DNA of 64,000 nucleotides from Roseomonas sp. (GTDB lineage Bacteria; Pseudomonadota; Alphaproteobacteria; Acetobacterales; Acetobacteraceae): contig JADCFQ010000012.1 of NCBI GenBank assembly GCA_020249435.1, positions 62,001 through 126,000 of the forward strand, written 5' to 3'. Within the stretch, counting starts at the first letter, position 1. The number at the start of each line of letters is the position of its first letter. Under the pieces are notes generated by a model that was not told where the DNA came from, searched no databases, and saw only the letters and a program-made list of their open reading frames with translations. Below are positions 1 to 64,000 of this stretch, piece by piece. A program made the translations under genes and the position numbers.

Positions 1-175
1 TATCAGCAATGGCGGTCAAGGCGCCACCATGGACAAAGCCATGCTGCTGCGAAAGTTCTGGCTTTGGCGTGAGTGAGATTTCAACCTCACCGGGCGAGAT
101 GCGCGTCATCTCCGCGCCAAAAAGCCGCATCAGCCCTTGCCTGGCGAAGCTGGTGCGAAGGCGGGTTTCCACCAT
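1..175 (-). CDS. PaaI-type thioesterase, partial (3' part outside window)
   Basis: Reading the minus strand from an ATG at 175 gives about 58 codons that run off the left edge. The translation ends in HGFVHGGALTAIAD, the typical active-site region of hotdog-fold PaaI/4HBT acyl-CoA thioesterases (HGG followed by a short helix). The start lies 11 nt after the yebC stop, so it is probably the last gene of a yebC operon. These enzymes hydrolyse acyl- or aryl-CoA thioesters; the substrate cannot be told. Only the N-terminal third is visible. Confidence 0.7.
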   Translation of the reverse strand, partial: MVETRLRTSFARQGLMRLFGAEMTRISPGEVEISLTPKPELSQQHGFVHGGALTAIAD

Positions 176-186
176 GCTGATGGCGC

Positions 187-909
187 CTATTCGACCTCAA
201 GATTGGCGTAGATATTCTGGATATCGTCGTGATCATCCAGCATATCGAGCAGCTTCACCACATCCTTGGCGCGTTCCTCATCCAGCTTGATGTCATTGGT
301 GGACCACCATTCAAGCTTGGCCGCTTCCGCCGTGCCAAAACGCGCTTCCAAGGCATCACGCACCGCGGCGAAGTCTTCCACACTGGTGGAAACCTCATGC
401 CCGTCTTCGGTGCTTTCCACATCCTCGGCGCCGGCTTCAATCGCGGCTTCCAGCATGGCATCGGCCGAGGCGATATCGGGCTTGTAGCGCAGCACGCCCT
501 TCCGTTCGAATTGGAAAGCGACCGAGTTCGTCTCGCCCAGCGCACCACCATTCTTGGCGAACATGGACCGCAAATCACCACCGGTGCGGTTGCGATTATC
601 GGTCAGCGCTTCGGCGATGATCGCAATGCCATGCGGGCCATAGCCTTCATAGCGCACTTCTTCGTAATCCTCGCCCTGCCCAGCGGTGACGGCGCGTTTG
701 ATGGCGCGGTCAATCGTATCGCGCGTCATATTCGCGGTCAGCGCGGCCTTCACGGCAGCGCGTAGCCGCGGATTGGCCGCTGGATCGGGCAGGCCAATCT
801 TGGCCGAGACGGTGATTTCGCGAATGAGCTTGCCGAAGGCTTGCGCCTTTTTCGCACCCTGGGCAGCCTTGCGGTGCATGACGTTTTTCGCGTGGGAATG
901 GCCGGCCAT
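187..909 (-). CDS. yebC: YebC/PmpR (TACO1) family protein
   Basis: 240-aa protein beginning MAGHSHAKN, the invariant N-terminus of the YebC/TACO1 family. I chose this ATG over an upstream in-frame one because the family starts here. Members were long annotated as DNA-binding regulators; several are now linked to translation of proline-rich stretches on the ribosome. The body carries the expected RDTIDRAIK segment and the YEGYGPHG loop, and the acidic C-terminus is complete. Length is normal (about 240-250). It is followed after 11 nt by a thioesterase gene and preceded by about 70 nt without genes. Family assignment is secure; the physiological target is not visible from the sequence. Confidence 0.95.
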
Positions 910-983
910 TGCCGCAACTTTCATTTTTGTAAATGGGAAACCGGCGCGGCTTATATCCGGCCAGTGAGGGGGCGCCAAGCTGT

Positions 984-1805
984 TCAGACCAAGGGCATAA
1001 CCGCTTCCAACCCGCCACCAATGCGCAAGGGTGCCACGCGCCGCGCCAGCCCGGTCGCGTCATCCGTTTCCACAAACAGGCCGCAGATCGTCGCTTCGTT
1101 TTCCGCCGGGGCCAGCCGTTCCGCCGGCACCTTGCGCCAGAAGCGGATGGAAGCGCCGGCCTTTTGCATGCCGATCACGCTGTCATAATCGCCGCACATG
1201 CCGGCATCGGTCTGAAACGCTGTGCCGCCGGGCAGGATACGATGATCAGCGGTCGGCACGTGCGTATGGGTGCCAATTACCAGGCTGACGCGGCCATCGA
1301 AACTATGGCCCATGGCCTGTTTCTCCGATGACGCCTCGGCATGGAAATCAATGATGATGGCTTGCACCGTGCCATGAGGGCCGAGGCTATGCTGCGCCAA
1401 TTCCGCCTGAATGGCGCGGAAGGGATCATCCAACGGTTCCATGAACAAGCGCCCCATGGCCTGCAACACCAAGGCGCGCCTGCCATCGGCCAGCACCGCC
1501 ACCACCGCGCCCTTCCCCGGCGTGCCCGGCGGGTAATTCAGCGGGCGGATCAGGCGGGGTTCGCCCTCAATATAGGGGATGATTTCCTTGCGATCCCACG
1601 CGTGATTGCCAAGCGTCAGCACATCAGCACCCGCCATGAACAGCGCGCGCGCCATCTCGGGCGCCAGCCCGAACCCGTGGGAGGCATTTTCCGCATTCAC
1701 CACCACAAGATCGAGCCGGAGCTTTTCGCGAAGCGCGGGCAAGGTTGCGATGACGGCATCACGCCCGGCGCGGCCAACAATATCGCCAAGGAAAAGCAGC
1801 CTCAC
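984..1805 (-). CDS. YmdB-family metallophosphoesterase (TIGR00282)
   Basis: 273-aa calcineurin-like phosphoesterase. The metal-binding motifs appear in order: [11 protein letters not shown] near the N-terminus, [25 protein letters not shown] and [10 protein letters not shown]. This set is typical of the YmdB family, which hydrolyses 2',3'-cyclic nucleotides or cyclic dinucleotides in characterised members. I place the start at a GTG (1803-1805) that overlaps the TGA of the upstream fau gene as GTGA; an ATG five codons earlier is possible but would lengthen the overlap. The coupling suggests one transcript fau-ymdB. No regulatory site was seen. Substrate in this organism is unknown. Confidence 0.9.
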
Positions 1806-2398
1806 ACCGGGTCTCCACAAAGAATGACGCCCGCTTCGGTGGCGATCAGGGGCAGGCGAAAATCCTGCGGCCCCGCTGGCACTTCGGGCATTTCCTGCCC
1901 CGCATAGGCGATGCCGATGGCTTTTGCACCCGGCAGCGCGGCCAGCGTGCGGTCATAATAGCCGCCACCATAGCCAAGCCGGCGCCCGGCGCGGTCAAAG
2001 GCCAATAGCGGCACCAGCAGGATATCGGGGCGCAATTCATCGCCAGCCAGGGGTTCCGAGGTACCCATGGGGCCTGCACGCAACGCCGCGCCGGGCGCCC
2101 AGGCGCGAAAGGAAAGCGGCTGGCCGCGCGGCGGCGTCACTGGCAAGGCGAGGCGATGCCCGCCTGCGGCCAAGGCGAGCATAAGGGGGCGCGGGTCCAT
2201 CTCCTCCCCCATTGGCCAATAGCCGGCGATGATGGCGCCCGGTGCTGGGGTGTGGTGGGCCAATAGGGCCTCGGCCAGGCGCATCGGCGCATCGGCGTTG
2301 ATCAGCGCTGCCCGCCTGATGCGCGCCAGTTTGCGCGCCGCGGCCTTGGCGTCCCGCAGGGCGGTATCCGATGGGGCGGCGGCTTTGGCCTCGGTCAC
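1802..2398 (-). CDS. fau: 5-formyltetrahydrofolate cyclo-ligase
   Basis: 198-aa protein of the YgfA/MTHFS family, which converts 5-formyltetrahydrofolate plus ATP to 5,10-methenyltetrahydrofolate. The family signature GYGGGYYDRTL is present in the C-terminal half, with the LLVPLLAFD segment before it and an N-terminal basic helix that contributes to ATP binding. I prefer a GTG start at 2398, preceded by AGGAA at good spacing, over an ATG at 2437 that has no ribosome-binding site and would run into the 6S RNA. The position directly downstream of zapA and 6S RNA is the conserved bacterial arrangement. Confidence 0.93.
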   Translation of the reverse strand: MTEAKAAAPSDTALRDAKAAARKLARIRRAALINADAPMRLAEALLAHHTPAPGAIIAGYWPMGEEMDPRPLMLALAAGGHRLALPVTPPRGQPLSFRAWAPGAALRAGPMGTSEPLAGDELRPDILLVPLLAFDRAGRRLGYGGGYYDRTLAALPGAKAIGIAYAGQEMPEVPAGPQDFRLPLIATEAGVILCGDPV

Positions 2399-2439
2399 GC
2401 GGGGTTCCTGCTGGCAAAAAGGGTGCGGAGCCACCATGG

Positions 2440-2585
2440 CCGCTGGCGTCTCATCCTCCCAAGGCCTGCGTCAGCAGGTGGGCGCCAGATACCCGAACCA
2501 CGGCCCGGACAGAGCCAGCTCCCGGAGGATGTGCATTGGCCCCGGGGATGAATTGCCTGGCGCACCTGGCAGCCCCGCAAGCGTT
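2440..2585 (-). ncRNA. ssrS: 6S RNA (ssrS), approximate ends
   Basis: The roughly 190-nt gap between zapA and fau is the canonical place for 6S RNA, the RNA that binds the sigma70 holoenzyme as a promoter mimic. On the minus strand CAGGTGCGCCAG (2557-2568) pairs with CTGGCGCCCACCTG (2475-2488) with a 2-nt bulge, enclosing a GC-rich imperfect hairpin. Weaker complementarity (TGCG/CGCA) extends outside it. A long, bulged, nearly self-complementary rod of about 145 nt fits 6S RNA. Exact ends are estimates and I could not run a covariance model. Confidence 0.7.
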
Positions 2586-2587
2586 AG

Positions 2588-2923
2588 TTAGGCTTCCTCA
2601 AGCCGCGCGGCAATGGCCTCAAGCTTTTCCGCGAGCCGCACTAGGCCATCAGCGAGCGCGGGGTCAGGTGCCGAGGCTTCGGCGGCAACGGCGCCGCCGG
2701 CCTTCAGTGCCTCATTTTCCGCTTTCAGATCCATGGCCTCATCGGCCAATTGCAAGGCGGCCAGCAGTAGCATGCGGGTTTCGCCGAACTGGATGCCCAT
2801 GGCCTTGAGGGCGGAGATGCGCTGATCCACTTCCGCAGCCATATGGGTCAGGTGCTTTTCCTGACCATCCTGGCAGGCCACCGGATGGGCATAGCCGCCG
2901 ACACGGACCGTGACCTGCGCCAT
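2588..2923 (-). CDS. zapA: Cell division protein ZapA
   Basis: 111-aa protein with the ZapA fold: an N-terminal beta region (MAQVTVRVGGYAHPVACQDG), the EKHLTHMAAEVDQRI helix, then a long C-terminal coiled coil. ZapA tetramers crosslink and stabilise FtsZ filaments at the septum. Its ATG overlaps the stop of the upstream 69-aa gene by one base (TAATG), so the two are translationally coupled, as is common in alphaproteobacteria. 6S RNA and fau follow. Length is normal. Confidence 0.92.
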   Translation of the reverse strand: MAQVTVRVGGYAHPVACQDGQEKHLTHMAAEVDQRISALKAMGIQFGETRMLLLAALQLADEAMDLKAENEALKAGGAVAAEASAPDPALADGLVRLAEKLEAIAARLEEA

Positions 2924-3132
2924 TAGCGAGCCTCGTCCAGGTTAGCGCGCAGCTTGGCGATGGTGGCATCGAGCCGGGTAGCGAGGGCAGCGACAGCGGC
3001 CTTCGGCACCATATCGCCTTCAACGGGTGGGGCGGCAGCACAGCGGGCTTCCACAGCGCGATCAAGACGTTCCAGGGCCGCTTCCAGCCGGATCATCGCC
3101 GCACCCATTGTGTCAGCTTGCTGCTCGCTCAT
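2923..3132 (-). CDS. Small coiled-coil protein upstream of zapA (DUF4164-like)
   Basis: 69 aa starting MSEQQADTMG and rich in Ala, Arg and Leu with a heptad-like helix (RLEAALERLDRAVEAR, then LATRLDATIAKLRANL). It overlaps the zapA start by one base. Alphaproteobacteria commonly carry a small DUF4164-type coiled-coil protein immediately before zapA, and position and composition match; I have no stronger evidence. It probably works with ZapA at the divisome, but this is inference from coupling. The start is the only ATG that avoids a long non-conserved extension. Confidence 0.65.
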   Translation of the reverse strand: MSEQQADTMGAAMIRLEAALERLDRAVEARCAAAPPVEGDMVPKAAVAALATRLDATIAKLRANLDEAR

Positions 3133-3214
3133 GCTTTTCCAAATGCCTTGGCGCCAAAACTTCTTGCGGCTAAAGGATCGCTGAAATGCTTGGCATGCAA
3201 AGGCCTCTGGGTCA

Positions 3215-3664
3215 ATGGTAAAGGCGTTTCTGAAGCTACCGGCAATGGTGGTGCATGGGCTCGGGCAGGCCGAATGGGCACTGCGTGTCGCGGCCGGGCG
3301 GCCCGCGCTGCTGGTCTCGGCGCCGGGGGCGGCGCTGAATGCCGGGCCGGGCTGGTTCAAATCCGTGTTGGACCAGGCTGCTGCTGCCTGTCCCGACGCG
3401 ACAATTCACGCCGTGCTGGATTGTGCCGCCGCCCCAGGGGCTGCGCTGGCTGCCTTGCGGGCCGGGTTCAAGCTGGTGGTATTCGATCTGGCGCATCCCG
3501 CCGCCGCAAGCGTGCTGGGTGCCGCCGCCGAAGCGGGGGCGGAGGTTTTGGGCACCAGGCCCGCAGCGCTCGATCTCGGCACGCTCGATCCGCGGCGGAG
3601 GGATGATGAAAGGCGCATTGCCGCGCTTTTCGCCACAGTGCCGCCACAGGATCAGCCGAGATAG
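3215..3664 (+). CDS. Conserved hypothetical protein upstream of aldolase
   Basis: 149-aa alanine-rich protein with alternating short beta strands and helices (RPALLVSAPGAALNAGPGWF, ATIHAVLDCA, FKLVVFDLAHP, AEVLGTRP), suggesting a small alpha/beta fold. I do not recognise a functional family. It is transcribed divergently from the zapA group and lies 72 nt upstream of the class I aldolase on the same strand, so the two may share a promoter in the 3133-3214 gap. Codon use looks like that of the neighbours. No signal peptide or membrane segment is evident. Confidence 0.6.
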   Translation: MVKAFLKLPAMVVHGLGQAEWALRVAAGRPALLVSAPGAALNAGPGWFKSVLDQAAAACPDATIHAVLDCAAAPGAALAALRAGFKLVVFDLAHPAAASVLGAAAEAGAEVLGTRPAALDLGTLDPRRRDDERRIAALFATVPPQDQPR

Positions 3665-3736
3665 CGCCCCCGTGACAGGCCATGCCGGCTGCGCTAGTGC
3701 GACGCCCGGCCTTCGAGCAATGAAAAGGAACCCAAG

Positions 3737-4657
3737 ATGAAGCTGACGCGCCGCGTGAAGGAAATCCTCTCCTGGTATGAAAGCGATACCCCCGGCACCA
3801 AGGCGAATCTCGCCCGCATCCTGATGGAAGGGAAGCTGGGCGGCACGGGGCGCATGGTGATCCTGCCGGTGGATCAGGGGTTTGAACATGGCCCGGCGCG
3901 GTCCTTCGCACCGAATCCAGCGGCTTACGATCCGCATTATCATTTCGAATTGGCGATTGAAGCGGGCCTGAATGCCTATGCCGCGCCGCTTGGCATGATT
4001 GAAGCGGGTGCGGCCACTTTCGCGGGTTCCATCCCGACCATCCTGAAGGTCAATTCATCCAATAGCCTTTCCACCACCAAGGATCAGGCCGTGACGGCAA
4101 GCGTCGCCGATGCGCTCCGCCTTGGGTGTTCGGCGATTGGCTTCACCATCTATCCTTCATCCGAGTATCAGTTTGAGATGATGGAAGAACTCCGCGAATT
4201 GGCGGAAGAAGCCAAGGCAGCGGGGCTTGCCGTGGTGGTCTGGTCCTATCCGCGCGGGCCGATGCTCGACAAGAATGGCGAAACCGCCTTCGACATTTGC
4301 GCCTATGCCGCCCATATGGCCGCGCTGATGGGGGCGCATATCATCAAGGTGAAGCCACCCACGGATGTGCTGAGCCTGGATGCCGCCAAGAAGGTTTATA
4401 TTGAACGCAAGATTGATGGCAGTGACTTGGCGAAGCGCATCAGCCATGTGGTGCAGGCCTGCTTCAATGGTCGTCGGCTTGTTGTGTTCTCGGGCGGTGA
4501 GGCGAAGGGCACGGATGCGTTGCTCGCGGAAGCGCGCGCGATCCATGCCGGTGGCGGCAATGGGTCAATCGTTGGGCGCAACGCCTTCCAGCGCCCGAAG
4601 GATGAGGCGCTGAAGCTGCTCGGCCAGATGATCGAAGTCTATAAGGGCAAGGCCTGA
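3737..4657 (+). CDS. Class I fructose-bisphosphate aldolase (DhnA/FbaB family)
   Basis: 306-aa TIM-barrel protein of the archaeal-type class I aldolase family (DeoC/FbaB). Recognisable features are VDQGFEHGPARSF early in the barrel, the KVNSSNS strand, the lysine-bearing IIKVKPPTD strand expected to form the Schiff base, and the C-terminal phosphate-binding segments VFSGGEAKG and GSIVGRNAFQRP. It cleaves or forms fructose 1,6-bisphosphate in the cytosol. A good AAGGAA ribosome-binding site precedes the ATG. Two GC-rich hairpins follow, separating it from crtC. It is the last housekeeping gene before the photosynthesis cluster. Confidence 0.92.
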   Translation: MKLTRRVKEILSWYESDTPGTKANLARILMEGKLGGTGRMVILPVDQGFEHGPARSFAPNPAAYDPHYHFELAIEAGLNAYAAPLGMIEAGAATFAGSIPTILKVNSSNSLSTTKDQAVTASVADALRLGCSAIGFTIYPSSEYQFEMMEELRELAEEAKAAGLAVVVWSYPRGPMLDKNGETAFDICAYAAHMAALMGAHIIKVKPPTDVLSLDAAKKVYIERKIDGSDLAKRISHVVQACFNGRRLVVFSGGEAKGTDALLAEARAIHAGGGNGSIVGRNAFQRPKDEALKLLGQMIEVYKGKA

Positions 4658-4666
4658 GGCCGGCCC

Positions 4667-4712
4667 GCCGGTCGGCGCGCGCCGACCGGCTTGACCCGCA
4701 ACGCGATGCGGG
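4667..4712 (+). terminator. Tandem hairpins after the aldolase gene
   Basis: Positions 4667-4690 form a perfect 24-nt palindrome (GCCGGTCGGCGC and its complement) starting 9 nt after the aldolase stop. A second hairpin, CCCGCA (4695-4700) with TGCGGG (4707-4712), follows. No U-tract comes after either, so they are hairpins of terminator type only by position. They separate the aldolase from crtC. Confidence 0.5.
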
Positions 4713-4745
4713 CGGAAATGGCCGCGTGACAAGGCGGCTTTTTGA

Positions 4746-5696
4746 ATGACCGATGATTTTAGCGCGACGGGCTTGGATTTCACTCTGCCCGTGGCGACGC
4801 GTGGTTATCGCTGGTGGTATCTGGATGCGCTTTCCGATGATGGTGCGCATGGCATTACCATTATCGCCTTTCTGGGTACGGTGTTTTCCCCCTGGTATGC
4901 TTTTGCGCGGCGTGGTGGCGGCGGCGATCCGCTGAACCATTGCTGCATGCATGTGGCACTTTACGGCAAGCCGGCGCGTTGGGCGATGACGGATCGCCCA
5001 CGAGTTGGGCTCAATCGTGGTGCTGATTTTCTGCAAATCGGGCCAAGCGCCATGCGCTGGGATGGTAGCAAGCTGGTGGTTGATCTTGCGGAAGTCACCG
5101 CCCCGGTTCCAGGCAAGTTGCGCGGGCGCGTGACGCTTTATCCAGAGGCACTATCGCATCGGGCCTTTCGCTTGGATGGCGCGGGGCGGCATCATTGGCA
5201 GCCGATTGCACCGCGTTCGCGCGTGGAAGTTGCTTTCGACAATCCCGCGCTGCGCTGGTCCGGCTTTTCGTATTTCGACACCAATACGGGCATCGCGCCG
5301 CTGGAAGAGGATTTCCTTTTCTGGGATTGGTGCCGCGCGCCGATGCCGGAAGCTACCGCGATTTTGTATAATGCATCGCGCCGCGATGGATCGGCGCAAT
5401 CACTCGCGCTGCAGGTGAACCGCGCCGGTGAAGTCGCCGATATGCCGATCCCCCCACAGGCCATGATGCCGCCTGGGCTTTGGCGCGTCGCGCGTCAAAC
5501 TCGGTCTGAGGATGGCAAGGCAGAGCTGGTACGCGCCTTGGTGGATGCGCCCTTTTATACGCGATCCGAAATTCGCACGCGGCTTTTGGGGCAGAATGCC
5601 ATTGCGGTGCATGAAAGCCTGGCCTTGAACCGGTTTGATAATCTGGCGGTGCAGGCGCTGATGCTGCCCTTCAGGGTGCCGCGCGCACGCGGCTAA
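4746..5696 (+). CDS. crtC: Carotenoid 1,2-hydratase CrtC
   Basis: 316-aa CrtC (hydroxyneurosporene synthase family), which adds water to the C1,2 double bond of acyclic carotenoids such as lycopene, producing the 1-hydroxy group needed for spirilloxanthin-type pigments. Typical features are the aromatic GYRWWYLDALSDDG segment, FSPWY, and DPLNHCCMHVALYG. A second conserved block, YFDTNTGIAPLEEDFLFWDW, follows. Length fits proteobacterial CrtC. It is transcribed alone from the left edge of the cluster; its stop overlaps the convergent ATP-grasp stop by 4 nt. No PpsR-type site was found in its 88-nt upstream gap. Confidence 0.95.
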   Translation: MTDDFSATGLDFTLPVATRGYRWWYLDALSDDGAHGITIIAFLGTVFSPWYAFARRGGGGDPLNHCCMHVALYGKPARWAMTDRPRVGLNRGADFLQIGPSAMRWDGSKLVVDLAEVTAPVPGKLRGRVTLYPEALSHRAFRLDGAGRHHWQPIAPRSRVEVAFDNPALRWSGFSYFDTNTGIAPLEEDFLFWDWCRAPMPEATAILYNASRRDGSAQSLALQVNRAGEVADMPIPPQAMMPPGLWRVARQTRSEDGKAELVRALVDAPFYTRSEIRTRLLGQNAIAVHESLALNRFDNLAVQALMLPFRVPRARG

Positions 5697-6817
5697 TCAT
5701 ACCAGCCGACATCAAGCGTCGCGACTTCCCCAAAGGTCGCGCCGCGCGCCATGGCCATGCGGATGATGGGCCATGAAGTCGCAGTCATGGTGAGGAAAGG
5801 CATGGGATCGCGCCTGTCCCAGGTGACATCGCGCGTTGAGAACAATTGGCGTAAATTCTCGCGAAATGGGCCGCGCCGGAATAATGACATTTGGGTTTCC
5901 GTCAGCGCGGAATAGAATTGCTGCAGGCGCGCCTCAGGCCGATAGCGCGGGATGAACCCAGGTTCCAGCACGGCGCGCGCAATATCGGCGCGTTCCCAGA
6001 AATGCAAACCGCTTGTCGTGCGCGGATTGCATTCAATGCCCCAAGGTTGGCCGGCCTCATCCACCATAATGTCGAAGGCAATGAAGCCGGTCCAATTCGC
6101 TGCGGCGATGAAACGCGTGATCCAATCGGCAATCGCGGGGTGTTCCACCCGTTCAAACGCGACCGCGACCGAGCCCGATTTCTGCGCCGCGCGGTAGATG
6201 ACGGTGGAGGCAACGCGCCCCTCATGTGCGATGGAACAGGAGCTATATTCCGCGCCGATCACGCAGCGCTGCACAATCGTGGGGATGGCTGGATCAGGCG
6301 CGGGCAAGGTGGCCCCGGCGGGCAGAAGGCGCACACCACGACCGGAACAGGAATGCACTGGCTTGATCACCACCGGGCCGGATTGCACGAGTGCCTCAGC
6401 AGCAGGATCGCCAAGCGCATGCGTTTCCGGCACTGCCAAACCCCAAGCGGTGGCCTGTTGCGCGAAGCCATGCTTGTTGTGCAGGCGGAGCAAAATCCCG
6501 GGCGGCATGGTGAAAAGCCGCGTGCTGGCGGGCAGGTTCTCGCACAAAAAAGCAACATGCATGGTTTCTTCCGAAACCGGCACGACAAGATCAATCTTCT
6601 CATCGGCAATGATGCGCCGCAAATCAGCGAGGTATGCCTGCTTGTCTTCCGCCGGTGCCGTCACGCGATGGCTTTGTGCCACCGCGCGTGACGCGCCCGC
6701 CAGATGGCGTTTGAAGGGTTCCGCCACCACCACGCGCCAGCCCAGATCAGCAAAGCCACGCGCCACATCCAGCGCCTTGGGCAGGCGCCCGAGAGTCAGC
6801 AGCAGATTGCCTGTCAT
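5693..6817 (-). CDS. ATP-grasp enzyme coupled to the P450
   Basis: 374-aa protein with an N-terminal pre-ATP-grasp alpha/beta domain (NLLLTLGRLPKALDVARGF), a central ATP-grasp domain with lysine K152 in VVIKPVHSCSGRG, and the metal-binding ECNPR (262-266) followed by TTSGLHFW. These are hallmarks of carboxylate-amine/thiol ligases related to CarB and PurK. The substrate is unknown. The start is the ATG that overlaps the P450 stop as ATGA; an earlier ATG lies inside the P450 gene. It sits between crtC and crtD and is co-transcribed with a P450, so a carotenoid or other pigment substrate is plausible but unproven. Confidence 0.85.
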   Translation of the reverse strand: MTGNLLLTLGRLPKALDVARGFADLGWRVVVAEPFKRHLAGASRAVAQSHRVTAPAEDKQAYLADLRRIIADEKIDLVVPVSEETMHVAFLCENLPASTRLFTMPPGILLRLHNKHGFAQQATAWGLAVPETHALGDPAAEALVQSGPVVIKPVHSCSGRGVRLLPAGATLPAPDPAIPTIVQRCVIGAEYSSCSIAHEGRVASTVIYRAAQKSGSVAVAFERVEHPAIADWITRFIAAANWTGFIAFDIMVDEAGQPWGIECNPRTTSGLHFWERADIARAVLEPGFIPRYRPEARLQQFYSALTETQMSLFRRGPFRENLRQLFSTRDVTWDRRDPMPFLTMTATSWPIIRMAMARGATFGEVATLDVGWYD

Positions 6818-8199
6818 GCCGCGCGGGTGACGCGACACATCACCTGCCGCGCCGGGCGCGTGGTAAGCCGCGCCGCAGGGCGCACATCACCAGGCGCTTC
6901 AATATGGAAATCAAATTGCCGAAACAACCGCGCAATCAGCAGCACCGCTTCCACCTGCGCAAAAGCGGCACCCGCGCAAACCCGCGGACCAATGCCGAAG
7001 GGGATATAGGCGCCGGCAGTCATCTCCGCCTCACGCTCCGGCAGGAAACGGTCAGGGTCGAATAGATGCGGATCGCGCCAATAGGCCTGGTGGCGATGCA
7101 GCACCCAGGGTGCCACCATGATCAGCGCCCCCTTCTTCACCGGATAATCGCCGATGCGTGTTGCTTCATTCGCGACGCGCGGCAGGAAGGTGATGGGCGG
7201 ATAAAGCCGGAGCGTTTCGCGAAACACATTGCGTATGAATGAAAGTTTACGCGTATGTTCAAACAGGATCGGCCCTGGACCTACAATCTCGTCAATTTCC
7301 GCACGCAGCCGTGCAACCAAGGCGGGTTGCGTCGCGAGCAGATAGAACACCCATGTCAAGGCACTGGCGCTGGTTTCATGGCCCGCAAGGAACAGCACGC
7401 CGAGTTGGTCAATCAGTTCCTCACGCGTGAAGGCTTTGCCTTCCACATCATGCGCGGCGATGATGGCGCTCGTGATATCATCAAAACTGGTCGCGCCATC
7501 CCCCAGATGCGTATCGAGCAATTCGCCAAGATGGCTGCGAATGAGGCGGCATGCCTTCAGCACGCTTTCCTTTTGCGGAATACGCTTCCAGGCACGGTCA
7601 AAAATCAGCCGGCGGATTTCAACCTGCGCGACGCTATGTTCGAATTCGGTGAAGGCATCGAAAACCTCATGCGCCACACGCGTTTCCAAGCCTGTTGAAA
7701 ACACGGTGCGGCAGATGATGTCCGCCGTCATGTGACTCATCATCAGGTCGAGCGAAAAGCGCGTGTCATGCGCGGCGTGATCGGCCAAGGTGGCTTCCGC
7801 CGCCGCCGCGCCGGCTTCCATCGCCGGGAAGGCGCGGTTGACGCGCATCATTGTCAAGGCCGGGTCAATCATGGCCCTCTGCCGCCGCCAGGTGGCGCCG
7901 GAAGAGACAAAAATCGAATCGCCAATCAGCGGGTCCAGCGCATGCACCATCAGATCGCTTTTGGGCAGAATGCCCTTGGGGTCTGTCAGCACTTCGCGCA
8001 CCAGATCGGGGCGATTGACGATAATGGTGGACCGGCGCGAAAAGCCAAGCGGCCCGATCGGCATGCGATAAGCCTCAGCCGGCAAGAGCGAAAGCAAATC
8101 GCCATCGCCCCGGATGATGCAGCGCATCAGCGCGATCAGCGCGGGCAAAGGTTCCGACCGCGGCGGCGCAAAGGCACGAAAGGCGGGCACGTGATTCAC
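6814..8199 (-). CDS. Cytochrome P450 in carotenoid gene region
   Basis: 461-aa P450 with all core motifs: I-helix AGHETS (272-277), K-helix ETLR (328-331), a DPDRFLPE segment, and the haem-binding loop FGIGPRVCAG with Cys408 as thiolate ligand. No membrane anchor is evident, as is usual for bacterial P450s. The start is a GTG. It overlaps the downstream ATP-grasp gene as ATGA and is divergent from a membrane protein plus crtD, with two PpsR-like palindromes between them. No ferredoxin or reductase gene is nearby. Carotenoid oxidation is the likeliest role by context; a substrate cannot be read from sequence. Confidence 0.93.
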   Translation of the reverse strand: MNHVPAFRAFAPPRSEPLPALIALMRCIIRGDGDLLSLLPAEAYRMPIGPLGFSRRSTIIVNRPDLVREVLTDPKGILPKSDLMVHALDPLIGDSIFVSSGATWRRQRAMIDPALTMMRVNRAFPAMEAGAAAAEATLADHAAHDTRFSLDLMMSHMTADIICRTVFSTGLETRVAHEVFDAFTEFEHSVAQVEIRRLIFDRAWKRIPQKESVLKACRLIRSHLGELLDTHLGDGATSFDDITSAIIAAHDVEGKAFTREELIDQLGVLFLAGHETSASALTWVFYLLATQPALVARLRAEIDEIVGPGPILFEHTRKLSFIRNVFRETLRLYPPITFLPRVANEATRIGDYPVKKGALIMVAPWVLHRHQAYWRDPHLFDPDRFLPEREAEMTAGAYIPFGIGPRVCAGAAFAQVEAVLLIARLFRQFDFHIEAPGDVRPAARLTTRPARQVMCRVTRAA

Positions 8200-8270
8200 G
8201 GCGCCCTATCCGGCCTTATGCCTCGGCAAGGATGGGCGAAGGGGCGATGTGATGCTTGACCTGCCATGGC

Positions 8271-8314
8271 TGATTTCCATGCTTTACATTAGTATATGTC
8301 AAGTGCGATTGTCA
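8271..8314. promoter_or_regulatory. Two degenerate PpsR/CrtJ palindromes, 8 nt apart
   Basis: TGA-N12-ACA (8271-8288) and TGT-N12-TCA (8297-8314) each match five of six arm bases of the PpsR/CrtJ site TGT-N12-ACA. They are separated by exactly 8 nt, the spacing also seen before bchC and crtE in this window. The inner bases CAA/TTG of the second site are symmetric as in the perfect sites. They lie in the 137-nt divergent gap between the P450 and the membrane-protein/crtD unit and could control both. Confidence 0.5.
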
Positions 8315-8336
8315 CCCATAAGCCGGGGAGGCTCGG

Positions 8337-9080
8337 ATGGTCCTGTTCCTGTTCCATGCGCTGGTCGCCGCCCATATCGTGACGGGCAGCATCGGCGCCG
8401 TTGCTTTCTGGGTGCCCGTGATCGGGCGCAAGGGCGGCGCCAATCATGCGCGCTGGGGCAAGGTTTTCACCTTCGCGCTGCTGATCACTGGCTGTCTGGC
8501 AATGGTCATGAGTCTGCTGACTCTGGCCGCACCCATCGAGACTCATCCGCATCTGGAAGGCCGTTTTGATGAGGCCTTCATCCGCGGCATTTTCGGCTGG
8601 ATGATGCTGATGACCGGGCTGCTGACGGTGAACCTTGCCTGGTATGGCTGGCTTTCCATTCGCAACAAGCGCCGACATGAATTGAACCGCTCGCGGCTCA
8701 ATCTGTTTTTGCAATATGCGCTGATTCCCGCATCACTGAATTGCGCCTGGCAGGGCTGGATGATTGGCCAACCGCTGATGATCGGCATTTGCATGGTGGG
8801 GCTGGCGACGGCGGCGACAAACCTCTGGTTCATCCTGGCGCGCGAACCGGGGCCGGGTGCCTGGATCAAGGAACATATCAAGGCTTTGGTGGGGGCGGGC
8901 ATTTCCGTCTACACCGCCTTTATGGCGTTTGGGTCGGTCAGGATTTTTCCTGAATTGGCGCTCAATCCCTTCATGTGGACGGTACCGCTGGTGGTGGGCG
9001 TTTCGCTGATCATCTGGCATCGCCGCGTAGTGGATCGGCAATTTGCCGGACGCGGTCGACGTTTGAGTGCTGCAACGTAA
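8337..9080 (+). CDS. Multi-pass membrane protein upstream of crtD
   Basis: 247-aa protein with about six or seven hydrophobic segments. These include FLFHALVAAHIVTGSIGAV at the N-terminus, FGWMMLMTGLLTVNLAW, MIGICMVGLATAATNLWF and a C-terminal LVVGVSLIIWH. The pattern resembles small bacterial DUF2306-like membrane proteins, but I cannot assign a family firmly. A strong GGGGAGG ribosome-binding site precedes the ATG. Its stop lies one base before the chosen crtD start, so the two are probably co-expressed. The divergent gap upstream holds PpsR-like sites. A role linked to carotenoid processing or placement in the membrane is inference. Confidence 0.75.
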   Translation: MVLFLFHALVAAHIVTGSIGAVAFWVPVIGRKGGANHARWGKVFTFALLITGCLAMVMSLLTLAAPIETHPHLEGRFDEAFIRGIFGWMMLMTGLLTVNLAWYGWLSIRNKRRHELNRSRLNLFLQYALIPASLNCAWQGWMIGQPLMIGICMVGLATAATNLWFILAREPGPGAWIKEHIKALVGAGISVYTAFMAFGSVRIFPELALNPFMWTVPLVVGVSLIIWHRRVVDRQFAGRGRRLSAAT

Positions 9081-9081
9081 T

Positions 9082-10611
9082 ATGGCTGCTCTGCGCGTTG
9101 TTGTGATTGGCGCCGGAATGGGCGGCTTGGCAGCAGCCGCTGATCTCGCGCGGCGTGGTGCGGCGGTGACGGTATTGGAACGCGCAGCGGCCCCCGGTGG
9201 CAAGATGCGTGAGGTGATGGTGGATGGCAGCCCGATTGATGGCGGCCCCACGGTCTTCACCATGCGCTGGATTTTTGAGGGTTTGTTTGCGGATGCAGGC
9301 GCCTCTCTGGAAGCCGCGCTGCAATTAGCGAAAGCGGATGTATTGGCGCGGCATGCCTGGCGGGCTGGTGGCAGGCTTGATCTATTCGCGGATATCGGGC
9401 GTTCCGCTGATGCAATCGGCGAATTTGCGGGGTCCGCCGAAGCGCGCGGCTATCGCGCCTTTTGCGCACGCAGCGCTGATATTTTCCGCACGCTGCGGGG
9501 TTCCTTCATTGCTGCCGAACGTCCCTCTCCGCTTGATCTGGTCAAGCGCGTTGGTATCACCAATATCGCGGCGCTGATTCGCACCGCACCGATGAAGACG
9601 CTTTGGGATGCCTTGGGCGAGCATTTTCGTGATCCGCGTTTGCGCCAGCTATTCGGGCGGTATGCGACCTATTGCGGCTGCTCACCCTGGTTGGCGCCGG
9701 CGACGCTGATGTTGGTCGCGCATGTGGAACAGGATGGCGTGTGGTTCGTGAAGGGCGGCATGCGGCGCGTGGCGGATGCAATCCAGCGCTTGGCAGAAGG
9801 CAAGGGTGCTGAGTTTCGCTTTGGTGCTGAGGTCGCGGAGATTCTGACGCGTCAGGGCCGGGCTTGTGGGGTGCGGCTTGCAAATGGTGAGGAACTCGCT
9901 GCCGATGCCGTTGTCTTCAACGGTGATGTGGCTGCGCTGGCGCAGGGGATGCTGGGGCAGGCGCCTCGTGGCGCGGCGGAGGATACACCACGCGCCGCGC
10001 GTTCCCTTTCCGCCGTGACCTGGTGCGTGAAGGCGCCGACCGCAGGCTTTCCGCTGGTGCATCACAATGTGTTCTTCGCTGAGGATTACGCGGCGGAGTT
10101 TGAAGCGATTTTCCGTAGGCGTGATATCACCGCCGCGCCCACGGTCTATATCTGCGCACAGGATCGCGAAGCGGGGCCGGGGCCGGCAGCGGGCACACCA
10201 GAACGGATGCTTGTGCTGATCAATGCGCCACCCGATGGTGATCGGCGTGGCTATTCTCTCGATGAAATAACAGAACTTGGCGAACGAGGCTTCGGTTTGC
10301 TGAAAGCTTGCGGCTTGGACGTGGCACGCGACGCAGGCGCGGAATTCGTCACCACGCCTGAAGGTTTCGCGCGGCTTTTTCCGGGTTCGGGCGGCGCGCT
10401 CTATGGCCGCGCGAGCCACGGCACCACCGGCACTTTCGCGCGCCCTGGCGCGGTCACGCATTTGCAAGGGCTTTATCTGGCCGGAGGTTCGGTGCATCCC
10501 GGCCCCGGCATTCCCATGGCAGCGATGTCCGGCCGTATTGCCGCGGCGCGGCTTTTGGAAGATTGGGCCGGTGCGCGCGGCAGCATACGGATTGGGGCGG
10601 CGCGCGCTTAA
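9082..10611 (+). CDS. crtD: 1-Hydroxycarotenoid 3,4-desaturase CrtD
   Basis: 509-aa FAD-dependent carotenoid desaturase. The N-terminus has the dinucleotide-binding motif VIGAGMGGLAAAADLARRG, followed by GGKMRE and PIDGGPTVFTM; the C-terminus has the flavin-binding GLYLAGGSVHPGPGIPMAAMSG. The last block, with HPGPGIPMA rather than HPGAGVPG, and the GPTVFTM segment distinguish CrtD from CrtI. It introduces the 3,4 double bond into hydroxylated or methoxylated acyclic carotenoids on the way to spirilloxanthin. The ATG at 9082 starts right after the upstream stop. The end overlaps the convergent crtI stop by 4 nt. Confidence 0.93.
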   Translation: MAALRVVVIGAGMGGLAAAADLARRGAAVTVLERAAAPGGKMREVMVDGSPIDGGPTVFTMRWIFEGLFADAGASLEAALQLAKADVLARHAWRAGGRLDLFADIGRSADAIGEFAGSAEARGYRAFCARSADIFRTLRGSFIAAERPSPLDLVKRVGITNIAALIRTAPMKTLWDALGEHFRDPRLRQLFGRYATYCGCSPWLAPATLMLVAHVEQDGVWFVKGGMRRVADAIQRLAEGKGAEFRFGAEVAEILTRQGRACGVRLANGEELAADAVVFNGDVAALAQGMLGQAPRGAAEDTPRAARSLSAVTWCVKAPTAGFPLVHHNVFFAEDYAAEFEAIFRRRDITAAPTVYICAQDREAGPGPAAGTPERMLVLINAPPDGDRRGYSLDEITELGERGFGLLKACGLDVARDAGAEFVTTPEGFARLFPGSGGALYGRASHGTTGTFARPGAVTHLQGLYLAGGSVHPGPGIPMAAMSGRIAAARLLEDWAGARGSIRIGAARA

Positions 10612-12116
10612 TGGCGCTTCAGCGTGTCGCCATGCGGCACAAGCTGATCAAGCACCTTGGCGGAAGAAATCACGCCCGGCACGCCAGCGCCAGGATGTGT
10701 GCCGGCGCCGACCAGATAAAGCCCTTTCACTTCTTCGCTGACATTATGTGGGCGGAACCAGGCGCTTTGGAAAAGCTGCGGCTCCAACGCAAAGGCCGCG
10801 CCATTCACCGATAGCAACCGATCCTGAAAATCCTGCGGCGTGATCATGCGGGATGTGGCCAGCGCCTCGCCAAGACCGGGCAACACGGTTTCTTCCAGGC
10901 GTTTTTCAATCGCCTGACGATAGGGTTCCGCATGCTTGGCCCAATCCACCTTGCTGCCAAGATGCGGCACGGGCGCCAGCACGTAGAAGGCATCGCAGCC
11001 AGGCGGGGCAAGTGATGCATCCGTCGCAGTCGGGCGATGCAGATAAAGGCTGAAATCTTCGGCCAAGTGCTTCCGCGTGAAAATATCGTGCAGCAATTCC
11101 TGATAGCGTGGTCCGAGCACCATGGTGTGGTGATAAATATCATCATACCGGCGCTTGGTACCGAAATACCAAACAAAAAGGCTCATGGAATAACGCGCGC
11201 GGGCGATCTTGCGATCAGTCCAACGCCGTCGCGGATGATCCTGCAATAGCTTGCTGTAAGTCCAGGCGACGTCCGCATTGGAAACCACGATATCGGCGGC
11301 AAGCCTTTCGCCATCGGCAAATTCAACGCCAGTTGCGCGGCCGCCTTCAGTGGTGATGCGCTTCACTTCGGCATTATAGCGAATGCTACCACCAAGCCTT
11401 GTGGCCAAATCGAGAATACCCTGCACCAGCGCACCCATGCCGCCCATGGCGTAATGCACGCCATGCAGTCGTTCCAGATGGGCGATCAAGCAATAATAGG
11501 CCGTGGTGGTCATCGGATTCCCGCCAATCAGCAGCGGGTGGAAACTGAAGGCAACGCGTAGCTTGTCGCTGGTGAAGTAATCGCAGACGCGGCTATAGAC
11601 GGTGCGATAGCCCTGCAAGCGAATCAAATCCGGCGCGGCACCAAGCAATGACCCAAGGCGATGGAAGGGCTTATCCGCCAATTCGGCAAAGGCCACCCGA
11701 AAAATACGCTCACTTTCCAGAATGAAGCGCTCAAACCCGGCACTGTCTTGCGGTGCGATACGAGCGACCTCGGCGCGCGTGACATCAAGATCGGCGGAAC
11801 ACCGCATGACGTTGCCATCATCGAAGCGGATCAGGTAGAAGGGATCCATCGCGCGCAGATCAATATCCTGCGCAAGTTTACGGCCAGCGAGCGACCAGAG
11901 CTCTTCCAACAAATAGGGCGCTGTGATGATGGTGGGGCCGGCATCGAAGGTAAAGCCATCCTGCCGAAAGACATAAGCACGCCCACCTGCGGCATCGAGT
12001 TTTTCAAGGATCGTCACACGCCAACCACGTGCGCCAAGCCGCACCGCCGCAGCCAAGCCACCAAAGCCGGAGCCGATCACAATCGCATGCGGGCGTGGGT
12101 CTGCTGCTGTGTTCAT
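10608..12116 (-). CDS. crtI: Phytoene desaturase CrtI
   Basis: 502-aa FAD-dependent phytoene desaturase that converts phytoene to neurosporene or lycopene in several steps. It begins with the FAD-binding motif VIGSGFGGLAAAVRLGARG and AGGRAYVF. It ends with the bacterial phytoene-dehydrogenase signature GLYLVGAGTHPGAGVPGVI. Length is typical. It stands alone on the minus strand downstream of pufC but behind a terminator, so it needs its own promoter in the 55-nt gap (12117-12171), where I saw no PpsR-type palindrome. crtB is far away, at the end of the bch operon; the split of crtI from crtB is notable. Confidence 0.95.
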   Translation of the reverse strand: MNTAADPRPHAIVIGSGFGGLAAAVRLGARGWRVTILEKLDAAGGRAYVFRQDGFTFDAGPTIITAPYLLEELWSLAGRKLAQDIDLRAMDPFYLIRFDDGNVMRCSADLDVTRAEVARIAPQDSAGFERFILESERIFRVAFAELADKPFHRLGSLLGAAPDLIRLQGYRTVYSRVCDYFTSDKLRVAFSFHPLLIGGNPMTTTAYYCLIAHLERLHGVHYAMGGMGALVQGILDLATRLGGSIRYNAEVKRITTEGGRATGVEFADGERLAADIVVSNADVAWTYSKLLQDHPRRRWTDRKIARARYSMSLFVWYFGTKRRYDDIYHHTMVLGPRYQELLHDIFTRKHLAEDFSLYLHRPTATDASLAPPGCDAFYVLAPVPHLGSKVDWAKHAEPYRQAIEKRLEETVLPGLGEALATSRMITPQDFQDRLLSVNGAAFALEPQLFQSAWFRPHNVSEEVKGLYLVGAGTHPGAGVPGVISSAKVLDQLVPHGDTLKRH

Positions 12117-12170
12117 TGTGCTTGTTCAGCCTTCATCTCACTCGGCATGAAACACCATTCTGAAGCGGTA

Positions 12171-12203
12171 GAAAAGAAAAACCTCCGCGCGAGGCACGGA
12201 GGC
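12171..12203 (-). terminator. Rho-independent terminator of the puf operon
   Basis: On the minus strand CCTCCG (12197-12202) pairs with CGGAGG (12182-12187) around a 9-nt loop and is followed at once by a T-rich tract (TTTTTCTTTTC, about 12171-12181). It lies about 50 nt after the pufC stop and before crtI, so it should end the bchC-puf transcript. Confidence 0.8.
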
Positions 12204-12221
12204 TTGGAACACAACAACCTG

Positions 12222-12244
12222 GGGCGGGCCTATTCAACCCGCCC
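12222..12244 (-). other. Stable hairpin just after pufC
   Basis: GGGCGGG (12238-12244 on the minus strand) pairs with CCCGCCC (12222-12228) around a 9-nt loop, starting 8 nt after the pufC stop. It has no T-tract and precedes the terminator. It may protect the 3' end of the puf mRNA from exonucleases, as 3' hairpins do in other puf operons; this role is inference. Confidence 0.55.
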
Positions 12245-12251
12245 TGATCCA

Positions 12252-13328
12252 TCATCGCGGCGTAGCATCAGCCGAACGCAGCGGGCCTTGATTGACCTGC
12301 TTCAATTCGGGGAAGTCACGCAGCATAGGCGTACCATTCAGGGGGCGGTTTAAGCCTTGATGGCAAGTGGAACAATTCACTTTCAGCGGATCGCCCAGCG
12401 CCCCAAGCCGTGGGCCATGCGGGCCTTCCGCCGGACCATTCGGGTTTTGCGCCCAAAGCGGCTTTAGCGGCTCGATGTAGGACATGTTAATGTCTCGTAC
12501 CATACGAATGCCATGCCAGGCAGTCGTCCGCGCTGGCGGGCTCTGCGCCCATTCGGCGAAGGAACGGCTGTTATGACAATAGGTGCAATTCACACCAAGC
12601 GAACCTGACATATGCATCATGAGTGCGTAGGTCCATTCGGTTGACATGGTGTTTTGGCTATTCCGCCCCGGCAGCGAGGTTGTGCTGATATTGCGGATCG
12701 GCTGGTCACCCAAAAGGAAGGGCGTGAAGGGATCAGAAGGAAGCGAAGATTGGCCGACTGACGCCGCCGGATGATTCTGCCCACGCGGTGCTTGCAGGCC
12801 AGCGCGGCTATTCGGTTCGGTAGACCAGACCATGGTCGGCACCGGATTGCCACGATGGCAGGTGTAGCAGGTCACGCCAGTCTGGCCGACATGGGTCGCC
12901 CATTCCGAATTGATCTTGTGCGTCATCTGCAACATGCGCCGGGCGACGACTTTGGTATAAACTTCGTCGGACGCCATGTTTTCGACATTGTGGCAATAGC
13001 CACAGCCCTGATTGGGCGCGATCCATTCCGTCATGGCGAGCATGATGCGGTTGAACTGCGCTTCACTCAAATCACGCAGCACCTGCACATTCTCATACGC
13101 CTCATGCGCTCTTGGGCCCGTTGCATCCGCGGCTTCGGATGCTTCCGGCCCCTGATTGGCGGCAAGCAAAGCAGGCAGGGTGCGCGGATTTTCCACCTCA
13201 CCCATCGAAAGCCCGCGGAAGCCACCTTGTGTTGCCAGGATTGGCGGGCGTTCGAAGGTGGTGACGAAGATCACCCCGCAAAGCAGCGCCACCACACCGG
13301 CAGCGATGCTGAGTGAAAGCCTGCTCAT
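12252..13328 (-). CDS. pufC: Reaction-centre tetraheme cytochrome c subunit PufC
   Basis: 358-aa periplasmic electron donor to the photo-oxidised special pair. Four c-type haem motifs are visible: CGYCH (109-113), CYTCH (154-158), CTYCH (248-252) and CSTCH (319-323), with methionine-rich helices before them. The N-terminus has one hydrophobic segment (about residues 6-24). Cys17 is present but its context ALLCG is a poor lipobox, so the protein may be held by an uncleaved transmembrane helix rather than a lipid. It overlaps the pufM stop as ATGA and is the last gene of the puf operon. Confidence 0.96.
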
Positions 13329-14305
13329 CGCGGCGCTCCTTGTACGATGGAAGGATCAACAGCAGGTGTCCAAGGCATGGTGTAGGCCGGCGCGAAGTGC
13401 CGATCCACCGCCCAAAGATACCAGTTGTCCACAACAGTTCCGGTCAGCAGAATGCCGATCCCGCCCGCAACGGGGCAAAGGAAGGCAAACCACCAGGCCC
13501 AACGGTGGATGCTTTCAAACGTGGCGTTGAAGCCCATGGTCCAGCGCCAGAACAAACCACCACGTTCCGCTGCCGTGCCACGATCCAGCGTTTGTTCGAT
13601 TTCGCGTTCACCACCATAGCGCCCAAGTGCCAGGATAGTTGCGGCGTGCATCGCAAACAGCAGCACCGAACCATAGAGGAACACAATCGAAAGCGCGTGG
13701 AACGGGTTGTAAAACAGATTGCCGTAGCGGATCGAAAACGCCGCTGTCCAATCAAGGTGCGGGAAGATGCCGAAGGGCACGGCTTCACTCCAGCTACCCA
13801 TGGCAAGCGGGCGGATGAAGCCCAGCACCAGGTAAAGCCAGATGGCACCTGCAAAGGCCCAAGCCACATGCGTGCCCATGCCAAGTTGACGTGCGCGGCG
13901 ATAAGTACGCACCCACCAGAGCAGGATGGAGAGCGTCAGGAAGAAGCCCGCCACAACCCACCAGCCGCCCTTATTCAGTGGCGGAATGCGCATGCCATAT
14001 TCCGGCGGCGGCGGTTCAAGCGCCAACCAGAAAAGCTGACGGATGAATTCGCTGATATTCCAATTCACCGAGGCCAGCATATTGAGCCCGATGATCTCAA
14101 AGGCGATGAAGCCAAAGAGCAGCGAGAGAATGCCAAGATAGCCAAGATAAATCGGCCCAATCTGTGCATCACCAAGGCGACCAAAGAGATGCACTTCGCT
14201 GGGTGTACCTTCACGCGCAGAACTATCCGCGGGAAGGGGCACGCCAGGATAAGGTGCTGGTCCGCGCACCTGTATCCGGGTGAAGATGTTTTGATATTCG
14301 GCCAT
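13325..14305 (-). CDS. pufM: Photosynthetic reaction centre M subunit
   Basis: 326-aa M subunit of the type-II reaction centre. Five transmembrane helices are visible. The conserved pigment- and iron-binding region is present: [35 protein letters not shown] and ESIHRWAWW, which carry the histidines for the special pair, accessory bacteriochlorophyll and non-haem iron. The long N-terminus ([16 protein letters not shown]) is typical of M. It follows pufL by 21 nt and overlaps pufC as ATGA. With L, H and PufC it forms the quinone-reducing reaction centre in the intracytoplasmic or cytoplasmic membrane. Confidence 0.97.
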
Positions 14306-14326
14306 GGGATTTTTCCCTCCCCTCGC

Positions 14327-15151
14327 CTAGCGCCAAATCGGCAGGTTAAGCCACCAGCCCCACCATTCGGGCCAGCCGCGCGTCCAGAAAGGACCGCTGA
14401 TCACGATGCAGATCGCACTCCAAATCCCTGCAGACAGGGCAAGGAAAAGACCCAAGCGATGGATACCAAGCGTGCCGATCGAATACCCGATCAGGTCACG
14501 GAAGAAGGTATTTTCATGCTCTGCGGTCTTGACCGGTTCACCTTCCGGCGGATTGAGCGCCGAGAGAACCAATGCACCATGCAGCGATAGCGCCAGCACC
14601 GTGGTGAAGAAAAAGGTCACCGCGATCATATGCGCTGGGTTGTAGTGGAAATGCAGATATTGATAGCCGACATTGGACACCCAATCGAGGTGGCTCCAAA
14701 TGCCGTAGGGGAAGCCATGTCCCCATGCGCCCATCAGTACCGGCCGGATCACGACCAGCGTGATATAGGCGAAAACCGCGACACCATAAGCAATGGGGAT
14801 GTGATACCCCATACCAAGCTTGCGTGAGATTTCTGCTTGCCTCAGCGCCCAGGACACAAATGCCCCAATCGCGCAGATGGTGATCACCTGCCAAAGCCCG
14901 CCTTCGCGCATCGGCGCCAGGCGCAGCCCGTATTTGAGATCCGGCGGCGCGATATTGATCAGCCAGGGATTCCATGTCCCGCCAATCGCTGCGCCGTAGA
15001 GGATCAGGGCGGTTCCGACAAAGCTGAAAAACGCGCAGGTCACGCCAAAGAACCCGACATAGAAAGGCCCTATCCAGAAATCGAACAGGTCGCCCCCTAT
15101 CAGGGTTCCGCCGCGGACGCGGTATTTCCGCTCAAAGCTTAACATCGCCAT
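14327..15151 (-). CDS. pufL: Photosynthetic reaction centre L subunit
   Basis: 274-aa L subunit. The start [15 protein letters not shown] matches the family N-terminus, so the first ATG is used. Five transmembrane helices and the conserved ligand region are present ([24 protein letters not shown] and later the GIHRLG segment), giving histidines for bacteriochlorophylls and the non-haem iron. It is separated from pufA by about 128 nt holding a stable intercistronic hairpin, which usually sets the ratio of antenna to reaction-centre mRNA. pufM follows after 21 nt. Confidence 0.97.
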
Positions 15152-15215
15152 CGCTTGATGCTCCTCTCCCGACGGGGGCTATGCCCGCCTGGCGGTCCCT
15201 CATGATGTTTTGTGC

Positions 15216-15243
15216 GGGCGAGGCAGTTTCGGCTGCCTCGCCC
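15216..15243 (-). promoter_or_regulatory. puf intercistronic mRNA hairpin
   Basis: An 11-bp perfect stem (GGGCGAGGCAG with CTGCCTCGCCC, arms 15216-15226 and 15233-15243) with a 6-nt loop lies between pufA and pufL, with no T-tract behind it. In Rhodobacter the equivalent hairpin stabilises the pufBA segment by blocking 3' exonucleases, so antenna polypeptides outnumber reaction centres. The same role is likely here. Confidence 0.75.
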
Positions 15244-15279
15244 AATTCGCTGAAGCGCGGCCGAAGCCGCGCCCCGTGC

Positions 15280-15459
15280 TCAACCACCCAGCTTCGCGCC
15301 AGGGGTGAATGTCGGTGACGTTGCGCACCAACCAAGATGATCGCAGTAGCGCGGCGAGCTCAGAACAGCGAAGTGAATCACTGCTGCGATCGCCACCACA
15401 CCTGCCGCGCCGAGGAACCCGACACGACGAGCATCAATCACCATCCACATTTTATGCAT
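15280..15459 (-). CDS. pufA: Light-harvesting complex 1 alpha subunit
   Basis: 59-aa single-pass antenna polypeptide. MHKMWMVIDARRVGF is the classic cytoplasmic start of LH1 alpha; AAGGAG lies about 10 nt upstream, whereas an ATG three codons earlier sits against the Shine-Dalgarno. The transmembrane helix contains His29 in AVIHFAVLSS, the axial bacteriochlorophyll a ligand. The periplasmic tail RYCDHLGWCATS is unusual: it holds Cys39 and Cys45, which I do not expect in this family. It pairs with PufB to form the ring around the reaction centre. Confidence 0.93.
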   Translation of the reverse strand: MHKMWMVIDARRVGFLGAAGVVAIAAVIHFAVLSSPRYCDHLGWCATSPTFTPGAKLGG

Positions 15460-15521
15460 ATCGAACATTCTCCTTTCTTTCGCTCCAGATTTCGGGAAAT
15501 TCCGTCAACCCGGAACATCCT

Positions 15522-15698
15522 TCAGAAGAAGCGCCAGTCGGGCGGAACCACTTGTCCGGTATAGACAAGCGGCCGCCACAACCACACGAGGATATGCGCG
15601 CCCATGGAAGCGAAAACGGAGAAAGCCCATCCCTGGACCACCAAGTTGTGGACTTCCTTCGCCTGAGCTTCCGTCAGGCGCGTTCTAGTGTCGGCCAT
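15522..15698 (-). CDS. pufB: Light-harvesting complex 1 beta subunit
   Basis: 58-aa single-pass antenna polypeptide. It has the conserved beta signature EAQAKEVHNLVVQGW on the cytoplasmic side and the membrane helix FASMGAHILVWLWRP, whose histidine binds bacteriochlorophyll a. The start is the ATG after GGAGG with 7-nt spacing. pufA follows after about 60 nt. It is the first gene of the puf group and comes about 160 nt after bchZ, so both read-through from bchCXYZ and a local promoter are possible. Confidence 0.95.
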   Translation of the reverse strand: MADTRTRLTEAQAKEVHNLVVQGWAFSVFASMGAHILVWLWRPLVYTGQVVPPDWRFF

Positions 15699-15858
15699 TA
15701 GCAAACCTCCGACTTGGCCTTACGGCCATTACCGCGTCCACCCGCGCGGCAGGGACGGCAGAGGCGGAATTCCGCCCAAGCCTTCTTGTCGTCGGATACG
15801 TGCCGACAGCGGTGACCGCGGTCCGTTCGCAGACAAGATTCGTGATGACGAAGGGGCG
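15699..15858 (-). promoter_or_regulatory. bchZ-pufB spacer, probable puf promoter/leader
   Basis: This 160-nt spacer holds no ORF resembling pufQ. It contains a perfect 14-nt palindrome GGCGGAATTCCGCC (15763-15776) and an inverted repeat TGTCG-N12-CGACA (15787-15808), whose TGT/ACA arms are 16 nt apart rather than the 12 expected for PpsR. A puf promoter and leader are expected here by comparison with other PGCs; no clear -35/-10 pair was found. Confidence 0.4.
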
Positions 15859-17295
15859 TCATGCCATGACCTCCGCCAAAGTCTTTTGCACGCGCTCTGC
15901 CGTCACGCGCGGCTCTGCCGCATCGCGCGCGGCGCGTTCAACTTGTTCACGCAGCCGCTTGGCTGCGGAAATACGGAGCAGGAAGGGTTCCTGTTCCACC
16001 CGTTCATCCAATAGCGCGACCGCCGCTGCGTCCCAGGGTTCGGCAGCACGCACCGGGGTTGGTTCAACGCGATCAAGATCAGTGCCGAGCGGCAGGATAT
16101 GAAACAACGCGTCAAACAAGGCGTTGCAATATTCCTGGATGATATAGGTCGCCCCCGCATAGCCCATGAAGGGCGTGCCGGTAGCACGGCGGATGATGGC
16201 GCCGGGGAAACTTGCCGGGATATACATGGCGCGGCTTTTGATTTCTGCCGCATACATGCGTTCATTATAGGAACCGAACAGCACCAAGGGCGGTGTCTTG
16301 CGCAAAGCATCACGCACCGCCGCATTATCGGGCTTCTGCCCTGCCTTGCGCGAAAAGGCGAAAGCACAGGGAATACCCATTTCATCATGCAAAAAACGCT
16401 GCAATCCGCGCGAATAGGTATCAGTCGCAACCACCGCGAAGGAGGCCGAGGCGTAGAAATCCTGCGTCACACTCCGCCACAAATCCCAAAGCGGCTTCAC
16501 CGTGGTGTGTTTTTCACGTTCGATGAAGGGTTCCGGGTCCAGCCCAGTCAATTCACCAAGCTTGCGAAGGAAATTTGTTGTCGCGAAAAGCCCAATTGGC
16601 GCCTGCAGATAGGGCCGATCCAGCTCCTCGCACAGCTTGCGACCGAATTCGCGATACATGCAGATATTCACATCCGCATCGGGCAGTTTTGCGATGTCTT
16701 CCACATGGCTGCCAAGCGGGAAGACCAGATTGATCTCACAGCCAATGCCTTCGACCAGGCGGCGAATCTCTGCCAGGTCGGATGGCATATTGAAGGTGCC
16801 ATAGATGGGGCCGATGATATTCACGCGCGGCTTTTCGCCTTCCTTGCGCGTGCGGGGTTTTGGCTTGCGACCGCGTGAGCCAAATTCGCTCCAGAGCCAC
16901 ATGATGGCACGGTCGGCGGCCTGCCACTGATCCTCATCAATCGTGCGGCAGATGAAGCGTTGCAGATTGCTGCCCTGCGGTGTGACACCACCACCGATCA
17001 TTTCAGCGATGGAACCCGTCACCACCACGGCAGGCAACTCGGCATCCTGTGTGGCGGCAGCGCGCTTCAAGGCGCCTTCGGTGCCGTTCTGGGAGAGTGA
17101 ATCCTCATCCAAACCCGTCACCACAATCGGCAATTCATGCGGCGGCAACGCATCCGTGTAATGCAGCACCGCCGTCACCGGCAGGTTTTCGCAACCGACT
17201 GGCCCATCAATCACAACCCGCAGGCCACGCACTGCCGAGAAAGCATAGATCGCCCCCCAGTAGCCGCCGGCGCGATCATGATCGAGAACGAGCAT
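15859..17295 (-). CDS. bchZ: Chlorophyllide a reductase subunit BchZ
   Basis: 478-aa BchZ, one half of the nitrogenase-MoFe-like heterotetramer (BchYZ) that reduces the C7=C8 bond of chlorophyllide a or the 8-vinyl precursor to a bacteriochlorin, using electrons from BchX. The N-terminus [19 protein letters not shown] and [10 protein letters not shown], with a cluster-ligand cysteine, are characteristic, as is the later [20 protein letters not shown] segment. It directly follows bchY (2 nt between stop and start) and precedes the puf genes in the conserved bchCXYZ-puf order. Confidence 0.96.
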
Positions 17296-17297
17296 GC

Positions 17298-18812
17298 TCA
17301 GCTCCCCACCGCTTCTTCGGCCTTGGCCTTGGCGGCGCGCAGCTTGCGCTGACGCTCACGAAAACCAGGGGGATCGCTTGGCTTGTCGCGGAACCCATAA
17401 CCCGCGCCATCCGGCGTGCCGACACCTTCAAAGAAGGAAACCATGCGCGAAAAACGCTCACGCCCATTGGTCTGCGCCGCCACAATGCCTGCCATGGAAG
17501 CGGCACCAGCCGGGCCAAAAAGCGGACGGGCGGAAACCATATTCGTGAAGTAGAGCGCGGGCGTGCCCATTTCCTTGGCCTTCTGCACCAAGGGTGTTGT
17601 GCCAAGCGCCAGATCAGGCCGCGTATCCTTCATCGCGGCAATGTCCTGTTCCAGGCTCGCGCGATACTGCACATGGCAACCATGCGCTTCGAGCCATTCG
17701 CGATCCGCAGCACTCCATTCTGTGCGCGGTGCGGCTGTGCCGACATAAGGCACTTCAGCGCCGGCTTCGATCAGCAGGCGCGCCACCAGCAATTCCGAAC
17801 CTTCATAGCCAGAAACCGTAATGCGCGCCTTGACCGGGTTGCCGGCAAGCGCACCACGAATGGCAGGTAAGGCACGCGTCTTGGCCGCTTCGATATCGGA
17901 TGGCTTCACGCCCGCCGCAGCACCAATCGCAGAGAGCCAGGCATCCGTGCCTTCCACACCCACCGGCGCAGAACCCACTACTGGGCGACCCGCCGCGCGG
18001 AATTCGCGAATGCTTGCGATATAGAAAGGATGCACTGCCGCAACGGCAACACTATCAAGCGCCGCATAAAGATCACGCCATTCACGCGCCGGGGTTTGCG
18101 GCGCAAGCGTCAGCCCCATGGGCTGGATCAACGCACCAATTCCTGGCGGATCGGCGGGGAACAACTCGCCAATCACCGCGATGCTGCGTTGATCCAGTGC
18201 ATAATCGCGTGGCCTGGCTACCGGACCTGCCTCAGCCTCATTGCGAGCGTAGCGCAGCATGGCGCCGGCCAGCACATCCTTGGCTTCTGCATGGGTCGGC
18301 ACGCCAAAGCCCGGCACATCTATGCCAATCACACGTACGCCATTGATCTGCTTCGGCAATAGATCAAGCGGCACACCAGATGCCGTTGGCACACATAGAT
18401 TGGTGACGATGACAGCGTCATAATCCTCTGGCTTCGCCAGGGCATAGACTGCGTCGCGAATATCTTCAAAAAGCTTGCCGGTGACGAGGGTTTCCGAATT
18501 GAACGGCACGTAACCCACCGTGCGACGCGCGCCATAGAAATGGCTGGTAAAGGTCAGGCCATAGACGCAGCACGCGCTGCCGGAAAGGATTGTCGCCACA
18601 CGGCGCATCCGCAAACCAACACGCAAGGACCCAAAAGCCGGGCACATGGATTGCGGCTGGTCATGCGGCCCGCGCGGATAATCCGCCGCGAGCCTATCCA
18701 TCACCTCAGACTTGCCCGCAGCACGCGCGGCGGCGTCCAGTGTTTCCCGCCCACCATGGCAGGCAGAGCCCTCAGCGGCGGCAGGCGGCGATACGGGCGG
18801 GAGTGTATCCAT
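17298..18812 (-). CDS. bchY: Chlorophyllide a reductase subunit BchY
   Basis: 504-aa BchY, partner of BchZ in the catalytic component of chlorophyllide oxidoreductase. Cysteines in [22 protein letters not shown] and [11 protein letters not shown] are placed as expected for ligands of the interface iron-sulfur cluster. The start [10 protein letters not shown] is chosen because it follows the bchX stop by 4 nt; ten extra upstream residues in frame would overlap bchX. The C-terminal [17 protein letters not shown] tail is basic and typical. It is co-transcribed with bchX and bchZ. Confidence 0.95.
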
Positions 18813-18816
18813 GCCC

Positions 18817-19833
18817 TCAGACGCCCTCATACACCACTTCAAGGGATGGCTTGTTCAGCACTTCCGCGGCGCACATGTCTTCCATGGTGGCGGGGTTCAG
18901 CACCACACCACGGCCCACGGCTTCGCCCTTGAACAGGCCGAGCAGATTTTCCTGGCTCAGCGGATTCGGACGGAGCGGCGGCGCCTCAGCGACTTGCAGC
19001 GCGAGCTGTTCAAACACCGAAGCCCAGCGCCCGCCGGGCTTGCCGATGATTTCATAATTTGCGGATTTGCGGCGAATATCCTCATCCGCCGGAATGGCAG
19101 CCAGCACGGGGATGCCGGCTTCAGCCGCAAAGGCATGGGCTTCGCCGGTGCCGTCATCCTTGTTGATGACCATGCCGGCCACGCCGACATTGCCGCCAAG
19201 CTTGCGGAAGTATTCGACGGCGGAACAAACATTGTTCGCGACATAAAGCGATTGCAGGTCATTCGACCCGACCACAATCACCTTCTGGCACATGTCACGC
19301 GCAATCGGCAGACCAAAGCCGCCGCAGACCACATCGCCCAGGAAGTCGAGCAAGACATAGTCGAAATCCCATTGATGGAAGCCGAGTTTTTCCAGCAATT
19401 CGAAGCCATGGATGATGCCGCGTCCACCGCAGCCCCGGCCCACTTCCGGGCCGCCCAATTCCATGGCGAAAACACCATCGCGCTTGAAGCAGACATCGCC
19501 GATGGCAACAGCCTCACCGGCGGCCTTCTTCTTGGATGAGGTTTCAATGATGGTCGGGCAGGAACGCCCACCAAAAAGCAGCGATGTCGTATCGCTTTTC
19601 GGGTCGCAGCCAATTAACAGTACGCGCTTGCCCTGCTGCGCCATCATGTAGCTGAGGTTTGCGAGGGTGAAGGATTTGCCGATACCGCCCTTGCCATAGA
19701 TCGCGATGATCTGGGTTTTCTTAGCCGCCGGCGATGTCAGCACCCCATCAGGCGGTGTGGATGCTTCGGCGCGCAGCGCGTTATGCATCGCATTCATGGA
19801 TGGACCGTTTGGCTTCCCCGGGACAGCGTTCAT
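18817..19833 (-). CDS. bchX: Chlorophyllide a reductase iron protein BchX
   Basis: 338-aa NifH-like ATPase that donates electrons to BchYZ. The P-loop [10 protein letters not shown], with Phe after Ser as is typical of BchX, lies near residue 50. The cluster cysteines appear in GRGCGGRGII and [12 protein letters not shown] roughly 40-residue N-terminal extension (rich in Asn, Ala and Pro) precedes the nucleotide-binding core. The ATG overlaps the bchC stop as ATGA, so the genes are translationally coupled. Confidence 0.96.
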   Translation of the reverse strand: MNAVPGKPNGPSMNAMHNALRAEASTPPDGVLTSPAAKKTQIIAIYGKGGIGKSFTLANLSYMMAQQGKRVLLIGCDPKSDTTSLLFGGRSCPTIIETSSKKKAAGEAVAIGDVCFKRDGVFAMELGGPEVGRGCGGRGIIHGFELLEKLGFHQWDFDYVLLDFLGDVVCGGFGLPIARDMCQKVIVVGSNDLQSLYVANNVCSAVEYFRKLGGNVGVAGMVINKDDGTGEAHAFAAEAGIPVLAAIPADEDIRRKSANYEIIGKPGGRWASVFEQLALQVAEAPPLRPNPLSQENLLGLFKGEAVGRGVVLNPATMEDMCAAEVLNKPSLEVVYEGV

Positions 19834-20771
19834 TTGTTGTTTCTCCAGTCCAGAACCATTTTGAGGCAGGCAGGATCTTCAAAAGCCTGGCGATAGGCTT
19901 CCGGCGCCGCATCCGCCGAGGCGCGATGCGTAATCAAGCCGGAAAGGGAAAGACGACGCGCTGCGATCAGCGCATTCACCACCTCCAGATCCGGCTGTTT
20001 CCATTCCGCGGCGATGGCGATGCGTGCTTCACGCATGAAGGCCGGCGGGAATGTGAAGGAAAGCGGCGCGCTGTAGAAACCAGCCAGCGTCACCACGCCA
20101 CCAGGGGCCAAGCGCGCGATCAGGGTATCCAGCAAGACGGCATCGCCGCTCACGTCACAAATCGCGCGATAATCGCGCCGCGTATCTTCTGCCGGATCAA
20201 TAACCAAATAGCCATTCGCGCCATCGCGCCGCGCGGGATTGCTTTCCCACACGATCGGCGCGGGATGGCCGGCGGCGATGATGATGCGCGCCAGTAAGCG
20301 CCCCAGCACACCATGGCCGATGATCAATTCCGGAATCGCCGCATTCGGCAGCGCCATGGCGTGATGCGCAGTGGCGGCCAGCGCCAAAAGCACGGCATCT
20401 GCGCCGAGCGCGGGATCAACCGGTGTCACGCGCGCACCGGCCACCACAAGCCGCGCGGCTGCGCCACCAAATAATCCGCGAATATCGCCAAAGCAGCGCG
20501 CACCGGGGACGAAAACCGCCTCACCTGGCTGCCGGCCCGCGGCGACACCGGCCTGCACCACGCGACCCACGGATTCGTAACCCGGCACCAACGGATACCC
20601 CATGCCAGGGAAGGACGGCATGCGCCCGGACCAGAGAAGACGTTCCGTTCCAGTACTGATACCGCTCCAATCAATGTCCACGACAACATCCTCTGCGCCT
20701 GGCGGCGTCAGTTGCAGGCGCGAAAGCGAAAGCTTTTCGGGGGCGCTCAGCAGGATGGCGAGTGTTTCCAC
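19830..20771 (-). CDS. bchC: Bacteriochlorophyllide a dehydrogenase BchC
   Basis: 313-aa zinc-free alcohol-dehydrogenase-like protein that oxidises the C3 hydroxyethyl group of the bacteriochlorin to the acetyl group of bacteriochlorophyllide a. The start is a GTG giving VETLAILLS, which matches the family start METLA; GGGAG precedes it. IDWSGISTGTERLLWSG and VPGYESVGRVV are characteristic. It is the first gene of bchCXYZ-pufBALMC. Tandem PpsR sites lie 24 nt upstream, and TTGACA within the perfect site could be the -35 box, with TAGAGT about 16 nt later. Confidence 0.95.
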   Translation of the reverse strand: METLAILLSAPEKLSLSRLQLTPPGAEDVVVDIDWSGISTGTERLLWSGRMPSFPGMGYPLVPGYESVGRVVQAGVAAGRQPGEAVFVPGARCFGDIRGLFGGAAARLVVAGARVTPVDPALGADAVLLALAATAHHAMALPNAAIPELIIGHGVLGRLLARIIIAAGHPAPIVWESNPARRDGANGYLVIDPAEDTRRDYRAICDVSGDAVLLDTLIARLAPGGVVTLAGFYSAPLSFTFPPAFMREARIAIAAEWKQPDLEVVNALIAARRLSLSGLITHRASADAAPEAYRQAFEDPACLKMVLDWRNNK

Positions 20772-20794
20772 TCCGGGATCTCCCAATTGGGTTT

Positions 20795-20838
20795 TGTAAC
20801 TCTAATGTGACGCGCGTAACTGTCAAGTTAAAATGACA
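20795..20838 (-). promoter_or_regulatory. Tandem PpsR/CrtJ operator of bchC
   Basis: TGT-N12-ACA (20821-20838, perfect, inner arms CAA/TTG-like) and TGT-N12-ACG (20795-20812, five of six arm bases) are separated by exactly 8 nt. This is the arrangement described for CrtJ/PpsR at bchC in Rhodobacter, where two tetramers' worth of helix-turn-helix units bind cooperatively. Read toward bchC, TTGACA (the -35) falls in the upstream palindrome and a weak -10 in the downstream one, so binding would block the polymerase. Confidence 0.8.
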
Positions 20839-20847
20839 TTAAACGAG

Positions 20848-22011
20848 TCAATCTGCCTCAGCCTGCATCACACGCGTTAGCAAGGGGGTGTCGGTCGGCA
20901 GCAGCCGGGGCGCTTTGAAGCCAGCAGCGGTCAGCATCGCGGCCAACTCATCCGGCCGGCGCGGGCGGCCGCGGCCCATGGCCAACAGGTAAAAGCCGAA
21001 ATAGGCGCCGCCCATGGGCTCAGCGCCCGCAGTGCCGGCCATGGGCTCGGCAATCAGCACGCGCCCGCCTTTGGGCAAGGCCGCACGCACACGGCCAAGC
21101 AGGGCCTGCACCACATCATCATCATGGTCGTGCAACACGCGCACCAGGCTGATGATATCGGCACCGAGTGGCAGGGAATCGGTGGAGAAATCGCCGCCCA
21201 TCGCCATGGCGCGGTCCGCCAGCCCTTCGCGGGCAAAGCGCTGCCGCCCCTGTTCGGCCACGGCCGGCAGGTCAAACAACAGCAAATCAAGGCCGGGATT
21301 GGCCTTGCCGACTGCGGTCAGAAAGGCGCCGCTGCCACCGCCGACATCCATCAGGCGCCGATGCAGGCCAAAGCGGTAGGCGGCCAGAACCTCCTGCGCC
21401 ACCATGGGCTGGCTTGCCGCCATCAGCGCCGTGTAATCGGCCACTTTTTCGCCCGGCAGGGCATCCGGCTGCGCCGCGCCGGCATAGGCCCAGTATTGCG
21501 CCAGCGCCGTGCCGCCCCTTTCGCGGCGCAGAAGCGCTACCGGATCCGCCAGATCGGCGTAGAGCATGGCATGGTGTTCCACCATGGCGGCGATGCCGGG
21601 ATTGCCGATCATGGCCGCACCCAATTCGCCGAGCGCCCAGGCACCATCTGCACGCCGGCGCACCAGCCGGAGCGATTCGGCGGCCACCAACAGGCGGTTC
21701 ATCGCTTCAGGCGCCAGCCCGAGTCGCGCCGCCAGCTTATGTTCTTCCACCGGGGCTTCATGCAGCGCTTCAAACAGCTTCAGCCGCACACAAGCGGCCA
21801 GCACTTGCGAATAGACAAAGCCAGCGCAGAGATCGAATAATTCCCGCGCGCGGCGGCGCGCCAGCGGGCGGGTCAGCGGAAAACGCGCAGCCCAGGCACG
21901 AAAACTTGGGCGCGCCGTGAGGGATTCGCGCCAGGCGGTAAAGCGATCCGCCCAGGATGCGCCCCCTTCCCGATCCGCCCTTTGCGGGGGCAGCGGCATG
22001 GCCCGCGCCAT
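20848..22011 (-). CDS. crtF: Hydroxyneurosporene/spheroidene-type O-methyltransferase CrtF
   Basis: 387-aa SAM-dependent methyltransferase that methylates the C1 hydroxyl made by CrtC. It has an N-terminal dimerisation/winged-helix domain (RARELFDLCAGFVYSQVLAACVRLKLF), the SAM motif LMDVGGGSGAFLTAV, and the acidic and DHDDD segments (SLVRVLHDHDDDVV) typical of plant-type O-methyltransferases and CrtF. It begins 3 nt after crtE stops, forming a crtE-crtF operon that may continue into bchC past the intergenic PpsR operator. Together with CrtC and CrtD it supports spirilloxanthin as end product. Confidence 0.94.
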   Translation of the reverse strand: MARAMPLPPQRADREGGASWADRFTAWRESLTARPSFRAWAARFPLTRPLARRRARELFDLCAGFVYSQVLAACVRLKLFEALHEAPVEEHKLAARLGLAPEAMNRLLVAAESLRLVRRRADGAWALGELGAAMIGNPGIAAMVEHHAMLYADLADPVALLRRERGGTALAQYWAYAGAAQPDALPGEKVADYTALMAASQPMVAQEVLAAYRFGLHRRLMDVGGGSGAFLTAVGKANPGLDLLLFDLPAVAEQGRQRFAREGLADRAMAMGGDFSTDSLPLGADIISLVRVLHDHDDDVVQALLGRVRAALPKGGRVLIAEPMAGTAGAEPMGGAYFGFYLLAMGRGRPRRPDELAAMLTAAGFKAPRLLPTDTPLLTRVMQAEAD

Positions 22012-22014
22012 GGT

Positions 22015-22881
22015 TCAGGCCACGGCCAGCTTGCGCGGCAAAAGCCGGCCCACTTCTTCCAACATGGCGGCGCGCAACAGGGTACGACCCGGGCAAGCGG
22101 GAATCGCCTCCACCGCTGCATTGGCCAGGGTTTTGAGCCGCGCCACCGCGCCATCCAGACCCAATTGCAACACGGCTGATGGCCGCCCCAAAGCCTGGTC
22201 GCGCCCGACAGGCTTGCCGATGCTCGCTTCATCTTCCACAGCATCGCGCAAATCATCAGCGACCTGGAACGCCTCACCAAGGCGATCCCCCAGCAAGCGC
22301 CAGGCTTCGGCATCAGCAACACCCGCAGCAGCAGCACCGGCGACCGATGCCGCGGCGAAAAGCGCCCCGGTCTTTTGCCGCTGATATTCAGAAAGATCAG
22401 CGCGCGGTTCACATTCCCATGCCTGGCCGGCGACAATGCCGAAGGGCACGCCCACACCATCGCCAATCGCATTGATCACCGGGCCAAGCCGTTCCGGCGC
22501 AGCGCAACCGGCGCGCGCAACAGTCTGAAACGCCAGCACAATCAGCCCATCCCCTGCCAGCACCGCCAGCGGCTCACCATAGGCGCGATGCACGGAAGGC
22601 CGGCCACGGCGCGTATCGGCATCATCGAAGCAGGGCAGGTCATCATGCACCAGGCTGGCGCAATGCAGCAGCTCAATCGCGGCGGCAGCAGCGCTGGCAA
22701 GCCTTGGCTGGTCATCACCACAGGCCGCGGCAACAGCAAGCGTCAGGCGCGGGCGGATGCGCGCCCCTTTCGGGAAAACCGCGTGACGCATCGCGGCGGC
22801 AAGGCGGGGCGGGGCACCGCTCGCCTCGGCGGAGAGCACCGCGTCAGCGAGGCTGCTCTCAATACGGGCCAAGGCGTCCAT
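22015..22881 (-). CDS. crtE: Geranylgeranyl diphosphate synthase CrtE
   Basis: 288-aa polyprenyl synthase. The first aspartate-rich motif is in VHDDLPCFDDADTRRGRP and the second in FQVADDLRDAVED. It makes GGPP for carotenoids and for the bacteriochlorophyll tail that BchG attaches. I start at the ATG giving MDALARIESSL; a longer in-frame version would run through the PpsR operator and is unlikely. crtF follows at once. Control by PpsR is supported by two palindromes 46-89 nt upstream of the start. Confidence 0.94.
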   Translation of the reverse strand: MDALARIESSLADAVLSAEASGAPPRLAAAMRHAVFPKGARIRPRLTLAVAAACGDDQPRLASAAAAAIELLHCASLVHDDLPCFDDADTRRGRPSVHRAYGEPLAVLAGDGLIVLAFQTVARAGCAAPERLGPVINAIGDGVGVPFGIVAGQAWECEPRADLSEYQRQKTGALFAAASVAGAAAAGVADAEAWRLLGDRLGEAFQVADDLRDAVEDEASIGKPVGRDQALGRPSAVLQLGLDGAVARLKTLANAAVEAIPACPGRTLLRAAMLEEVGRLLPRKLAVA

Positions 22882-22926
22882 GCGGGACCTCCCGAGGGGT
22901 GGCGCGAACGCATCGCGGCAGCCCTG

Positions 22927-22970
22927 TGTATGTTGTATTAGACGGTTTTCATTGTCGTGTTTTCTTGACA
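22927..22970 (-). promoter_or_regulatory. Tandem PpsR/CrtJ operator of crtE
   Basis: TGT-N12-ACA (22953-22970, perfect) and TGT-N12-ACG (22927-22944, five of six) are separated by 8 nt. This is the same order and spacing as at bchC, with the degenerate member nearer the gene. The operator occupies the short gap between the crtB stop (22987) and the crtE start. Confidence 0.78.
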
Positions 22971-22986
22971 CTCATGTCAAGGCTTT

Positions 22987-24024
22987 TCACGCCCGCGCGG
23001 CAAAACGGGTTTCGCGGTCCATCCGGTCCATCAATTCCAAGGCCCAAACCAGCCTTTCGCCATAGCCGGCACCAAGCGGCGGGCCTTCCAGCGCGGGGGC
23101 AGAACGCACCGCATCCACCAGAAAGCGCGTGGCCGGCGATGGCGCTTCATCCGCGCCGTCCTGCTGCGCCGCGAGCGCACCAGCCGCACGCGCCAAAAGC
23201 CAAGCCTTGCGCCGCCCCGAAACCACCGCGCGACGAGAAACAGAATCTAGCCCTTGGCGTTCCACCTCTCGCCCTATTTCCGCATAAACAAGGCGGGCGG
23301 CGCCAATGCCTGGGCGGCAATCCCAAGGCAGCAGCGCAATGCCTGGCCAAGCGCGGCGGTAATGCGCTTCCGCCGCGCCCAAAAGCCGCGCGACAACACG
23401 GCCAAGGGCTGGCGAAAAGGCTGGGTTGGCGATCAACGCCTCCGCCGAAAGCCCTTCCTCACGCAGCCAGGTAAGCGGCAGATAAACGCGCCCGGCCTTG
23501 GCATCTTCGCCGACGTCTCGGGCGATATTGGTAAGCTGCATGGCAAGGCCAAGATCACAGGCGCGCGCAATCGCTTCCGGTGAACGCACGCCCATCAGTA
23601 ATGTCATCATCGCGCCAACGGTCGCGGCGACGCGCGCGGCATAGGCTTCCAGCGCGGCGATATCCTCATAAAAGCGGCCTTCGGCATCCCAGGCGAAGCC
23701 TTCGAGCAACGCCGCCGGCAAGGCGCGCGGCACGCCATATTGCGCAACCACAGCAGCAAAAGCGCGATCCGCCACATGATCCCAGGGGCGCGCGGCATAG
23801 GCGCCATCAAGGCGTTGGTGCAGCAGTGCCAGCGAGGCCGCCGGATCATCGCTCATGTCAATCGCGTCATCGGCCACGCGGCAAAAGGCGTAAAGCGCGG
23901 CGGCGGGGGCTGCGATGCGGCGCGGCAAAAGGAAGGATGCGGCGCGGAAACTTTTCGAACCGCCCGCCAATAATCTGGTGCAGGCGGCAAGATCCTCGGC
24001 TGAAATGCCGTTCAATCCGGACAT
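22987..24024 (-). CDS. crtB: Phytoene synthase CrtB
   Basis: 345-aa squalene/phytoene synthase family protein that condenses two GGPP to phytoene. The first substrate-binding motif is AFCRVADDAIDMSDD; the second is NIARDVGEDAKAGRVYLP. Short flexible N- and C-termini and length fit the family. I prefer the ATG giving MSGLNGISAED because the GGGG element lies 6 nt before it; another ATG two codons upstream is too close. It is the last gene of the long bchF-to-crtB minus-strand run and is followed by the crtE operator. Confidence 0.94.
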   Translation of the reverse strand: MSGLNGISAEDLAACTRLLAGGSKSFRAASFLLPRRIAAPAAALYAFCRVADDAIDMSDDPAASLALLHQRLDGAYAARPWDHVADRAFAAVVAQYGVPRALPAALLEGFAWDAEGRFYEDIAALEAYAARVAATVGAMMTLLMGVRSPEAIARACDLGLAMQLTNIARDVGEDAKAGRVYLPLTWLREEGLSAEALIANPAFSPALGRVVARLLGAAEAHYRRAWPGIALLPWDCRPGIGAARLVYAEIGREVERQGLDSVSRRAVVSGRRKAWLLARAAGALAAQQDGADEAPSPATRFLVDAVRSAPALEGPPLGAGYGERLVWALELMDRMDRETRFAARA

Positions 24025-24048
24025 GCGCATCCCCGTATTTTGCTTGTT

Positions 24049-25347
24049 TCAGTCATGTTCGGCTGTCCGGCGGCGAAAGCGCCGCACCCCAAGCGCCACA
24101 GCCAAAGCGACGATTGGGATGGCGATGCCGGTCACGATTTCTTCGCGGAAATTGGCGCCGGTGGTGACCAAGCCCTTCGCCAGATAGGCCACCAGCCCGA
24201 CCACGTAATAGGTGATGGCGGCAACGGAAAACCCTTCCACCGCCTGCTGCAGCCGAAGCTGCTGGCGCGCGCGCCGTTCCATGGAAGCGAGCAAAGCCTG
24301 ATTCTGCCTCTCGCGCGTGATATCAACACGGGTTGAGAGAAGCTGTGTGGCGCGCGCCACGCGTTGGGAGAGCATTTCCTGCCGTGTGGCCACGGCCTGG
24401 CAGGTATTCATGGCTGGCGCCAGACGGCGTTCGGTGAATTCGCCAAAGGTCTGCATGCCTTCCATGCGGGTTTCGCGCAATTCCTGAATGCGGTTGCGCA
24501 CCAATTCATAATAGGCGGCAGCGGCGGAGAAGCGAAAACGATGGCGCGATTCGCGGCTTTCCGCTTCGGCGGCCATACGCGTCAGGCGTTGCAGCAGCAG
24601 CGGTTCATCAGCTTCCTGCGCTTCAACAAGCGCCGCGCTGATTTCCGCCAATTCGCGTTCCTGCGCGCCGATCTGCGGTGCGACTTCCTGCGCGACAGGC
24701 AGCGCCAGCAGCGCCATGATGCGATAGGTTTCCATCTCCAGCAGGCGCTGGGAAAGCCTGCCCGCCTGATAGGGCGACATGCCACCATCATAAATCAGGA
24801 AGCGGCTGAACCCATCATCCTGGATACGGAAATCGGTGAAGGCATGCGCCTGACCGCCGGCGAGCGGCCCGCCCACCAGCATATGGTCACGAAAATACCG
24901 CCGCGAGATTTCGCTGATGGCAAGCGGCACATCCTTGGAAGCAAGCAGCGTGACATGCGCCGCCGCAATCACCTGGCCGGGGAGCGCCTTGAGCCAATCC
25001 GCCGGCAGCGCATGGATTGCCGCAGCCGAAAATGGTTCAGGTTCCGCGCCCGCAACCACCACCATGAAACGGCTGAATTCGCCATGCCTTTCCCATTTCA
25101 GGCGAAAGGGTCCGAAATCCGCGCTGTAATGATTGGCCCCTGGCGCTGGCGGTGGGATCGAAAAGCGCTGCGCCAGCGCAGAAAGCGCGGCCCAGGGCGC
25201 ATCGCGCGCCTCATCCGCTACCGGCAGCAGCGCGATTTGCGACACGCGGCAAGGGGAGAAAAGCATCTCCGGCGGACGCGCATGCACCTCATCATTGAGT
25301 TCCATGCGCTTGGCATAAGACGCGGGGAGGACGTTATCGAAGCTCAT
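24049..25347 (-). CDS. DUF3422 family membrane protein in the bch/crt operon
   Basis: 432-aa protein starting MSFDNVLPASYAKR with a family-typical NDEVHARPPE segment. The body is mostly soluble. The C-terminal part has a coiled-coil-like stretch rich in Gln and Arg, then two transmembrane helices (VAAITYYVVGLVAYLAKGLV and IVTGIAIPIVALAVALGV) and a basic end. DUF3422 proteins have no established function. The ATG overlaps the bchO stop as ATGA, and crtB follows 24 nt later, so it is embedded in the photosynthesis operon. This placement is its most informative feature. Confidence 0.88.
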   Translation of the reverse strand: MSFDNVLPASYAKRMELNDEVHARPPEMLFSPCRVSQIALLPVADEARDAPWAALSALAQRFSIPPPAPGANHYSADFGPFRLKWERHGEFSRFMVVVAGAEPEPFSAAAIHALPADWLKALPGQVIAAAHVTLLASKDVPLAISEISRRYFRDHMLVGGPLAGGQAHAFTDFRIQDDGFSRFLIYDGGMSPYQAGRLSQRLLEMETYRIMALLALPVAQEVAPQIGAQERELAEISAALVEAQEADEPLLLQRLTRMAAEAESRESRHRFRFSAAAAYYELVRNRIQELRETRMEGMQTFGEFTERRLAPAMNTCQAVATRQEMLSQRVARATQLLSTRVDITRERQNQALLASMERRARQQLRLQQAVEGFSVAAITYYVVGLVAYLAKGLVTTGANFREEIVTGIAIPIVALAVALGVRRFRRRTAEHD

Positions 25348-26252
25348 GCCGCCGCCCCGGTGACATGCTGCGCCACGCCAGACCATTCCTTCAGCAGCGT
25401 ATCAGCAACGCGCTGCGGCGCTTCCTCATGCGCCAAATGACCAAGCCCTTCGAGCGTAATGATGCGTGCAGCGGGCAGAATGGCCTGGATGCGCCGCGCC
25501 TGCATGGGCGGCACGGCGCGATCGCGGCTGCCGACCATCAGGAAAAGTGCCGGCGCAAGGCGCGGCAAATCGCGCAGCAATGGGCGCAATTCCCATTGCG
25601 CCATCATCATCAACGCCGCGCGTATATGGCCAGGATAGCTAAACAGCCGCGTATACAATTCCACGCCGCGCGGGCCGATATCAGACCCTGTATCGCGCAA
25701 GAGCTTGGCCGCCACTTCCTGCTTGGAAGCCCGCCAGGCGCAGAGCTTGGAAACGAACGGCAGCCCCACCATGACACGTGCCGCGCGGGTGAAAAATGCC
25801 GCATGTTCATCGCCGAGCGGCAGCAGCGCACCATTAAGGCTGAAGATGGCACGCGGCGCGATCTTGCCATCCAAGGCCATGCGCAGGGCAATCGCTGCTC
25901 CTGCGGAATGACCAAGTACCAAGTCGGGCGAAACCTGAAGCTGCTTCAACAGCGCATGCAGCGCCTCGGAAAAACCTGCAAGCGAAACACGCGCCTGCGG
26001 CAGGCTGGTCGTAAAACCCTGCCCCGGCAGATCGGGCGCAATCAAGGTAAAATGCGGTGCCAGGATCGGCGCCAAATCGCGCCAGCTATGGGTTGAAGCT
26101 GCAGTACCATGCAGCAGCAACAGGCAAGGCCCCTGCCCTATGCGCTGCACATGCCAAGTCAGCCCGCCAGCTTCGACAAATGCACTCGATTGCCGGTTGG
26201 GCCAATCCCGCCCATCCCTTTCCCAAACCGGCGAGTCTGCGGCTGCTGCCAT
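25344..26252 (-). CDS. bchO: BchO, alpha/beta hydrolase of the magnesium chelatase region
   Basis: 302-aa alpha/beta-hydrolase. The oxyanion region LLLLHGTAAST, the nucleophile elbow LGHSAGAAIAL with its serine, and the C-terminal GLGHLAHEE histidine are all present. BchO is found next to bchID in many PGCs and is thought to assist Mg-chelation or porphyrin handling; its reaction is not established. The start MAAAADSPVWERDG lies just after bchD; the long in-frame extension upstream overlaps bchD and is rejected. DUF3422 is coupled downstream. Confidence 0.92.
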   Translation of the reverse strand: MAAAADSPVWERDGRDWPNRQSSAFVEAGGLTWHVQRIGQGPCLLLLHGTAASTHSWRDLAPILAPHFTLIAPDLPGQGFTTSLPQARVSLAGFSEALHALLKQLQVSPDLVLGHSAGAAIALRMALDGKIAPRAIFSLNGALLPLGDEHAAFFTRAARVMVGLPFVSKLCAWRASKQEVAAKLLRDTGSDIGPRGVELYTRLFSYPGHIRAALMMMAQWELRPLLRDLPRLAPALFLMVGSRDRAVPPMQARRIQAILPAARIITLEGLGHLAHEEAPQRVADTLLKEWSGVAQHVTGAAA

Positions 26253-26256
26253 GACA

Positions 26257-28050
26257 TCAAGGCCCAACCACTGGCATGCGCGCGGCATCACGCACGGCCG
26301 CCGACATGCGCGCCGCATCTGCAAAGGGCAGCGGCACATAGCGCGCGCCCATGGCGGAGGCGAGGTCTCGTGAAAAAGGCTGCGGCCGTGGCGCGGTATC
26401 AATCAGCAGGGAGGAGATACCCGAAACCTTGAACAGCCGCGCCACATCAAGCGCCTCCGCTTCCGCCGTGGCGCGCCCGCCCATGCCATCACGCGCAACA
26501 TTGGCGCGGCCATCAGTCAGCGCAACAATCACCGGCGTTTGCCCGCGCTTGCGGCTGGCTTCTGCCATGGCAAAGCCGGCGGCGATTCCAGCCGAGAGCG
26601 GCGTACCACCACCACCAGGCAAAGCGGCCAGGCTTCGCTTGGCGCGAACCAGGGAATGTGTCGGTTCCAGCAGCACCTCGGCGCCCCGACCACGGAAGGC
26701 AATCACCGCGACACGATCACGCCGCACATAACAATCCGAGAGCAGCAATTCCACCGCGCCCTTCGCTTCCGCCAGCCGATGCAAAGCCGCCGAGCCAGAC
26801 GCATCCACAAGGAAAATCGTGGTGGTTTCGCTATTCTGCCTGTAGCGCCGGATACGTACATCTTCACGTCTGATATGCACCAGCGCCGCGTGATGCGGCT
26901 TTTCGCGCCGGCGATATTCTTGCCAGGGAGCAGCGACTCGTAGCGTTTCCACCAAGGCCAAACGCAGCCCCGCGCGCCAGGCAGCCGGCCGCGCACCAAT
27001 GGGCCTGCCGCGCTGCGCGGAGCGGCGCATCATGCCGGATTTGCCTGATTGCGCCGCTTGCCGCGCCATCTGCCGCGCCGCCACGCCAAGCCCGGCAAGC
27101 AAGCCTGGCGGAAGGTTCGCTTGCGCCGCTGCAAGAACAAGATCTTCCAATGAAGGTTGATCCTGGCTTTGGCTCTGATCGGCTCGGGTGTTTTCCTGTT
27201 GTTGCTGCTCTGGCGCCGGGGGCTGTTCCTCTGCGGGTGCCTCTGGCATTTGGCGCGCGCGCGGGGCCAGCACCAATTGCGCGGCGAGCGCGGCATCCTC
27301 CGCAGTAACCTCTTTGCGCCCAGCCAGGGCCGCTGCGGCACGGGCACAACGCAGCGCGAAAATCGGTGCCCGCAGGGAAAGAATGCCAAGCGCCAAAGCC
27401 GCCGCGCAAAAGGCTTGCGGTAAATCCGGCGGCACCCTGACATGCGCAACTAGCTGTCGCGCGGCCTGAATATCATCCCGATGCGGCATGACGGATTTCA
27501 TCCGCTTCGCGCTTTGCTGCGGCAAGCTGACATGGAATGCCAAGCGATCAGCAAGCGCTTCCGCGACCTGTTCTTCTTCCGATGCGCCTTCATCCAAGGC
27601 AATGACGGCAAAGCGTGTTGCCTCGGCGAAGGCCACCCCTTCCCGCGCGACATTGACCGCACCTTGATCCAGCACCGCCGCAATGCGCGCGATGGTCTGG
27701 CCTTCCACCCGTTCCGCCATGGGAAGAATGACCACGCCGCCATCACTTTCCGAGAGCAATCCCCGTTGCGCGATGGGCCGCCCGCTGCTGAGGCTGGCGG
27801 TGAGATCAAGACCACCCAGCAGCCGATTATCCGCAATGCCCATCGGCACGCGCCGCCATGGCGCGCCCTGCGGCATTATTTTGCGCAGTGCTTCCAGCCA
27901 ATCATCCCTGAGTGGATCAGCCGGCCCGCGCAACACCACGCCGCCCAGGCCAAACGGGTCAACCGCAAGCAGCGCCACCACCTGGAAGGCCATCGCAGTT
28001 GCGGTGTCTTCCTGATTATTGGTTTCTACTGCCTGCGGCGCTTTCGTCAT
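26257..28050 (-). CDS. bchD: Magnesium chelatase subunit D
   Basis: 597-aa BchD, which forms the hexameric AAA+ platform with BchI that drives Mg2+ insertion into protoporphyrin IX by BchH. An N-terminal degenerate AAA+ domain is followed by a Pro/Gln/Glu-rich linker (EEQPPAPEQQQQ) and a C-terminal integrin-I/vWA domain. The vWA domain has the MIDAS start VDASGSAALHRLAEAKG and the ALTDGRANVA segment. The Walker A is not preserved, as usual for BchD. The ATG overlaps the bchI stop as ATGA. Confidence 0.95.
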   Translation of the reverse strand: MTKAPQAVETNNQEDTATAMAFQVVALLAVDPFGLGGVVLRGPADPLRDDWLEALRKIMPQGAPWRRVPMGIADNRLLGGLDLTASLSSGRPIAQRGLLSESDGGVVILPMAERVEGQTIARIAAVLDQGAVNVAREGVAFAEATRFAVIALDEGASEEEQVAEALADRLAFHVSLPQQSAKRMKSVMPHRDDIQAARQLVAHVRVPPDLPQAFCAAALALGILSLRAPIFALRCARAAAALAGRKEVTAEDAALAAQLVLAPRARQMPEAPAEEQPPAPEQQQQENTRADQSQSQDQPSLEDLVLAAAQANLPPGLLAGLGVAARQMARQAAQSGKSGMMRRSAQRGRPIGARPAAWRAGLRLALVETLRVAAPWQEYRRREKPHHAALVHIRREDVRIRRYRQNSETTTIFLVDASGSAALHRLAEAKGAVELLLSDCYVRRDRVAVIAFRGRGAEVLLEPTHSLVRAKRSLAALPGGGGTPLSAGIAAGFAMAEASRKRGQTPVIVALTDGRANVARDGMGGRATAEAEALDVARLFKVSGISSLLIDTAPRPQPFSRDLASAMGARYVPLPFADAARMSAAVRDAARMPVVGP

Positions 28051-29192
28051 GAGCCGAAGACGTCTTCGAGCGCCTTTTCCACCCGCGTCGTCGCAACCGC
28101 TTCATCCAAGGGGTTGCGCCGTAGCCGATGACGCAAGGCAGAAGGCGCAATACGGCGCAGATGATCCTTGGTGACTTCGCGTTCGCCTTCCAGCGCCGCC
28201 AGCGCACGCGCTGCCCTGACGAGTGTCAGCTCTCCACGCAAGCCATCAGTGCCAAGCGCCATACACAAAGTCGCCGCCTGTTCAATCGTGCCAAGCGGGA
28301 GCGTCACGGACAACAGGCGCTTCCGCCCTGCCAAAATAGCGTCCCGCGTTTGTGCCTCTTCCTTGGACCAATGCTTGATGAAACCACTGGCGTCGCGGTC
28401 ATAAGCATCGCGCCGACACACAACCTCCACCCGGCTGGCAAGGTCCTTCGGCGTGCTGACTTCAACCGAAAGCCCGAACCGGTCGAGCAATTGGGGGCGT
28501 AATTCCCCTTCCTCAGGGTTACCACTTCCTATCAACACAAAGCGCGCAGGATGGCGAAGGCTGATGCCCTCACGCTCCACCACATTCTCTCCCGATGCGG
28601 CGACATCGAGCAGAAGATCAACCAAATGATCTTCAAGCAGGTTGACCTCATCAATATAGAGAAACCCGCGATGCGCGGCAGCAAGCAGCCCTGGTTCAAA
28701 GGCTTTCACGCCCTGCGCCAAGGCCCTTTCGATATCGAGCGCGCCGGCCAGGCGATCTTCCGTTGTGCCAAGCGGCAAATCAACGACGGGTACGGGTACC
28801 ATGCGCTTTTCTGGCTTACGTCCCTTGACCAGACTGCCACAATGGGAACAGCTTGATTGCGGCGCGGCAGGGTCACAGGCGAAGGGACAACCGGCAACGA
28901 CGGGCATTTCTGGCAGCAGCGCCGCCAATGAACGCACGGCGGTGGATTTGCCCGTGCCACGATCCCCAAACACCAGGACGCCACCAATGCTTGGATCAAC
29001 CGCGGCAATCATCAGCGCGCGCTTCATTTCCTCCTGCCCGACGATGGCGCTGAAGGGATAGGCGTTGCGCGCAGCTGGCGCGGCTAAGCGGCTTGTTTTG
29101 TCCGATGGCGCGCGTGGCGCTTGGCGACGCGACACCTGCCCTTCCTGGCCAGGCCGCGTGGCCGGCCGGAAGCTGGTGAGTGCACCATCCAT
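28047..29192 (-). CDS. bchI: Magnesium chelatase ATPase subunit I
   Basis: 381-aa AAA+ ATPase. Walker A is GDRGTGKST (76-84), Walker B lies in FLYIDEVNLL, and the arginine-finger region is in NPEEGELRPQLLDRFG. An N-terminal extension of about 45 residues precedes the core. The region after sensor-like helix 1 contains a four-cysteine pattern C-x3-C-x8-C-x2-C. The start ATG overlaps the hemA stop as TAATG, preferred over upstream in-frame codons. It acts with BchD and BchH at the first committed step of bacteriochlorophyll synthesis. Confidence 0.95.
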   Translation of the reverse strand: MDGALTSFRPATRPGQEGQVSRRQAPRAPSDKTSRLAAPAARNAYPFSAIVGQEEMKRALMIAAVDPSIGGVLVFGDRGTGKSTAVRSLAALLPEMPVVAGCPFACDPAAPQSSCSHCGSLVKGRKPEKRMVPVPVVDLPLGTTEDRLAGALDIERALAQGVKAFEPGLLAAAHRGFLYIDEVNLLEDHLVDLLLDVAASGENVVEREGISLRHPARFVLIGSGNPEEGELRPQLLDRFGLSVEVSTPKDLASRVEVVCRRDAYDRDASGFIKHWSKEEAQTRDAILAGRKRLLSVTLPLGTIEQAATLCMALGTDGLRGELTLVRAARALAALEGEREVTKDHLRRIAPSALRHRLRRNPLDEAVATTRVEKALEDVFGS

Positions 29193-30403
29193 TACGCGGC
29201 CCGCCGCAAGCGGAATTGCGACCAAACCTGTTCAAGCGATTGGACCAGGTGATCCATATCGGCATCCGAATGCACAGGCGATGGCGTGATGCGTAGCCGT
29301 TCCGTCCCACGCGGTACGGTTGGATAATTGATCGGCTGCACGTAAATCCCGTGCTCATCCAACAGCGTATCGCTGAGTTTCTTGCAGAGCGTCGGATCAC
29401 CCACCATCACCGGCACGATATGGCTAAGATTATCCAGATGCGGCACACCAATCGCATCCAAGCGTTGCCGCAAGGTGGCAGCGCGTTCATGCAGCCTTTC
29501 CCGTTCATCATTGTTCTGCCGCAAATGACGAATGGCAGCACGCGCACCGGCCGCGATGGCTGGCGGCAGGGCCGTTGAGAAGATGAAGCCGGATGCAAAG
29601 GAACGCACAAAATCACACATGGCCGTGCTGCCAGCGATATAGCCGCCAATCACACCAAACGCCTTGGCAAGGGTGCCTTCAATCACCGTCACACGGTCCG
29701 CGACGCCATCACGTTGCGTGATACCACCGCCATTTGCGCCATAAAGGCCGACCGCATGAACCTCATCGCAATAGGTCATGGCGCCGTATTCATCAGCAAC
29801 ATCGCAGATATCGCTGATCGGCGCGATATCGCCATCCATGGAATAGACGCTTTCGAAGGCCACCAATTTCGGCGCTGATTTCGGAAGCTCCGCCAATACA
29901 CGCCGCAAATCCGCAACGTCATTATGCTTGAACAGAACGCGCTTGGCCTTGCTATGGCGCATACCCTCAATCATGGAAGCGTGGTTCATCTCATCAGAAA
30001 CGATGATGCACCCCGGCAGTTTGGACCCAAGCGTCGAAAGCGATGCCCAATTCGACATATAGCCTGAATTAAACAGCAGCGCCGCTTCGCGGCCATGCAG
30101 GGCAGCGAGGTCTTTTTCCAATAAAACATGCTCATGATTGGTGCCCGAGATGTTGCGTGTGCCGCCGGCACCGGCCCCGCAACGATCCAGCGCTTCATGC
30201 ATGGCGCTCAGCACATCAGGGTGCTGACCCATACCGAGATAATCATTAGAGCACCAAACAGTCACCTCACCGCGCACGCCCTTGTCGTGCCGTGTGGCAC
30301 GCGGGAATTGTCCGCGACGCCGCTCGAGATCCGCGAATACCCGATACCGGCCTTCGCGGCGAAGGCCATCAAGCTGACCTTGGAAAAATTCCTCGTAATT
30401 CAT
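29192..30403 (-). CDS. hemA: 5-Aminolevulinate synthase
   Basis: 403-aa PLP-dependent ALA synthase (Shemin pathway), which condenses glycine and succinyl-CoA to ALA. The N-terminus [14 protein letters not shown], the DYLGMGQHP segment, [12 protein letters not shown], and the PLP-lysine loop [14 protein letters not shown] are diagnostic. The ATG follows GGAGAG; an upstream in-frame extension lacks conservation. Position between puhE and bchI places precursor supply under photosynthesis control. A 111-nt gap before it could hold a promoter, but no clear site was found. Confidence 0.96.
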
Positions 30404-30514
30404 GTCACACTCTCCTTGCCCAGAATGATTTTCCAGGTCTTGCGATTGCGCGAAGGTCGCTTTCGGCCGCATTTGCCGAAACAAGGCCCCTCGCCATGCC
30501 TTGGGTGATCTGCC

Positions 30515-31573
30515 TCATGCGCCATGCCTCAGCGCATAATCCTCGAGCTCCGCCTGTATGCCGCGCATATCCAATAGCCGCCCGGTAACGATGATGCCTG
30601 TCCGCGTTGTCTCCGGCACTGCCTCGCGCCGCAGATGCATGGTGCCATTGGTGAAATCCAGCGTGAGCCAACCATCGGGCGCGCGAATGGACCCACGCAG
30701 ACTTTCAACCGAACCGAAAGCGCCAGCGGTGATGCGTGTGAGCAAGGCATTCAAGGGGCGCGTATCAAAGGGTCCATTCCTATCGGTGGACCAGCTTCCG
30801 GTTTGCGCTGGTGATTCCTGATCCCTGAGGCCCCAACGCCAAAGCGCTTCAAGCGGCAAAGGCAGCATCAAGAACCAATGCTCAATCACCGCCAGGGAGG
30901 CCATTGTGGCCACAAGCATGAACCCTGTCGCCTGATACGCATCAGCACCCGCCGCAAAAGCCTTGTGGAACAGCAAAGCGCTCAGCATCGTGCCGAGGGT
31001 GATCGAAAAAGGGAAAAGCAGATTCATCGGCCGATGCGCGAAATAGCTGCTCATGTAGCGCAGATGCGCCGGCAAGAGCCGCTCGCCAGTATTGCGCACC
31101 CCAAGATAAAGATTGAGCTTGGCACTCAGGCGCATCAGCCAGAGAATGCCATAAGTCAGCAATCCAATCTGGTTAGGCCCCTGCGCGAAAGCGATGATAA
31201 GCAGAAAGCCCAGTCCCAGGATGAATAATTCGTGCCAAAGCACGACGCGGGTTGCGGACCAGAAGCGCCGCAACCCAGTGAATTGTGCTGGCATTTCAGA
31301 ACGATTTGGCCCCGTAATCAACCCGCCTAGAAAGCTGATCTCCACCGCGCCCCAGATCGCCAATGCCGCCACAAATGAAAGATAGGCGCCATTCGCTGTT
31401 ACGTCATCGGAAGCTGCATGCAGCATCACCAGCCCAACAGCGAGCAAGCCCGCAGATGCCGCACCGAGCGCCAGACGATGTCCCGCAAGCTTGGTGACCG
31501 CAAAAAGAATCGCACCCGTCGTCAGCCACCAAAGAAAGATGGCAATCAGGGCTGCGGTCACGCTTTCGGGCAT
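30515..31573 (-). CDS. puhE: PuhE, photosynthetic assembly membrane protein
   Basis: 352-aa polytopic membrane protein with about seven or eight helices (VTAALIAIFLWWLTTGAIL, ALIWGAVEISFLGGLI-like segments and others). The conserved RYMSSYFAHRPMNLLFPFSI loop is present. PuhE is known from puhABC-acsF-puhE arrangements and affects reaction-centre levels; the mechanism is unclear. The start lies 10 nt after the acsF stop with a normal spacing. The C-terminus contains a soluble beta-rich tail (TGIIVTGRLLDMRGIQ). Confidence 0.88.
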   Translation of the reverse strand: MPESVTAALIAIFLWWLTTGAILFAVTKLAGHRLALGAASAGLLAVGLVMLHAASDDVTANGAYLSFVAALAIWGAVEISFLGGLITGPNRSEMPAQFTGLRRFWSATRVVLWHELFILGLGFLLIIAFAQGPNQIGLLTYGILWLMRLSAKLNLYLGVRNTGERLLPAHLRYMSSYFAHRPMNLLFPFSITLGTMLSALLFHKAFAAGADAYQATGFMLVATMASLAVIEHWFLMLPLPLEALWRWGLRDQESPAQTGSWSTDRNGPFDTRPLNALLTRITAGAFGSVESLRGSIRAPDGWLTLDFTNGTMHLRREAVPETTRTGIIVTGRLLDMRGIQAELEDYALRHGA

Positions 31574-31583
31574 GGCGGCTCGT

Positions 31584-32660
31584 CTACCACACCGGTGAGA
31601 GGCGAATTTCGTTCGGAAGCGGATGCTTTCGCGGCCTACGGAAAAACAGCCTGGCGAAGGTGGTAGCGGCCGAAATGCTCAAGCCGATGCGGCGAAGCCG
31701 GCCGCCAATACCACCCTGGCGCCGAGCATCGCTCATCCTTTCCGAAATCTGCCAGAGGCGGTCCATATCTTCCATGAAGCCCGGACCATCCACATCGAGC
31801 GTGACAGGGAACACCTGGCGACAAATCTCCTCGGTGATCTTGAAGACCTGCCGATCATATTCCGTCGGCGTCATGCCAAGTGCCTTATGGAATTCAGGCC
31901 GACCATGGTCCCGGACATACATGGTGGCGAAAACCGCCAATTGAAAAAAGCGGCACCACAGCGCATTGACACCGGTCAGGAGCTTCGGATTGGCGCGCAT
32001 CAGCAGCGCAAAAGCCTCGCCATGGCGGAACTCGTCATTGCACCATTTCTCGAACCACAGGAAGATCGGGTGAAAACGCAATTCCGGGTGACGTTCGAAT
32101 TGCCGGAAAATGGTTATGTAGCGGGCGTAACCGATCTTCTCGCTCAAGTAAGTCGCGTAGAAGATGAATTTTGGCTGGAAGTAATGATACTTCTTGGCGC
32201 GCGTCAAAAACCCAAGATCAACGCCAATTCCCAGATCCTTCAGCGCGTCATTGATGAAGCCCGCATGGCGGCTTTCATCACGCGCCATCACGGAGAATAA
32301 CTCGCGCATATCCGGGTTTTTCACGCGCTTCTTGATTTCGGCGTAGAGGACACAGCCGGAAAACTCAGCCGTGACACTGCTCACCAGGAAATCTACCAAC
32401 TCTGTCTGTAGCCCCTCAGGTAAATCTTCAAGCCGAAACGCGTCGAAACGCTCATCCCGGATGAAATGGCCCTTGTTCGGGTCGCGGTGGAATTCCTCCA
32501 TCAGGCGGTCCCATTCGGCCCGCACCGGCTCCACATCAATCGCGTCCATTGCCGTGAAATCCGTTGTGTAAAAGCGCGGCGAAAGGACCGTTTCGGTCAG
32601 CGCGAGTTCCGTCGTCTCACGCGAGAGCTTATCGCGCATGGCGTGGGTCACGGCGTTCAT
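31584..32660 (-). CDS. acsF: Aerobic Mg-protoporphyrin IX monomethyl ester cyclase
   Basis: 358-aa diiron monooxygenase that forms the fifth ring of bacteriochlorophyll using O2. Metal ligands are in [22 protein letters not shown] and [11 protein letters not shown], giving the two Glu/Asp-x-x-His motifs. No oxygen-independent bchE is found in the window, so pigment synthesis should need oxygen unless bchE is elsewhere. The ATG overlaps the stop of the upstream 101-aa ORF as ATGA. It lies in the conserved puhABC-orf-acsF-puhE order. Confidence 0.96.
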
Positions 32661-32962
32661 GCGGCCTCCTTGGGCTCAAAGCCGACATGATAAAGTTCGG
32701 TCAATTCCAGGATCGAACGGAGCTGAGTCCAATGCCGCATAAAAAATCCTGCGCGGATGATGGTGGCCGAGGTTTCGAAGCTGTATTTCTCACCAAAGGC
32801 AACCTGAGCTGGCGCGCCATGGACAATCACCTGATCCCCTGGCCGCAGCACCACATCTTCCGGCACCGCATAGGCATGAAAACTATCGAAGCTGCGTTCG
32901 ATTTCGACGGTACAGGGCACATCGAAGCGCCTGCCTCGCCGCGTATTGCTTGTTTGGGTCAT
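32657..32962 (-). CDS. Conserved PGC protein between puhC and acsF
   Basis: 101-aa soluble protein. It begins with a polar, basic N-terminus, continues with a beta-rich core ([36 protein letters not shown]) and ends with a helix containing [25 protein letters not shown] small ORF at this position is conserved in several alphaproteobacterial PGCs, but no function is established. It overlaps both neighbours by 4 nt (ATGA on each side), so its dose is tied to PuhC and AcsF. A helper of the cyclase or of reaction-centre assembly is conceivable. Confidence 0.8.
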
Positions 32963-33417
32963 TTGCCTTCCTCATTTTTTTTGAACAATATTTCCGCAAA
33001 ACTCTGCACATTCGTCGCACCAAAGGCGCGCAAATCCGTCCAACGACCACTTTCCGGGTCTTGAAGAATGATGGCGCCACCCTGCAGTGCCGCCAATCTT
33101 AAGGGGCTTTCAGCACCGGGATTTTCAAGGCGCCTATCGCGCGTGAAACCGCGCAAGGCGCCGCGCACAAAGCCCCCTTCACCAGGCGCAACTTCGCCAA
33201 TCAGCTGCCCAGTCGTCGCATCGCGAATGGAAATGCCACCATCCATACGATCACTGAACAGGATATCTCGTGCAAAAAGCGCCTGACCTGGCTGGTGCCT
33301 GACCTGTTGCTTCTCACCTGCATTAAGCATCACCAACGCAATGAGCCCGGCAAGCATCACCCCGAGCCCGATGCCCAGATAGTCCTTGTGCGGCGCTATT
33401 GCCTTGGCTGTCATCAT
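32959..33417 (-). CDS. puhC: PuhC, photosynthetic complex assembly protein
   Basis: About 152 aa with one N-terminal transmembrane helix (YLGIGLGVMLAGLIALVML) and a periplasmic beta-rich domain (DRMDGGISIRDATTGQLIGEV, GFVRGALRGFTRDRRL). PuhC promotes reorganisation and assembly of LH1 around the reaction centre. Two adjacent ATG codons (33417 and 33414) follow AGGGGAGGG; either may be used. It comes 7 nt after the puhB stop and overlaps the next ORF as ATGA. Confidence 0.9.
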   Translation of the reverse strand: MMTAKAIAPHKDYLGIGLGVMLAGLIALVMLNAGEKQQVRHQPGQALFARDILFSDRMDGGISIRDATTGQLIGEVAPGEGGFVRGALRGFTRDRRLENPGAESPLRLAALQGGAIILQDPESGRWTDLRAFGATNVQSFAEILFKKNEEGK

Positions 33418-33424
33418 CCCTCCC

Positions 33425-34096
33425 CTATGCCATTGCCGTTGCGCCATTTGGCATTTCGGCTTCCGGCGTATTCTGGCCACGGCTGATGGCAGCACCACCT
33501 GCATTGGCGACCGCCTCACCCAATATCCTGGCGACTTCTGTGGCTTCCGCTACACCACGAAGCATCGGCTTTGGTCGTCCGACGCTCCATCCCGCGCAAT
33601 GGGGCCAAAGGGCAATCCAGGAAATCCGGTGGCTTGGAAGCAAGTCCAACACAATGTCGCCATGACCATCTTTGCGATTCCGCAAATCGGCCCCGGCAAT
33701 AGCGACAAAGGGGATATTGATTGTGATCGGCAGGGCGACACCCACACGCAAAACCAGGCGCCGAGAGGTAATGGAATAGACACTCGTCTTTGCCGTCACC
33801 TTGGCAAGCAGCGTCAAAATGCCGATCGCGATGCTCCCAACCAGCAGCAATACCGCAGCTGATCCGATGGCAGCGGTCATGGAGGCACCTCCAAGCGCAG
33901 CATTCAAAATGTCCCAACCCGCGAGGAACAGAAAATACGCCATCACCCAGCGGATCAGGAAAATCCGCTGGGCAATTTCAGTCCAAGCCGGTGCCCCCTG
34001 CCACAACAAAACCTCACCTTCCGGAAGTGCTTCCGGAAGGCCCGGTATCGGTTCCAGCCCGTGTTCGGTCAGGCGTGCGGGGGCTGGCTTTTTCAC
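33425..34096 (-). CDS. puhB: PuhB, reaction-centre assembly protein
   Basis: 223-aa membrane protein with a PH-like/bPH2 domain. The N-terminal segment GLPEALPEGEVLLWQGAP is characteristic, followed by two or three transmembrane helices (WVMAYFLFLAGWDILN, AVLLLVGSIAIGILTLLAK) and a soluble beta domain (YSITSRRLVLRVGVALPITINIPF). It dimerises and assists reaction-centre assembly. The start overlaps the puhA stop as ATGA. Confidence 0.92.
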   Translation of the reverse strand: MKKPAPARLTEHGLEPIPGLPEALPEGEVLLWQGAPAWTEIAQRIFLIRWVMAYFLFLAGWDILNAALGGASMTAAIGSAAVLLLVGSIAIGILTLLAKVTAKTSVYSITSRRLVLRVGVALPITINIPFVAIAGADLRNRKDGHGDIVLDLLPSHRISWIALWPHCAGWSVGRPKPMLRGVAEATEVARILGEAVANAGGAAISRGQNTPEAEMPNGATAMA

Positions 34097-34875
34097 AGGC
34101 AGGCCTCACTACGTTCCGGCGTGGCATAGAAATGCCCACCACCAAAATAGCCAGAGATCCGGTCTTCTTCGAGCAGCGTAATTTGCTCAGCCTTGGCAAT
34201 GCCAGGTGCAGCCGCGAACTGCGCCGCCGTGACCGAAATCACATTCGTCGTGCCGTCATCCGTGAAGGTGCAGAGGAATATCGGCACAAGCACACGGCGT
34301 CCGCCAGCCACTTCCGTTTCAACATAACGCAGGATGTATTCCGAACGATCTACCCAAAGATCAACGACTGTACCGGCGACTTCACCATCCAGCGTGATCA
34401 CCGACTTGCCGCGTGGATCAGGGTCTTCATGCGCAATATGCCAACCTGGCGCAGCGCGCAGCGGAACGATCTTTGGCGCGCTATCATCATACGCCAAATC
34501 CGGTACGTCGGCACGATCTGCATAGGAAGCCGGGCCGACACCATCACGCATTGCATCGCCCGTGGGGACAAAGGCGGTGCCAGGACAGGGATAATCTGGC
34601 GCCAAATGCGCGGTGACATCCCGTTCCGGCCGCACACCCTGCACGACCGTGGCGCCTTCGGGATAATGCAGCCGAAAGACCTTGGGCGCTGGCGTTTCCG
34701 GGAAGCCATGCATGGTGGCGAAGGCCGGGCGATCCGGCAATTCATTCACCATCGGATAGCCTTCGCGCTTGTTTTCGCGGAGTAGATAATAAACCAGCCC
34801 CGCGAAAAACGCGAAGAAGATATATAGCGAAACAGCCGCCGCATCCAGGAAGACAGGCGTTGCAGGTGTTGTCAT
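34093..34875 (-). CDS. puhA: Reaction centre H subunit
   Basis: 260-aa H subunit with one N-terminal transmembrane helix (AAAVSLYIFFAFFAGLVYYLLRENKREGYP) and a large cytoplasmic beta-barrel domain. Conserved elements include EVAGTVVDLWVDRSEYILRYVE and the LVPIFLCTF and ITLLEEDRISGYFGGGHFYATP blocks. It caps the L/M complex and controls proton delivery to QB. The start overlaps the lhaA stop as ATGA. Confidence 0.97.
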   Translation of the reverse strand: MTTPATPVFLDAAAVSLYIFFAFFAGLVYYLLRENKREGYPMVNELPDRPAFATMHGFPETPAPKVFRLHYPEGATVVQGVRPERDVTAHLAPDYPCPGTAFVPTGDAMRDGVGPASYADRADVPDLAYDDSAPKIVPLRAAPGWHIAHEDPDPRGKSVITLDGEVAGTVVDLWVDRSEYILRYVETEVAGGRRVLVPIFLCTFTDDGTTNVISVTAAQFAAAPGIAKAEQITLLEEDRISGYFGGGHFYATPERSEACL

Positions 34876-36331
34876 GGCAATGCTCCATGTTGGTTCCGCA
34901 GCCCGGCAAGAGCCGGCCGGCCTGCATCATGTTGAGGTACAGGTGAGACAGTATCGTTCGCCCGAAGCAGTGGGCCAACGACTGCAAGCATCATGAAAAG
35001 AAGCAGGATTTCGACGAGGTAGACGCCGACATAGCCAGTACTTGGCGCATCAAGCCCGGCACCCAGAATGCCGGCTGAAGCAAGCGACGAAATGACATCA
35101 CGCACGACGCCGCCAAGCGCCACCGCAGCGCCACCGGCAGTTGCCGTAACAGCGCCCCATACGCCGAGGGTCAGACCAATCTGACCTTCCGGTGCCGCCT
35201 GCATGCAACCGGTCAAGGTTGCGTGCGCAAACAGCCCCGCGCCGAAACCAATCGCCGCTGTCCCAGCAGCAAAGACCAGCGTCGATTCAAGGGGTGCCGC
35301 AAAAATCACCATTACAAAACCAGAAATACCCACCATGGCGCCGGCACTCGCGACGCGTTGTGCATGCATACCGCGCGCAAGCAGGGGCGCCGCGCGCAGG
35401 AAGCCCAATACCGCGCCACTGGCAAACAGCGCGGTCAAGCCTGTTGTTGCACCTACACCAAGGGAGAGTATCTGCCCCCCATAGGGTTCCAGCAAAACAT
35501 CCTGCATGCCAAAGGCGGCTGTCCCAAGCGCCGCCGCCAGCAAGCGCCTATCCCACGGACCTGCCTTGCGCAGCAATGCAATGCTTTCCCTGAAACCCGG
35601 ATCATCCGCCGTGCGGCCAATCGTCAGTTCCGGGCGCCTTGGTTCCTGCTTCCAGGCCGCAATCAGATTGATCACCAGCGTCGCGGCGGCCATGCCTTGC
35701 ACGAGTTGAATCAGCTTGATTTGCGAAAAATCAGCGAGGAAAGCGCCGAAGACAAGTGCCGATACAACCATACCAATCAACTGCATCAACGATAGGATCG
35801 TGACGACATTTGGCTGCGCTTCACGCGGCACAATATCAGTGGCCAAGGCAAGACCCACGGTCTGCACTGTATGCATGCCGGCGCCAACCATCAGAAACGC
35901 AAGCCCCGCAGCAAGCTGCGCGACCCAGGGCGGTGCCCAGGTATCGCCTGACAAGATGATCAAGGCGAACGGCATCATCGCGAGTCCACCAAACTGGATG
36001 ATGCTGCCGAGCCAGAGATAAGGCACGCGCCGCCACCCAAGTACTGAACGATGCGAATCCGAACGAAACCCAATCAAGGCACGCAATGGCGCAAATAGCA
36101 GCGGCAGCGCCACCATGATAGCGACTAAGCTGGCGGCAACACCCATTTCCACAATCATGACGCGATTGAGCGTGCCCACCATCAGCACGGCGGTCATGCC
36201 GCAGGAAATCTGGAACAGCGACAGGCGCAATAGGCGCTTGATCGGCAAAGGACCGCTGCTGGCTTCGGCGAAGGGCAGCACATTCACGCTGATCCCCGTC
36301 CAAAGTCGTGCCAAGCGGTCATTCACCTCGC

Positions 36332-36335
<4 letters not shown>
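34872..36335 (-). CDS. lhaA: LhaA, PucC-family LH1 assembly transporter-like protein
   Basis: 487-aa major-facilitator-type protein with about twelve membrane helices. PucC/LhaA family features include the LRLSLFQISCGMTAVLMVGTLNRVM start of helix 1, the RALIGFRSDSH loop and VLLEPYGGQILSLGVG. LhaA is needed for LH1 assembly, probably delivering or controlling bacteriochlorophyll insertion. It lies between bchM and puhA, the conserved place of lhaA, and overlaps both by 4 nt. A second PucC-family member lies next to bchP in this window. Confidence 0.93.
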
Positions 36336-41532
<5,197 letters not shown>

Positions 41533-41558
<26 letters not shown>

Positions 41559-43065
41559 CGTAAAGCGTCTCAAGGGTAATCAGGGCGATGCCGCGTTCTT
41601 CGGCGAATCTCTCAGTGTTCCGGCGTGCCTTGCCGCGCACGAAGAAGGGGATCTTGCGCAATTCCGCCTCAGCCTCATGCGCCCAGCTTGCAGGACCAAC
41701 GGCGATTGGCGCGGCAGGCTGCTCCGCTTGCGGTCCATGACCCAGATGAGAAGGCGCCACGCCATCACGGAATTCGAAGTCTTCGCGGAACATACCGAGC
41801 AGATGTTCCTCAAGCCCCATCATCAGCGGATGCACCCAGGTATCGAAGATCACATTGGCGCCTTCGAAACCCATTTGTGGCGCATAGCGCGCGGGGAAAT
41901 CCTGCACATGCACAGGCGCGGAGATCACCGCGCAGGGAACGCCAAGTTTCTTCGCGATATGGCGTTCCATCTGCGTACCCAGCACCAATTCGGGTTGCAG
42001 GGTGGCGATACGTTCTTCGACTTCCAGATAATCATCGGAAATCAGCGCCTCGCAGCCATATTTCTCGGCGGCAGCACGAATTTCGCGACCAAATTCACGG
42101 CTATACGTGCCAAGGCCGACAACGGCAAAGCCCAGTTCTTCCTGCGCGATGCGTGCCGCGGCAATCGCATGGGTCGCGTCGCCAAAAATAAAGACTCGCT
42201 TGCCGGTCAGGTAATTCGAGTCGACGGAACGCGCATACCAAGGCAAGCGCAGCGCATCGCCACCATCGGCATCAGGCGCCGGCAGGCCCGCAAGGGCTGC
42301 GACTTCCGCCATGAAATCCCGCGTCGCACCAACGCCAATTGGCACAATGCGCGTAAAGGGCTGGCCCAGATGGCGCTGCAAAAACCCCGCTGCGACCTGC
42401 GCGATTTCCGGATAGAGCACGACGTTGAAATCCGCCTCATGCAGGCGCGTCAGATCCGCTGGCGAGGCACCCATCGGCGCCGTAACCACGATTTCAATGC
42501 CCATGCTGCGCAACAGTTTGGTGATTTCCGCGACATCATCGCGATGCCGGAAACCAAGCGCTGTCGGCCCCAGAATATTGCAACGTGGCGCGCGGGCCGG
42601 ATCGCGTGGAGCGCGGGTTTGCGCCGGGCCGGCAAAGGCGCGCACCAGGCGATAAAACGTCTCTGCCGCGCCCCAATTTTCCTTGCGCTGATAGGCAGGC
42701 AATTCCAGCGGCACTACAGGCACCGGCAGGCCAAGTGTCTTTGCCAAGCCGCCCGGATCATCCTGAATAAGCTCGGCAGTGCAAGACGCGCCCACCAATA
42801 CGGCTTCGGGCTTGAAGCGCGCATAAGCATCACGCGCCGCTTCCATGAAAAGTTCAGCAGTATCGCCGCCCAAATCGCGCGCCTGGAAGGTGGTCCATGT
42901 CACTGGCGGGCGCTTGCTGCGCCTTTCGATCATGGTGAAGAGCAAATCCGCATAGGTATCGCCCTGCGGCGCGTGCAGCACGTAATGCACACCCTGCATG
43001 GCAGTTGCGATGCGCATCGCCCCCACATGCGGCGGCCCTTCATAGGTCCAGACGGCGAGTTGCAT
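41533..43065 (-). CDS. bchB: Dark protochlorophyllide reductase subunit B
   Basis: 510-aa nitrogenase-like subunit. The N-terminus [20 protein letters not shown] is diagnostic and includes residues near the Asp-ligated [4Fe-4S] cluster. [17 protein letters not shown] follows. The C-terminal PCP_red domain with [21 protein letters not shown]-type sequence and FAEERG is also present. With BchN it forms the catalytic heterotetramer. It starts 3 nt before the bchN stop region, and its end overlaps bchH. Confidence 0.96.
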
Positions 43066-43067
43066 GG

Positions 43068-44851
<1,784 letters not shown>

Positions 44852-44950
44852 CCCCCGCCTGATGCCCGCCTGGCGCTTCCCCGCGCGCCCTGTGGCGGCG
44901 TTCCAGGGGCTGGCATCCAAGGCCTTGAAAATTCCGGTAAAGCGGTCTGC

Positions 44951-44968
44951 TGTCAGCATTTCTTGACA
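44951..44968 (-). promoter_or_regulatory. PpsR/CrtJ palindrome of bchF
   Basis: Perfect TGT-N12-ACA with symmetric inner arms (CAG/TTG on the plus strand). Read toward bchF it contains CTGACA, a -35-like element, with AATTTT 17 nt downstream as a weak -10. It lies in the 365-nt divergent gap between bchF and aerR. Confidence 0.7.
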
Positions 44969-45137
44969 CTCCCGGGGACTGAGACGATTCGACTGGCACG
45001 GCCTGGGGCAGCGCCCATCACGGACCCTTTCTGGCCTTTTTCGGCGAGAATTCCTCGAATTTCCTTGACGTCCAGGGTCATTCGGACCCCCTTCCCAGTC
45101 ATCTGCGTCCTGAAACCTACCGGGGCTGGACGGGGAG

Positions 45138-45171
45138 TGTCAAGAAAGATTGACGTATTTTCTGATTGACA
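45138..45171. promoter_or_regulatory. Adjoining PpsR-like half-matched palindromes before aerR
   Basis: TGT-N12-ACG (45138-45155) and CGT-N12-ACA (45154-45171) each match five of six arm bases and share two bases, so they abut rather than being 8 nt apart. They end 45 nt before the aerR start. The inner CAAGAA/GATTG arms resemble the perfect sites. They could set autoregulation of aerR or a second element for bchF. Between 44969 and 45137 I see no other defined signal. Confidence 0.5.
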
Positions 45172-45216
45172 TTAAGCGCCACAGGGGACGAAGCTACCCG
45201 CATAAGGGGGTCTATC

Positions 45217-46167
45217 ATGAAGCCGACCACGGATGAGGAGCGTCAGGCCCGAACGGAATATGTGGAAGCCGATCACGGTTTCACGCTATATTCCCGCGCG
45301 GACATGGCAGACCCAGACCCCGATCGCAGGGATGGGCCCGCCGAGGCGGTTTGGCGCGGCTACCCCCAAAGTAGCGCCCTGCCGCTCAGGCGGGTGATCG
45401 AGACCGAGGTGATCCCTCGACTCGTGCTGGCGCAGCGTGCCCTTGGCGCGACGATGCCCGAAACACCGGCATCGCATCCGGCCGCACCGACAGAAGGCGA
45501 TGTGGAGGCTTTCACCGCGCTTGCAAGGCTCGGCAATGCTGAAAATGCGCTGACCTTCATTGATGCCTTTTGCGCGCGCGGTTTGCCGCTTGCGCAGGTT
45601 TATCTTGGCTTGCTCGCGCCCGCGGCGCGGATTCTTGGCGTTTGCTGGGAAAAGGATACCGCCGACTTCACTGAAGTCACGATTGGGCTGCGGTGCCTGC
45701 ATGCGGTCTGCCATGCACTGGAACCGCGCTTCGCCCCGCTTGGCATCGCGCAGCGGCCTGGCCGCAGCATCATGCTTGCCCCAGCACCGGGCGAACAGCA
45801 CGGCTTCGGCCTGATGATGGTGGAACAATTCTTTCGCCGCGCCGGCTGGGAAACCTGGACTGACAGCAACGCCGATGCGGATGCGCTGATCGCCATGGTT
45901 GCCGAAAAGCATTTCGGACTGATCGGTTTTTCGATCAGCGGTGAAACCCATATCGAAAGCCTGGGCCAGCTGATCCAGGACATCCGCCGCGCTTCCCGCA
46001 ATGCTGATCTTGGCGTGCTGGTCGGTGGCGCGCTGATCCTGAAGGAACCGCTGCTGGTCAAGCGCCTTGGCGCCGATGCCACAGCGCGGGATGCGGAAGA
46101 AGCGATTCTGCAGGCCGAGGCCCTGCTTGCCTTACAAGGACGAGGAAGTGAGGGGCTGCCGAGTTAG
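45217..46167 (+). CDS. aerR: AerR/PpaA-type cobalamin-binding antirepressor
   Basis: 316-aa protein with a C-terminal B12-binding domain. The characteristic region APAPGEQHGFGLMMVEQFFRRAG contains His195, the likely cobalt ligand in place of the DxHxxG of B12 enzymes. GFSISGETHIESL and GVLVGGALI follow. AerR/PpaA proteins sense light through adenosyl- or hydroxocobalamin and inhibit PpsR/CrtJ. The start MKPTTDEERQ has a strong GGGGG-type site; an upstream in-frame ATG overlaps the operator. ppsR follows after 94 nt. Confidence 0.9.
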   Translation: MKPTTDEERQARTEYVEADHGFTLYSRADMADPDPDRRDGPAEAVWRGYPQSSALPLRRVIETEVIPRLVLAQRALGATMPETPASHPAAPTEGDVEAFTALARLGNAENALTFIDAFCARGLPLAQVYLGLLAPAARILGVCWEKDTADFTEVTIGLRCLHAVCHALEPRFAPLGIAQRPGRSIMLAPAPGEQHGFGLMMVEQFFRRAGWETWTDSNADADALIAMVAEKHFGLIGFSISGETHIESLGQLIQDIRRASRNADLGVLVGGALILKEPLLVKRLGADATARDAEEAILQAEALLALQGRGSEGLPS

Positions 46168-46213
46168 GCCGCCCCGCCATGCGACCCATCACGTCGCTGC
46201 TTGATTTCCTCAG

Positions 46214-46236
46214 GGGCCGCTCCTCAAGGGCGGCCC
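46214..46236 (+). other. Hairpin between aerR and ppsR
   Basis: GGGCCGC (46214-46220) pairs with GCGGCCC (46230-46236) around a 9-nt loop, 46 nt after the aerR stop and 25 nt before the ppsR start. No T-tract follows, so it is more likely an attenuating or mRNA-stability element than a terminator. Confidence 0.4.
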
Positions 46237-46261
46237 GCGCGTTAAAAGGTCCTGCCTTCCC

Positions 46262-47683
46262 GTGAAAACCTTTCTGGCCCCCCGCAAATCGCTCGGAGAT
46301 TTGGATGCTGATGCTGCGGCCTCATTGGTCTCGGCGGCGGCGGATATGGCGCTGGTGGTGGATGACCAGGGTGTCATTCGCGATATTGCCTTCAGTAATC
46401 AGGAACTTTCGAAAACGCTTGGCGGGCATCAGGCCTGGCTTGGGCGGCCCTGGGCAGAGACCGTCACCACGGAAAGCCGCCCCAAGGTTGAAGCACTGTT
46501 GAGCGGCGCGCCGGCGGAATCGAAATGGCGCAACATCAATCAGGTCGCCGAAGGTGGCGAAGCGGTACCGCTGCTTTTCGCTGCCGTGCCCTTGCAACGC
46601 GGCAATCGGCGCGTGGTGTTTGGCCGCGATTTGAGTGCACAATCACGCCTGCAACAAAGATTGCTGGAAACCCAGCAATCCATGGAACGCGATTACGCGA
46701 AGCTGCGCCAGGCGGAGACTCGTTATCGGCTGCTGTTCCAGCTTTCCGCTGATGCAACGCTGATCATTGATGGCTCGACGGGGCGCGTGACGGAAGCCAA
46801 TCCCGCTGCCGAGCAGCTTTTTGGCCGCCAGTCTCGCCGCGTTATTGGTCGGCCCTTGATGGATGCCTTCGCGCCGGAAAGCCGTCAGGCGGTGCAATCC
46901 TTGCTTGCTTCCGTGCGCATCGCGGGCCGCGGTGATGAGGTTGGCGCGCAGCTTGCCGATACGGGGCGCGAGGTCACCATCGCCGCCACCAGCTTCCGAC
47001 AGGATGGCGCATCGGTGCTTTTGGTTCGGCTTTCACTCGCGGGCGGCGAACAGCCGGCGGGGCTGTCACCGGCCAAGGCGCAAATGCTGAAAGTGGCAGA
47101 AAATCTGCCCGATGCCTTTGTGATCACGGATCAGAATGGCGTGGTGATGTCCGCCAATGGCGCCTTTCTGGACCTTGCCGAGCTTGGGTCGGAAGAACAG
47201 GTGCGCGGCGAGTCGCTGGAACGCTGGCTCGGTGGCCAGGGCATCGAAATTGAAGTGCTGCTCTCCAATTTGCGCAATCGCGGTGCGGTCAGGCTTTATA
47301 CCACCACGCTGCGCGGTGCGATGGGTGCGCGGGTTGAGGTGGAAATCTCCGCCGTCACCGTCACGCATGGTGGGCAGGAAGTTTTCGGCTTTTCGATGCG
47401 CGATATTGGCGCGCGCGTGGCGGAACCGCGCCAGACTGGCGCGCATGCCACGCGGTCCGTTGAACAGCTTACGGAATTGATCGGGCGCGTGCCGCTGAAA
47501 GACCTGGTGCGCGATGCGACGGATGCGATTGAACGGCTGTGCATCGAAGCCGCCTTGCAGCTTTCCGGCGATAATCGCGCATCGGCGGCGGAAATGCTCG
47601 GGCTCAGTCGGCAGAGCCTTTATGTGAAACTGCACCGCTACGGCCTTGGTGATCTGGGCGCCGATAGCGGTGAGCAGGGATAA
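46262..47683 (+). CDS. ppsR: Photosynthesis gene repressor PpsR/CrtJ
   Basis: 473-aa regulator. It has an N-terminal domain, PAS domains (about 25-120, 155-265 with YRLLFQLSADATLIIDGSTG, and 275-390 with VAENLPDAFVITDQNG), a Q-linker and a C-terminal Fis-type helix-turn-helix (NRASAAEMLGLSRQSLYVKLHRYGLG). It binds TGT-N12-ACA and represses bch, crt and puc genes under high oxygen. The start is a GTG. Only one cysteine exists, Cys427 next to the helix-turn-helix; the second cysteine of the Rhodobacter redox pair is missing. Confidence 0.95.
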   Translation: MKTFLAPRKSLGDLDADAAASLVSAAADMALVVDDQGVIRDIAFSNQELSKTLGGHQAWLGRPWAETVTTESRPKVEALLSGAPAESKWRNINQVAEGGEAVPLLFAAVPLQRGNRRVVFGRDLSAQSRLQQRLLETQQSMERDYAKLRQAETRYRLLFQLSADATLIIDGSTGRVTEANPAAEQLFGRQSRRVIGRPLMDAFAPESRQAVQSLLASVRIAGRGDEVGAQLADTGREVTIAATSFRQDGASVLLVRLSLAGGEQPAGLSPAKAQMLKVAENLPDAFVITDQNGVVMSANGAFLDLAELGSEEQVRGESLERWLGGQGIEIEVLLSNLRNRGAVRLYTTTLRGAMGARVEVEISAVTVTHGGQEVFGFSMRDIGARVAEPRQTGAHATRSVEQLTELIGRVPLKDLVRDATDAIERLCIEAALQLSGDNRASAAEMLGLSRQSLYVKLHRYGLGDLGADSGEQG

Positions 47684-47693
47684 GGGCAGCGCG

Positions 47694-48614
47694 ATGGCGG
47701 CCCCCGTTGCAACAGCGGCGACCGCCCCTGCCCCGCGGTTGAAGCCATCCGCGGTTTTGGAATTATTGAAGCCCATCACCTGGTTCCCGCCCATGTGGGC
47801 CTTTGGCTGCGGCGTTGCTTCCGCCCATGCGGGCTTCGCCGAACACTGGCCGCTCGCCTTGTTGGGCGTGGTGCTGGCCGGGCCTTTGGTGTGCGCCATG
47901 AGTCAGGCGGCGAATGATTGGTATGATCGCCATGTGGATGCGATCAATGAACCGCATCGGCCCATTCCTTCAGGGCGGATTCCGGGGCGCTGGGGTTTCT
48001 ATATTGCGCTGTTCTGGACTGGGCTTTCTTTAGTAGCGGCGCTGCCACTTGGCGCTTGGGGATTTGGCGCGACGATCATCGCCATCGCCCTCGCTTGGGC
48101 CTATAGCGCGCCGCCCTTGCGACTGAAGGCGAATGGTTGGTGGGGCAATCTTGCCTGTGGCCTGGCTTATGAAACCCTGCCTTGGATCACGGCGGCAGCG
48201 ATCATGTCTGGCGGTGCGCCGGATTGGCGCGTGCTGCTGGTGGCGCTGCTCTATGGTCTTGGCGCGCATGGCATCATGACGCTGAATGATTTCAAGGCGA
48301 TTGAGGGTGATCGTCGTATGGGCGTTCTGTCCCTGCCCGTACAATTGGGCGCGGAACGCGCCGGCTTGGTTGCCTGCATTTTCATGGCGGTGCCGCAAGT
48401 GTTTGTCGTGGCGCTCCTCGCTTTCTGGGATGCGCCCTGGCACGCGGCGGCGGTGGCGCTTTCGCTGCTGATCCAACTTGGCCTGATGCGGCGCATGTTG
48501 CGCGATCCGCGCGCACTCGCGCCTTGGTATAACGGCACCGGCGTCTTGCTTTACGTGATTGGCATGCTGATCAGCGCTTTTGCGCTGGCCGCTCTGACAG
48601 GAGGCTCGGCATGA
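47694..48614 (+). CDS. bchG: Bacteriochlorophyll a synthase BchG
   Basis: 306-aa UbiA-family prenyltransferase that esterifies bacteriochlorophyllide a with geranylgeranyl diphosphate. The DRHVDAINEPHRPIPSGRI motif and the second acidic region NDFKAIEGDRRMGV bind diphosphate and Mg2+. Eight or nine transmembrane helices are present. The start is the ATG 10 nt after the ppsR stop; a longer in-frame version overlaps ppsR. The next gene overlaps its stop as ATGA, giving the familiar bchG-orf428-bchP order. Confidence 0.95.
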   Translation: MAAPVATAATAPAPRLKPSAVLELLKPITWFPPMWAFGCGVASAHAGFAEHWPLALLGVVLAGPLVCAMSQAANDWYDRHVDAINEPHRPIPSGRIPGRWGFYIALFWTGLSLVAALPLGAWGFGATIIAIALAWAYSAPPLRLKANGWWGNLACGLAYETLPWITAAAIMSGGAPDWRVLLVALLYGLGAHGIMTLNDFKAIEGDRRMGVLSLPVQLGAERAGLVACIFMAVPQVFVVALLAFWDAPWHAAAVALSLLIQLGLMRRMLRDPRALAPWYNGTGVLLYVIGMLISAFALAALTGGSA

Positions 48615-49933
48615 ACCCCGCCCCGCTTGGTTGGCTTGGCATTATCCGTCTGGGATTGGTGCAAACCGCGCTTGGCGCGATTGTCGTGCTGACAACCTCC
48701 GCCCTCAATCGCGTCATGGTGGTGGAACTCGCCTTGCCCGCCACGCTGCCGGGGCTTTTGGTTGGGCTGCATTACGCCCTGCAAATGCTGCGCCCGCGCA
48801 TGGGCTACGGTTCGGATATGGGTGGGCGGCGCACGCCGTGGATCATTGGCGGCATGGCAGTGCTGGCGCTGGGCGGTGTTTTGGCCGCGGCGGGCACGGC
48901 GCTAATGGCGGAATCACTTTGGGCCGGCGTGGCACTTGCCGTCATCGCTTTCCTGCTGATTGGTGGCGGGGTTGGCGCCGCTGGCACATCGCTGCTTGTC
49001 TTGCTTGCGGCACGCACCGCACCTGCAAGGCGCGCAGCAGCGGCATCCCTTGTCTGGATTATGATGATCGCGGGTTTTGTGATTACTACGGCGATTGCCG
49101 GGCGCCTGCTTGATCCCTATTCGCCCATGCGGCTGATTGCTGTCGCTGGCGGTGTTTCCGCCATTGCCTTCACGCTGGCGACACTCGCGGTCTGGGGCAT
49201 GGAAGGCCCACGCGCCGCGCGCCCGGAAGCGAGCGATGCCGCGAAGCCGCCCTTCCGTCAGGCTTTGCGTGAAGTCTGGGCGGAACCCGAAGCGCGGCGC
49301 TTCACCATTTTCATTTTCGTGTCCATGCTCGCCTATAGTGCGCAGGATCTGATCCTGGAGCCCTTCGCCGGCGCGGTTTTCAGCCGGACCTTGGGTGAGA
49401 CAACGCGCATTTCATCACTGCAACATGCGGGCGTTCTGGTTGGCATGATTGCGATTGCGCTGATTGGCAGTGTGCGCGGTGGGCGCTGGGCGGGGACGCT
49501 CCGCTTCTGGACCATTGCGGGATGTCTGGCGGCAGCGGGGATGATGCTGGCGCTTTCCGTGGCAGGCCAATTCGGCGCGGCCTGGCCGCTCAAGACCAGC
49601 TTCTTCGCGCTTGGTGTGGCGAATGGTGTTTTCGCGGCAGCGGCGATTGCTTCCATGATGCAAATGGTCGCGCGCGGGCATGAATCGCGCGAAGGCACAC
49701 GCATGGGGCTTTGGGGCGCGGCACAGGCGGTCGCTTTCGGCCTTGGTGGGCTGGCCGGCGCGGCGGCAGTGGATGTGGCGCGTCTGGCGCTTGGCCAGGC
49801 AGAGGCCGCCTATGCAATCGTGTTCATTATTGATGCGGCGCTCTTCATCGCCTCGGCCATGTTGGCCGCGCGCATCAATCGCCCAAAAATCAGCAAGACC
49901 GACGGCTTCGGCCCAATGATACCGGCAAGGTAG
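48611..49933 (+). CDS. PucC-family protein between bchG and bchP
   Basis: 440-aa MFS-like protein with about twelve helices (LGIIRLGLVQTALGAIVVLTTSALNRVM start; DMGGRRTPWIIGG loop; SAQDLILEPFAGAVF). It corresponds to the orf428-type PucC family member that sits between bchG and bchP in many PGCs. A role in delivering bacteriochlorophyll or assembling antenna is proposed for the family; the specific function of this member is not established. It overlaps bchG by 4 nt, and bchP follows after 6 nt. Confidence 0.9.
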   Translation: MNPAPLGWLGIIRLGLVQTALGAIVVLTTSALNRVMVVELALPATLPGLLVGLHYALQMLRPRMGYGSDMGGRRTPWIIGGMAVLALGGVLAAAGTALMAESLWAGVALAVIAFLLIGGGVGAAGTSLLVLLAARTAPARRAAAASLVWIMMIAGFVITTAIAGRLLDPYSPMRLIAVAGGVSAIAFTLATLAVWGMEGPRAARPEASDAAKPPFRQALREVWAEPEARRFTIFIFVSMLAYSAQDLILEPFAGAVFSRTLGETTRISSLQHAGVLVGMIAIALIGSVRGGRWAGTLRFWTIAGCLAAAGMMLALSVAGQFGAAWPLKTSFFALGVANGVFAAAAIASMMQMVARGHESREGTRMGLWGAAQAVAFGLGGLAGAAAVDVARLALGQAEAAYAIVFIIDAALFIASAMLAARINRPKISKTDGFGPMIPAR

Positions 49934-49939
49934 AAGGAA

Positions 49940-51127
49940 ATGGCCATGCAAACATATGATGTGATCGTGGTTGGCGGCGGGCCATCCGGGGCCACTGCTG
50001 CTGATGATCTGGTGCGCCGCGGGCGCAGTGTGTTGCTGTTGGATCGCGCCGGGCGGATCAAACCCTGTGGTGGTGCGATTCCGCCACGCCTGATCCGCGA
50101 CTTCGCCATTCCTGATGAGATGCTGGTCGCCAAGATCAATTCCGCCCGCATGGTCGCCCCCAGTGCCAAATCCGTGGATATGCCAATTGATGGCGGCTAT
50201 GTCGGCATGGTGGATCGCGAGGATTTTGACGAATGGCTGCGCGAACGCGCCGCGCATGCCGGCGCGGAACGCCAGACCGGTACTTATGAGAAAATCACGC
50301 GCGATACAGATGGAACAGCGATTGTCCATTGGGAAGCAAAGGATGGCACAGCAGGGGCCGCGCGCGCGCGCTTAGTGATAGGCGCGGATGGCGCGCGGTC
50401 TCAGGTGGCGAAGCAGGAAGTGCCGGGCGGCGATAAGGTGCGCTGCGTTTTCGCCTATCATGAAATTGTGCGCTCGCCGCCCAATGGCGGGCCAGTGGAT
50501 TTCGATGCCAAGCGCTGCGATGTTTATTACCAGGGCAAGCTTTCGCCCGATTTCTACGCCTGGATCTTCCCGCATGGCGACACAACCAGCATCGGCACGG
50601 GTTCCATGCAAAAGGGGTTTTCGCTGCGCGGTTCGGTGGCCGAACTCCGCCGCGATATTGGCCTGACAAACGCCGAGACCATTCGCCGCGAAGGTGCGCC
50701 CATTCCGCTAAAACCGCTCAAGCGCTGGGATAATGGCCGCGATGTGATCCTGGCCGGCGATGCTGCGGGCGTGGTTGCACCCGCTTCCGGTGAGGGAATT
50801 TATTACGCCATGTATGGCGGCAGGCTGGCCGCTGACGCCGCCGAGGAATGCCTGAAAACCGGCGATGCACGCGCCCTTGCCGGTGCGCGCAAGCGCTTCA
50901 TGAAGGCGCATGGTCGGGTCTTTTGGGTGCTCGGCATCATGCAGTATTTCTGGTATTCATCGGATAAAAGGCGGGAGAAATTCGTCTCCATCTGCGCCGA
51001 TAAGGATGTGCAGCGCCTGACCTGGGAATCCTACATGAACAAGGAATTGGTCCGCCGCGATCCCCTTGCGCATGTGCGGATTTTCTTCAAGGATTTGGCG
51101 CATCTCTTTGGCCTCGCAAGGGCTTAG
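49940..51127 (+). CDS. bchP: Geranylgeranyl reductase BchP
   Basis: 395-aa FAD-dependent reductase that converts the geranylgeranyl tail of bacteriochlorophyll to phytyl. The N-terminal Rossmann motif VIVVGGGPSGATAADDLVRRG, the central LVIGADGARSQVA and the GDAAGVVAPASGEGIYYAM motif are diagnostic. The start is either ATG 49940 or the in-frame ATG at 49946, which has better spacing from AGAAGGAA. hemC follows after about 30 nt. Confidence 0.95.
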   Translation: MAMQTYDVIVVGGGPSGATAADDLVRRGRSVLLLDRAGRIKPCGGAIPPRLIRDFAIPDEMLVAKINSARMVAPSAKSVDMPIDGGYVGMVDREDFDEWLRERAAHAGAERQTGTYEKITRDTDGTAIVHWEAKDGTAGAARARLVIGADGARSQVAKQEVPGGDKVRCVFAYHEIVRSPPNGGPVDFDAKRCDVYYQGKLSPDFYAWIFPHGDTTSIGTGSMQKGFSLRGSVAELRRDIGLTNAETIRREGAPIPLKPLKRWDNGRDVILAGDAAGVVAPASGEGIYYAMYGGRLAADAAEECLKTGDARALAGARKRFMKAHGRVFWVLGIMQYFWYSSDKRREKFVSICADKDVQRLTWESYMNKELVRRDPLAHVRIFFKDLAHLFGLARA

Positions 51128-51157
51128 GGGCAGAACAACAAGTAAGGTTATTGAGGA

Positions 51158-52108
51158 ATGGCGTCTCAGCCCATGCGCATTGGCACGCGCGGTTCTCCGC
51201 TGGCACTTTGGCAAGCGCGACATTTTGCGAGCGTGGCGCGCGCAGCGATCCCGGCACTGGCTGCTGACGGCGCGCTGGAAGAACACATCATCGCGACATC
51301 GGGCGACAAGGTGCAGGATAAGCGCCTCGCGGATATCGGCGGCAAGGGGCTTTTTGCCAAGGAAATCCATGAAGCACTCACTGATCGGCGCATTGATGTC
51401 GCCGTCCATAGCCTCAAGGATCTGGAAACCGAATTGCCGCCGGGCATTGTGCTCGCTGCTGTGCTGGAACGCGAAGACCCGCGTGATGCGCTGATTTTGG
51501 GCGCGGGATGCGGTGCGGCGCAGGCGCATGATCCGCTGGCTGCCTTGCCGCAAGGCGCGCTGGTCGGCACGGCTTCCGTGCGTCGGCAAGCGCAATTGCT
51601 GCATCGCCGGCCTGATCTCCGCGTAGATATCATTCGCGGCAATGTGCAAACGCGCCTTGGGCGCGTGGCGGCGGGGGATTTCACCTGTTCCTTGCTGGCG
51701 CTCGCGGGCTTAAAGCGCCTTGGCATGGCGGATCGCGCACAGGTGGTGCTGGAAGCCGATGCCATGCTGCCCGCTGCCTGTCAGGGCATTGTCGGCATCA
51801 CCGCACGCGCGGATGATGCGGCCACACTGGCGCTGCTCGCGCGCATTGAACACGCGCCAAGCCGGCTGGTGGCGGATGCCGAACGCGCCTTGCTCGGCGC
51901 GCTGGATGGTTCCTGCCGCACACCAATTGGCGCACATGCGACACTGCTGCCGGATGGCCGGCTTCGCCTGCATGGGCTTGTGGCGCGCGCCGATGGCAGT
52001 TTCCTGAAGCGCAATATGGGCGAGGCCGCGACGAAGGATGGCCCGCAGCTTGGGCGCGATCTGGCCGCGGCCCTGAAGCGCGAAAGCCCCGCGGATATTT
52101 TTGGCTGA
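51158..52108 (+). CDS. hemC: Porphobilinogen deaminase (hydroxymethylbilane synthase)
   Basis: 316-aa HemC, which polymerises four porphobilinogens to hydroxymethylbilane. RIGTRGSPLALWQA and VAVHSLKDLETELP mark the N-terminal domains, with the GNVQTRLGRV segment. Cys253 in DGSCRTPIGAHA anchors the dipyrromethane cofactor. Length is normal. It lies 30 nt after bchP on the same strand, so it is probably in the bchG-bchP operon and supplies tetrapyrrole at a common step of haem and bacteriochlorophyll. The position inside a PGC is less common than that of hemA. Confidence 0.95.
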   Translation: MASQPMRIGTRGSPLALWQARHFASVARAAIPALAADGALEEHIIATSGDKVQDKRLADIGGKGLFAKEIHEALTDRRIDVAVHSLKDLETELPPGIVLAAVLEREDPRDALILGAGCGAAQAHDPLAALPQGALVGTASVRRQAQLLHRRPDLRVDIIRGNVQTRLGRVAAGDFTCSLLALAGLKRLGMADRAQVVLEADAMLPAACQGIVGITARADDAATLALLARIEHAPSRLVADAERALLGALDGSCRTPIGAHATLLPDGRLRLHGLVARADGSFLKRNMGEAATKDGPQLGRDLAAALKRESPADIFG

Positions 52109-52123
52109 GACCAGGGGGCGGCT

Positions 52124-52516
52124 TCAGCCCACCCCGGCCATGGCCCCTAGGCGGCGCGGCGCAGGGCTGTCTCCATCCCGCCGGCGCAATTCTTCCGCCA
52201 TCACGCGATGCACCATGGCAATGGCGGTATCATCCAAACTCGCCACCCAAAGACGCGCAAAGCTCGGGTCAAAGCTGGGGTCGAGCACCTGGCGCGGCAG
52301 GGAAAGCTCTGCCGCACGCGCCTGAATTTCCGCCGCAGCCCCAGGGCTATCCAGCGCAATGGCCCGCAGCCGGCGCGGGTCTGACGCGATGGTGGCAACA
52401 AAAGCATCAAGTGCCGCGATGGCGCGGTCCAGCGCTGCGGCATCGCCCTCAACCTCGGCGGCGTCCAGCTTGGCTTTCAATGCCTCATAGGCGATGCGAT
52501 GCGACGTGCCATTCAT
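52124..52516 (-). CDS. Orphan 130-aa protein behind a perfect PpsR site
   Basis: Soluble, mostly helical, Ala-rich protein: helix KLDAAEVEGDAAALDRAIAALDAFVATI, then LSLPRQVLDPSFDPSFARLWVASLDDTAIAMVHRVMAEELRRR. The C-terminus is Pro/Arg-rich. I do not recognise a family. It is convergent with hemC (15 nt between stops) and lies directly downstream of a perfect TGT-N12-ACA palindrome 51 nt before its start. That makes it a candidate uncharacterised photosynthesis gene, but the coding call rests on codon use and promoter context alone. Confidence 0.65.
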   Translation of the reverse strand: MNGTSHRIAYEALKAKLDAAEVEGDAAALDRAIAALDAFVATIASDPRRLRAIALDSPGAAAEIQARAAELSLPRQVLDPSFDPSFARLWVASLDDTAIAMVHRVMAEELRRRDGDSPAPRRLGAMAGVG

Positions 52517-52566
52517 GGCGGCCCCCTCCAGAGCATAATGGAAGGCTGCGCCTTTTCACGCGCATG

Positions 52567-52584
52567 TGTCAATCAAAATTGACA
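52567..52584 (-). promoter_or_regulatory. Perfect PpsR/CrtJ palindrome before the 130-aa orphan
   Basis: TGTCAATCAAAATTGACA has all six arm bases and perfectly symmetric inner arms CAAT/ATTG, so it is the most palindromic site in the window. It lies 51 nt upstream of the orphan start and 15 nt after the stop of the small membrane gene. No second site was found 8 nt away. Confidence 0.72.
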
Positions 52585-52598
52585 GTGGTTGACGGCGA

Positions 52599-52874
52599 TC
52601 AATCGCGCCAGCGGCGCCACAAATCCCAAGCATGGGCAAAAAACGCCGCGGTCAGCGCAATTGACACAAACCCCCACCAGGCGCCGGTCAAAGCCGCGCG
52701 CAAGGCGAGCGCGAAAAACACCCCCGGCAGTACCAGCGCAAGCACCGATTGCGGCCGCAGCCCGCGGCCTGTCAGCCACCAAAAACCGAGTAGCGCCAAA
52801 GCTTCCACCAGCAGCACCGCCACCATCAGATCAGCCACCTGGCCCGAGGCGAAAAAGGCCGCGAAATCCGGCAT
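52599..52874 (-). CDS. Small membrane protein, unknown
   Basis: 91-aa very hydrophobic protein with about three transmembrane helices (VADLMVAVLLVEALALLGFWW, VLALVLPGVFFALALRAAL, WWGFVSIALTAAFFAHAWDLW) and a basic end RRWRD. It starts 10 nt after the stop of the TPR/O-GlcNAc-transferase-like gene, so it may be co-transcribed with it. I do not recognise a family. The PpsR site follows its stop, so it is not obviously controlled by it. Confidence 0.6.
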   Translation of the reverse strand: MPDFAAFFASGQVADLMVAVLLVEALALLGFWWLTGRGLRPQSVLALVLPGVFFALALRAALTGAWWGFVSIALTAAFFAHAWDLWRRWRD

Positions 52875-52883
52875 GCGGTGCGC

Positions 52884-55379
52884 CTAATCCTCAGCCGGCA
52901 CGGCAAAGCCTTCCGGCGGCAGGCCGGCGGCATGGCGCTGCCACATCAGGCGATAGGCGCCTTCAAGATGGCGCGTGAAGCGCGGCGTATTGAACAGGGG
53001 CGCGGTTGGAATGGCGGCCGCCAGCTTCGCCTTCAGCGCTGCAACGCGCGCAGGATCACGGCCAAGCGCAATGGCGAGTGCCTCATACGCCGCCGCATCG
53101 CGCGTGATCAACTCCGGCAGGCCAACCGCGTGCAACAGGCTTGCCGCCACACGCCCGGCGAAGGCATTGCCGATTTGCGTCAGCACCGGCAGCCCGGCCC
53201 AAAGCGCATCGCTTGCGGTGGTATGCGCGTTATAGGGCAGCGTATCGAGGAAAAGATCGGCAAGCCGATGCCGCGCGAGATGCTGTGCCGATGGCAAATG
53301 GGGCGCAAAAATCAAACGTGCCGGATCAATCCCCTGCCCGGTCGCGACTGCGCGCAAACGCTCCATCGCTTCGGCCTCATTCGCCAGTAGCCACAGCACG
53401 GATTCTGGCACGGCGTTCAGCATGCGCATCCAGGAAGCAAACACCTCTGGCGTTATCTTATAGGCATTGTTGAAACAGCAATAGACAAAGCCATCCGCCG
53501 GCAGCCCGGCTCCGGCGCGAGATGGAGTCGCGGGCGCGATCACGCGACGGTCATCATTCGCCTGATAGCTATCCGGCAGATGCACGATCTTTTCATTATA
53601 GAAGCGCTGCTGATCCATGGGCAGCACCGTCGCATCTGCGATGATGTAATCCAGGAAATCTCCACCGACGGTGCCGGGATAGCCAAGATAGCTGATTTGC
53701 ACCGGCGCCAGGCGCGCGGTGAAGGGGGCAAGCCGAGCATCCTGCGTATAGCCATTGAGATCAACGGCGATATCAATTCCGGCACGTCGCGCCATGGCAA
53801 TCAAGGCACCATCGGAAAGACGCGCACATTCATGGAAATGATCCATGGTGGCCCGGATACGCGCCCGCATACCATCTTCCGCTTCGGGTCCGTAGGAAAA
53901 GGCGTGGATTTCGAAGGCGTCGCGGTCATGGCATTCGAATGCGCCGACAAGCAATTGCATCACGGCATGATTGCGAAAATCAGCCGAGAAATATCCGATG
54001 CGCAAGCGTTGACGCTGTTCGGCCGGTGGTGGCTGCACGGCAGGCGCGCGCGGCAAGGTTTCGCGCGTATAGGCGCGCGCGGCGATCTGGTGCAGTTCGG
54101 GGTCGTCGCAAATACCAAGAAGCGCAAATGGATTGGCCACATATTGCCGCGCGCGCACACGGTCCAGCAGGTATTGTCGCTGCTCCGCAAGCCCCGCCCA
54201 AAGCCAGCGGCGCTGCTTGGTATAAACCAGTGATGAAAGCGCCTCCGTTACACCGGGGTCGAGCGCCACTGCCTTTTCAAACCGCGTCACGGCTTCCGAT
54301 TGCCGGTTCAGCGCATTCAGGGAATTGCCTTCATAACTCAGCGCTTCCGCCGAATTGGGATCAAGCGCCAGCACGCGTTCATAACAAGCGAGCGCTTCTT
54401 CGTGCCGGTTCAACAGCGCCAAGGCGTTACCAAGGTTGAGATGCGCGTTCGGATTGCGCGGCGCCACTTCAATGGCGCGCTGATATGTCGCAATGGCCTC
54501 AGGCACACGCCTTAACGCCTTCAGCGCAACCCCCTTGCCGATCAGCGCTTCCGCATCACGCGCATCGAGCGCCATGGCAGCATCCAGCGCTGCAACCGCT
54601 TCCTCGTGGCGATTCTCACCATTCAAGGCGAGGCCCTTGCCGATCAGCGCCTTGACGGAGCGCGGAGAGGCCGCAGCCAAACGTTCAAACAGCCCGAGCG
54701 CGCGCGGATAATCCCTGAGGCCAATAAAGCCGGAGCCGAGCGATACAAGCGTTTCAAGGCTGGCGCGCTGCTTGTCCAAAAAGCCCGTCAGAAACATCAC
54801 CGCATCGCGATGGGCACCAAGCTTCTGCATCGTATCCGAAAGCGCGGCGGCGGCGCGGGAATGGCCAGGTTCCAACGCCAAGGCGGCGCGGAAGGCCTCC
54901 ATGGCGCCAGCCGCATCACCAAGCTGCAGGCGACATAGTCCACGATTGACATGGAAATCACCATCAATCCCGGCAAAGCCGTGCCTGATGATCTCATCAT
55001 AAACATCGCTGGCCCGCTGGATATCGCCCGCTTCCAGCAACGCATCCGTCAGGTTGAAATGGGCGAAGGCCAAACCAGGGTCAGCAGTGATGGCAGCGCT
55101 GAAGGCTTCAATCGCCGCGGCCTTGTCACCGGCAGCACGGCGCGCATTGCCAAGATCATTCAGCAGCGCGGCATTGGCGGGCGCCAGTTTGGCAGCATGT
55201 TCCAAAGCCGCACGCGCCGGCGCCACCTCGCCACGCGCAAATAGCGCGAGGCCCAGCAGCCGGTTGGCTTCAGGGTGCTGCGGCTCCTGCTGCAGGAAGC
55301 CCCGATATCCCGCAATGGCCGCGTCCAGATTGCCGGCCTGATGCTGGCGGATAGAGGCTTGCAAATCGGGCGAGGCCAA
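52884..55379 (-). CDS. TPR-O-GlcNAc transferase-like protein (SPINDLY/GT41 family)
   Basis: 831-aa protein with about ten tetratricopeptide repeats in the N-terminal half (QQEPQHPEANRLLGLALFARGE and many following A-L-N-G-L patterns). A C-terminal GT41 catalytic domain follows, with RIGYFSADFRNHAVMQLL, SYLGYPGTVGGDFLDYII, FVYCCFNNAYKITPEVF and DTLPYNAHTTASDALWAGLPVLT. Bacterial members transfer sugars to proteins such as flagellin or to unknown substrates. The donor and target are not known. It is a stand-alone gene except for the small membrane gene behind it; no flagellar genes are in the window. Confidence 0.9.
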   Translation of the reverse strand: MASPDLQASIRQHQAGNLDAAIAGYRGFLQQEPQHPEANRLLGLALFARGEVAPARAALEHAAKLAPANAALLNDLGNARRAAGDKAAAIEAFSAAITADPGLAFAHFNLTDALLEAGDIQRASDVYDEIIRHGFAGIDGDFHVNRGLCRLQLGDAAGAMEAFRAALALEPGHSRAAAALSDTMQKLGAHRDAVMFLTGFLDKQRASLETLVSLGSGFIGLRDYPRALGLFERLAAASPRSVKALIGKGLALNGENRHEEAVAALDAAMALDARDAEALIGKGVALKALRRVPEAIATYQRAIEVAPRNPNAHLNLGNALALLNRHEEALACYERVLALDPNSAEALSYEGNSLNALNRQSEAVTRFEKAVALDPGVTEALSSLVYTKQRRWLWAGLAEQRQYLLDRVRARQYVANPFALLGICDDPELHQIAARAYTRETLPRAPAVQPPPAEQRQRLRIGYFSADFRNHAVMQLLVGAFECHDRDAFEIHAFSYGPEAEDGMRARIRATMDHFHECARLSDGALIAMARRAGIDIAVDLNGYTQDARLAPFTARLAPVQISYLGYPGTVGGDFLDYIIADATVLPMDQQRFYNEKIVHLPDSYQANDDRRVIAPATPSRAGAGLPADGFVYCCFNNAYKITPEVFASWMRMLNAVPESVLWLLANEAEAMERLRAVATGQGIDPARLIFAPHLPSAQHLARHRLADLFLDTLPYNAHTTASDALWAGLPVLTQIGNAFAGRVAASLLHAVGLPELITRDAAAYEALAIALGRDPARVAALKAKLAAAIPTAPLFNTPRFTRHLEGAYRLMWQRHAAGLPPEGFAVPAED

Positions 55380-55460
55380 GGCGATTCCTTCCGGGCTGAA
55401 AAGCGCGAGCCTTCCTTGCCCGGAAACGCCCCCGCCCGTCCAGCATGTTAAAGCGCCACA

Positions 55461-56594
55461 TTAGAACAGCGACATCTGCGCCCCTGGCACGGCAAAGCGC
55501 GTGCAATCCAGCGCGCCCGTCCCAGCACCGCGTTTTTCCAACCCAAGCCGGCGCATCGCGACCGCAAAGCGCCGCGCGAGCAATTCCGCATAGGGCCCGC
55601 TGCCGGTCTGACGCTGGCCGAAGCGGCTATCATACAGCGCGCCGCCGCGCGTTTGGCGGATCAGCGACAGCACCCGCGCCGCGCGATCGGGCATGTGCCG
55701 GGCCAACCATTCCTCGAATAGCTGTTTGATCTCCAGGGGCAGGCGCAGCAGCACATAGCCCGCGCTGGTCGCGCCCGCCGCGGCACCCTGTTCCAGCAGC
55801 TTTTCCAATTCCATGTCATTAACCGCCGGGATCATCGGCGCAGCCAGGATGGCGGTGGGCACGCCCGCTGCCGTCAATTCCCGGATCGCCTGCAAGCGCC
55901 GCGCCGGGGTGGCAGCGCGCGGTTCCATGATCCTCGCCAAGGCTGGATCGAGCGTGGTCACCGAAAGGCAGACCCGCACCAGATTGCGCGCGGCGAGCCG
56001 CTGCAGGACATCCAAATCACGCAAAACGCCGGCGGATTTCGTGACGATGGTCACCGGGTGGCTGAAACGGTCCAGCACGTCCAAAACCGCCCGCGTCAGC
56101 CCCAATTGGCGCTCCACCGGCTGATAGGGGTCCGTATTGGCGCCAAGCGCGATTGGGCGAGGCTGGTAGCCAGGCTTGCCGAGCTCCTTCTCAAGCAGCG
56201 CAGCGATATCGGGCTTGAACATCAGCCGCGTTTCGAAATCGAGCCCCGGCGAGAAGCCCAGATAGGCATGGGATGGCCGCGCATAGCAGTAGATGCAGCC
56301 ATGCTCACAGCCGCGATAGGGGTTGATGGACCGATCAAAACCGAGATCAGGGCTTTCATTGTAGCTGAGCGCGGATTTCGCACGATCCTCGGTCAGGCTG
56401 GTGGGCAAGGGCGGCAATTCGGCGAAGCTTTGCTCAAGCGTCGCCCAGCCATCATCAAAAGCCTCCCGCCGGGCGGGTTCAAAGCGCACCGGCGGGTTGG
56501 AGACAGCGCCGCGCCCCTTGCGGGCCAGGGATGGCATGGCGAAGCAGGCGGTACCGCTATCGCTGGGCATCAGGTTGGGGATACCATCGGGCAT
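55461..56594 (-). CDS. PA0069-family radical SAM protein
   Basis: 377-aa radical SAM enzyme. The cluster motif is CEHGCIYCYARP (C-x3-C-x2-C) after the SINPYRG segment, and the remaining barrel strands follow (LGANTDPYQPVERQL, VRVCLSVTTLD). This matches the PA0069/SPL-like family, of unknown reaction. The start giving MPDGIPNLMPSDS is chosen; a much longer in-frame upstream stretch has no conservation. It lies just behind the O-GlcNAc transferase gene, from which it is separated by 81 nt. Confidence 0.88.
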   Translation of the reverse strand: MPDGIPNLMPSDSGTACFAMPSLARKGRGAVSNPPVRFEPARREAFDDGWATLEQSFAELPPLPTSLTEDRAKSALSYNESPDLGFDRSINPYRGCEHGCIYCYARPSHAYLGFSPGLDFETRLMFKPDIAALLEKELGKPGYQPRPIALGANTDPYQPVERQLGLTRAVLDVLDRFSHPVTIVTKSAGVLRDLDVLQRLAARNLVRVCLSVTTLDPALARIMEPRAATPARRLQAIRELTAAGVPTAILAAPMIPAVNDMELEKLLEQGAAAGATSAGYVLLRLPLEIKQLFEEWLARHMPDRAARVLSLIRQTRGGALYDSRFGQRQTGSGPYAELLARRFAVAMRRLGLEKRGAGTGALDCTRFAVPGAQMSLF

Positions 56595-56667
56595 GGAACG
56601 CTTCCCTTTCCAATCGCCCCCACAATGCCAAATCCTGCATGACAGGTCAAGAACAAAATAAGAACAA

Positions 56668-57354
56668 ATGAGTGTTTTGCCTGTCTCCGCCATCATCCCC
56701 ACGCTGAACGCCGCCGCCAGCCTGCCGGCGACGCTGGAGGCATTGCGCGGCCAGGTGGCGGAAATCATCATCGCCGATGGCGGCAGCAGCGATGGCACGG
56801 TGGAACTCGCGCAAGGCGCTGGCGCAAGCGTGATCAGCGCGCCCGGTGGTCGCGGCCCGCAACTGCGCACGGCGGCTGAAGCGGCAACCCAGCCCTGGCT
56901 GCTGGCGCTGCATGCCGATACGCGCCCGGGCCAGGGCTGGCAGGATGCTGTGGCGGGCTTCATCGGCCAGCCCGAGAACATGACCAAGGCCGCCCATTTC
57001 CGCTTCGCGCTGAATGATGCCGCGCCCGAGGCACGGCGCCTGGAAGCCATGGTTGCCTGGCGCTGCCATTGGCTTGGCCTGCCCTATGGCGATCAGGGCC
57101 TGCTGATCGCGCGTGATTTCTATCAGGCGCTTGGTGGTTATGAGCCCGTGCCGCTGATGGAAGATGTCGCGCTGATCCGACGCATTGGGCGCAAACGGCT
57201 TCGGGCGCTGCCGGCGGATTTCATCACCTCGGCTGAGAAATGGCAGCGCGATGGCTGGTATGCGCGCTCGGCGCGGAACCTGTTCTGCCTGTCGCTGTGG
57301 TTCGCGGGGGTTTCGCCCGAACGCATCGCGCGGGTCTATGCGCGCCGGCGCTGA
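56668..57354 (+). CDS. TIGR04283-type glycosyltransferase family 2
   Basis: 228-aa GT-A glycosyltransferase. It has VSAIIPTLNAAASLPATLEAL, the nucleotide-binding IADGGSSDGTVELA and the DTRPG-type acidic motif in LLALHADTRPGQGW. These small GTs are commonly paired with DUF2064 (TIGR04282) genes, as here, and their acceptors are unknown. The DUF2064 gene follows with a gap of 17 nt. Confidence 0.88.
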   Translation: MSVLPVSAIIPTLNAAASLPATLEALRGQVAEIIIADGGSSDGTVELAQGAGASVISAPGGRGPQLRTAAEAATQPWLLALHADTRPGQGWQDAVAGFIGQPENMTKAAHFRFALNDAAPEARRLEAMVAWRCHWLGLPYGDQGLLIARDFYQALGGYEPVPLMEDVALIRRIGRKRLRALPADFITSAEKWQRDGWYARSARNLFCLSLWFAGVSPERIARVYARRR

Positions 57355-57371
57355 TCGGCTTTCTTCGGGTG

Positions 57372-57995
57372 ATGCGCCTTCCCGTTGTGATCATTTTCGC
57401 TCGTGCGCCACGGCTTGGCGCGGTGAAGCGACGCCTGGCCGCAGGTATCGGCGCGCGTGGTGCCCTGCGCTTTTACCGCGCCATGCTGGCAGCGACAGCC
57501 TGGCCGATTGCGCGTGACCGGCGCTGGCGCACGGTGCTGGCTATCACGCCGGCTGGGGCGCGCGCCGATTGGGCGAAGCTTGCGCCGCCCGGCACGCCGC
57601 GTATGGCGCAGGTTTCCGGCGATTTGGGGCGGCGGATGGAAAAGGCACTTGCCCCCTTCCCGCGCGCCATTCTGATCGGCAGCGATATTCCGGGGCTTGG
57701 CGCGGCCGATATCGCCGCCGGGTTTCGCGCGCTGGGGCGGGCTGATGCGGTGTTCGGCCCGGCGCTGGATGGTGGCTATTGGCTGGTCGGCTTTGGCCCC
57801 AGGCGCCCGCATCGCCCCTTCGCGCAGGTGCGCTGGTCAAGCCAAGATGCGCTGGCCGATACCTTGGCCAATTTCCGCCACCATCGCGTCGCGCTGCTGC
57901 CACCCAAGCGCGATGTGGATAGCGCCGAGGATTTGGCCGCGCTGCGCCTGCCCGCGCTTATTCCGCCACCGAGATCGCCCATTTTGCGCCCTTGA
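57372..57995 (+). CDS. TIGR04282/DUF2064 glycosyltransferase-like protein
   Basis: 207-aa protein of the DUF2064 family, starting MRLPVVIIFARAPRLGAVKRRLA. It has an Asp-rich nucleotide-sugar-like site in LIGSDIPGLGAADIAAGF and PALDGGYWLVGFG. Family members have a nucleotide-diphosphosugar transferase fold. The start is the ATG that matches the family N-terminus; upstream sequence in the same frame overlaps the previous gene. It works presumably with the preceding GT2 gene. Confidence 0.85.
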   Translation: MRLPVVIIFARAPRLGAVKRRLAAGIGARGALRFYRAMLAATAWPIARDRRWRTVLAITPAGARADWAKLAPPGTPRMAQVSGDLGRRMEKALAPFPRAILIGSDIPGLGAADIAAGFRALGRADAVFGPALDGGYWLVGFGPRRPHRPFAQVRWSSQDALADTLANFRHHRVALLPPKRDVDSAEDLAALRLPALIPPPRSPILRP

Positions 57996-58062
57996 GATTT
58001 CTCTTCCGCAATTTGACGGAAATTTAAGGCATCCAACCTGTGCTTTCATTGGGAGGTCCCCA

Positions 58063-58440
58063 ATGGAACCAACAAGCACCGGAACCGATGATAGCGCCCG
58101 CGAATGCCGCCAGCGCGTTGCGGCACATTTGCAGGATTTGCATCGCATCCATCTCGCCCTTGCTGAAGACAGCCGCGCGCTGAAGCGCTTCACGACGGAA
58201 GGCAATGCGCGGGTGGAACTGGAATTGGCCGCTGAAATGCTGGAGCTTTACATGGCCTCCAGCTCGGCCTTTCTGGAAAACATGCGCGGGCGATTTGAAG
58301 CGCGCCTGCCGCTATTGCGACGCGGTGAACCCGCCTTCGGCCAGCATCCGGAACGAGCACCGGAACATGGTTCTTTCTGGCTGAGCTTCTCGCGCCTTTG
58401 CGCGGTGCTCCGCCGCGCGACGAAGCAGGTTGAAGCCTAG
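58063..58440 (+). CDS. Hypothetical helical protein
   Basis: 125-aa mostly helical protein preceded by GGGAGGT. Sequence: charged start [17 protein letters not shown], then [23 protein letters not shown] and [20 protein letters not shown] helices. No family recognised. It is 67 nt behind the DUF2064 gene and overlaps the convergent purQ stop by 4 nt. Function unknown. Confidence 0.6.
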
Positions 58441-59135
58441 GCGGCCACAAGCCGTTCAGCGAGGCTTTGGAACATGGGCAGCCCATCCTCGCCGCCCATG
58501 AGCGGGTCCACCAGATCTTCCGGATGCGGCATCAGCCCGCAGACCCGAAGATTGGGTGAGAAAATACCCGCGATATTGCGCGCGCTGCCATTGCGATTGG
58601 CGGCTTCCGTTGCCTTGCCGGCTTCATCCACATAGCGGAAGGCCACCAGCCCTTCGCCTTCCAGCCGATCGAGCGTCGCATCATCGGCGAAGAAATTGCC
58701 ATCTCCATGCGCCATCGGCGCGCGGAAGCAATCGCCCTGGCGCCATTGCGCGGTGAAGGCCGTGCCCGCGCGTTCCACCCGCAAGCGGCAATCCATTGAC
58801 AGAAAGCGCAGTGTTGCATTGCGCAGCAAGCCACCCGGCAAAAGCCCGGCTTCGATCATGATCTGAAAGCCGTTGCAGACCCCAAGCACATGCCCGCCGC
58901 CGGCCGCAAAATCCTTCACCGCGCGCATGATGGGCGATTGCGCCGCCATAGCCCCGCAGCGCAGATAATCGCCATAGGAAAACCCGCCCGGCAGCACCAC
59001 TAGATCAAGCCCCTTTGGCAGCACCGCTTCACGGTGAAACAACATCGCCGGTTCGCGGCCCGAGGCGCGCTTGAGTGCAAGCCGCATATCCCGTTCGCGA
59101 TTGGTGCCGGGGAATACAATGATGGCTGCCTTCAT
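58437..59135 (-). CDS. purQ: Phosphoribosylformylglycinamidine synthase glutaminase subunit
   Basis: 232-aa class I glutamine amidotransferase that supplies ammonia to PurL in purine synthesis. The start [17 protein letters not shown] matches the family. The catalytic Cys lies in [14 protein letters not shown], and the C-terminal His in [12 protein letters not shown] completes the triad. It is the last gene of the purC-purS-small ORF-purQ run. Confidence 0.96.
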
Positions 59136-59140
59136 GGCCC

Positions 59141-59359
59141 TCAGGTCCTGATCAGGCGGAGCCAATGCAGCCCGCCCATGAATATCATTGTCACCAGCGC
59201 TGCCAAGGCCGCCGCCGTCACCCAGCGATTGATCGTCCGCTTGCCGCGCGCCACCATATTGCCGCGCTTGACCACCGGCACGCGCTGTTCGCGCCAGCGC
59301 AGCCCCATGGCAATCAGCACGGTCAATACCAGCATCGCGATCAGGCTGGCCTTGACCAC
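59141..59359 (-). CDS. Small membrane protein between purS and purQ
   Basis: 72 aa with two predicted helices ([19 protein letters not shown] and [19 protein letters not shown]) separated by a basic loop [21 protein letters not shown]. The start lies one base before purS ends and purQ starts 5 nt after the stop, so it is co-transcribed with pur genes. The hydrophobic-basic-hydrophobic layout recalls small HIG1-like or twin-helix proteins, but this is weak. Function unknown. Confidence 0.65.
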
Positions 59360-59360
59360 C

Positions 59361-59600
59361 TTAGACGATCTCCACCCGGAAGCTTTCGATCACGGTATTC
59401 GCAAGCAGCTTGCGCGCCATATCTTCGGCGATCTGTTTCGCCTTTGCCGGATCGGTCTCAGCCAGATCGAGTTCAATCACCTTGCCGGCGCGCACATCAT
59501 GCACGCCGCCAAAGCCAAGGCCTTCCAAAGCATGGCCAATGGCCTTGCCCTGAGGGTCCAAAACGCCCGCCTTGGGCATCACATAGACACGGGCTTTCAT
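59361..59600 (-). CDS. purS: Phosphoribosylformylglycinamidine synthase subunit PurS
   Basis: 79-aa small subunit of the multi-subunit FGAM synthase. It has the typical start [30 protein letters not shown] and a conserved [13 protein letters not shown] strand. It bridges PurQ and PurL. The start overlaps the purC stop by 4 nt. Confidence 0.95.
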
Positions 59601-60361
59601 TGTATCGCCTCCGGCCCCTTCATGTCGCGCACGCCGGCTTCGGGCAGGATGCCAAGCCGCCGGGCCACTTCCTGATAGCCTTCCTCAACCTTGCCAAGGT
59701 CTCGGCGGAAGCGGTCCTTGTCCATTTTCTCGCCGGTCTTGGCATCCCAAAGACGGCAATTATCCGGGCTGATCTCATCGGCCAGGACGATGCGCATTTC
59801 CTCATTTTCCCAAAGCCGGCCGAATTCCAGCTTGAAATCCACAAGCGTAATGCCGACGCCAAGCAAAAGCCCGGTCAGGAAATCATTGATGCGCAAGGTC
59901 AGCGCGATCATGTCATCCAGATCATGCGTTGAAGCCCAGCCGAAGCAGGTGATGTGTTCTTCCGCCACCATCGGGTCATTCAGCTCATCATTCTTGAAGT
60001 AGTATTCAATGATGGACCGCGGCAGGCGCTGGCCTTCCGGAATACCCAAACGCTGCGCGAGCGACCCGGCAGCGACATTGCGCACCACCACCTCAAGCGG
60101 AATGATCTCCACCTCCCGGATCAATTGCTCACGCATGTTGAGCCGGCGGATGAAATGCGTCGGGATGCCGATCTCGGTCAGGCGCATCATCAGGTATTCG
60201 CTGATGCGGTTGTTCAGCACGCCCTTGCCGGTGATGGTACCCTTCTTCTTGGCATTGAAGGCGGTGGCGTCATCCTTGAAATACTGCACGAGCGTGCCGG
60301 GTTCCGGCCCCTCGAATAGGATTTTTGCTTTACCTTCATAGAGTTGGCGGCGACGAGCCAT
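59597..60361 (-). CDS. purC: SAICAR synthase
   Basis: 254-aa PurC that joins CAIR and aspartate with ATP in purine synthesis. [18 protein letters not shown], the [14 protein letters not shown] segment and [10 protein letters not shown] (with the SAICAR synthetase motif), followed by [12 protein letters not shown], are diagnostic. It is the first gene of purC-purS-ORF-purQ. The upstream 87 nt hold no ORF. Confidence 0.97.
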
Positions 60362-60448
60362 GGGTCAGTCATCCTCTGGCCCACCATCCAAAGGCGGAAG
60401 GCGGAGCATCTGGTCTCTCTATAGCAGCCCTAAGCCGGGGTCGCCATG

Positions 60449-61207
60449 TCACGCCCCGAGTCGGAACCCTTCCCCAGGAAGTTCAAGCGGCTTGAACGCG
60501 CCATCGCCAGGCGGGGCGGGGCAAAAGCGCCAAAGCCTTTCGCCCATTGCGCCAAAGCCCAAAAGACTGGCCGAAACCGTCCCATACCCGCCATTCAGCG
60601 GCACTTTCAGTGTGGCGGCCAAATCCCCCTCATGGCTGTCATCGGCGAGCCGTTCTTCCCAGGCGCACCAATCGCCCCGCACAGGATCAGGCGCCGCGGC
60701 TGCGCGAAAGCGCGGCAAATGGCGGCGTGTGCGGGGGTGGCTTTCATCATTGGGCGGATGGGATGTGACCATGGAAATCCCTGCCGCCAGCGCCATGGCC
60801 TGTGGTCGCCCCTCCCCAAGGGCTTCAACGTAAAAGGCGCTGCGCTGATCAGCGATCACCAGGTTGAAGGGGCGCCAGGCGCTGGCATCAAGCCGGGTGA
60901 TGGCATCCGCCGCCGCTTCGGCTGTTGGCGCATGGGCGGCCATCAGCGGCAATTCCCCGCGGCTTCGCTTGCCCGGCGCCGGGCCAAGGCTGCCGGGGCG
61001 GTTGAGCGCCGCTGCCAGCACGCCCTTTGGGCCAAGCGCCATCCAGGTGCCGCCCGCGCTGCGGTCCCTTCCACCGATGACGCCGGGATAGTCTGACCAC
61101 CAGGCCGCCGGCGCATCCCAGGCGCGATCCGCCCTTTCATCCCGATTGGCGGCAATCAGCATCGGCCATTCATGATCAGGCCGGTTGAGCAAAATCAGCG
61201 TGCACAT
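60449..61207 (-). CDS. NRDE-domain (TANGO2-like) protein
   Basis: 252-aa protein with the family start MCTLILLNRPDHEWPMLIAANRDER, which carries the NRDE motif, and the later GGTWMALG and NRPGSLGP segments. TANGO2/NRDE proteins are linked to haem or lipid homeostasis in eukaryotes; the bacterial function is unclear. A Cys at position 2, as here, is common in this N-terminal-nucleophile-like fold. It is transcribed toward the pur genes after an 87-nt gap. Confidence 0.88.
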   Translation of the reverse strand: MCTLILLNRPDHEWPMLIAANRDERADRAWDAPAAWWSDYPGVIGGRDRSAGGTWMALGPKGVLAAALNRPGSLGPAPGKRSRGELPLMAAHAPTAEAAADAITRLDASAWRPFNLVIADQRSAFYVEALGEGRPQAMALAAGISMVTSHPPNDESHPRTRRHLPRFRAAAAPDPVRGDWCAWEERLADDSHEGDLAATLKVPLNGGYGTVSASLLGFGAMGERLWRFCPAPPGDGAFKPLELPGEGFRLGA

Positions 61208-61252
61208 TGTGCGCAGAAACTGCGCCGCATGGCCGCTGCGCGCAAGCCAGGG

Positions 61253-61588
61253 TCAAAAGCGGAAATTGAGGGAAACGCCAGGCCGCCCGTAATGGCCATA
61301 ATGCGGATAAGGCGCCGGCACGTAATAGGCAGGCGGCGGCGTGTAATAATAGGGCGGCGGCGGCGCGTAATAGACCGGCGGTGGGGCGTAATAGACAGGC
61401 GGCGGCGCATAGCGAACCGGGGGCTGAATAATCACAACCTCCCCATGGCCGCGCGGCGGATGATGCGGCCTGGGGTGATAACCATAGCCATAACCATATT
61501 GCGGATGCGCGCTTGCTGTGGCGCCCGAAAGCACCAACCCAATCAAGCCAACGGACAGCAGTGCAAAATGACGGAGCTTTGATGTCAT
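61253..61588 (-). CDS. Secreted Tyr/Pro-rich repeat protein
   Basis: 111 aa. The start giving MTSKLRHFALLSVGLIGLVLSG is followed by ATASAHP, a signal peptide with likely cleavage after ASA. The mature part is rich in Pro, Tyr, His and Gly. It has about four short repeats of the form VYYAPPP or YYTPPPAYY (residues about 55-90), and an end GRPGVSLNFRF resembling an outer-membrane beta strand. Low complexity makes a function call impossible. It lies alone, 45 nt downstream of an unrelated gene. Confidence 0.7.
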   Translation of the reverse strand: MTSKLRHFALLSVGLIGLVLSGATASAHPQYGYGYGYHPRPHHPPRGHGEVVIIQPPVRYAPPPVYYAPPPVYYAPPPPYYYTPPPAYYVPAPYPHYGHYGRPGVSLNFRF

Positions 61589-61696
61589 GGCGACAACTCC
61601 TATGATGGTGGAAATATGCTCCCGCCACACGGCAGAAAAAAGGCACGCAGCAAGGCTTCCGTCGCATCGCCCATAATAGGCGCTGATGAGCGCGTT

Positions 61697-62896
61697 TCAG
61701 CCCGCGCGGCGCACGCAGCGGACATGGTTATGGCCGCGAATATCGTCACCCTGCGGCCCGAAGCCCTGCGGCCACTCGCCAGGCTGAGCGGTCTTGGGGT
61801 CGCTCCGTTGCGCGCCAGCACCATGCGCATCCACCCAGCGCCAATTGCCTGAACCCGGCGGCACCTCCATCCGGCCAAGCGCCGGACCAAGGGCGAAATA
61901 CACCGCCAATTCACCAGCGGCGGTGAAGGGGCGCGGCCGGCCCTCTGGCGGCGGCGCTTCAAGATGCGTCGTGGCGGTCCAAACATAGGCAGCGGGATCG
62001 GCAAGCCGAAACACGGGATCAATTGCCGGGATGCGCCCGTAATCCACAATGCTATGAAGTTCCTTGGCATCCGGCAGCCGCCAATCGGCATGACCGCCAA
62101 GCCGAAGCGCCGCGCAATGTGCCAGCGCAGCCTGCCAAGACCGCGCAACACCATCATCAGCGCGCTGCCATTCAAGGCCCGTGGCAGCATCCAGCACCGT
62201 TTCTGCCTTCACGCGGAAATCATTCACGCCATAGGCTGGCCCGCGCACCAGCCGCACCGCCAGCCGGTTCGGCGTGCGCATCCGGTTTGCCGGATCCATC
62301 AGCGGATAGCCCTTGATGCGGCCATCGGCGAAGTTCACGCCGAACACCGTCTCTGACCCGCCAACCGTGCGGCCCAGATGGCGCGTTACCGTCCATTCCT
62401 GCACGTCAATCGGTCGCCGCCCGGCTGAGGCGTCGCCAAGGCCCGCACCGGCACCATAGGCGAAGCGAAACACCGAGGTATTGATATAGGGGCGAGAGGT
62501 CGCGGGATCGCCGGTGAAGCCGCCACGGAAATCAATCAGCGAATAAAGCTCTCGGATGGAAGGCACACGCCAATCGCCATGACCGCCAAGGCGGCTTTCG
62601 GCGGCGAGCCGCGCTGCCTCCTCAAAGGTGATGGGTGCGCTTGGTGCCTCGGCCCAGGTCAGGCCAGTAACGAGATCGGTGACAGTGCCATTGCCATTCG
62701 CGCGATAGGCCATTTGCCGAAGTGGCGGGGCGCCATCCGCGCCGGCGAAGTGCGTGCCCGGTGCCGGGCAGGCGATCTCTCCGGTGGCACCAAAGCAGCG
62801 ATCCTGCCCGGTGCCGGGGATGTTGTAGGACAGCGTTTGCGCCACGGCGGTGCCAATGGCTGCAACCGCAAGCGCAATGATCGGGACATAGCGCAT
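61697..62896 (-). CDS. DUF1566/Lcl domain secreted protein
   Basis: 399 aa with an N-terminal signal peptide (YVPIIALAVAAIGTAVAQ). It has two DUF1566-type repeats, each with a WAEAPSAPITFEEA or WQRADDGVARSW-type strand and the HGDWRVPSIRELYSLID or HADWRLPDAKELHSIVD motif (about residues 105-125 and 275-295). DUF1566/Lcl domains occur in secreted and surface proteins of unknown or adhesive function. The C-terminus has HNHVRCVRRAG, typical of this domain. Stand-alone gene, no operon partners. Confidence 0.85.
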   Translation of the reverse strand: MRYVPIIALAVAAIGTAVAQTLSYNIPGTGQDRCFGATGEIACPAPGTHFAGADGAPPLRQMAYRANGNGTVTDLVTGLTWAEAPSAPITFEEAARLAAESRLGGHGDWRVPSIRELYSLIDFRGGFTGDPATSRPYINTSVFRFAYGAGAGLGDASAGRRPIDVQEWTVTRHLGRTVGGSETVFGVNFADGRIKGYPLMDPANRMRTPNRLAVRLVRGPAYGVNDFRVKAETVLDAATGLEWQRADDGVARSWQAALAHCAALRLGGHADWRLPDAKELHSIVDYGRIPAIDPVFRLADPAAYVWTATTHLEAPPPEGRPRPFTAAGELAVYFALGPALGRMEVPPGSGNWRWVDAHGAGAQRSDPKTAQPGEWPQGFGPQGDDIRGHNHVRCVRRAG

Positions 62897-63007
62897 GGCA
62901 TCCTTCCCTGGGCTAGGATCGCCCTTCGAACTTGGCCGCGTGGAGGCTATGGCCTGGGGGTGGCCATTCCCAGAACCCGACTCGTCTCACGACAGAAAAA
63001 AGCATTC

Positions 63008-63772
63008 TCACACATCCAGCATCAGCGGTTCCAAGGCATCGCCGAGCGCAATATTCCCGCCTTCCAGAACCTCGGCATAAACGCCCAAATCCGCATGGCC
63101 GAAATACCGGCGCAGATCGCGCGGCGGATCGGCATCACGCGCGGCGGTCTCCGGGTTCACCTCGGTCGCCGCACAGCGCACGATGCGCTTCACTACCTTC
63201 AGCCGCACCTGGCCGATCTGGATTTCCTTGCCGATCCAATCAAACTCCGCCCAGGGCCGCCCGCCGGAGAAATAGAAATTCGCGCGAAAACGCAGCGGGT
63301 CCAGCGCCATGCCGGCTTCGGCTTCCAGCGCGTGCAGGCTGGAAAGGCCAATGATGGAAACCACCTTCATCGCCACATCAGAAAAGCGATGGCCAGGAGC
63401 TTCAATGAAGCGGGGTTCGCCGCGCGCCTCAGCGCCCAGGAAATCCGTGAGGTAGCGCGCGATGGCGGCCTTGCCTGCCTCGGTTCGCGTATCGCCCAGA
63501 AAGGGCGCGGCGCCGGGGGCGCGGATGGCGAGGCTCCCGTCATGCGGGTCGAAGGCCGTATGCAGCAGGGCAAGCCGCTCATTGACCATCAGGCAGCCAA
63601 AATTGCGCTTGGAAAGCCAGCGCGGAGCCGCCACATCAAAGGGCGCGTCCCCTTGGGCGAGGGCGAAGCGCCGGTCATGCGCCAGCATCTCGTTCGGCGT
63701 CAGCGCCACGGCTTCCAAAGCCTCGGCCGACAGGCCCTTCACCGGGTAGCGGTAGATCTTTTCGATACGCAT
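63008..63772 (-). CDS. MOSC domain-containing protein
   Basis: 254-aa protein with an N-terminal MOSC beta-barrel (MRIEKIYRYPVKGLSAEAL) and the MOSC domain. The conserved Cys lies in VVKRIVRCAATEVNP, where molybdenum-cofactor-dependent enzymes of the MOSC/mARC family have their catalytic cysteine. FSDVAMKVVSIIGLSSL precedes it. It may act in molybdenum cofactor or sulfur chemistry; the substrate is unknown. It is divergent from clpB. Confidence 0.88.
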   Translation of the reverse strand: MRIEKIYRYPVKGLSAEALEAVALTPNEMLAHDRRFALAQGDAPFDVAAPRWLSKRNFGCLMVNERLALLHTAFDPHDGSLAIRAPGAAPFLGDTRTEAGKAAIARYLTDFLGAEARGEPRFIEAPGHRFSDVAMKVVSIIGLSSLHALEAEAGMALDPLRFRANFYFSGGRPWAEFDWIGKEIQIGQVRLKVVKRIVRCAATEVNPETAARDADPPRDLRRYFGHADLGVYAEVLEGGNIALGDALEPLMLDV

Positions 63773-63882
63773 CGGGCACCCCCTTGAAGCAGATCAAGGC
63801 CAGATACCACATATCAGGCATTCTGGTGTCATTCGTTGCCCATAAGGGGACGATGGCATCGTCCGCTCAGGAGAGGGACCAC

Positions 63883-64000
63883 ATGGATATCGAAAAGTTT
63901 ACCGACCGCGCACGCGGTTTTCTGCAAGCGGCGCAAACCATTGCGATCCGCGAATTCCACCAGCAGGTGACGCCCGTGCACCTGTTGAAGGCGTTGCTGG
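63883..64000 (+). CDS. clpB: ATP-dependent chaperone ClpB, partial (N-terminus only)
   Basis: The ATG is preceded by GGAGAGGGAC. The visible 39 residues MDIEKFTDRARGFLQAAQTIAIREFHQQ... match the ClpB N-domain start, with the VTPVHLLKALL segment, and run off the right edge. ClpB dissolves protein aggregates with DnaK. Confidence 0.9.
   Translation, partial: MDIEKFTDRARGFLQAAQTIAIREFHQQVTPVHLLKALL

Follow-up and report, generated by a model that had tools for sequence, protein, structure and literature searches.

A P450, ATP-grasp ligase and membrane protein gene cassette linked to carotenoid genes and to a particular CrtI in anoxygenic phototrophs

Genes for a cytochrome P450, an ATP-grasp ligase and a membrane protein were linked to each other, to carotenoid (crt) genes and to genomes with a photosynthetic reaction centre. 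In most lineages, this cassette was co-inherited with a particular CrtI. A photosynthesis-linked carotenoid role of the module is well supported, and the three genes (oxidase, ligase, membrane protein) probably make a modified, more polar carotenoid. With a probability of about 0.5, we propose that the cassette tailors carotenoids in anoxygenic phototrophs and is for the most part inherited with that CrtI; oxidation by the P450 would be followed by an ATP-dependent amidation.

The window, a stretch of 64,000 nucleotides from a Roseomonas sp. contig, contained the spirilloxanthin-type genes crtI and crtD as well as crtC-like and crtF-like genes, the last two of which scored below the cut-offs of their models. 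These genes are shared with the spirilloxanthin pathway of purple bacteria; the P450/ATP-grasp cassette is additional to it. The best NCBIfam match of the putative carotenoid 1,2-hydratase gene crtC (positions 4746–5696, plus strand) was NF045922, with 297.1 bits and thus under the family cut-off of 400. The 1-hydroxycarotenoid 3,4-desaturase gene crtD (9067–10611, plus strand) matched NF045637 with 689.7 bits (cut-off 580), and the phytoene desaturase gene crtI (10608–12116, minus strand) matched TIGR02734 with 619.7 bits (cut-off 238.1). Between crtC and crtD, the first-pass annotation had placed a P450 and an ATP-grasp ORF; their outer coordinates were confirmed and both are on the minus strand, with crtC and crtD on the plus strand. 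The ATP-grasp gene (5693–6817) is convergent with crtC. Its start overlaps the stop of the P450 gene (6814–8199) in a 4-bp ATGA read directly from the minus strand at 6814–6817, which bears out the translational coupling proposed earlier. An alternative start of the ORF, a GTG, lies at 6838, but translation more probably begins with the ATG at 6817, because homologues have a methionine at about this point and because of the ATGA overlap. The annotated pair was present but incomplete, as the membrane protein gene, the co-travelling CrtI and a PpsR-like site had been overlooked. The membrane protein gene (8337–9080, plus strand), the third member of the module, is a conserved ORF between the P450 gene and crtD, is divergent from the former and overlaps the latter by 14 bp.

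A palindrome of the form TGTCA-N8-TGTCA with one mismatch was located at 8297–8314 (plus strand), in the gap between the divergent P450 and membrane protein genes. We take palindromes of this type to be PpsR/CrtJ operators, and a PpsR gene is encoded within the window (46262–47683). PpsR-like palindromes occurred in 25 of 55 homologous gaps, compared with an expected number of 0.16 and none in a coding control; the 55 gaps omit two same-strand loci and those loci with a membrane protein >93% identical to that of the window.

Loci in other genomes were retrieved with the ATP-grasp protein alone, blind to neighbours, and 80 of 115 relatives were examined. According to record titles, they derived from alpha-, beta- and gammaproteobacteria and Myxococcaceae. 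Co-occurrence of the pair with crt or photosynthesis genes elsewhere had been set as a test beforehand, and the pair passed it. The P450 was present in 77 of the 80 loci and adjacent to the ATP-grasp gene in all 77. The membrane protein was present in 68, and all 12 loci without a P450 or membrane protein ended at a contig edge on that side. A crt gene was found at most 2.5 kb from the module in 72 of the 80 loci; the genes flanking it within this distance were crtD (43), crtC (30), crtI (20), crtB (14), crtF (1), pufM (1) and one unnamed gene. L094 and L104, both in full view, lacked any crt gene within that distance. Clustering of unassigned ORFs with 100 or more amino acids in the 80 loci revealed neither a conserved redox partner nor a conserved aldehyde dehydrogenase or amino-acid enzyme beside the module; the largest cluster comprised 14 loci. 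Clusters of 6 to 14 loci were mainly from single lineages, and some resembled reverse-strand readings.

The reaction-centre family PF00124 was detected in 44 of 49 genomes whose loci showed no puf genes; the five searched genomes without it were all titled as MAGs. In 23 further loci, 16 of them outside the near-identical clade of the window, pufL or pufM was visible. Among 249 sampled genomes of the window's family, 21 carried the module and 80 a reaction centre, with 20 carrying both (Fisher p = 3.5e-10). A reaction centre was not found in the module carriers G025, G027 and G583; in G025 (100% complete) an assembly gap is possible, as pufC adjoins the contig end on the module contig (L029). 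An unusual LH1 type accompanied the module in 17 of 20 reaction-centre genomes of the family, compared with 0 of 60 without the module. LH1 as an obligate partner was rejected, since an ordinary alpha chain was present in 17 carriers from other loci plus L073 and in the family carriers G538, G548 and G610; in this check the alpha chain was not recognised in L187, L193 and L195, and two further loci (L180, L202) were too short.

Both a tree and an identity contrast placed the CrtI of the window in a module-linked lineage. Between hand-chosen groups, identity to the window CrtI was 71.3% in eight Beijerinckiaceae/Hyphomicrobiales module loci vs 61.9% in three module-free genomes of the window's own genus. 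Twelve other compared genes showed the opposite pattern, and bch genes did not track the module. The CrtI tree, for which the best 30 module-free matches to the window CrtI were taken (out of 48 genomes with a match among 50 searched, plus three duplicates), nine of ten near-identical module rows were dropped and the bootstrap had not settled, required five changes between module and module-free labels vs 25 after shuffling. No CrtI match was found in two of the 50 searched genomes (G493 and G561). On the wrong side of the tree were L056, L089 and L105, which carry the module, and the module-free L123 and L143. The CrtI of module loci from Hyphomonadaceae and Halieaceae (58.8–63.0%, n = 3) was no closer than module-free CrtI, and that of L056 was distant (44%). 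One genome scored as module-free, G544, may be a broken module carrier, because its partial CrtI (74%) begins at base 3 of a contig.

The P450 matched Pfam PF00067 with 250.3 bits (cut-off 22.8), as did all 44 sequences of its alignment. Cys408, AGHETS (272–277) and ETLR (328–331), all named in the first-pass annotation, were found in the protein, and the oxygen-binding residues A272–T276, the ExxR residues E328 and R331 and the heme ligand C408 were invariant across the 44 sequences. Among 443 matching solved sequences, LUTEIN DEFICIENT 5 (LUT5) was nearest (7.5e-52 in the single-sequence search and 1.2e-70 in the profile search), at an identity judged by eye to be below 40%. Membership of a named P450 family requires at least about 40% identity, and a place of the module P450 in CYP97 would be tentative. 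The carotene epsilon-monooxygenase 6l8h matched the profile at 3.9e-50. LUT5 is a plant CYP97A enzyme; CYP97A and CYP97C are carotene ring hydroxylases. CYP97 enzymes act on cyclic carotenoids in chloroplasts, whereas the module P450 is found with acyclic carotenoid genes in bacterial hosts; the likeness may only reflect P450 phylogeny.

The ATP-grasp protein matched Pfam PF02655 with 26.7 bits (cut-off 23.2). Its structure model fitted ATP-grasp ligases such as PurK, 2pn1 and the L-amino-acid ligase 3vot; PurK- and L-amino-acid ligase-type enzymes share the fold, with an identity to the window protein of just 12–19%. The lysine reported earlier as K152 (K159 when numbered from the upstream GTG) and the ECNPR motif were both verified. 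K159, which we take to be the ATP-binding lysine, and E269-C-N-P-R273, with E269 and N271 as presumed Mg-binding residues, were invariant in an alignment of 67 sequences (A2). All 67 matched NF005315 (PRK06849, 'hypothetical protein'), to which the window protein scored 247.6 bits, below the cut-off of 406. Six ATP-grasp homologues from a class-level sample of 385 genomes matched A2 with E-values of 1e-20 or lower. The homologues of G211, G354, G417, G426 and G432 (23–32% identity) were set aside as an outgroup; the 19–20 kb around the ATP-grasp gene gave no match at E up to 1e-6 to the P450, the membrane protein or the crt, bch or puf genes of the window. Matches in 11 plasmid records (27–37% identity) were likewise treated as an outgroup.

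Seven long helices were predicted for the membrane protein (AlphaFold2 pLDDT 93.3), and its sequence and structure model suggest that it sits in the membrane. Its score against DUF2306 (PF10067) was 11.3 bits (E 0.4), below the cut-off of 31.6; in the alignment of 44 homologues, 27 matched PF10067 at E up to 0.1, the best at 4.7e-5.

In the proposed mechanism, the P450 would use O2 on an acyclic carotenoid of the spirilloxanthin series, most simply converting a methyl group to an alcohol, aldehyde or acid. The ATP-grasp enzyme would then activate a carboxylate as acyl phosphate and couple it to a small amine, for example an amino acid, and the membrane protein may present, oxidise or move the membrane-bound substrate. 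The product would be a polar carotenoid with an amide linkage, serving in the photosynthetic complexes or close to them. The O2 requirement of the P450 would fit aerobic phototrophs. We put forward more tentatively, and as rather doubtful in its full extent, a branch of the spirilloxanthin pathway that would depend on O2, be controlled by PpsR and occur in three proteobacterial classes and Myxococcota, yielding carotenoids amidated with small amines and having its own CrtI lineage and a new membrane-protein partner. To our knowledge, there is no natural example of a carotenoid amidated to a small amine.

The carotenoid could instead be the nucleophile: the P450 would only hydroxylate spirilloxanthin or an intermediate, after which a small carboxylate, such as an amino acid, would be activated by the ATP-grasp enzyme and esterified onto the new hydroxyl. 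The genomic evidence for such an ester is identical to that for an amide, the nearest solved relative of the P450 is a carotene hydroxylase, and D-Ala-D-Lac ligase is an example of an ester-forming ATP-grasp enzyme. The sequences do not distinguish the two directions, but amide formation is commoner in this fold, and we regard the ester as unlikely. Less likely still is action on another photosynthesis-linked lipid (a quinone, a hopanoid or a bacteriochlorophyll side chain), with the crt location a mere convenience. The trio does stand away from crt genes in L094 and L104, where in the latter the nearest named gene is bchI, at 2.6 kb; however, crt neighbours recur in 72 of 80 loci despite a varying flanking gene, and the module is tracked by CrtI and not by bch genes.

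It is very unlikely that the cassette is a passenger hitchhiking with one lineage of the photosynthesis cluster and has no pigment role. Its coincidence with the unusual LH1 in the sampled family resembles a linked haplotype, but adjacency is kept through rearranged clusters, different phyla (by record titles) and differing crt neighbours, the module is not tracked by bch genes or by most of the other crt genes, and the active-site residues are invariant in the P450 and the ATP-grasp enzyme. Clusters for C30 carotenoic acids, which combine HpnCDE and CrtN/CrtP-type enzymes with an aldehyde dehydrogenase and a glycosyltransferase, yield acidic, polar carotenoids, and the polar carotenoids of Roseococcus have a C30 structure. 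Polar carotenoids of Roseococcus are on record in the title of a work cited in PMC12654162, and the first-pass annotation had appealed to polar carotenoic acids of aerobic anoxygenic phototrophs. That hint is weak, because this genome carries a separate C30 cluster on another contig, with HpnC/D/E-like genes, two CrtI-family enzymes as its own desaturases, an aldehyde dehydrogenase and a glycosyltransferase, and without a P450. Such a cluster is presumably the ordinary kind of source for C30 carotenoic acids. Tandem CrtI-family pairs outside the photosynthesis cluster also occur in G011, G020 and G021, three genomes of the same genus that lack the module. On these grounds, we rejected C30 carotenoic acids as the module product, which we consider extremely improbable.

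Going by their titles and the first lines of their abstracts, none of the open-access papers listed in literature searches described a P450/ATP-grasp cassette, and in the main text of PMC10576062, PMC5989583 and PMC3176799 P450 had no occurrence. In the accessible part of a 2023 review of the purple-bacterial spirilloxanthin pathway (CrtI, CrtC, CrtD, CrtF), P450s are mentioned in general terms only and ATP-grasp has no occurrence (PMC10604819). Rhodopinal is an oxidised carotenoid already known, but according to the same part of that review its genes are still unknown (PMC10604819), and crt-linked candidate oxidases are therefore wanted. If the proposed carotenoid tailoring is correct, a pigment not predicted by gene-based pathway maps would be widespread in anoxygenic phototrophs, with producers among cultured Neoroseomonas, Falsiroseomonas, Rubritepida and Paracraurococcus, and the genes offer a direct handle for identifying it. 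This pigment would depend on oxygen, the trait that distinguishes aerobic phototrophs from classical purple bacteria.

The window, part of a photosynthesis gene cluster, encoded a cytochrome P450 (6814–8199, minus strand; PF00067, 250.3 bits) and an ATP-grasp enzyme (5693–6838, minus strand; PF02655, 26.7 bits, cut-off 23.2) with an alternative ATG start at 6817. The first-pass annotation had described the two genes as translationally coupled and had numbered the ATP-grasp lysine K152; both statements hold for the start at 6817, where the ATG and the P450 stop codon overlap as ATGA. Both enzymes were present with intact motifs as it had proposed, with A272–T276, E328, R331 and C408 invariant in 44 P450 sequences and K159 and E269-C-N-P-R273 invariant in 67 ATP-grasp sequences. 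It had left unnamed a third open reading frame, a membrane protein (8337–9080, plus strand) that lay between the P450 and crtD, was divergent from the P450 and overlapped crtD by 14 bp.

An ATP-grasp profile was the sole query in a search of public genome contigs, so neighbouring genes had no influence on the selection of loci, and 80 of 115 relatives were kept. By title, these loci came from Acetobacteraceae/Roseomonadaceae, Sphingomonadales, Beijerinckiaceae, Hyphomicrobium, Hyphomonadaceae, other Alphaproteobacteria, Betaproteobacteria, Halieaceae, Granulosicoccaceae and two Myxococcaceae metagenome-assembled genomes (MAGs). At a threshold of at least 90 bits, the P450 was detected in 77 and the membrane protein in 68 of the 80 loci, compared with 59 for crtD, 54 for crtI and 45 for crtC. 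The ATP-grasp gene lay within 400 bp of the P450 in all 77 loci holding both, and the P450 within 400 bp of the membrane protein in 65 of 68 (within 1.2 kb in the other three). No true absence of either partner was seen among the 80 loci, as the ATP-grasp gene was within 1.5 kb of a contig end in all 12 loci that lacked one. The ATP-grasp and P450 genes shared a strand in 70 loci and were on opposite strands in seven, which indicates that their adjacency outlasts rearrangement.

The module is very probably linked to carotenoids. A crt gene was located within 2.5 kb in 72 of the 80 loci (flanks counted by side: crtD 43, crtC 30, crtI 20, crtB 14, crtF 1, pufM 1, unnamed 1); six of the other eight were at contig edges, and two (L094 and L104) were fully visible. 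The neighbouring crt gene varied by lineage, with the order crtI-crtD-membrane protein-P450-ATP-grasp-crtC in most Acetobacteraceae loci and crtI-membrane protein-P450-ATP-grasp-crtB-crtC-crtD in Beijerinckiaceae. Locus L094, titled Granulosicoccaceae, held the trio alone, and nothing in its 21 kb matched crt, bch or puf genes of the window; its genome (G137) nonetheless encoded a reaction centre. Two crtD-like copies were visible in L061, L065, L067, L070, L076 and L084, the copy by the membrane protein being 66–73% identical to that of the window and a divergent copy (39–53%) lying nearer crtC. In L077 only a divergent copy (51%) was visible, the other side being cut off.

Fourteen of the 80 loci belonged to the near-identical clade of the window, and 16 others had pufL and pufM in view. 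For the remaining 50 loci, 49 genomes were searched and 44 contained the reaction-centre family PF00124; the genomes without it (L055, L080, L081, L084 and L100) all carry MAG in their titles. Of 249 genomes sampled from the family, 21 had a module-type ATP-grasp gene (E up to 1e-80) and 80 a reaction centre (over the cut-off). A reaction centre was encoded by 20 of the 21 module genomes versus 60 of 228 module-free genomes (Fisher p 3.5e-10, a guide only since the genomes are related); the single exception, G583, was 80% complete in about 830 contigs. Among 35 genomes of the window's genus, 23 had a strong ATP-grasp match, 28 a reaction centre and 21 both. The module without a reaction centre occurred in G025 (100% complete, 6% contamination) and G027 (77%), and in L029, a contig equal in length to the module contig of G025, pufC adjoined the contig end. 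Seven genomes (G002, G008, G011, G017, G020, G021 and G022) had a reaction centre without a strong ATP-grasp match, of which G008 and G022 carried the module P450 (95–96%) at a contig edge; G001, G003, G013, G015 and G032 had neither. Of 385 genomes sampled across the class, 26 had a reaction centre, and the module type was present in none but that of the window itself. On these counts, the module is a trait of a subset of reaction-centre phototrophs, whose taxa suggest that carriers are aerobic.

Trp at alpha +11 and beta +9 has a role in LH1. The window's LH1 alpha and beta chains (15280–15468 and 15522–15698, both minus strand) lacked Trp at these positions, and alpha had SSPRYCDHLGWC, containing two Cys, after the ligand His. 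Within the family sample, alpha chains closely matching that of the window (E up to 1e-20) were found in 17 of 20 module versus 0 of 60 module-free reaction-centre genomes (Fisher 1.1e-14); six weaker matches were ordinary alphas. Paracraurococcus ruber (L205) also has the unusual LH1. A table in PMC12654162 lists blue-shifted LH1 (854–856 nm) for Roseococcus thiosulfatophilus, P. ruber and Roseomonas CK155, and the unusual LH1 may be the cause of this shift.

The module-free genomes G011, G020 and G021 had a plain crtE-crtD-crtC-crtB-crtI cluster with crtF, and the stretches taken from them held no match to module genes. CrtI of the window was 71.3% identical to that of eight module-bearing Beijerinckiaceae/Hyphomicrobiales loci versus a mean of 61.9% for these three genomes. 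Twelve other genes (crtB, crtC, crtD, crtE, crtF, bchC, bchI, bchX, bchY, bchZ and two without a name) were nearer the window in the same-genus module-free genomes, narrowly for bchC and on one value for bchI. In four Sphingomonadales module loci, crtD too was nearer (64.3%) than the same-genus crtD (56.1%). As counter-cases, CrtI of Hyphomonadaceae/Halieaceae module loci reached only 58.8–63.0% (n = 3) and that of L056 only 43.7%. A CrtI tree built from 43 module rows and 33 module-free rows required five label changes versus 25 in shuffles; the rows on the wrong side were L056, L089 and L105 among the module loci and L123 and L143 among the module-free ones. From these identities and the tree, crtI and the trio seem to move as one unit in most lineages, at times together with crtD. 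Such tracking of tailoring genes by a desaturase is expected if both act on the same carotenoid.

The palindrome TGTCA-N8-TGACA, which we take to be the PpsR/CrtJ operator, occurred in 25 of 55 divergent gaps between the P450 and membrane-protein genes when up to one mismatch was allowed. Dinucleotide shuffles gave an expectation of 0.16, and P450 coding sequence of equal length gave 0.0; the gaps include related loci, which are not independent. The looser TGT-N12-ACA was found in eight of the 55 gaps (0.9 in shuffles, 0.07 in coding sequence). The gap in the window contained a PpsR-like palindrome with one mismatch (8297–8314), one of six versus 0.75 expected in the window, which also encoded PpsR (46262–47683; TIGR02040, 468.7 bits, cut-off 275.4). 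The palindromes were at 8297, 20821 (between bchC and a crtF-like gene), 22953 (at the start of a crtE-like gene), 44951, 45138 and 52567. Exact TGT-N12-ACA alone was not enriched in the window (6 versus 4.7).

The best-supported reading is that the P450 would oxidise a carotenoid of the spirilloxanthin series, with ATP-dependent conjugation to follow. We put amide-type conjugation after oxidation at a probability of about 0.5. Conjugation as an ester, with the carotenoid as nucleophile and an amino acid placed on a hydroxyl made by the P450, is rather unlikely. Carotenoic acids, which the first-pass annotation took as a hint to the product, are better explained by a C30-type carotenoid cluster on another contig of the same genome (C29, 33000–48000; L122). 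In that cluster, HpnC and HpnD share a single 621-aa open reading frame, which is accompanied by genes for an HpnE-like protein (score below its cut-off), a glycosyltransferase, an aldehyde dehydrogenase and two members of the CrtI family. Distant ATP-grasp relatives (30%) occurred on plasmid records NZ_CP062975.1 and NZ_CP155076.1, where the matches touched features carrying the annotation beta-ketoacyl-ACP synthase III or F390-synthetase-related protein. These annotations hint that the enzyme may belong to a broader family with roles in small-molecule biosynthesis.

Among the open-access papers listed by literature searches, none dealt with such a three-gene cassette, judged on titles and the opening of abstracts. 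Surveys of photosynthesis clusters in aerobic anoxygenic phototrophs (PMC3176799) and of carotenoid genes in Sphingomonadales (PMC5989583), as well as a Myxococcota paper (PMC10576062), mention neither a P450 nor an ATP-grasp enzyme in their main texts. The enzyme families are already known; their combination and place appear to be new. Following oxidation by the P450 and conjugation, the outcome would be a polar carotenoid produced under photosynthetic control. More tentatively, the module may represent an O2-dependent, PpsR-controlled branch of the spirilloxanthin pathway that makes amidated carotenoids, with its own CrtI lineage and a new membrane partner.
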